Source: Taeniopygia guttata
Taxonomy: Eukaryota; Chordata; Aves; Passeriformes; Estrildidae
DNA: 64,000 bases
Reading direction: 5' to 3'
Assembly (NCBI RefSeq): GCF_048771995.1
Contig: NC_133032.1
Coordinates: 22,111,501 to 22,175,500 of the forward strand
The notes below the pieces were generated by a model. The model was given only the letters and a program-made list of their open reading frames with translations, searched no databases and was not told the origin of the DNA. The translations under genes and the position numbers were made by a program. Position 1 is the stretch's first letter. Each line of letters starts with the position of its first letter. Of the stretch, positions 1-64,000 are shown one piece after another.

Positions 1-3000
1 GCTGTTACAGCCAGAGTAGTTTGCCAGCTCAGTCTTAAAGTGTATCTGTGGGACAAACACATGGTGAATGAGTACTAAGGTCTGATAAGATTTGTTTTGC
101 CACCTTCAGTGACAGAACAGCCAGATGTTTAAATAATACTGGCAGCAAAAGAATCTGTCCAAGATTATCACACAGGTACCATAGCAACAACTACTTAAAA
201 CCTGCCTCATACTCATCTAAGAAAAACAAAATGTCTGTGTTTAGCAAGACCTAAAGTCAACAGTGAACCAATGAAGATCTTGTGATGCTGCTGCTAGTGC
301 AAGGCCAGACACGTAGCTGGTGTGTGCACTGGGTGCGAGTCACTGAGACACGAACTGTTCACACCTCAGAGCTCACTGCTCTGCAGGCACTGCTGCAGCA
401 GCTAACCAGGTCTGCATTCACCTGGCTCTGGGTGCAAGAGACATTGGAAATTGTTTAACTAGAAGCTATAAATAATACTTCTGAACAAAACTTGATCTGA
501 AAAATCCAGGAGAAGAAAAGTAGCCTGAGAAGTACTAGAATTTCTTTCTTTCCAGAAGTCTGGGATGTTGCCTTTCAGGAGAGAGCTTACAGCACCACTG
601 CACACAGCAAATACTGCAAAATCAGCTGGGTTTTTTTCCCATACCTTATACCTTGGTATTGAACTTATTCTAGAGAGATGAGAAGACTGACAAAACCGTT
701 GTGCCAGAAAAGTAGCAAAAACAGTTAAGGCACTTTCTCCTATTCTGGCTTTACTTTTGCACAAGTCAGATCATTTTCCCTAAACTGGTGGAAGGGGAAG
801 AGGAGGACAAGAAGAAAACCATAAAGCATGTAAGATCCTTGCTTTCTACAGGCTTCACAAGTAGAGAAAAAATGAACAAACAAGGCTACCTTCTTCAGAC
901 AAATAATTTTGTATAATTAATTAATGCAGCTTTAAATTACATTTTATTTCAGTGGGCTGATACATGCAGAAAATGTATTCTGATCAGACCACTGAAAACT
1001 AAACATAAGTTGTTGAAAGGAACAGTTTAAATTCACTCTGTAACAATGTAATTACCTTGAAGTAATCACATACTCTTCAGCCCTTTAACTCCAAGGTTCA
1101 AGCCAAAAAAATTGAGTGATTCCTTCTTTCTCCCCTGGCCTTGCCTCAGCAAAGTACAAAAAAGCTTACTCTAAAGTAAACACACTAAGACTGCAGTTTT
1201 CCTTGAGGAAACTCACAGCAGCAGGGTTCCAGAGGCATTTTGCAGTCCAGACACAGCAAGTGTAAGCTGAACATTTCAAGGCAGCCAGCTTTTACTGCTC
1301 TGTGTTTGCCCACAGCAAGTGTAAGCTGAACATTTCAAGGCAGCCAGCTTTTACTGCTCTGTGTTTGCCCACAGTACCAACTGCCAAAGGAGTCACTGGC
1401 CTTTGGAGTGCAGTGGCTTCACCTGCTGACATCTTGTGAGAGCCACAGAGACCGCAACACTGGCTTAAGCTTGTTTCAGTTCTGGCAGACTACTGAAAGA
1501 GTGGAGTTGTGAGCTGACATATTTACCAGCATCTCTCCAAACTGGATTTCCAAATTTCAGTAGGATCCTTCAATTCTGTTACTAGTAACAAAACATTTTG
1601 ACACCTGAAAGATAATTGACACCTCAAAATCCCAGTGTCTCTAGTCTGTGCCCAAAAAAAGGCACAATACATCCCAGCACTCTCTGGTGGATCAGAGAGG
1701 ATTATCGTATACAAGAAACAGTTCTGCTGAACAGCAGAGGATGTTTGTGTCCTCAGAACATATTAAAATGTTTAAAATTAAAAAGGAAATAGAAATAATG
1801 TCTATTTCCTTTTCTTTAAAAATAAGAACCTTTCTATAAATGTCCCTGTGAATTTTAAACACAGTAGGTGAAATTTCTTATAATAGATAGACAAAGCAGA
1901 TCCTAAGTCTTCTGATAATAGGATACCAATAATAAATGATTCAGATGAGCCACATGGATGTCAAGACAGGAAAGAATGTACCACATAGTGCTAAAAACAC
2001 ACTGAACTTTATGAACTAACTGGCCAACTGAATTAAACCACTGATTCTATAACAATGGTATCTCCACCATGGAAGAATTCATGTTAATAATTTTCTGACT
2101 TCTGAACATTTATTTTTACATAAGAGTGGATGGTACCACTTGTATTAAATAAATGGCAGAACGCAAAAGGAATAGATTAATATATTTAATTTTAAAATTG
2201 TTTCTAAACACATATAGGAAGAAATTCAATTTCTAGGTCCCTCAAACTGCAACTTCTAGTTATCAGTGGCCAAGCCAATGGAAAAAAAAAAGGTAGATAT
2301 CTAAAAAGATTAGGCAGCTACAGAGTATAAGCTTTACTTTTAAAAAGTATTAAGAGAAAGTAAAATAAACATCTGTCAGAAAGAGTCTGGCAGCAGGAGG
2401 AAGGGGTAGCTGATCTCTCAAGAAACTTCCTGTCTCTCCTCCCTTCCTGTTACAGGACTTACGATGCATTCTAGCTGCTGATAGCATTCTAGTCATCAGG
2501 ACAGTTCTGCAAACATTTAACAAGATGCAAAAAAGGAAGAGTTCTGTTTAAGTCAAAAGCCGCCACAGAACATAAATACAGGGCATTTTTTAACAAAAGA
2601 GGAAACAAACACAAGTAACCTAATTTGCTGGGACAAAAAATAAAAATCAGCAATAATATCTAAAATAGGAATCCTTAGTGAAATATTGATATTAGGGTGC
2701 ATTAAGTCTCAGGCTTGACACTGGCCAAGCACATGGATTTTGATTTCTATGTGATAACATAAACCACACAAACAGTTGCAGAAGTCAGCAAAGTTTGCAC
2801 TGTTGCTCAACAGCAAACACATGGCACACAATGGCTCTTCAGAGTGCTACAAGGTATCAGGTTTTCAGCAGCACTTCTTCTAAATTCAGAAGTCAGTTAC
2901 TCTAAAATTCTCAAAATAGAAAGGGATTTCACAGCATTTTATGTGTTTAACTGTGCTAGCATTACCAGTGCTATATACCAAGAAGCTTGAGCACTTCTAC

Positions 3001-3086
3001 AGCTATGAATTATTCCTTTCAAGGAATAGGAACACTGTCTCAGAGCTAGATGATGAAACATTAAGTCAGAATTCTTTGTGGCCCAC
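1..3086 (-). other. CARF intron, incomplete at the left edge
   Basis: AT-rich noncoding sequence lies downstream of the last visible CARF exon. No further CARF exon was recognised on the minus strand; the expected next residues, near human KIGDSYRGYC, are absent. The only marked structure is the 59-base tandem duplication at 1252-1374. Confidence 0.7.
1252..1374. repeat. 59-base perfect tandem duplication
   Basis: The unit beginning CAGCAAGTGTAAGCTGAAC and ending TGTTTGCCCA is present twice in a row without a mismatch, followed by the first few bases of a third unit. The period is 59. It lies in the CARF intron. Perfect identity means a recent duplication, a length-variable minisatellite, or an assembly error. 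Confidence 0.95.
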
Positions 3087-3171
3087 CTCAAAGTTCCTGA
3101 GACGGCGTGCCCATGCAGGCGTATTTAGTGGCAGTGGCTGAAGAGGGATGGGAAAAGAATCTTCCGCTAGC
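3087..3171 (-). CDS. CARF: CARF exon, PLQPLPLNTPAWARRLR block
   Basis: An 85-base exon follows a T-rich acceptor ending in CAG. PLQPLPLNTPAWARRLRNFE aligns with human [20 protein letters not shown]. The donor GTGGGC is weaker than the others; it is chosen because conservation ends exactly there and the next in-frame codons run into a stop. The following CARF exon is not found down to base 1. Confidence 0.88.
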
Positions 3172-6100
3172 CTGAAAAAAAAAAAAATAGAAGTCTATAC
3201 AGACATTCAGAAAAGCAACAACTTAGCCTAAACTACAGGGAATATCAAATTAGTGTATTATGTGCAACCCTAGAGAATATGATCAAACTATGGATATTGT
3301 ATCAACATGCCTTAAAAACCTGTGGTTTTCATTTTCATATTCTATTTCATTGTTAAAATCATTTACTGTGAATAAAAGTATTTGAAACACCACTGGTTTC
3401 TACATTCAAGTCCTCCAAACATTCAGTACACTGTGGGTTCATAACTTCTTTTCCATGATAATTTTGTGATAACCATTGCAAAAACAAACTGCAAGAAAAA
3501 ACGGCAGTGCTAACAGTGGGTCAAAGTGATTCTTCATCCCTTTATTGTTCAACTCCTGACCTACCTGGTGGCTGGTTTTTTCGATACGGTGAGAGATGTC
3601 TGTGGATGTAGAATGTAACTGCTTGCACTGTCTGCTATAGAAGCCACCAACACAGTCTGCAGGTTCCCATCACCACACTTCTCTTCCAAAATATCTTTAC
3701 AAAAAAAAAAAAGCAGCTTCCTGGTTAATAACTGAATGTAGAATGGGGAAAAACAAGCTATCATTAAACTTTGTGTGTTGTTAAAACAAGCTTTTTGACA
3801 TAGGAAAGAAGTTTTATAGATGATAAATTAATCTAATAGTTGTAAATCAGTGCTCAAACTCCTGGCACACATATGAAGATACACTTGATAAAGCTGCTTA
3901 TATTTAAGGACTTCGGTAATTGTGCTACTGCTTATGAATCATTCCACAACAAGGCAAATTATCAGAACAACTTGCAAATTACTCTGCTTCCAGGAATCCA
4001 TATAGGATTACACAAGTATTTTGTTCAGCTGCAAGTCACATACTGGTTGCTTTTAAAACAAGAAAAAATGAAGTAATGATATTGCTTTGTACTTAGAAAA
4101 GAACACTTAAACAAGAAAAACAGGCCTCTTGTAATTGAATCTGACATGCTGTTAGAACAAATGTTTTAGCCTTTCTTGGTAACAGGGAGCAATCCACAAG
4201 CCAAAAATTGCTCTTAGATTAAAGCCTGTGTGTACACTTAAACAAAAATATAATGGAAAACTGTGAAAGCAGACATTCAATATTTTGGTCTCAACATAAA
4301 CACACGAGGTGTCTTTAGATGAGGGATTTTTGCCCTTCAGTTATGAAAGCTTCTTTCCCTCATCCAGAGAGAGTGGTAAGCTATTGACACAGTACAGAAA
4401 TGGATCCACACAAAGCTCCATAAGAAGATTCCTAAGTGTGCACTTGGATTAACAGCACTCTGGCTCAAAGCATTGGCTCCTCCTACAGAGTTATGCCCTC
4501 AAGACACTGCAGGCTACTCTGAAGTCTGCACCATTCCATGCATTACCACCATGTGCAGACAAGTGAAACTCAGGAGCTGACAGGCCACCCTCCTTTCTCT
4601 TTCACCTCCACAGTAAACTGCTGACAAGTCTCTCCAGCTATCTAAAAAAGACCAAATCACTACAAGGTCTTTTACACAGTCAGTCTCTAAAAAAAACAAA
4701 ACAAACAAAAAAATCCCCCACAAACGACACCTGTAGCACTACTGTAGAACAAGTATTCAAGTACTATGACACTGAGCCTCATGTTGAATGAAAAATGGAA
4801 ATGCAAAACTACTATTTAGTATTTCAACTTAGTGCTTACAAAGAGTAGCAGCAATTATTTTGTAACTAAAGGCTCCCAGTCATCTTTAAAGTAATGTAAG
4901 ACTCTGCTGTAACCAAACCTTGTTTTACCCCTTCAAAAGCTGGAGAGGAAGGGAAGGTTGAGCATTAGGGTAGGAACAAGTCTTTCAATGCAAAGTCAGG
5001 AAAACATATTGCAACCCTAAGTGAAAAGAGCTAGAACTTGAATCCCAAATCTTTCTTCTATCCACCCAGCACCAGGACTCTATTCTTATTCTGAGCTATC
5101 ATTCCACAAGAACACTTAACCAGTGCTCAAATCTTGAAAACTTTATAGAGAGAATGAAAAACCAGTTTAAAGAACATTTGAGAGTTTAACAAAATGTGAC
5201 CACCTCATTCTCACTCTGCGAATGCAACCTAGTGTAAACTGTTTTGCCATCCAGCAAGGACTGCAGATAAATAATAAATGCTTTCAGATTTCAGTATGTC
5301 TATTTTCTAGAGAAAACCTTAAAATTTGCACTTCTAGTTGTGTATCTCAGCATATACTTAAAATGTGACAACTAACACATTTCAATGAATGGAAAGCTAC
5401 ATCTTATTTTCCTTGACTGGGAACTGAATTACTACCTAAATGATTATTTCCTGGCTTCACAGAAGACTCATCATCATCACACCTCTATCTGGCCTGTCTG
5501 CACTACAGGAATTAACTGCTTCATTAACAATGAAGTAAACAAATACTGAAAATTTGAAGCTGATAGTACAGTTGACAGTACAAATATCCTTATTAAATGT
5601 AAATAAGGCAAGAAACAACTCTGTGCTTGATATGTCAATCTACCCATCACATACCCTTCAGAAAGGGGCATAATAGCTCTCATTAGCTTTCATTATGCTT
5701 TTGCCCAACAGAAAATGTGGTGTATGAGGCACCAGATTCACAATCAGAAGCAGATTCAGGGTGTATTTTGTCTTAAAACTAAGGAAAAGAAACAAGGTGA
5801 TTAAAAAAGACCATGGAGGATGAGCTTAGTCACAGGAGCACAAACCCTCAAGATCCCACAGGTTAAACTCACCCTGTGTGCTGGTCACATCCAGAAGCTG
5901 ACCTGGAGGAATAATCACTTGGGTCACTCCTGGCTGGGCAGAAGGAATGACATGCAGCACCTGTCCATTTTCTGACTGGCTGGCAACAATCATCTGTAAG
6001 GCAGTCACACAGAAGCATGAATGGCTCTAGTTTGTATGGTGATCACGCAGCATGACTGGGTTTGATTATTACCAGAACAGGAAATATTTTGCTTAGAGTT

Positions 6101-9100
6101 AAGGCCTGTATATTTACTTGACTTTACATAATAAGAAAGCTGTCTCTTTATTGTCAATTTCTTAAAATGACTTTCCCCTTTTAAAATAGGCCTTTAATTA
6201 AAGGCAGAAAAAAACCCCAGTGCTTTACCTGATTCTACAATGAATGACATATTTATTTAAAACTGACAACTCTCTTATTAAAGCTATCAAACACCTGAAA
6301 GCCATTCATAGTTGGATTTGCTGTAATTCCATTCATGGCCTAGCAGAACTAATAGCAACATAAAAAATGTGACCTTTACTTTTAAGAAATTGACCTCTAT
6401 GGGCAGCATCACTTGCAAAAGCAAAGAGAAGAAAAGCTCCAGGGTTTAAAAAAAACAATACAAATTAAATCACCTGGGATTATGAAAAACTTGAATAACT
6501 CCTTATGGTATATTTAGATAGAACATAATTACAAAGGACTCTGGGTGAGAGAGTTACCTTTTCACAAATAGATGTTACAAATTACGAAGCAACATTTTAA
6601 GAAAATGCATTGAGGGTTGGGGGAAAGGTGAGACATAATGACTTAGATAATGACTTAGCTTACTCCTAATGTTCTGATTCCCTCCAAAACACGCAGATTT
6701 ATCCAGGGAATATAGAGAAAACAGCAGCAGTAGAAATACAAGATTGTAACACTGCAGCATCCAGGCTCGATACTGACAGAAGACATCAGTTTAAAATTAG
6801 TAATGGCTGCAGACAGGATTTGCCTATCTGAAGAAGGGCAACTGGAGCATAACTGTACCACTGAAAAGTTCCACCTTGTTGCTAGAGATAAGGTCTGAAT
6901 CAGTTGTTACTAAAATAAACTACCACATAAGAGAGTTCTTCAAAGAGCTCCCTCATCTGTAGCACAACCCCAGCCCTGTCTGCAGACACACTCACCATGG
7001 GTGCACTGGGCCCTCCCAGGGGCTGCAGCTCACACAGGGGCTGCCGGGGCTGCTCTGCCAGGTGGAATTCCTCGGCAGAGTGCGACCGTGGCTGGGGCGG
7101 CCGCGCCGGCACAGCCGATGCAGGAGGACTGCCCGAGAGGGGGACTGTGATGGGCAGGGCTGGGGGAGAGTCGCTCTGGCCAAACAATAGATCCCTGGAA
7201 TCCATGCACGTTAGTTGTTTTCACAGAGGAAAAACAGTAAAATGTACTTTGAGTAGAAACTTCTACAAAGGAAAAAAAAAAAATAAAAAGAACATTTAAA
7301 ACCAGCGTGCTATACTGTATAATCAGAAGAGCTCTTGTCCTTCTGGATCAAGAGGCTAACACTAGCAATTCTACTTTTGTTTTCTATTTCCATGCTGAAA
7401 ATTAATCATATTCCTGCTTCCTAGAATTAAGTCTCTCTACTAAGACAAAAGTAAATCCCTTTTGCTCAAAATCTGCTCCCCAAGACCATGTATCACTTTA
7501 AAACACCTCAAGTCTGCCCAGAAACTGAGAAGACTTATACCAAAACCAAAACTGTAAAATATTCACCAACTTGATTTGACTTCAGAAGAAATCCTAGATA
7601 CTATCCCACTTGGCCTTTCCATACATGCATTTAGCTATGAAGAAAAAAAAAAATCTCTACACATTTTTAAAATTCTTTACCACAGAAGAAACACAAGCAA
7701 CACAACCTCAGATTCAAGGCCAAGAATTGTACAGCATAAGGCCAAGAATCAGAGTTTCAAAATCTTAAAAAAATAAAGCATATCGTCATCAAGTTTGCAG
7801 AACAGAAGTCCTAGAGTACATGCCACTTTCATTAAATTTAAGAGCATAGGCCTAAATACTTGCCTTGTTGAAACTCTGACAACACAAACATTAAGCATGT
7901 AAAAATAATGGAAAAAGTCAGTCCTTGTGTACAACAACATATCAAGGTGTCATTTGGCCAATGCAAGAAGGGCTGCAATTTGTTATATCTCTTGCAGCAA
8001 CTGCACAAACAACTCTGTCGTTTTTGCAACAAAAATTAATACACTACAAATCAAAGAATGAGGAAAAATGTTTCTTAATTTTAAAGAAAAGTCAGATTTG
8101 ATCTAAATAACTTCATAAAAAATTCTGCAGGTATAAATCTTCTGTGCTGAAACTGTCTACGGTGAACTACAGCAGAAAAGCTGCAACAAACAAATGGCAC
8201 CTGTTGTGTTAGACATTGTGCAGAGACCATAAGCACAGAAGTAAGTCACTCCCTGAATGACATTTTACGTTAGAAAAACATTCTGCAGAAGAGGATTCAT
8301 GCTCAGACATCTCCCCAAATAAGAAGATCTGGCAATATCTGATAAAAAATACATGAAAGACTCCTCTCCCTCAACACATACACAGGTGTCCCATGTCCCT
8401 GGACTCTTTATTTGTCACATTTGGTCACTAAGCAATGCCACCTCATTTTCACCTGTTCCGAACCTCTCCTACTCCAAAGCATGACATAAAGCATTCTTTT
8501 CCAAAGGGTTAACAAAATAAAATATGCATTTCTTCAGCACCATAGCAGGACATAATTACTGAAGGTTGTCATTACGTGTCACAGCTAGACAGTCATCAGT
8601 TCAAAACTGAATGGCACAGGAATCCAAGGGAAGGGAGGCACATTCTTAAAAGACACTATGTATTACTCTAAAGGCAAGAAAAAAACCCTGCATTGATGAA
8701 ATAGCATATTTGAAACTCACCAGAGTGGATGCAAAGGAAGCATCTACAAGGACAAAGCATTCATATCTTACCTGAAAAATCTGATCATTTGTTTCTGACT
8801 CTCCTGTACCATTACAGCTGCCTATGAGCAAATTGTTAGATCCTTCCATAGCAATATCATAGTCAGCTCCACTTTCTTCCATTACAATGTGACCTGAAAA
8901 GGTTATAAAAGTTCATTTTAGCCTTCTGCCAGGAGATTGCCGCAGGTGTTGTTTTCAGGTCTTACAAATTTAGTATTACGAGCTCGAATGCTGTTGCAAG
9001 ATAACAATTCTCAATAAATCCTTCCCTCCATATCACATTATTACTCACTGCAGAAAAATTCCAGTGTGTTGCGCCAGGAGTACAGCTTAGCCTTTTATAT

Positions 9101-12100
9101 GAGATAATTTGCTTGATTTCTCATTGCATACACAGATACAAAACACACATGCACCCTCCCACAGTTTTCATCTGAATATGTCCAAAAGCACTGAACTAAC
9201 AACCACACACATCTAGAGAACACTTGATATTTAAGCACATGCCAGCAGTGCTTTATAAATATATTAGTCACCTTCTTCCATAATCACCAGGCAGAATTTG
9301 CATTATGCAACTGTCATGCAGACATCTTCAAGTAAATAAATTTGTTTTAAAGCTTAAAAGACAGCATATAAAAGAAATAAAATAGTATTTACTAATGGTA
9401 CTCTACAGTGGTATGCTTTGGGCAGAAAAAAACATCAGATATGTCAAACAAAATCTGGCATTAATCACATGGCAAAAGACAAAAACACAGAGTTCCCAGC
9501 ACTCCAGAGATCTCCTCCTATCCCAAAGAAAGCTTCCAGATACTCAGCTGCCCATTACAAATCTTCAGACAGATAACATTGGACACTGAATTGCCACATC
9601 CACAGGATAATGCTTTCATGCACACAGCAGACCCTTTAAAGCAGCGACCAATCCCAAACATTCACAAGCAGCAGGACAAAATAACAATTAACTTGGCCCC
9701 TACCTAACAAGAGTTTACATATATAAGACCACACACATAACATACCCAATTGGATAGAAGAAAACTTAATTCCTGTAGTTTGGGGTGAAGGAGGTGGTCA
9801 CAATTTTCCCCTTCACTATTTTATTTTAAAGACAGGCTGCATTACATTAGCACATGACTCCTACCAGCTGTATCTTCTTCACCACACCACGCAAGTAAAT
9901 TCCTCAAGATGGACCTTCCTGGCTGTGGTATTTAAATTGTTTACAGCTTTTGCAAGGAGACTGTTACAGAGTAACTGTTAGAGAGTAACTTCAAAAGAAC
10001 TGTACAACTCTTAAAGCACTGATTTATTCTGCTTTGCAAAGGTATAAAGGACACAAAGGCAAAGTAAATCCACATCTCCTTGGCTTTTGAAGCTGAATAA
10101 AGTATCCTGCTGATACAAACAACATTGAGAAGTTAAGCAGCTCATATGCTCAATATATTAATACTTTAATCTAAAGCAGATTTATTTTTCCATTCAATTT
10201 TCAAGCGATGACACTCCAGACCAAGTTCCAAATGAAGTTACTTCATGTTTACTAAATATTTTTGAGCTTTGGATTTCAGAACAACTATAAGATGTTTCAG
10301 CTAAAATGTCTGAAGCATCACAGCAGCAAATGGGAAAAAAACCCCAGAAAACTAGATTTCATCATCACTCAACCATTTCCTCTAAGTTCAAAGATGTAAA
10401 GAAGAGACAGCACTTTTGCAAAAGCAGCACATTTAGTTCTTTGAGATAAACTGAGTTTGTTCCAGGCGTACTGATAACATGTACTCTGAGCATGCTAGAA
10501 CCCAACAACAGAACACAAGGACAGCTCTATAGGGACAGACCAATGACCCCAGTAGCCCAACATCCTGTATCTAACGATAGTTAATAACAAAGCTCAGGGG
10601 AAAAAATCCAGCAGTAAGGCAAATACACAGTGATATTTATCCAGCTTCCTTTCATAAGCAGCCTATAAATACCTTAAGTTTTATATTTATGTTTAAAATA
10701 ATCCCTGTGGTACAATTTTGCCCCATGATTTTGTCTAATCACTGTTGTAACCCAGGCAAACAACTGGCACACACATCACTTGGAAGATCAACTTCATGGT
10801 TCAACCATCCAGGTTTCATTAACCTAAGTGCTTGTGTGCAACCACAGAGATTATTTTTCTTTTCTTAAAGAAATATACTTCTACAGAGGTGTACAAGTAC
10901 ATACACAATTAACAGATCTTATAGTCATATAGATATTGCTGACCAATTCCCCAAACAGGAGAGTTAAATCCTGTCCATTCATGTACACATAAATACATAT
11001 GTATACTGATACTTTGTCGTGAATGTGTAAATAACATGTAAGTATCTCTTCATAAACATTAAGTGAGCACCACAAAAATTCCCACTGCAACACCGGTGTA
11101 TCACACGTTTAACAGTCGGCTGAAGGAGATGTGGAAGCTCAATATTAGCGTACAGTGGGAACAAGAGCTGCACACTGAAAGCACACAGGCAGCTCCCTAT
11201 GCCTCAGCTTTAGCCTTAACACAACTGCACTCCCACCACTTTATAGGCTGCTTCCCGAGTCCAGCATTCCAGGGCCATTTCCAACTCATGGGTTAGTGTA
11301 TTTTAACACCACAGGTCTATTTCCTTCACCCTGCTTCCATCTGGGAAGCACTTTTTTCAAATAAAGGCAAATCTATGGCCATTGTTGTCCCAGGTTCACC
11401 TCTACAAAGACAGCAAGCAGCCACAGAAACTGCTACCACAGGCAAACATGATAACCATCATGAGGAGTGTATGCAAGGTGTTGGTTATACTTAACAGAAA
11501 ATACATACAGTTGAATACTTCACCATCAATCTCTTTTGGGTTTTCTACAAGATGTTGCAGAGGTTTTATAAGAAGACTCTGGATAATTGCATGGCTTACA
11601 GCAATCCAAATACACTGTCTGAGAATGCTCCCTCTGAGGGCACTCTCTACAACCATTCACAGTTGCACAAATTCACAAGGACATGAATTACAGTAAAACA
11701 TATGAGGGAGGAAATTAGGGCATAGTGATACTCCCCAGTAAAGGAGTTACAATTAACTTTGTCAGCTTGTACCAGGCTTGAGATTTAGCATTATCTCTAT
11801 CATGGAAGAGGAGGCAGATGCTGTTAAGAATACAGAGAAGATCTGGGGACTCACACTTAAAAGGTTTCTCAAGTCATTTTTTTGTAGACAACACCAATAA
11901 CTGGAAAATGCACCTGTGTCAATTTTGCTGACAAACAACGTTAGGTCTATGGAGAATGTTTAAGAAATGGATGAGATTTCAGAGTCTCACGAAACAGCAA
12001 ACACCCAGCACCCGCCCGGCTCCAACAAGCAGAGTCACAAAAACCGAGTCAGCACTCGGGGAAACTCCATCTGCTCCCCAGAGGCAGCGAAGGACTGTCA

Positions 12101-12450
12101 AAAAGGTGGGGGAAAAAAATGTATCGACAGCGCAAGCACACATCATGTCCTCACACAAGCAGCCTTCTCCCAAAACACCACACTCACTTACAGCTTCTTT
12201 TTTAAGTCCACCGCGCGTTGGGTTTATTACTTCTAGTAGGCAGTTTATTGAGGGCGTGTCGCTGGACGTGCAGAGGAACACAACGCGAGTGACTCCAGCA
12301 GAGAGCGGCACTGCGGGCCCGCGGGCGCACACGGGCACTGCCCCGCCGGGCACGGCCGCGCCCCGCACCTGCCAGGGACCCGCCCCGCGCCCCGCGCCCC
12401 AGCCCTGAGCGGCGCGGACGGTGCCTCAGCCCGCACCCGTCGCACCCCTC
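3087..12450 (-). CDS. CARF: CARF, calcium-responsive transcription factor, 5' part (3' exons off the left edge)
   Basis: CARF (ALS2CR8) is a nuclear transcription factor that binds calcium-response elements such as that of the BDNF promoter in neurons; that role is from family knowledge. Exons seen on the minus strand, 5' to 3': probable noncoding exon about 12450-12192, then 8893-8772, 7262 or 7217 to 6996, 5993-5873, 3694-3565 and 3171-3087. The recalled human protein is matched by MDSRDLLFGQSDSP, IVASQSENGQVL, QVIIPPGQLLDV, SSYILHPQTS and PLQPLPLNTPAWA. Phases agree from the MDSRD exon onward (210, 121, 130 and 85 coding bases). The conserved ALS2CR8 domain should follow in exons left of base 1. 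The oddity is the MDSRD exon, which lacks the expected AG acceptor (see findings). Gene identity is very sure; the true start codon is not. Confidence 0.93.
3565..3694 (-). CDS. CARF: CARF exon, DILEEK...HPQTS block
   Basis: The exon has acceptor TTTGTAAAG and donor ACCAG/GTAGGT, with 130 bases. The split codon with the previous exon gives Asp, as in human DVPEEK. SSYILHPQTSLTVSKKP matches the human segment. The acceptor tract is a long T run on the minus strand. Confidence 0.92.
3695..5872 (-). other. CARF intron
   Basis: AT-rich intron sequence without a recognised repeat family, RNA gene or further exon. Short reading frames here have no similarity that I recognise. Confidence 0.7.
5873..5993 (-). 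CDS. CARF: CARF exon, MIVASQSENGQVL block
   Basis: Flanked by CTTACAG (acceptor) and GTGAGT (donor). The 121 bases give 40 codons plus one base. IVASQSENGQVLHVIP and VTQVIIPPGQLLDV match the human residues closely, which makes this the best conserved CARF exon in the window. It lies in the N-terminal glutamine- and valine-rich part of the protein. Confidence 0.93.
5994..6995 (-). other. CARF intron
   Basis: Intron between the MDSRD and MIVAS exons. Nothing else is seen in it. Confidence 0.75.
6996..7262 (-). CDS. CARF: CARF exon encoding MDSRD... to ...GPSAPM
   Basis: Seventy codons from the ATG at 7205 to the donor CCATG/GTGAGT (6995-6990) match human CARF: MDSRDLLFGQSDSP, LPIT, SAEEFHL and the LGG block before IVAS. 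The middle is rich in Pro, Ala and Arg and in GC, unlike the flanking exons. Conservation (QLTCM here against HLICM in human) predicts an exon start at 7217, but minus-strand bases just before it are AA, not AG. The nearest good acceptor, a long T tract then TTTGTAG, gives a start at 7262 and adds a TGA at 7223-7221 in frame with the upstream ATG. The MDSRD ATG is then the likely start. Confidence 0.85.
7263..8771 (-). other. CARF intron
   Basis: AT-rich intron between the MEESG exon and the MDSRD exon. It ends in a T-rich tract and the TTTGTAG acceptor. Nothing else is recognised. Confidence 0.7.
8772..8893 (-). CDS. CARF: CARF exon with upstream ATG (MEESGADYD...)
   Basis: The exon lies between a TTTTCAG acceptor (ending at 8894) and a CAG/GTAAGA donor (from 8771). 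An ATG at 8882-8880 opens 37 codons ending GESETNDQIFQ, which align with the human N-terminus ending near QVFE, just before HLICMDSRD. It ends in phase 0. It is the ancestral first coding exon. In this genome it may act only as an upstream ORF if the next exon is spliced at the upstream acceptor. Confidence 0.75.
8894..12191 (-). other. CARF first intron
   Basis: Intron between the probable noncoding exon and the MEESG exon. It contains a degenerate ancient interspersed repeat near 10,523-10,757. No other exon or RNA gene is seen. Confidence 0.6.
10523..10757. repeat. Degenerate ancient amniote interspersed repeat, family not assigned
   Basis: The stretch ACAGACCAATGACCCCAGTA, then CCAACATCCTGTATC, and about 200 bases on GATTTTGTCTAATCACT, resembles a repeat common in bird and reptile genomes (recalled form: gaccaatggcccatctagcccagtatcctgtc, ending in a tttgtctaatcc motif). 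I recall the pattern but cannot name the family. Confidence 0.45.
12192..12450 (-). other. CARF: CARF probable noncoding first exon
   Basis: On the minus strand a strong donor (GAAGCT then GTAAGTGAG) occupies 12191-12186, at the edge of the CpG island. It would end a first exon that begins somewhere around 12.4-12.5 kb. No start codon is needed in it, because the next exon carries the conserved-type ATG. The upstream end is a guess from the island, not from a visible initiator. Confidence 0.5.
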
Positions 12451-12588
12451 GGCACCACAGCGCCGCGGCGGGGGCGGCGGCAAACCCCGGCCGGGGCCCC
12501 GTGGCGGCGGGCCGGGGGAGATGCCGGAACCGCGCTACCGCACCTGGGCCGGGCTCCCGCGGCCCCGCCGCCATGCGCGCCTCCGCCC

Positions 12589-12600
12589 CGCGCACGCGCG
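12589..12600. promoter_or_regulatory. Probable NRF1 site
   Basis: CGCGCACGCGCG fits the NRF1 palindrome YGCGCAYGCGCR at every position. It lies about 180 bases upstream of the WDR12 ATG, between the two divergent genes. NRF1 sites are frequent in shared promoters of growth and ribosome genes. Binding is inferred. Confidence 0.55.
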
Positions 12601-12776
12601 CCCGCCCTCAGCGGAGCGGGGCGGCGGCGCGCGGGGGGCGCCGGGAAGGCGGCGGCGCGCGGGCTCTCGGGAGCGCGGCGGGCGCGCGGCAGGCGGGCGG
12701 CGCGCGGTCCCGCGGGGGCTCGGCCGGGGCGCGCCGCCGCACGTGGCCCGTGCCGCCATCGGCGGCAGCAGCGGCG

Positions 12777-20300
<7,524 letters not shown>

Positions 20301-20690
20301 AGGTCAACAGCCAGAAGATTTTTTTTTAAAAACAAAGATTTTTGCAGCAGTTGCTCTCTATTAGCATCTCTACACAACTTCTGAAGAAAGGAGGAGTTTG
20401 TTGCTCAGAGAGCTGTTCCTGGTTTTGTATTGGTAAGCAATATCCATATTTGTCACAGAAAAATAGCAAAGCCCAAATGGGATTCATGTGAAACAAAGTA
20501 AAGGTCATTTCCTCCCTTTTTGATGGCTCTGAATTAACATCTTTTAAATTACTATTTGTATAGCCTTTTTAATAAGAAGTAAACTGTTTGCTGATACTTA
20601 CAGAAAAACTACTCACTGACTAAATTATTTTTTGAGTTTACCTGCTTTATGTTGGGGAAAAAATAAAGCTTTTATCAACAGTTCATTGGT
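20301..20690 (+). other. WDR12: WDR12 3' UTR with polyadenylation signal
   Basis: Noncoding sequence after the stop. AATAAA at 20662-20667 in an A-rich context is the first strong signal, giving a UTR of about 380 bases. Confidence 0.7.
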
Positions 20691-23600
20691 TTAGTGCGTC
20701 ATTACTGATGATAAAGACATTTCAGCTCTCCTCTCAGTCTGGCTGTTGGCAGTTCTTATGATCTGGTCCTTAATTAAGAACCCAGGCTTCTTTCTAGGAT
20801 GAGTACTTGGTATGTGTGCAGTATAAATAGCATGATATACAGGAACTTGACAGATTTTCTGGCAGATGAAATATGCCATATTTTAGTAGCTCATAAATTA
20901 GGGTTGTAGATTATAGGAATGCCAGCCTTGCACCACAGTACTTGTGCTGCAGTACCACTAATGTGGTGTCCTGGACCTAAAGATGTGTATAAACAATGGT
21001 GGATCACACAGAGAAGGCAGAAGTAGAAGTAATTTGTTCTTAAAAAGAACAGATACAAAAAGTTGCAATAGCTTTTAGGTTGATAGAGGATAAGCACTAT
21101 TCAAACACGCTCAATTTCTCTGCTGGTTGTTTTGCTTTGAGTTCAGCATTCAAATGAAAAAGCTGTGCTGCAGCTTGTTAGATTACAGACATGTGATGTT
21201 CAACCAGCACACTGTTAAACTGTGTGGAGACCACACGTGAATATCCCCACCTGTGTCTTGGCTTTCAGTGTAACAGCTGTACAATAACAAGTCAAATGCT
21301 TAAATTAATGATTTTTCTTTGAAGAGTGGGAACTCTGACCTCCAGGTTTATAATATAGACATATATACATATATCATTATATATAGACTATATATACTAC
21401 ATGTATAGTTCTGAGAAAGGAGTGCTAAGACATATCAAAGAGTAAAACTGGTGAAAATGGCAAAGGACGGGAAGAATCTCTGATCCCTTTGCTTTGCAAG
21501 TGAAGTACTGCAACTAACAACTTCTATGCCTATGTCTAAAGACTCATGAAAGCAAGGCAAGTAAGCTTAATATGGTTTTCTTGCCTTCCCAGAAAATTCA
21601 CAAAACACTTTTTAAAAAAGCTCATATTACCTGAAGTGTCAGTTATCTTAGACTAATATTTAGACTCAAGCGAACCCAGTGGCATTAGCTGTTTTAGTTT
21701 CAGCGAATCCATCACATCTACTATCACCTGTAAAAAAATACACAGAATGTATCTAAAAAAGTAGGTTTTGATAGACCACAGTGAAAAAGCCAGGAGCATT
21801 TTTATACCCTCCTCTGGTCTGGAAAAGTACTGTGGCAAAGGAACAGACAAAGAAGGAACTAAGTAAACCATATTAACATGAAGTGATACCAGTGTAATTA
21901 CAATGTATTTTTTAATATATCTGTATTACCACTGTCCATAAATTATCCTGAAACTAATACTTTTTACATTTGGCTGACAGTTCTTTGGATAACCTGTAAT
22001 CTTAGATAAAATGTTTTAATAAGACTTTCCTTTTGGACATGCAGTCCTTCTGTTTAAAACAATCATGTGAAATTACAAGGATCAACATGAGTTGATTTTA
22101 AAATTGCAGAAGAACTGAGTCAAAAACATGATAATCCAGAATCAAGGTGCTGATGGTGACTACTCACAAAAAAAATACTTTTTTCCTCCCCTAAAAACCG
22201 TTTCTGCATATTCGTAGTGCCCTAGCAGCATAATACAAAACAGCAAAGAATTTTTATGTTCTAATTGCCAATTTTGCTTAAACATAGTGAAGGGAATAAA
22301 GACAACAATCAGCTATTGCAAGATTGACCTACTTTTGTTTTTTTATCGATGGTAGGTGGGGGTTGGTTTATTTTTGAGAGGCTGTGCAATACACATTGTT
22401 CTGTCTTTTCATTCTGCACTGACACCTGGCATAAACTGTCCACCAGCGCACATGGGCTGCCTCTAAATACAGTTCAAACACCACCATGCACTGACACATT
22501 AAAAGCATTAGTTTGAGACAGGGTTTTTCACCTGCTTGGTCCCTGGCTTAGTGTCACATTTGCATTTTCTGTTCATGTGTTTCCTTTTTCCCAGCTTGTT
22601 CTTTCAGCTTTCTTTTTTCTTTGAGAATTTCATCTTTGCTTCTGGATGGCTGCCATCCCTTCCCTACAGCCAGCCCTGGCAGAGCACTGTTTTTTCTCTC
22701 TTGTTGGCATTTAGTTAGTTTTTTTACTCTCAGTCTTCTCCCAACTGGGAGATTGAATTAAAAAAAAGGGAAGGGGGAAGGAAACATTAAGTGTCATTCC
22801 AGTGACACACAACCTGAATGGGTGTGTGTGGATAATGTGGACATAAAGGTTTGGGCCAACAATGTAGATCTCCAGCCAGCACTGCTCTGCCTGTCCCTTT
22901 CAACCCACAGTCCAGAGCCTGGGGTCAGGTTTGTCCTTAGTGAAGATAAACTTCCTGAAGTTTTGATTGGTTTTTTTACAGGCTGATAAATTTCCAGGAT
23001 AAACAACATACTCCTCTAGATTTTAGCATGCATACCTTAGGAAACAGAACTCACTACACATGCTTAAAGTGACTTTTGCAATTTAAACAAAAGTGTTTCA
23101 CCAAGATTGGAAGGAAGCGCAAAGTTAAAAGAATACACTTCTCATGAAAATTCCTAGGATGTGAGCTTTTCTCCTGAATTTTCTGACATTTCTGCAACAG
23201 AAAGCACAAGATAGGCATATGCACAAATTCCTCAAAGGAAAAACACACTTTTGTTCCACTCCTGTGTTGATTTAAGTCTTATTAAATGTGGATCTAACTT
23301 GAAGAATTGCACAATTTTAAAAGGTTTTTTCATTACTGAATTAATGGAGGGTACAAATTATCTTCAAAATTGTGTGATGATAAACATGATTCCTAAAAAA
23401 AGCAAACAACTCCTCCAAACAAGAAGAAACAAAAGTCCCAAACGAGCAGTAGATGTGATTTAGGCTGATCTGCTTAATGACCTCTCTGAAATTTCAGCAT
23501 GTGCTCTTTTCCCTTGCTGTGGGGAAGGCAAAAGGTTTTATCAGAATAAAACTTAATGAGAACTAGGTCAACAGACTTCAGAATTCTACTCTGTATGACA

Positions 23601-24608
23601 ATGGGACTGCCAAGCTGGCCCTGACACACCTCAGTACAGGGGTAAATGCAGTTTATGGATTAACACCCTGCTTGAATTTGAGAAGCACAAGGCTACAGTG
23701 ACCTGCATAGATACTTCATTGGCTAATGACAAATTGTAGTAGCTTACATTGCAATTTATATGCCAAAAATGTCCCATCAAGTGTGAATCAACGATTTTGT
23801 TTGATGTAAGTTCATTGGCAGAGATCTCAAATTACAGGCAAAACTTGGGTTGAAATTAGTTGTCATAAAAACCAATTTAAATTGCCCTGTAAATTGCATT
23901 AAATAAGTGGCTTTTCAGCTGCCAGTGAGAAGTTGGCTAAGTCTGGTCTAGGAAAGACAGCTGCTCAGTCTGGATGAGTCTATCAAGCCATCCAAATCAA
24001 GACATTTACTGTAGGGAATGCTGAAAACATAACTCAAACCACAAAAATGTAAATTTCTGTAGCAATTTCAATATTCATACTTGAAACTTCAAAATGTTGA
24101 TTTTCCATGTCTTTGCAATCTATTGGAAAACTAGCAGCCTGTGACCAACAGGGGATCTCAGTAGAAAAACACTGTGCAGCTAAATAAACATTGAAATAAA
24201 TGCTCTGTGATTAGTACTTACACTTTCAGCCTATAATGTATAATTCAAGCAAAGAAATTTCTTAAAAGTTTGAAATTACCTTTGAATGCGAACCAGAACT
24301 CACAAAAAGCTGTATGGAGAAACACGATAGGCTAGCTATAGCAAAACATCCCAGTAATCTATATTGCTTATCCAAAAGTTCCCCCCATCACATTTCCTAC
24401 TTCTGTGGTCTATAAATTTAGAATAGGGAAGTTCTGATCTTCAGTCAGACCACAGCTGTTCTAAACTGCATGTGAAAGACAGATGAAATCCCTTGGAAGA
24501 GCCTTCAGGAAATGCTCAGTGAATTCATTCCTCTAATTTAACTCTCTCTATCCCAGTTATTGAAAACTATTTAAGTCTGTTATATACACATGCACAATTA
24601 GAAATCTC
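20691..24608. other. Intergenic sequence between WDR12 and the ICA1L relic
   Basis: AT-rich, with a TA-rich low-complexity patch at about 21,353-21,412. No exon, RNA gene or named repeat is recognised. By synteny the promoter and 5' UTR of ICA1L would have been here, but no CpG island remains. Confidence 0.6.
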
Positions 24609-24742
24609 ATGGATTTCTGCTCCCAAGACAGGTCAAAAAAATAGCTGACAAAGCACAGAAGAAATACTGGGAATTGATTCATTCACCGAAGAATGAAGAT
24701 GATTATGTGGTAACATCTGATGCAGAGCTGGATGCCAAATTA
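24609..24742 (+). pseudogene. ICA1L: ICA1L relic, first coding exon
   Basis: ATG at 24609 opens MDFCSQDRSKK then TAG at 24642-24644; human ICA1L begins MDSFGQ. A second frame (from 24,632) continues as KKIADKAQKKYWE and, after a three-codon shortening, NEDDYVVTSDAELDAKL. QKKYW and SDAELDAKL are exact matches to the human protein. A frameshift thus separates the start from the body. A GTGAGT donor follows at 24,766, and an earlier GTGATA at 24,743 marks where similarity stops. Confidence 0.85.
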
Positions 24743-24765
24743 GTGATAAACCTATGGACCATGAG

Positions 24766-27700
24766 GTGAGTCAGTATGAATTAATAGTTGAAATATGAAT
24801 ACATGAAAATGGCTCATTTTCCCAGCCAATAACAAGTACTAGTTACTTTCAACAGGGCACCCTCAGTTGCCTGTATCATTTGAAAAGCTCAAAAAATGGC
24901 ATCAAGTGTTAGAATGACATTGTTGTTCTCTGCAGCTGTTCAGTACCAGAGAGGAAGGCAATCTTTAGCTATTTTCCCCTCTCAGTGGTGTCACCACCAT
25001 ATCTGTGCACACATCCCTGCACACACATTTGGTGGAACAGCTCACCTGGTTTGAGTTTGCTTCAGTAACTGAAGTGTTACCACAGAGTCCGGCAGCCAGG
25101 CTGAGAATTCTTTGTTATGTGGACTTGCTCAGGGCTCAGGAGCATTATAACACCAAGTAAGCTACACTCTCCTTTTTAAAAATACTTGCAGCATTAAAGG
25201 CTACCAGATGACATAAATTCCTTATTGGTGTCATTCCAAGCCTTAGGCACACTGCTGATTGAGCAGTGGATGTGGACACCCAGAGCCATCTGCTCAAAAC
25301 ATGGACTGAACCAAAGTCTGAAAGGTGTGGCATGGGTGTGCATTAGTGGGAAGTGTTCATACTATGATGCTTGGGATTTACAACAAACTTGTTTTCTAAT
25401 GTTCCCTGTTAAATGCCACTAATTTGTTTTCTAATTTAAAGAACACAATTTTCCATCTCTCTCCCATTCTCTTCCTCTCAGGCTTTGCATAAGCTTTAGC
25501 CCAAGTGTGCAAAGGTTTGTGCAACTTTGCAAAAACATTTTGATCTTAAAAAAAAAAAAAATTATAGAATTTCCCTGAGATCCACTGGAGAAATCTTATC
25601 TCTCAGATCTCAGTTTCCTAGTTTGTTATTTCGGTGGATTCTGAGCATAGGATGAGGTGTTAGAATTCACTGGCAGTAGGTTTTTAATACTTAGAGTAGA
25701 AATCAAGAATACTTTTAATGTTACACAAAAGATCTTGTTTCCATGTTACATCAACATGTAAATGGTCTTCTTGATATAAGCATAGGATATGAGAGAATAA
25801 TGGATTTAACAATCAACATGTTTTGCCTTTAGGTTTAAGAGTATACAGGCAACTTCAATGGATATTCTCTGTTGCTTTTCAGAAAACAGTACTTATCTCC
25901 TGCAGCTGCAATGCTAAACAAAGTGTTTCCTAGACCTAACAGCACAAATTTAAACAGATCCTTATTTCAGCTAACCTGCTCTAATTCCAGAGCACCTCAG
26001 TTAATACAGTGAAACCTACCCAAATCAATGGCATTAATACAGATTTAGAGAGGAGCTTACATGCAGCCTACCTGCATGCAATTTACAATAATTAGATCTT
26101 GTATCTTAACGTAGCTGAAAACTGTATCAGAACCAGCCTCCAAAAAATCAAATACTCCATGTCAGTGAAGCCTTTTCTGACAGGAAACAAATAAGATTAG
26201 TCTTCATAGTAGCTAAGCTTTGGGCAGAATGGTGAGGGGGTGGAGATGATGATTTTTCTCCCCTTCTAATCCAATCTATTTAAACAGAGGAATCAAAACA
26301 ACAGCTGTTTTAGTACAGTACTGTGCCACAGAATCCAGCACAAACTCACCAAAGACGAGAAGATGAGGAGACTACAGTTGTCCTATTTCAGCTTTCCAGC
26401 CTCTAGGCTGCTGTAATTCAAAGATCAAGTCCAAATGGTCCTGTTGAAAAGCAGCCATGACTTTTGCCAGGAGAACAGTTTCCAAGCTGCGCACCATCCC
26501 ACCACACAGAGCTCTGAACCTCTGCAGTATCTATAGGTATTGTTTGCTACATGCAAACAGAGGATTATGAGACAAATCTAACCAGATCATTGAGAATAAT
26601 AACATTATACTACATACCAGAGAAGTCTGTCTTAATGAAAGAAATCTCTGTTTCTAATATTTTCTAAGCCTGCTGCAGTATACTGAAAAATATTTTTGTG
26701 CAACAACTGAAAAATATTTTCACTTTTGGGATGTCTCAATTGTAGTCTCTTATATCTTGGCTGACATATTAGAAGGTAATAATTTTGCTTAGCTAGCTCA
26801 AGTATAGCTTTTGCCATTTCCTACCATCCTTCTGTATTTATTTTCTATAATTTGTGATACAACAGTTTGTAGGGCTGCTATTTTTAAAAAGTTGGAGAGA
26901 AACAAACTTTTTTCATTTCCCTCTGCAGCAGTATCTTGCCATTTACTCTTATTTTGCTATCCACTCCCTGTTTTATAAGCAAAGTATCAAGTTTCTTATT
27001 CCTCACAGGATCAAGAAGGGAAAACCTTCCTCTTTTTAAACAGACCTTTAGGCTAACACTCCAGAATAGCAGACACTCTGGGCCCCCAATGCCATGTTCT
27101 CTTACACATTTCTAAGTCCCTTGTGACAGCAGGGCCACGGCAGCAGGCAGTATTTACCTTTGACACACCTTTTTGTCAGAGACATTTACTCTGGATGCCT
27201 GTGCTGTTAGTTTCCCCCACCCTGAGAGGAACTCCTGAGCACAGAAGAGCAGGGTGGGTTACAAGGAAGCACAGCTGATGCTCTGAGGCAGCCCTGGCTG
27301 CTGACCTCAGTCTTACACCACCAGCAGGGCCCTGGGGGAGCACTGCCTGCAGTCAGACATCTGCACACCTGTGGCTGAAGCCACCCCCCATTCCCCAGGA
27401 GGTGATCCTCCCTCCTGTCTGTGCTCATAATTACTCTGGGTTTGGATCATCAGCCTTCTGAGACTTTTGTCTTGGTTGCACTTCATAAACTGTCTACACA
27501 TAGCACTCAGAACTCGTCAGGAGTTAAGTTCCACTCTTGTTTCTGTTCTTCACGTTGCTGGGAAGCTTGATTGCTATGAGATAAAACAATACTTCTATAT
27601 TTTAAAATTTCTAGTAGTACATTCATACTGCTTATTTACATGCTTATATAATTAACAGTTGAACTGATTATGTCCACAAAATATAAATCAACCATTTCCT

Positions 27701-28977
27701 TCTAAAAAGTGTTCTTTTTTTAATGTTCTTCCATTCAAATGGCCTGTACAGATATCTACTACTGAGCAGTAATATACTGATAGAGACTTTATGGTACAAT
27801 ATACATCAAAAAGCTTCTCCTAGTTTCAGGTTTTTCTTTTCTCCTTTTTTAGTATTCTTGCTATTTAAATAAGGACTGAATATGTAACAGTAGGGATATA
27901 CAATATCTATACGTCTCTAGATATATATTTATATAGTATATAAAGTCAGGGCACATTAAAACATTTATGGTCTCCTGAGGGAGTCACTGCTTGGGATTTA
28001 CCACAGAGATAAGGTTTGAGATTTCATTAAAAAATACATTAATGCTGCATTTTCACAACTAAAAGAATAAAAAGTCCTCTGTTAAATATTCAATCTAATT
28101 ATACTTTGCAGGGTCTATTAGCAAAGCTGTGATTGTAATGAAGAAAGAATTTTATAATGCTTGCAAACTTCAATAGCACATTATACTGAAAAACAGTAAT
28201 TATGGACTAAAAAGATTTTCTCTTTCCAATTAAAAAATTAAATGCCAGCATAATATGTCATTGTTCATGTGCTAGTCTTTATTAATCATACAGTGTAAAA
28301 TGACAACTAACGTGGAAAGATTGTGGAAAAGAAATTCCCCCTCCACTGCACCTTTACGTCTTAATCCTAAAAAAAAAAAAAACGCCATCAAAACCACCTT
28401 GGGATAGTAAAATCAGATATTTTAAAAATATTAATGGGAAATGGGTTGGAAACTAGTATTTAAAGTTACATTACAACTACATAGCCTTTTAAACTGCTGT
28501 TTTCAATAAGCATTTCAAAAATGTTAATCAAAATTGTCTAAAATGCTCAATAATATACATATAAAATCATATACACAAGTGGTTTCTCATTTATTTTTAA
28601 CTTTTTGCATTTTGTGTTATTTTGGGAATTATTTAGATATATACTATAATTTACATATAAATCTACTTAGATATTACAATTTTTTATAAGCTTCTGTAAG
28701 TCACAAGAAAAAGAACAGAAAATTTACCTTATAAAATTCCTGGAAACATTACTGGGAACATCTTAAATCCCTGTGTTGAGCTAGAGACATTTTAGTAGAA
28801 ACATTATTATGTTTAATAATACAGTAAAATATTTACATTTATCTTCCTTTGTAGCATGCCTATATATCCCTTAAACATGTTTTCTTCCCAATGCCCATTG
28901 TGTCACCATTGCTCCATATGAAATCTGACATGTACAGCAGTGACTTATTTTTTATTTCATTCTTTCCCCACCCTTAG
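24766..28977. other. Former ICA1L intron region
   Basis: Mostly AT-rich sequence. A faint possible trace of another ICA1L exon lies at 24,936-24,975 (after CTCTGCAG). The exon that should encode EENELG and GKMM.ATGKAL was looked for and not found. A GC-rich patch at about 27,180-27,430 has no recognised content. Confidence 0.5.
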
Positions 28978-29148
28978 GTATCCCACATCTAACTGCAGAC
29001 GCTGTCAAAATCCGCACCTTAGCAGTTTGGAACAATGTGCTGCCACCCTCAGAGTTCTCATGATAAAAATTTTTAATAAATTGGAATTGCCACACATTTT
29101 ATTTTTCAATTTCTTTTTTTAATATCAGTATCTGAAGAAGAAAATAAG
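28978..29148 (+). pseudogene. ICA1L: ICA1L relic, BAR-domain exon (RLAL.NPLSRL region)
   Basis: After a CCACCCTTAG acceptor, CRRCQNPHLSSLEQCAATL aligns with the family's QRLALRNPLSRLxQEVATF segment, best seen at DNA level in CTTAGCAGTTTGGAACAA and GCTGCCACC. The middle is badly decayed. Near the end TATCTGAAGAAGAAAATAAG before GTAGAG resembles the LKQMEKFRK end of that exon. It lies in the right order between two clearer relics. Moderately sure for the first 90 bases, less for the rest. Confidence 0.5.
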
Positions 29149-31393
29149 GTAGAGCTCTTGTGAAAGTCTCAGGCAGAATCTGGAAAAAAAGGACACATGT
29201 CAAGGGCAAGGTTTTCAATTTTATGTTTTTAATAGTCCCCATTCATTCAGTTGAATGCACTGCTGTTAATTCATATGAAGGTATCATTGCAAGTACAGGG
29301 TGCAGAGGTGTTTGGAGAGGCACATGGCAAAAGCAGAAGCCATTTCATACATGAAGAGAAAAGCACTTTGCTAAACTCCGATGTCTGTCAAGTACAAGGC
29401 GGCAAAGATCTGGTGATAAATGGGAGCCCTGCCCCTCTCTTCCCCAGCTCAGGCCGAGTGCCTGCTCTGTGTCCTCCCCACACATCCTTCTCCTGTTCAG
29501 ACTGGGCTACACAAGCACCTCAGACCTGTGGCTAATACAAACCCACCAGAGATGCACCAAGGCCAAAGCCCAGCCCAACAGGCTGGCACGGCACAGCGCT
29601 GTGCGGTCCCGGGGCAGGGAGCTCACTGCTCCAGGGCCAGGCAGCAACAGCAACAGCTGTGGGTCACACTCCAGCTGTTCTCAGACATCTTCTTCAACAG
29701 ACTGAAGGGAAGTTCCATGCAACTGCTGGGCAGGTAGAGACACACCTTGCTATCAAAAACAGATCCTTCCCCCACTTGTCTACTGTGAGCTGGCAGGAGC
29801 AGAGGAGGCATTATTACTGGATAATGTATTGATATTCAGAATGCTGGGAATTTCAGTTTAAAGAATTGGTAAAGCTGGTTTTTGCAGTGTTTTGATGCAA
29901 AGCTCTCCACAAGCAGGCAAACAGGCTCCTGTTATTGCTGTAAATTCTGAGCTGCATTTATGGAACATGCATCTCTGGTACTTTTACACTTTGGGGCATA
30001 GAATGGTAAAATCAACTTTATGTACCACCTTCTAGCTTTAGCATTTATTATTGTTCTTGCCATGTGGTAAAACAATCCATGTGGAGGGGCAGCCTGTGTG
30101 TGAAAGCTGAAAAACATGAAGACTAAAATATTAATTTTTACTATTTTGTAGTTATAGTCAATCCATTTCTCCCACATGTCCTCAAAATATTCTGTTCACT
30201 TGTGCTCTTGCATATTTTTATATTTATACTTCTTTTATATTCATGTTGGCCTTAGTTTCACCTTCGGCAGGAGCTACCAACATTCTGCTATAAAACTACA
30301 ATATTCTATGCCCTCTGGCACAGGATAGAGAGAAACAAGGCTGTGAATGAAAGATGAATACTACAAGCTGTATTCCTGACAAGAGCAAACAAAATGGAGA
30401 ATTCCAAAACATAAACATTCACTCATCCATACAAGTACCATCTACACTGCAGGAAGTATTGGTTGCCAACAAATTCACCATGAATTTGTGGATGCAAAGA
30501 CATGTCATCAGTAGCTAAAATACATACTGAGGTATTTATTATACCTCAAGAGTGAGCTCACCAGACAAAATAGAACTAAACAAATCCCCTTCATGGCTGG
30601 AGAACAACCCCCTGTTGTTCTCTATATTTGTTTTTAAAACTGAAGAATGTGCTTATCACCATGAACAAGTCACCATAAAAGAATCCTTGCAACGACTTTC
30701 TTAATAATTTAGACAATTGCCTTTCAAAAGCTTCTCCTCCATCTTCTGTCCCTCCAGCAGTTACTCTTTTAAGTGTTTTTTCTGAGAAAACAAAAGGGTG
30801 AAGGAGAACTTCTCTTTTCTGCCTGAAACACCTCCAGGATGACAGTGTAATTACATGCAAAGTGCACAGTTCAGTGTGGAAGATGTAGCAGGGGACTCAG
30901 TAACTGAAGAGATTGTGTTGCTACGGGAACAGGGGCAAAGGGGTCTGAGTGGAGAATTTTGTACAGAACTTAGAGAATCATAAATACTGTGATTAGTGTA
31001 ATAAACTGGCCTTGCTTGCATTGCATGGGTCTGTGTCCCTCAATCCCCTCAGTCAAGATTCTGCAAAATAAAATCCAAAACTGCACATCTACTGCTAGGT
31101 TACTGTAAAAGATTACCTTCACTCCTCAGTTTTCACTTTTAGGAAGTGAAGAGGTTATAATTACTATGCAGTGTTTATAAATTTTTCTGCAATAGATGGT
31201 CAATTCTGTGCAATAGAAATTATTACATCATATAAGCACAAAAAGCCTCATAACGATAAAAATCTATAGGATTGAGACTCATTCTCAGTTGTTTTAAATT
31301 CACAGATTCTCTAATCAGGAACTATTGCAGGTAATATAATACAGTAAGAGTCAAAGACTGATCTTTTGCCTTTGCATGTTCCACCTTCCACAG
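29149..31393. other. Former ICA1L intron region
   Basis: AT-rich apart from a GC-rich patch near 29,430-29,700 that includes a 14-base palindrome (GCACAGCGCTGTGC, 29,591-29,604). No exon or named repeat is recognised. Confidence 0.5.
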
Positions 31394-31522
31394 GTTTAGA
31401 TGCAGATGGAAGGAAAGGCTACCAAATCTGAGTTTGAGAAGCTGAAGGGGTGCAGGCTGGAAGGTGAACCTGCTTTAAGGCAGTCACTGTACCTGTTGTC
31501 ACATTTCCTGTCAGTCTATCAG
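31394..31522 (+). pseudogene. ICA1L: ICA1L relic, BAR-domain exon (FDKLK...LSHxLxTYQ)
   Basis: Forty-three codons lie between intact splice sites (CTTCCACAG and CAG/GTATCT). They read V, stop, MQMEGKATKSEFEKLKG and, after a poor middle, SLYLLSHFLSVYQ, against human VQMQVR..SFDKLKMD..CNMLSHSLTTYQ. The same ends and nearly the same length as the human exon (42 codons) support homology. The stop at codon 2 replaces the Gln of VQ by a CAG to TAG change. The middle CQKVDLLGAS motif, nearly invariant in the family, is gone. Confidence 0.75.
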
Positions 31523-34400
31523 GTATCTGTTCTATCCAGACCCCTCCTGCTCACCTGCCCTTGCCAATTCCCCATGATTTGAGTGTGCATCTTCTCATGG
31601 TAGGTATGGACCTGACAGCTTTGTCTCCCTGCCTGCAGGAATGACCTCTCCTGAACTGCAGTCTTGCACATTTTACTCATCTTTTTCAATGAAACAGAGC
31701 AAATGTAACTTAAGTATTTATAAATTTTTTTCAACTAAAAAAATGAAATACGAGGAATTCTGCAGTCTTCTGGGAAGCAACACATAGCTAAGCCATAATT
31801 CCTCATCTTCCTCCAAGTTTCTGTGCTCATTCACCCCTGAATATTCCAATTATCCTTCTGCCCAAAAGCTACCTGCACAAGTACCTGGACATGAGAGCTG
31901 CTAGAAGAAGTGGCTATAAAATGGGATTGTATTTTTCAATCTTGGGATTAAGCGCTTTTTTTAAAGTTAATTGAATAGGAAGCCAACTGTTTGAGATCCA
32001 CATACTGTAGAACCAGACAGTTAAACAAAATGCAAATAGCAGCCAGCTTTAAACTAGTTCTATGAATTCTTCACCTGTAATTCTACAAACTAGCTCAGCT
32101 CAAATCCAAAGCCCTGGAATAGCTTGTAGACTCCCATCTGCATAATTCTGTGCCAAGGAGGCAAATTTCTTTTATACTAAGAGAGGCTTTCTTACAGATA
32201 CAAAGTTTCAGAAAAGGAGATTGATGAATTCAGCACACTCAAGGTCATTCCCCATGATCATTTGCCAATGTATATAGAAAAGCAGAACATTTATTCTGCT
32301 TCACCCTCACTTTTTCCTCTTTTAAATCTCACTGATCATATTGTTTATTAAAATTCCATCTATGAAATTATTTTTATGGAATTAAGAAATATTATTGATG
32401 AAATTAGTATATGGCTGTACAGCATTGTAACTTAGAAAATGGAATCTTCTTAAGTGTGACTAAAATTCTGGCATAGCATCATCTTCCTGAGGAAATACAA
32501 ACAGTCCTAATGTTATGAAGTACAACCAGAATTTCTGTAACAGTTTCTGAACACATTATTGAAACTATTTCTACAAGCAGAAACTTGACATAAAATCATC
32601 ATTACACATCATGCACAGGAAGAATCAATAAATTGGAGAGATGTAACAAGAGGTCATTTTGTTTCTTCTTTCTCAAGAAAGATTTTTTCCTAGCCATTAC
32701 AAAACTCTCCCTTAAGCAAACCCAGTGAAGAATGTGAGAGGAGAAAGATGACATTTCCAGAAATATCAGTAAGCAACAAGCACAAAAAATAAACTACACT
32801 CTAGAAGAATCATAAACAGTCTGTACATGTTTCATTAGAAAGGAAATAACTGCTTCCCAGAATTTTTGAAAAAAAGCCCTCAACTAAAAAAAGATAATTT
32901 CTAATCTTCTTCAACTTTCAGTCTTTCATGTTATTTCTTTTTCATGTTCTGAACACACTTTTTACAGTGTGTCTAATATTTTACCCGGCTAACTGAATTA
33001 CCAGGAACAGGAAAGTTAACACTTAGACTATAATCTTTAAACCCTTGAAACACCTAAGATACTTTTCCTGCAGATTGAATGTTAGAGTTTAAAGGTCCAG
33101 GACCATGGTAATGGGGTCACGAATGATGGCTCGTTATCTTGGGCCACTCACCCACAGTGCCAAGCAGGCCCCTCTGCACACAGGACTCACACCTCCAGCC
33201 CTTAGAACTTATTGTTTGTCCTCTGTAAGTGCAACCCCAACTCTCAGTCTGTCCTTGAAGCATATCAGAGGTGAGCACCCCAGCACTGGTGATGGAGCAC
33301 TAGGGTAGAGTTGGCACACACAAGAAATTGGCTCCATTTTCACCTGATCCCCCTTTGGGAGGAAGGCAAAGAAAACAGTTTTGTTTTTATTCAGATTTCA
33401 ATAGCAGCTGTCGGAAAGCTGCTCAGCAGTTTGGAATGTCAGAAGTAGTCCCCTTGGAGCTGGATTAGAGGGAAAAGGGGACAGCCAAGAGCACTGAGAA
33501 GATAGCTGTGTAACCATGGAGTGAAACTTACTGCCTATTCACAGACAGAAAGAACCCATTCTCTGTCACATGCAGCTCACCCTCAAATCTTGCAAGCAAG
33601 ACCTAAACTAAACCTATTCCTTAGGCTTGTCTAATCTATTTTCATTAAATAACTGTATAAGATGTACTGGGACAAGAACTCTAAAAATAAATCTGCCAGT
33701 CTTATTGGAAGGGAAGCTACAATGCCTGCAAGCCAACAAAAATAACAATTTTTCATTCTACTCACAGTTCAGGAAAAATATTAATGTTTGCCAAAAAAAA
33801 AAAAAAAAAGAAGACAAAACTGATGGGAACGGAAAATATTTTCATGCTGAAAGAGGATATTACAAACAATGGAGACTTAAAGTCAAATGTCTCTCTATCC
33901 TTTTTAAAGGAACTTTCTGAAATACAACACCCAATTTTTGCAAGAATGATGTAACCTTTAAACAATACTACTTTGTCATCTAACTTTCATATATAACTAT
34001 TTAACAAATTATGATGGAGCTGACCCACTGATGCCTACATATTTGAAAATTTCTTCTGGCCTCCTGGCTTTAATTTTCAGTCCTTTCAGCAGTACTGAAA
34101 AAAACTGAAAAAGAGCTGAAAATCTCAGGCCTACTTTTATTTTAGAAGTTATTCCAGAAGTTCAGAATACAGAAGTTCAATGAAGAAACAATGTGTAGAT
34201 AACCAAGCTTGATGATTCTCAGATTTAAGCCCAGAAAATGGTTAAAAAAAAAAAAACAACCAAGAAAAATTGCCTATAACACCTGAACTCAAAACTACTT
34301 TTTGACATTTCTTACTTTTATTCTTCGAAGAGAGGGTAGGTGGAAGAGCTTTTTCATGAGATCAGCCTAGATATATACCCTAGGGCTGATCTAGACAACA
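31523..34400. other. Region expected to hold 3' ICA1L exons
   Basis: No convincing exon. A weak FWEATHS / IIPH match at about 31,766-31,810 could be the relic of the FWEKT..IHE exon. An A run lies at about 33,793-33,809. Confidence 0.45.
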
Positions 34401-34435
34401 CCTGGAAGTATATGCAGAAGCATCACTGGTTTGAG

Positions 34436-34826
34436 GTCACTTGGTCTGTTCAGTCTGGAGAAGAGGAGGCTGAGGAGAGACCTCACTGCAGTCACAACTT
34501 CCTTGTGAGGGAAAGAGCAGGGGCAGGCACTGATCTCTTCCTTCTGGTGACCAGTGACAGGAACAGAGGGAGTGGCCTGAAGTTGGGTCAGGGGAAGTTT
34601 AGGTTGGATACTAGAAAAAGGGTCTTCACCCAGAGGGTGGCGGGGCACTGGAACAGGCTCCCCAGGGAAGTGGTCTCAGCACCAAGCCTGACAGAGTTCA
34701 GGAAGCATTTGAACAATGCTGTCAGGTACAGAATGTGACTCTTGGGGATGGTTCTGTGCATGGCCAGGAGTTGAACTCAGTGATCCTTATGGTCCCTTCC
34801 AACTCAGCTTACTCTGTGATTCTGTA
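34436..34826 (+). mobile_element. CR1 LINE 3' end with open ORF2 C-terminus
   Basis: CTGGAGAAGAGGAGGCTGAG begins the typical CR1 3' segment. An open frame encodes RNRGSGLKLGQGKFRLD, RVFTQRVAGHWNRLPREVV and SAPSLTEFRKHL, the bird CR1 ORF2 C-terminus, and stops at 34,738. The 3' UTR ends GATCCTTATGGTCCCTTCCA then TCTGTGATTCTGT. It is 5'-truncated. The open frame runs on upstream to 34,340 beyond clear CR1 similarity. Confidence 0.9.
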
Positions 34827-37539
34827 TCAACTATCATTCCTCTCCTCTAGCTGATTTGAAAAACCCAACCATTCTGTACTGAAACATGATAACAACAACA
34901 TTAATATTTTCCACACAAAGCTCTGCAAGAGGAAAAGGAGGAGGGAGTGTTTCAGCTTGAAAGACCAGGAGTCACCCAGCCTAAGACAGTAGTGCACATT
35001 TTCAATGCTTCCCAGTCAGAGGCACGTCCATGATAATCCAGAAATGAGAGGAACAGCTGGCTAATTAATACACTAGCCACATGCAATGTTAGGATGAATC
35101 AATCCAGCTACAGCTTCAAAAGTCCCAACACATCTACAGAGAGGAAAAGCTTTGCTCTGCCTTCTTATAGTGACCAACAAACTTCTATGTCACCTGCAGA
35201 ATCAGTAACTCCAAAGCATGAAAAAATTTCTACAGACCCTGGACTTTCAAATGAGAACATGCACTCATTTAAGAAATGCCAGTTGAAATCTAGAAGCAAC
35301 CAAATGAAAATTTCACTTATAGAAATGAATTTTTCATCTTGAAAGTAGGTTATGATAGAGTTATCTGAATAAGTTTACACATAAAGACATTACATTCCAC
35401 TGTCCTACTTTACATATTTCTAAGTTTTACAGGAGAGAAGACAACTAGAAAACTAAAGGAAGTAAAATTCTGTTGTGTTTTGGCAATTAGAAAATTGAAA
35501 GAATACAATTAGTCAATTCTCAATATATCAGGTTAATATTCTGGGAATCTGGATCCCTTACTAAGTCCTGATTTGTTCAGCATTGAAGACATCAGCCAGA
35601 AAACTGAAAATACATTAAGGATTGGGTTTAGAATTTCATAGTTTGAATGCACACTCTTCAAACATACTCTTTAAAGTACTCAGCCAAGTTGCTTTTTCTT
35701 AACAAAGAAAACAAGAATCAGAAATAGGCTTGGACTGAGTAGATTAAACTGAATTCTTGTAGACTTTCCAGTAAATCCCTTAAATTTTTTTTTGTTTTGA
35801 AATTTAGGTGCAATTGTCTTGTATGCAATAAATACAGTTCTCATGTTCCTCAAATCTGTATTACTACTCCAGCTAAAAAAATAAAGTAAGAACCACCATC
35901 TCTAATTCTTACAATAATCATAGGTCTTGTAAAGCATGCTTTGTAATGTAAAATATGTAGTGTTCAGCACTACAATAAAATCAGAAAGGAATAATAGCTG
36001 ATGCAGTTAATAATATCTACTGGAGCATTATTTCCTTAAGCTGCTCAAAGGAAAGACAAAATTTAAACAACTGGAATAAGTACTAATTTATAATAACTGA
36101 GTCACCACAGGGCAGCTGTGCCTTGTACTGAATCTAATAGCTCCTATTTTATAGCATTTTAATCTTGTAGTTGACATCCAATTCACTGCTTCCCAAGAAG
36201 TTTTTAGCAAAAGTGACAACATCTGAATTTGCAATAGAAAAATGAATATGACCTCTTGTCCTGTGGATCTTTTAGGCTCCCACAAACTCATTTTTCTCTC
36301 CTTGAGAGGTCAATCACACTTGGCACTTCCCATTGCAAGCACCACACTACAATGTTAGCCAGCACTTTTGGCTCAGGGAGAGAATTTGTTCTTTACTTTG
36401 CATGCTCTAAGTCCTCTACTACCAGAAAATGTGCCAGTAAGAGAAGGGGAAAAAAGTAACGTAAACACTCCTACCAAATAGCATTTGACACCGGCTGTAC
36501 CCAGTCTCATGAAATGGAACTCAGGCTGAAGGATGGAGAAAACTTTCAAGCAGATTGCCTTCTATTGGATTATGAAATACTTCTTGCAAGAAACACCAAG
36601 CTTGTACTTTATTAGGATCCCAATTCTAGGTGATCTAAAACAGTCTTTGAGTTGCATTCAGTGTATGAAGTGACTACCACTTCATTGCATGGACCAATCA
36701 ATTCAAGTTAGGTCAGCACTTCTAGTGTGTTGAGACAAGAATATACTTCAATTACTTTTTTTGTCTACAGATATATCCTGAGGTCAATTAAAATATTTTA
36801 TTATTTAAAAAGGTCTTATTTTATTTAACAACAAACATTATCTTATATTTTTTTTCTTAGCTGTCCAGAATAGTATCATAACTGTATCAACATGGTTCAG
36901 TATTTTTGCAGATCTGGATCTCCTTTCAAATCCAGATGCCACTGGATATTCAGTGAACTGCTTAATATTTAGACAGTTACCCTATGGGCAGATATTGACA
37001 GTATTGTATTACAATGGTCTTTAAAACAGACTCATTTCATTTTACTATTACAAATGGGTTTAACATCCTGCTACAGACAAATACCATCATCTGGTGTGAT
37101 GGTGAACATTTAAGTTCCAAGAAGAACAGCATTAAAAGGATCCTACTATGAGTTTTAAGAGAAAAATTGGTCTCAAACACCTTAGGTTTGGGACATTTTG
37201 GAGCTGTTTGAAAGCCTATTAAGCTGGTATGGTTCAATGCACATAAGATTTGGTTTGTGATGCATCACAGAGGATAAAAAGCGGGGGGGAACTAGATCTA
37301 GCTAATTATTTTTTATCCCATGGCCTTCCAAAAATAAAATCCCTGGGGTTATGAGGCAAATAGTAATTCCAGGAAAATACTCCAGGGCATACAAAGGATT
37401 CTTTTTAATTGTTCTATCTTCAAGGAAACCACGTGCTTAAGATTGACACCTGAGACAGCAAAGCTGTATTTGGGACATAAAAGCGATGTGACGATGGTAT
37501 CATTTCCCAACCCTGAGAAAGCCATGAATTTTGATTTTT
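34827..37539. other. Intergenic sequence
   Basis: AT-rich. An 82-codon open frame at 35,094-35,342, rich in Ser, Lys and Gln, has no recognised relative. Nothing else is supported. Confidence 0.55.
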
Positions 37540-37700
37540 CATAGAATCATGTAACAGCTTTGGTTGGAAGGGACCTTAAAGATCATCTTGTTCCAACCCC
37601 CCTGCAGTGGGCAAGGACACCTTTCATGAGACAAGGCTGCTCAAAGCCCTGTCCAATCAGACTTCCAGGGATGGGGCATCCACAGCTTCTCTGGGCACTT
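37540..37700 (-). mobile_element. CR1 LINE 3' end fragment
   Basis: CATAGAATCATG, then TTTGGTTGGAAGGGACCTTA, AAGATCATC and GGGATGGGGCATCCACAGCT are the reverse complement of the CR1 3' end. It is short and 5'-truncated, and less decayed than the copy at 18,225. Confidence 0.92.
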
Positions 37701-39900
37701 TGAAAGCTTTGGAAGGTCCTGTGACGTTGCAGACAGCAGAACAATTCCAAAGACTAAAACCTTGCAAAAGCACAAAAGATTTGGGCTAGGCCAGGATGTA
37801 CCCTTCTTTATTAATTTGTCCAGTACAAGATGTTGTAGGTCAAGTTCTGTCCTAACTTGTAATTAACTTCAGAAATTTGAAAAGATGATGGGCAAAGAGA
37901 ACACATTCTTACCTGCTGCCTGCCTGACACACACAACCAGATTAATTCTGGCAGTGCTCACTGTTCAGCTACTTGCAGTGGACACCAACTGGGAGAAAAC
38001 AGAGAAACCTCCCTAACAGCCATTTCAATCAGCAGTGAAATTAGTGTTTACAGTGGTCAGCTACACATCTGTAGTTGGAATAGACATCCACAACAAACCG
38101 TGCAAACAGTTTCTTAATCAACAGCTTAATTACAGCAGTTACATCCTCATTCTCCTAAGTGTAGGAATTAATGAACAGTGTTCCACTTTGCTTGCAGTAA
38201 TGAGGTTTTAATCTACTACTAAATCTTTTCTTTACTACAAGCAATGTCACCACAGTGTGAAATTGCTACTGACACCACAGACATGCTCCTATGTCAATGC
38301 AAGCATCAGTTATAGGGCCATGGCCCAGTTTACTTGAAACAAGAGTTCTATAAACAGCCAGTGCAGGAGGAGATGAATCAGGCTTGTTTGGCAGGAGTAA
38401 GACTTGACAAAAAGTACATGCAGTAGTGATGAATCCAGCCTATTTCAAGTGTGGGAGAACTTCACCTAAATTATCTCCTCCATCCTATTCTAACTTATGT
38501 CTGCACTACACAGCACCTAACCAGGACATGTCTGGCAATGAACAGTGCTTCTGTAAATGCTGAACACAGATGAAATAGTGTTAGACAGCAGCACTTCAAA
38601 AGTTTTGAAGTCTGGGCAGGATCACTATCTTGTACAATTTCCAAATGGTGAATGAAGAGCCAGGAAAAGTACAGCAAGCAAATATGATGAAAACAAGAAG
38701 CCTTGGCTTACAACTTCTATAGTAATTTGCTATGCAGTCAGATCTAACCCCAAGAAAAAACTGAGATACCTGAGAAATCCTCCTAGCAGTCTCCTGCCTG
38801 ATTATCTCGTATAGTCTGAAGGAAAAAAAAAAAAAAAAAAAAAAAGAGCAGCTATTTAACTGAGGAACATAACTGCTTATGAAAACAGTGAATAAAGAAT
38901 TGGAAGATGGTCATTGCTCACCACAAAGATGCTCTTTCCATTCTCTTTGTCTTCACAGATGATCTTCATCAGCATCTTAATGTGTCTGGTAGTTTTCCTG
39001 TATGTAATGCAAGGTGTGAAGGTATTTTAAACACTAGACATTTACAGTAAAATCATCCTTACATGCATAAAAACAGAAATACTGGATTTGTAATCAATAG
39101 TGAAGAAATAGTTTAATAAAGAATGAGGCCACAGCCTATTTAATAAAGAACCAGATCCTGTTCATCTGGAGACAGGCAAACATCCACAGACAACTGAACA
39201 GTACAAGAGACTAAAATCTGAGAAAGCATTAAATTCTCTAGACTTCACTGGCTGTAAATTACTCTTTTATATTTCAGCCAAGCATGTTCCTATTTGGATG
39301 CAAATTGACCCATGGTCTCTGTCTGTGAAATGCACAATATTGGAAACTTGATGTTGATGTCATATTTATTGTCCCAAACTTTTCCACCACTGAAAAATCA
39401 CAAGCTAGCTCTGCCTTGAGGGATACACACTAGTAATCCTTCAGTTCTTCAAGATTCTAAGAAATCTATCTATCCATTCTGAAATGAAATATAGCTGACA
39501 ATGATTTTTCAAAAGGGGAATTGCTCCAAGCTTTTTAGACAAATTAGACCTAAATTTAATATAAGAGCTAGCAAAAAACCCCAAACCCAATAATTTATCT
39601 AGTTTACCACTTCTAGTTTAAAGAAGTTTTGGCTCCAAATGCTGCTCATGAAAAAAGATGCTTGTTTTGAGTAAACAGACAGATGTAGAATATGGCACTA
39701 TTTCAACAATCAGCCTAAGCAGCCTCCTCAGGTAGGTTTCAGCAGTTGCATTCTACTGAACAGCAGAATGAACCTATCAGCAGGAATCCAGGGCTTTTCC
39801 TCAGTCCTGTTATCACAATTTCACTCCCAGGAGAACACATGCTGAGTCCTTCTGTTTCCAAAACCCAGGACTTTATGCACCTTCCCGTAAAGGTGGAATT
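37701..39900. other. Intergenic sequence before the FAM117B 3' end
   Basis: AT-rich, with a run of 23 A at 38,823-38,845. No target-site duplication or gene similarity was seen next to the A run, so it is not called a retrocopy. Confidence 0.55.
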
Positions 39901-40059
39901 GTAGTGTCTTCAGGAACTGACCAAACTTACTGAAGACGAAGACAGGGAAAGGCAGAATTTTCAGGACTGTTCTCCAGGATGCACTGGAGGAATGAGGGTA
40001 TGAATTAAACAAATATTTCCATTCTGATGATTTTTTTCCAAAAGGGTTTAAAAAATGCT

Positions 40060-43000
40060 TATTTTATTTGTAGTAAATGCCCCCTACCCTCAGGGGAAAT
40101 GCTTAGGTAAATCTCCAGACTGTGCGAACACAAAAATCCCCTGCTACTAAAAATAAATCCAAGATAAGCCCATAGTTTGAAGTGACAACTTTTTATTTTA
40201 GGCAAAAACAGAAAAAAAAAAGGCCAAAAACATTCCGCTATTGCAGTTTGTAAAATTTTCACTGTTTTCAGTAGAAACAGTTCACAAGTCAGAACGCAAT
40301 ATTCAAATAACATTGTGCAAAATTGTACTGGCATAACTACACATAGCAAAAAGACTAGTGTAAATCAAGAATTCCATTGAAATTAGTTGAGCTGCTCCAG
40401 TTTTACAACAGTGTACATCACCTTAGAATAGGCCCTTTTTTACAGAACATCCCTGGAATTCCTCTTGCTTACAAGAATTGCTTTACATGCAACAAGTAAC
40501 CTATCAGTACAACATAAGCAAGAACATCTCCACAAGTTATCACAGTGTAACAGAGGAAAACATGTCAGCCAATTTCATACAAAGGCAAATCTAATGGCAG
40601 TTTTGAACATCCCTTGACTGCTACTCTCAAAAATTGCACATTTCAATATAAGAAATAATTTAGAATGAAGCCAAGCTATGTTCTTAACTATCAGTACATT
40701 GACAATTAGGATGGATGATGAGGTTTGTTTTCTTTCTTTAGCTTAGCAGATTTTCCAAAGAGTGTTGTTCCAAAAGTTTGTATAATAAATGTTAATTTGC
40801 AGTGTTATCAGGCCAAGTCCTCTTCTGCTATAGACCTGTCAACACTACAGAAGTCTCTGTAGTCAAATACAAATCCCAATGAAGAACTATTAAACACAGA
40901 CCATACCTTAAGTATTTACTGATGACATGCAATGAAACCAAGCAAGCAGTAACCGGACTCCATTTCCATTTGGAGCATTCAGAAAGAGCCGGCTGTAGTT
41001 CAGCTGGGGTACAGGACTGGAATTTCACAGAACACTTGTGAGTAGTTAACATTCTCCCCCGACTTGACATGCAAAGTAACAGTTTCCAGATAATGTATAT
41101 AAGTCATTCTTTGTATAAACAGAACACTAAGAGTTGAACTGATTTTCAGAGATGCTGAATGCTTACAAACTCGCATCAAGAAAATACACAGGTACATCTT
41201 GCAGTGATTGGTAACTTTGTTTTCCTGTACACCCATTTTTCCAAATATGGGTATACAATTCTAAAAGAACACTTTAATCACAGTAAAATCAATTGCTTTC
41301 CCCAGTGCTTTTCACCTCCCTAGGTTATGAAGGGCTTAACTTCTACTGCCTTTCCTAAAAATGAACATTTTTGGTTTAACATATAATAACCTGGCTCGGA
41401 TCTAAGTCATCTGATGAAGGGTTCACACCTGCACTATGGAATTATATGGAGAAAGTACAGTCCTGATGTTCTTGTGTGTTTAGGTGCTTTTATTTCTTTC
41501 TTGCAGGTTATAGTAATCTCATGAGGAAAAGTAAAAACAACACACAAGCTTTATTCTGGAGATGCATGTAAGCGTGCATCAGTTCTAGAAGATAACAGCT
41601 TTGCATGTCTGTACATAGGAAAAAAATAATAAAAGGTTCTCAAAAATACCAGCTCTGCCTTCAACCATGCAAATTAAAGCAGCAGACCTGTGTGCCTGCA
41701 CACAGTAAATCAAATGGAAATCAAGACACCCAAGAAGTCATCCTGCAGGAATGACTGCTGTAACTGCAAGTCTCTGGTGACTTCCTACACATCCTCCTTT
41801 GCCCTCTCAGCTTGATGGAGGAGCTGTCAAGCACTCAGCAAGGAAACATTTAGCAAGGAATTACGGACATCACTGGCACTGAGTTTCTGTAAAGACATCA
41901 ATCAGCATTTTAGAGATGGCAGGGAGAGAGAACAGATAATACTTCAGCAAGGAATTACTGTGCTACCACTGAATTCTCTTAACAAGCAAGAAGAAGTTTG
42001 GCCTGAGGCAGAGGAAAAGGTTAATGGATATGACTTTGTTTCCTTCTTCCCAAAAAGCTCAGCCTCAGTGTTTTTCAACAGTCTCAGACACTGAATTCCA
42101 GGAAATTGTATTTTAGAACAAATCAAAAAATAGCCCTGAGACTAAACATACTTTATAAGAGCTGCTATTGCTTTATGTAAACCAAACACAGCAATCATTT
42201 ACTGCCACAGTAAGCAATATTTAATTTTTACTCCCTTTTCTTTTTTGCTCACTTGGGATACATACCTGAAAGCAACAATTTCTTTCCAAGATATATGCAC
42301 TTAAGCACTGTCTGTTACTTTTCCAAGTACTTAAATACTACAGGATTATGGCACCAAGCAAGCAAAGAATAGCTGATGCAGGCCAAACTTTACCAAAGGA
42401 GCCCTCTTCCTCTGTGCCTTGAGTTTTTGAAAAAACAATTCTAATTATCACATCTGTGACCATGGACTTTGTTACAATGAACTCCTTCCTTGTGATTTAA
42501 GTAGAAATTACAACTGGAGTAATAGCATTTAGTATATCTCAAAATCAATTGTCAGTGTTATTGAACACAACCACCAGCCTTTAAGTGTGGCTAGAAGTGT
42601 AGCACATCAAGAGAACAAGAATATCAAATGCATCAAGTTGTGCATAAAAATAGACTTTTGCTTTTTCTCAAGCTACAAAGTAGGCAATCGGGGAACTGAC
42701 TAGGTCTATGCATAGTTAGGATTTTAAGTAAGCCAAAAGAATTTGAACTCTTTCAGTAAAACGGTGCTTGTGTAATGCACAGGGCAGCTCCCTCCAAAAA
42801 TGAATATCCCACCCTATACATAAAAGAGTTTTTAAAAAGCTCCATGCATTCTCAAAGCTATTTGCAAATCGATTTAAATACTTAAGCTAACAGCTATGCT
42901 ATGGCACAAGACAGCACATAAAAAATTTAAGGCTAATTTTTGTCTGCACACATCAAAGCTGGTCTCAGAACAAGAGTTGACATATTTTCTTAACTCTGAG

Positions 43001-45759
43001 TCTTTAGTGTGGATTCATAAACTTGAGCTGCCATAGCAATAGTAGAGTTGTCCTGCATATAAAAAAGACTGAATGTTGTCCTGAATGCAGTTCTTTTATA
43101 AAAAGCAAAAACTTCACACATTTACATTTGGTTTTTATCAGAGCAGCTCACTAATTTGTACAGTACATTGTCCAATAACATACAAGGTAAACTACCAGAG
43201 AGATACTCGAGTCCTACAACAACAGGTGCAAAAGAAAGTCCTACAGTAAGAAAGCTCACTGCTGTTTGGGAGAGTACACAATGTGATGGAAACAAACATC
43301 AGAGTGCATTTTGGTGAAGTCAGTTAAGTGTCAAGGCTGTAATAAAGGCTATTTGTTAACTTTAGCCCTTTTTAATGGCTTCTTAACCATTCCGTTAAGA
43401 TCTCCTAACAAAGTACTAGGCAGTTTGGCAACAATGAAGTTCTTTACATGCTACTGTTACAGAAATAGAAAATAAGACTTAAAAGCACTTCCTTCGCCTG
43501 AATATGATGTGGATTCAGTCACACCAGGTTTAAACAAACCTATCTAAAGCAGTAAATTTTAGACTTCAAATTGCACTGTAGTGTTTCAGAAGAAACAAAT
43601 TAATATCCACAAAGCCTATAAAAGAACTATCAGCTGGCAAAATTACACAAATTTGATGCATAAAGCTGCTTATTTTTAAAGCTCTGCTCCTCAGCAACTC
43701 CAGGTGACTGACAATGTCAGTGCAAATCAAAACTGTTACTTCAAAACAATCCTGTCCATTTTCATGGGAAGGTAGTAAGCCAAATTATGCCTGTCTGCTA
43801 ATATAACAGGTGAAATACTTTCATACCTGCTGGTACAGTTTTAATTTACTGGGTTTTTTTTTTTTTTTTTGCATAATGTTTTAAAACTACTATAAATTGA
43901 GAACTTGTACATTCTAGCATGATTTACACTTGCTGAATGAAGTACACTGCAATCATAGTTACTAATACAGAACTTAAAGGAAGAGCAAATATGCATCAAA
44001 TTATGATTATTATCAGCACATATATGCTGAGTTTTTTCTTTAAATCAAAATGTTTGCAAGCAAATTCATCATATTAAGCACTGCACAAGACTTATATTTG
44101 CAGTATCACCTTTAAATAGTTGCCATTATGAGGAGACCTGAGAATACAACTGATCCATGGAAACTATGTCGATGGAAGTTGTGTATATACAAGCAGTGAG
44201 ACCCGCTTGTGTGTAATAGACCAATATTTAGACCCAGAGACTGCCCACAATGACACTTACTTTGAAATTACTGAATCTAACTCTGTTAAAGAGGTACAAG
44301 ATCAACGTGTTTTATAAGCAACTATGACACTGGTATTCAGGTCATTGCAGTTTTCTGTGTATCTATAATTGTATTAACTCAAACCCAAGTAATGCACTAC
44401 AGGAACACATGAGAAACCTCAGTGAAGTTCCTGAATAGTTTCTGTTTGCAGTTGCCTTCTGCCCCCCTCCACCCCCCATTTTTGCCTTTCATTTGAATGT
44501 CAAAGCAACTATTAACTGCCACATTATCAGGACAAACCAAGTATCAAAAAAAATCCTCTGTTTTACATGCCAGCCTAAGGTGCTAGTCAAAAAGAGAGAA
44601 CATATCTGCTGCTGTAAACTTCTGCATAACAGATATCATGCCTGACAAACCATCACCTTCAAGAGACACACAAACACCACTATGACAAAAGGGAGGAAAC
44701 CATGCACAGATATTTCAGTATTATGTGGCCAGGGTCTATAATACAGTGATGAGTCATGTCACGGCAAATTTGTACCAAGAGTGATTAATGTTTCAGGCTG
44801 ACTCATAAGGATCTAAGCAAGCCTGTAAGAGCCAAGTATTTTCTGGAAGAAAGAATACTGAGTAAGAGGATAATATGCTTTTTCCCTACATCTGCACAGA
44901 AATTTTACAGACAAATAGGGCAAGTGCTTTAAAATGCAATTTTCCAGCCAATAAACCAACACTAGTAGGAATTCTGTGAAGGAAAGAATTTTAAGAATGT
45001 GACTTACCAGAAGCACAAAATTTTTGATATCAAAAAAATGTACACTATATACTAACACTGTTTTTGCATACTCTTCTGTTTTAAAAGTTTCAAACGTATT
45101 AACTTGTTTTGCTTTTTTTAGGTCTGAGGCTGTTCAGCAAGGTCACATAATTTGAGACTGCTGCAATAGTTCAGCAATCCTTTGGTCCCATCAGCTGTAG
45201 CCAGCCAAGTATAAAAGAACCTTCCCTACCAAAGGAAAAAAAAAAAAAAAAAAAGAGTAGGGGGATCATCACCAGGAAACACCATCTGCTACAAACCAGA
45301 AAGGCAAAACTTTGTTACAAAATACACATTTTCATACAAAAGACATCTTGCAAAACCATCTGATTGCCCCTCCCTCTGCAGATCACAATGGTAAATGGGA
45401 TCAGCTGGCTGGTCTTGAGACTTGTTTTAATGGGAAAGAAAAAGTCAGAGGACACAAACCATCACAACAACTGGTCCTTTAAATGGGAAAGGATTATGAT
45501 AGTCTTTGTTTTCACCAGTGTTTAAAAAATGCAGACAAGAAACAGAACCAGTCTTCAAAAGCAGAAAGTACACAGCATATCAGCTGCTGCATCTCCTGAA
45601 CTTCCCAATGTGCTACCAAACTGTCAATTATATAAACAGTTTGATTTTGGCAGTGCCATAAATTGTTAAAACAACATGTGTGTGTGATCAGAAAGGTCCG
45701 GTCAACTAGTTCCATTTTTTTCCCAGTAGTTGCCCAGAAAAACGTCAAGACAATCTAAA
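40060..45759 (-). other. FAM117B: FAM117B probable long 3' UTR
   Basis: The minus strand after the FAM117B stop is unique, AT-rich and free of named repeats for 5.7 kb. AATAAA signals in the gene's sense lie at 41,555-41,550, 40,197-40,192 and 40,068-40,063. A UTR of several kb fits what I recall for the mammalian gene. Which signal is used cannot be told from sequence. Homopolymer runs sit at 43,854-43,870 and 45,236-45,254. Confidence 0.45.
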
Positions 45760-61733
<15,974 letters not shown>

Positions 61734-64000
61734 CTGTTAGTGCAAGAAAGCAAGAACATTTGATTACAACGAAGTCAAGGGAGAGAGCTTATCCATTTTA
61801 ATAGTCTACAAGAAATCATATAAAATTTAAATTATGTTATTAAGTACACAAGATACTTTTAATATGGAAATTAAGTTTGCTTTTCCAGGTTCTATTCTGT
61901 TTGAATAAGCTTGAAATCTGTTTTAATGGTTTCCTTAAAAATATTCTTATGTTGCATTAGTGTTTACACACCACTATTTACTCCTTTAGAAGTCTAACAG
62001 TCATTTGTCTCTTAAATTATGAAGGTGTAGAAGAAATAAAAATAGCTATGTTTACACATAAATAAAGGTTAATGAAGAAAAACTTCAACTTTTTCAGTTT
62101 AATGCTGAGCTTACAGTTCATCCCACTAGTCCTTCACCTACTTTACTTCAAGGGACTCTATAAACCTGCATGTTTTAATCACCCAGCACGTAACATACGG
62201 CATAACCCTTAGATTCAGAAGTCAACTTTGATAAGGTAACGATTTACATTTTACAAGCTAATTGAGACATCTCCTCCCTTTACATGCTACTTGGTAACTA
62301 CATTCATATTTGCCTGGTGCTGTATCTTCTGCAACACCTCATTTGTAGTGTATATACAGGCATCCTATTTCAGAACAATTTAGCTACTAAGAGGAATCCT
62401 TACTAAAAAAGGTTAGCTATAACAACCACTGGAACTAATATGAGAAGGAAGACTACTGTTAAAAATAAAAGATTTGTATCTATCCCATTTGTCAATGATG
62501 TCTTAAGTAAAGTGGCAGCAGTCTACACCACAAACTATGAAGAATAAACACTGAAGAAAGTTTCCTCAAAACAGTAAATGAAGTTGGCAAATTTAAGAGA
62601 ATGATAAGCAGTTAAGACTCAGGGTTTAGATATACATATGTGCTCACACATTTTGAGAAAAATGCAAATACTGAGATCCAAATTATCTAACTTATTATTA
62701 TCTCATCTACTCCCCATAAAAAGAATTTCAATTCTGTTTGAAAGAATTGTGCATTAATCTTACCTAATGAATAGAAAGCCCTAAAATACACGGCTACAAC
62801 ACAGCAAGCATGATTCAGAAATCAGATGGAAGTTTTATAAAAGGGCACTGGAAAAACTCAGTCATCTGTCCTCTCTCGCTATGTCTTAGGATTAATTCTG
62901 CACTAAAAGTATTTGTATTATACACAAACTCATTTACAGGCAAAGATAATTGTGCCTGATTAGTGTCTGAGTGCTTGTCAGAAAATAAAACCACTTACAC
63001 CAAAAGTCCAAAATTCAATTTCTAAGTTGTTACAATCTACTAAAAATACGTATGATAAATACTAATAAAACCTGTTAGGTATAGATTTCAGTGGAGTGGA
63101 CAGAACCTAAGTCTAGTGACATTCTACACTAAATAGCCTCATGCAAACTTAATAGAGATGTGCACACCAAAAATGTGGGAAATATTTCAATTCAACTATA
63201 AGGAAACAATTATTGGCACTATAATCAGCCACGCTCACACAAAGCAGTCAGGAAAACTCATCTGCTTTATTATTTCTACAAGTACCAGCAATGATACAAC
63301 CTTACTACTGAGCTCAGAGCAGATTTGCTCTCATGGTGTATCAGTAAACATATTTTGGAGTTTGCATTTAAGACTTGTGTATCAAAGAAATTCTCTGACT
63401 ACCACTACCACCACGCAGCACACTGAAGAGTCTGTTTGTATCAGATGATTTCAAAACTATTCCCTTTGTGTGTACTATAGGACAATGCTAACACAACATG
63501 TCATTCCTTAAAAATTACACCGGCTTCCAAAGTTAAATCAAACATGTTATTTGTCTTAGAATTAGCTGCCATATCCTCCCTGTTTTTCTTCTCAGTTATT
63601 ATTCTTCCTCTTCAAGAAGCTTTTCTCTTCTTACCAAGGGGAAACAGAAAGGATGTGAAAAAAAATATAAGTCAGGAAGTGTATGTAGTCAGCCACATCA
63701 TCTGCAAAAGCCACTTCAGCAGACAGCTTCAAAACTGGAGAAGCAGAATCTATTATTCTCTCCTCTCCGCTACAAACAAAACAAAATGCAACTAGAAGAC
63801 TTTTGCTGAACAGAGAGAATGAGAACTGAAGAGCCTGTTTACTATTTAAGTTCAAGGGAAGCTGCTCATTTCAAGGCACAAAGCCTGTAAATACTCTTTT
63901 CCTCTGATTTAAAAACCCATTTAAGAAATTCTGTTTTCAAATTATTTCTATTTAGATAGGGGAATGATGTTTGGATATGTTTTTACTTTTCCACCTTCAC
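61734..64000 (-). other. FAM117B intron, incomplete at the right edge
   Basis: AT-rich sequence upstream of the RRTSSLD exon. The long low-complexity first exon of FAM117B is not in the window, nor is its CpG island. No named repeat is recognised. Confidence 0.7.

Follow-up and report, generated by a model that had tools for sequence, protein, structure and literature searches.

ICA1L (islet cell autoantigen 1 like) combines an arfaptin-type BAR domain with an ICA69 C-terminal domain, and in the gene order of the human locus it lies between WDR12 and FAM117B. At human 2q33.2, ICA1L is found together with WDR12, CARF, FAM117B and NBEAL1, and is described as a candidate in small-vessel disease (PMC8951240). 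Sperm of Ica1l-null mice are reported to show globozoospermia, and ICA1L binds PICK1 (PMC5260884, PMC11398861). In Passerida songbirds, sperm are described as typically helical with an acrosome longer than the nucleus, a small acrosome occurring in a few species (PMC12310291). Here we consider a locus of Taeniopygia guttata, contained in a window of 64,000 nucleotides (the whole stretch of DNA that was analysed, to which all positions refer), where a remnant is very probably the unitary pseudogene of ICA1L, a single-copy gene whose function was lost in an ancestor and which decayed in situ. As in other unitary pseudogenes, collinear exon relics with introns stand at the ancestral place between intact neighbours, with no other copy found in the assembly of the one genome examined.

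The locus is framed by two genes, and the stretch expected to hold the lost exons also contains a repeat:

12777..20300, + strand, WDR12, the intact gene upstream, coding part as far as the stop (13 aligned pieces)
45766..61734, - strand, FAM117B, intact downstream neighbour, part of it queried (same alignment method)
34432..34825, no strand assigned, interspersed repeat of 394 bp

Human WDR12 and human ICA1L served as query sequences. Against the former, 421 of 423 residues align (350 identical) with no stops, no frameshifts and a TGA after the final residue, while 385 of the 409 queried residues of FAM117B align (341 identical), likewise free of stops and frameshifts. The initial annotation had called both neighbours intact, and the 806 aligned codons of the pair, without a stop or frameshift, agree with it. 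The repeat has at least 41 other matches in the genome, 39 of them near full length, at 82–91% identity (best 40 of 5132 candidates scored).

The coding segments of ICA1L are numbered E2 to E12 in this analysis (n = 11). Between WDR12 and FAM117B, four collinear coding pieces on the + strand are well supported (24609–24743, 29128–29229, 31403–31522 and 36861–36972), a fifth at 30235–30413 is probable, and a sixth at 25834–25869 is only suggestive:

24609..24743, + strand, E2 remnant, first coding exon (tblastn E 3.9e-5; above 11 of 11 controls)
25834..25869, + strand, possible E3 remnant (mixed-query chain)
29128..29229, + strand, E4 remnant with an in-frame TGA (above 11 of 11 controls)
30235..30413, + strand, probable E5 remnant, strongly decayed, with stops and indels
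31403..31522, + strand, E6 remnant (above 11 of 11 controls; 1 of 29 controls as high at the DNA level)
36861..36972, + strand, E12 remnant, last coding exon (above 11 of 11 controls; 25 of 25 at the DNA level)

With human ICA1L as the query and E values up to 10, tblastn returned four matches in the window, all collinear and on the + strand, at 24605–24748, 29128–29226 (with an in-frame TGA inside), 31400–31534 and 36884–36952, the middle two being weak singly (E 2.4 and 1.8, respectively). A chained, frameshift-tolerant alignment across the WDR12–FAM117B interval scored 253, against a maximum of 100.3 and a mean of 87.5 in equal-length controls (n = 17), a maximum of 99.9 for column-shuffled queries in the same interval (n = 20) and 103.2 for the reversed query. 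Tested segment by segment, E2, E4, E6 and E12 exceeded all 11 controls, a result that none of the seven remaining segments reached. Fragments in the right order and on the right strand, as first proposed, are what the collinear matches and the chain reveal; the span originally given, 24609..31522, does contain pieces but ends too early, since the remnant reaches 36972, 5.4 kb further, and the last exon had been missed. The bird's own ICA1, with letters taken from this genome, re-finds the supported pieces with a score of 307, against 173 on the reversed target and 148 on the minus-strand target, these single-query control scores being high because such chains contain filler pieces at varying places. 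At the DNA level, exons E2, E4, E6 and E12 of bird ICA1 land on the same places as the protein search, with controls scoring as high in 0 of 14, 7 of 54 (weak support for E4), 1 of 29 and 0 of 25 cases, respectively. Frameshift moves of the aligner may be spurious where conservation is poor, as it made four in the intact ICA1, all in its start and linker, whereas the BAR segments and the last exon stayed free of them.

The lesions begin at the first exon. The ATG of E2 is kept at 24609 and opens MDFCSQDRSKK, which is followed by TAG at 24642; QKKYW...SDAELDAKL, motifs that we take to be ICA1L-like, lies in a different frame from the ATG, and the exon is five codons short of human ICA1L, with no glutamate codon found where one is expected ahead of the donor. 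The frameshift, in-frame stop and missing codons noted previously are thus all visible in this first piece (24609–24743). The corresponding exon of bird ICA1, aligned as DNA, reaches a score of 84 at this place and no higher than 74 in 14 controls, and the piece alone matches no Pfam family and nothing in a PDB search. E4 was recovered by human ICA1L, human ICA1 and the bird's own ICA1, and TAA TAG directly follows its end. E6 carries two frameshifts, with a net loss of one codon and a TAA between them; a GT donor follows, and its last residue is the same end point as that of the bird ICA1 exon. In E12 the acceptor AG and the C-terminal motif are kept, the frame changes close to the C-terminus, and the old stop (TAG, 36970–36972) is out of frame. 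Searching the genome with Pfam ICA69 (PF04629) gives a match of 31 bits at 36884–36952 within E12, where the cut-off is 22.4, covering 23 of 241 profile positions; the piece alone scores 35.4 bits (E 1.7e-8).

Support for the remaining segments is uneven. In its own interval, the E5 piece was equalled by 1, 9 and 7 of 166 controls under three frameshift penalties, and its place was picked, whole or in part, by all three single queries; against it, five of 11 controls equal its score when the search covers 25 kb, and at the DNA level the exon matches best at a different place, 29750–29874 (7 of 166 controls as high). The E3 piece at 25834 is equalled by 8 to 26 of 82 controls, is unstable across queries (none of the three single queries picks it) and is unsupported by DNA of the bird ICA1 exon (33 of 82 controls as high). 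No remnant above controls was seen for E7 (44–55 of 67 as high; 42 of 67 at the DNA level) or for E8–11 (12–30 of 67), leaving six of 11 coding segments (E3, E7 to E11) unrecovered above controls.

The remnant resembles ICA1L in its place, in the order of its pieces and in a C-terminal ICA69 motif above the Pfam cut-off, although over only 23 of 241 profile positions, and differs from it in its broken frame, its stops, the six of 11 segments unrecovered and an arfaptin domain (PF06456) that Pfam does not detect there. Residues identical to human ICA1L number 73 of 144 (E2 19/42, E4 15/34, E6 19/41, E12 20/27); in the same columns, bird and human ICA1 share 37/40, 33/34, 34/40 and 27/27. The paralogue ICA1, on C3, has the same segment layout as the surviving pieces but, unlike them, is whole, with 468 of 483 residues aligned and no stop. 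Of 35 diagnostic residues in the remnant, 10 are of ICA1L type, 10 of ICA1 type and 15 neither, and the name ICA1L therefore rests on position. This even split, and single-query chains of 309 and 307 for the ICA1 queries, nearly equal to the 322 for ICA1L, are what a dead duplicate of ICA1 would also give. We consider such an origin highly improbable, as only two short matches, both from 37559–37623 and outside the remnant, emerge when the interval is compared by blastn with the 70 kb surrounding bird ICA1, and ICA1L is accompanied at human 2q33.2 by WDR12, CARF, FAM117B and NBEAL1 (PMC8951240). The retained introns exclude a processed copy.

A working ICA1L could reside in a gap of the assembly or on the songbird germline-restricted chromosome, which is absent from somatic assemblies, with only the copy described here being dead; we regard this as unlikely. 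Across 1.14 Gb, the 13 matches of PF06456 fall at four loci (ICA1 and three other arfaptin-family loci that are not ICA1L-like) and never on C9, and PF04629 gave four, three at ICA1 and one at the remnant; the ICA1 exon with the top arfaptin score found solely itself (these searches score best candidates only, here 18 of 18, 4 of 4 and 1 of 1). No second ICA1L was found in the assembly, whether by the two Pfam families or by a pair of protein queries; for the assembly, the earlier supposition of a sole locus is supported, and a remnant at the expected place makes a move or duplication unnecessary. It is very unlikely that a function persists at the locus in some short, rapidly evolving or non-coding form whose kept splice signals yield a transcript with a new role. 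Some splice signals and open stretches do persist. Counting against the pseudogene reading itself, the main part of the first piece and the last exon are each open in one frame, a single frame of E6 is free of stops, and several indels comprise whole codons. Against a working locus, a stop comes early after the start codon, two more supported exons contain stops, the former stop codon is no longer in frame, no open reading frame runs from start to stop, and CpG observed/expected exceeds 0.6 in no 500-bp window of the WDR12–FAM117B interval. Assembly errors have a negligible chance of explaining lesions in four exons (E2, E4, E6, E12) and six of 11 segments unrecovered, against none in 806 neighbouring codons; sequencing error was likewise rejected, the neighbours being clean. 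Death in place, as the initial annotation proposed, is the reading we retain, with introns and exon order kept, neighbours intact and lesions spread over four exons.

Under a death in place, single-copy ICA1L would have ceased to function in a forebear of the species and then eroded at its original site, its exon order and introns kept, and ICA1 or PICK1 alone would now cover its role in vesicle traffic and acrosome building. With PICK1 and ICA1 both kept and ICA1L dead, this genome is a natural knockout, and poses the question of whether the acrosome is built by PICK1 alone or by PICK1 with ICA1. It is slightly less likely than not that the loss of ICA1L goes back to an ancestor shared by all songbirds, or by a larger group of birds, whose sperm would form an acrosome with no need of the ICA1L-PICK1 complex required in mouse, using PICK1 alone or with ICA1. 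The dead gene cautions against transferring the mouse requirement for Ica1l in the acrosome to birds. Among the papers listed from a literature that lacks most subscription journals, no title or abstract opening reports loss of ICA1L in birds, and a word search of a songbird comparative-genomics paper (PMC4377847) gave 0 mentions each of ICA1, WDR12 and FAM117B.

The loss appears to be tens of millions of years old. Assuming a working bird gene 70–90% like the human one, decay amounts to an estimated 0.15–0.30 changes per site. Substitution rates in birds are 2–3.3e-9 per site and year, which together with this decay would place the loss, roughly, at ~45–150 million years ago.

The interval between WDR12 and FAM117B holds decayed coding pieces of ICA1L on the plus strand (24609-36972), which on a plain reading are a unitary pseudogene. 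The genome searched comprises 1.14 Gb in 41 contigs (C1, C2 and so on), with the window at C9:22111501-22175500. Searched by tblastn with human ICA1L at E values up to 10, the window showed four matches, collinear and without exception on its plus strand. Positions below are those of the window unless a contig is named.

C9:22105943-22110527, minus strand: CARF, directly left of the window, five ALS2CR8-domain matches
12001-13500: CpG-rich stretch
12777-20300, plus strand: WDR12, frameshift-tolerant alignment
24605-24748, plus strand: ICA1L residues 3-55, tblastn
29128-29226, plus strand: ICA1L residues 80-114, tblastn, weak alone (E 2.4)
31400-31534, plus strand: ICA1L residues 187-232, tblastn, weak alone (E 1.8)
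36884-36952, plus strand: ICA1L residues 453-475, tblastn
61734-45766, minus strand: FAM117B, frameshift-tolerant alignment

As the middle two matches are weak alone, an aligner tolerating frameshifts, stops and introns was written and applied to 20300-45760. The chained alignment scored 253, while 17 controls had a mean of 87.5 and a maximum of 100.3; these were three versions of the interval (minus strand, reversed, complemented) and 14 stretches from other loci and the window, each reversed or complemented. On the same interval, the reversed query scored 103.2, and none of 20 column-shuffled queries exceeded 99.9. Together with the collinear tblastn pieces, this bears out the initial annotation's claim of fragments in order and on one strand. 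Single-query chains, which include filler pieces that differ from query to query, scored 322 for human ICA1L, 309 for human ICA1 and 307 for the bird's own ICA1 (letters from the present genome, exons located by protein query), and 148-173 on reversed and minus-strand targets.

The same aligner read both neighbours without stop or frameshift (WDR12, 421/423 residues aligned, 350 identical; FAM117B, 385 of 409 queried residues aligned, 341 identical), so they are intact, as had been proposed. PICK1 (C2) aligned over residues 15-389, again with neither lesion. ICA1 (C3) aligned over 468/483 residues with no stop and four frameshift moves, at its start and in a linker of poor conservation that tblastn reads for the most part as one open frame; since an intact gene gave such moves, those in weak stretches are not to be trusted.

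The frameshift, in-frame stop and missing codons claimed initially are all seen on direct reading of the first piece (E2 to E12 denote coding segments, not published exon numbers). In the first piece (E2, 24609-24743), the ATG at 24609 opens MDFCSQDRSKK and meets TAG at 24642; QKKYW...SDAELDAKL lies in a frame other than that of the ATG, and five codons are missing. E4 (29128-29229) has an internal TGA, with TAA and TAG immediately downstream. E6 (31403-31522) shows two frameshifts, with a net loss of one codon and a TAA in between, a reading that hinges on alignment because E6 has one stop-free frame. E12 (36861-36972), the last coding exon, retains the motif STWFSIFADLDLLSNPDATGYS, after which the frame changes; the former ELLN-x-stop, with its TAG at 36970-36972, is out of frame with the motif. 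An interspersed repeat of 394 bp lies between E6 and E12 (34432-34825), with at least 41 other genome matches (best 40 of 5132 candidates scored), 39 of them near full length, at 82-91% identity and with near-constant ends.

Over 25 kb, E2, E4, E6 and E12 each scored above 11/11 controls, whereas controls were as high or higher in 10/11 cases for E3, 5/11 for E5, 10/11 for E7, 8/11 for E8, 11/11 for E9, 3/11 for E10 and 1/11 for E11. E7 to E11 were undetectable in the remnant interval, and a piece of E3 is at most suggested. Within its short expected interval, E5 (30235-30413) was matched or exceeded by 1, 9 and 7 of 166 controls under three frameshift penalties; all three single queries choose the same site, whole or in part, and a DNA-level alignment favours a different one. 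E12 is the sole piece recognised by a curated model: against Pfam ICA69 it scores 31 bits in the search of the genome and 35.4 bits by itself (cut-off 22.4). The fragments first placed within 24609-31522 stand; the extent does not, as the last exon falls outside it.

Identities of the remnant to human ICA1L are 19/42 (E2), 15/34 (E4), 19/41 (E6) and 20/27 (E12). For human against bird ICA1, the same columns give 37/40, 33/34, 34/40 and 27/27; for the two human paralogues, ICA1L against ICA1, they give 30/40, 23/34, 33/41 and 21/27. Human ICA1 is thus closer to human ICA1L than the remnant is. Among 35 residues diagnostic for ICA1L versus ICA1, 10 fit ICA1L, 10 ICA1 and 15 neither, which gives no decision. 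Identity as ICA1L rests instead on genomic place, as the human 2q33.2 locus is described as containing CARF, FAM117B, ICA1L, NBEAL1 and WDR12 (PMC8951240). A blastn comparison of the interval with 70 kb around ICA1 matched only 37559-37623 (twice), so the remnant is not an ICA1 duplicate of an age at which likeness outside exons would survive. The initial annotation gives the gene order of the conserved block as CARF-WDR12-ICA1L-FAM117B. Within the interval, 27001-27500 has 52% GC with CpG nearly absent (o/e 0.03), and the remainder is below 40% GC.

Pfam Arfaptin gave 13 genome matches at four loci, ICA1, PICK1 and one each on C1 and C5, with no match on C9. The C1 and C5 loci, which we take to be ARFIP2 and ARFIP1, resemble ICA1L in tblastn only at E 0.37 or worse. 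Pfam ICA69 matched three times at ICA1 and once at the remnant; ICA1 exon E5 found only itself, and the first piece hit its own locus, ICA1 (E 0.001) and a single site at chance level (E 7.2). At assembly level these four queries reveal no other ICA1L copy, in agreement with the suggestion of a sole locus.

Decay amounts to ~0.15-0.30 changes per site, assuming a working identity of 70-90%. Neutral simulation at this level gives 2.9-4.6 stops per 166 codons, and the four supported pieces, 144 codons in all, hold slightly fewer, with two, a count biased by selection of pieces on similarity, which favours well-kept ones. Such decay suggests an old loss, which, with a wide error, probably predates T. 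guttata as a species and perhaps the songbirds.

Ica1l-null mice are described as having globozoospermic sperm, ICA1L being a partner of PICK1 (PMC5260884), and Passerida songbirds as having typically large, helical acrosomes (PMC12310291). If the loss is common to songbirds, their acrosome would be assembled without ICA1L as PICK1 partner. In the portions of the open-licence literature covered, nothing reporting this loss was found; databases or other papers may already record it. Elsewhere, NYD-SP12_N (a SPATA16-type family) has seven matches at two loci, C33:1850409-1859262 and C11:21297556-21322106, with a stop in 1/5 and 2/2 matches respectively, possibly from intron read-through or decay. 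The Pfam Keratin model (beta-keratins) has at least 150 genome matches (best 150 of 196 candidates scored), in keeping with a bird; among these are large arrays at C27:7.40-7.55M, C29:4.28-4.57M and C3:150.59-150.75M, and a single isolated copy at C9:3045845.
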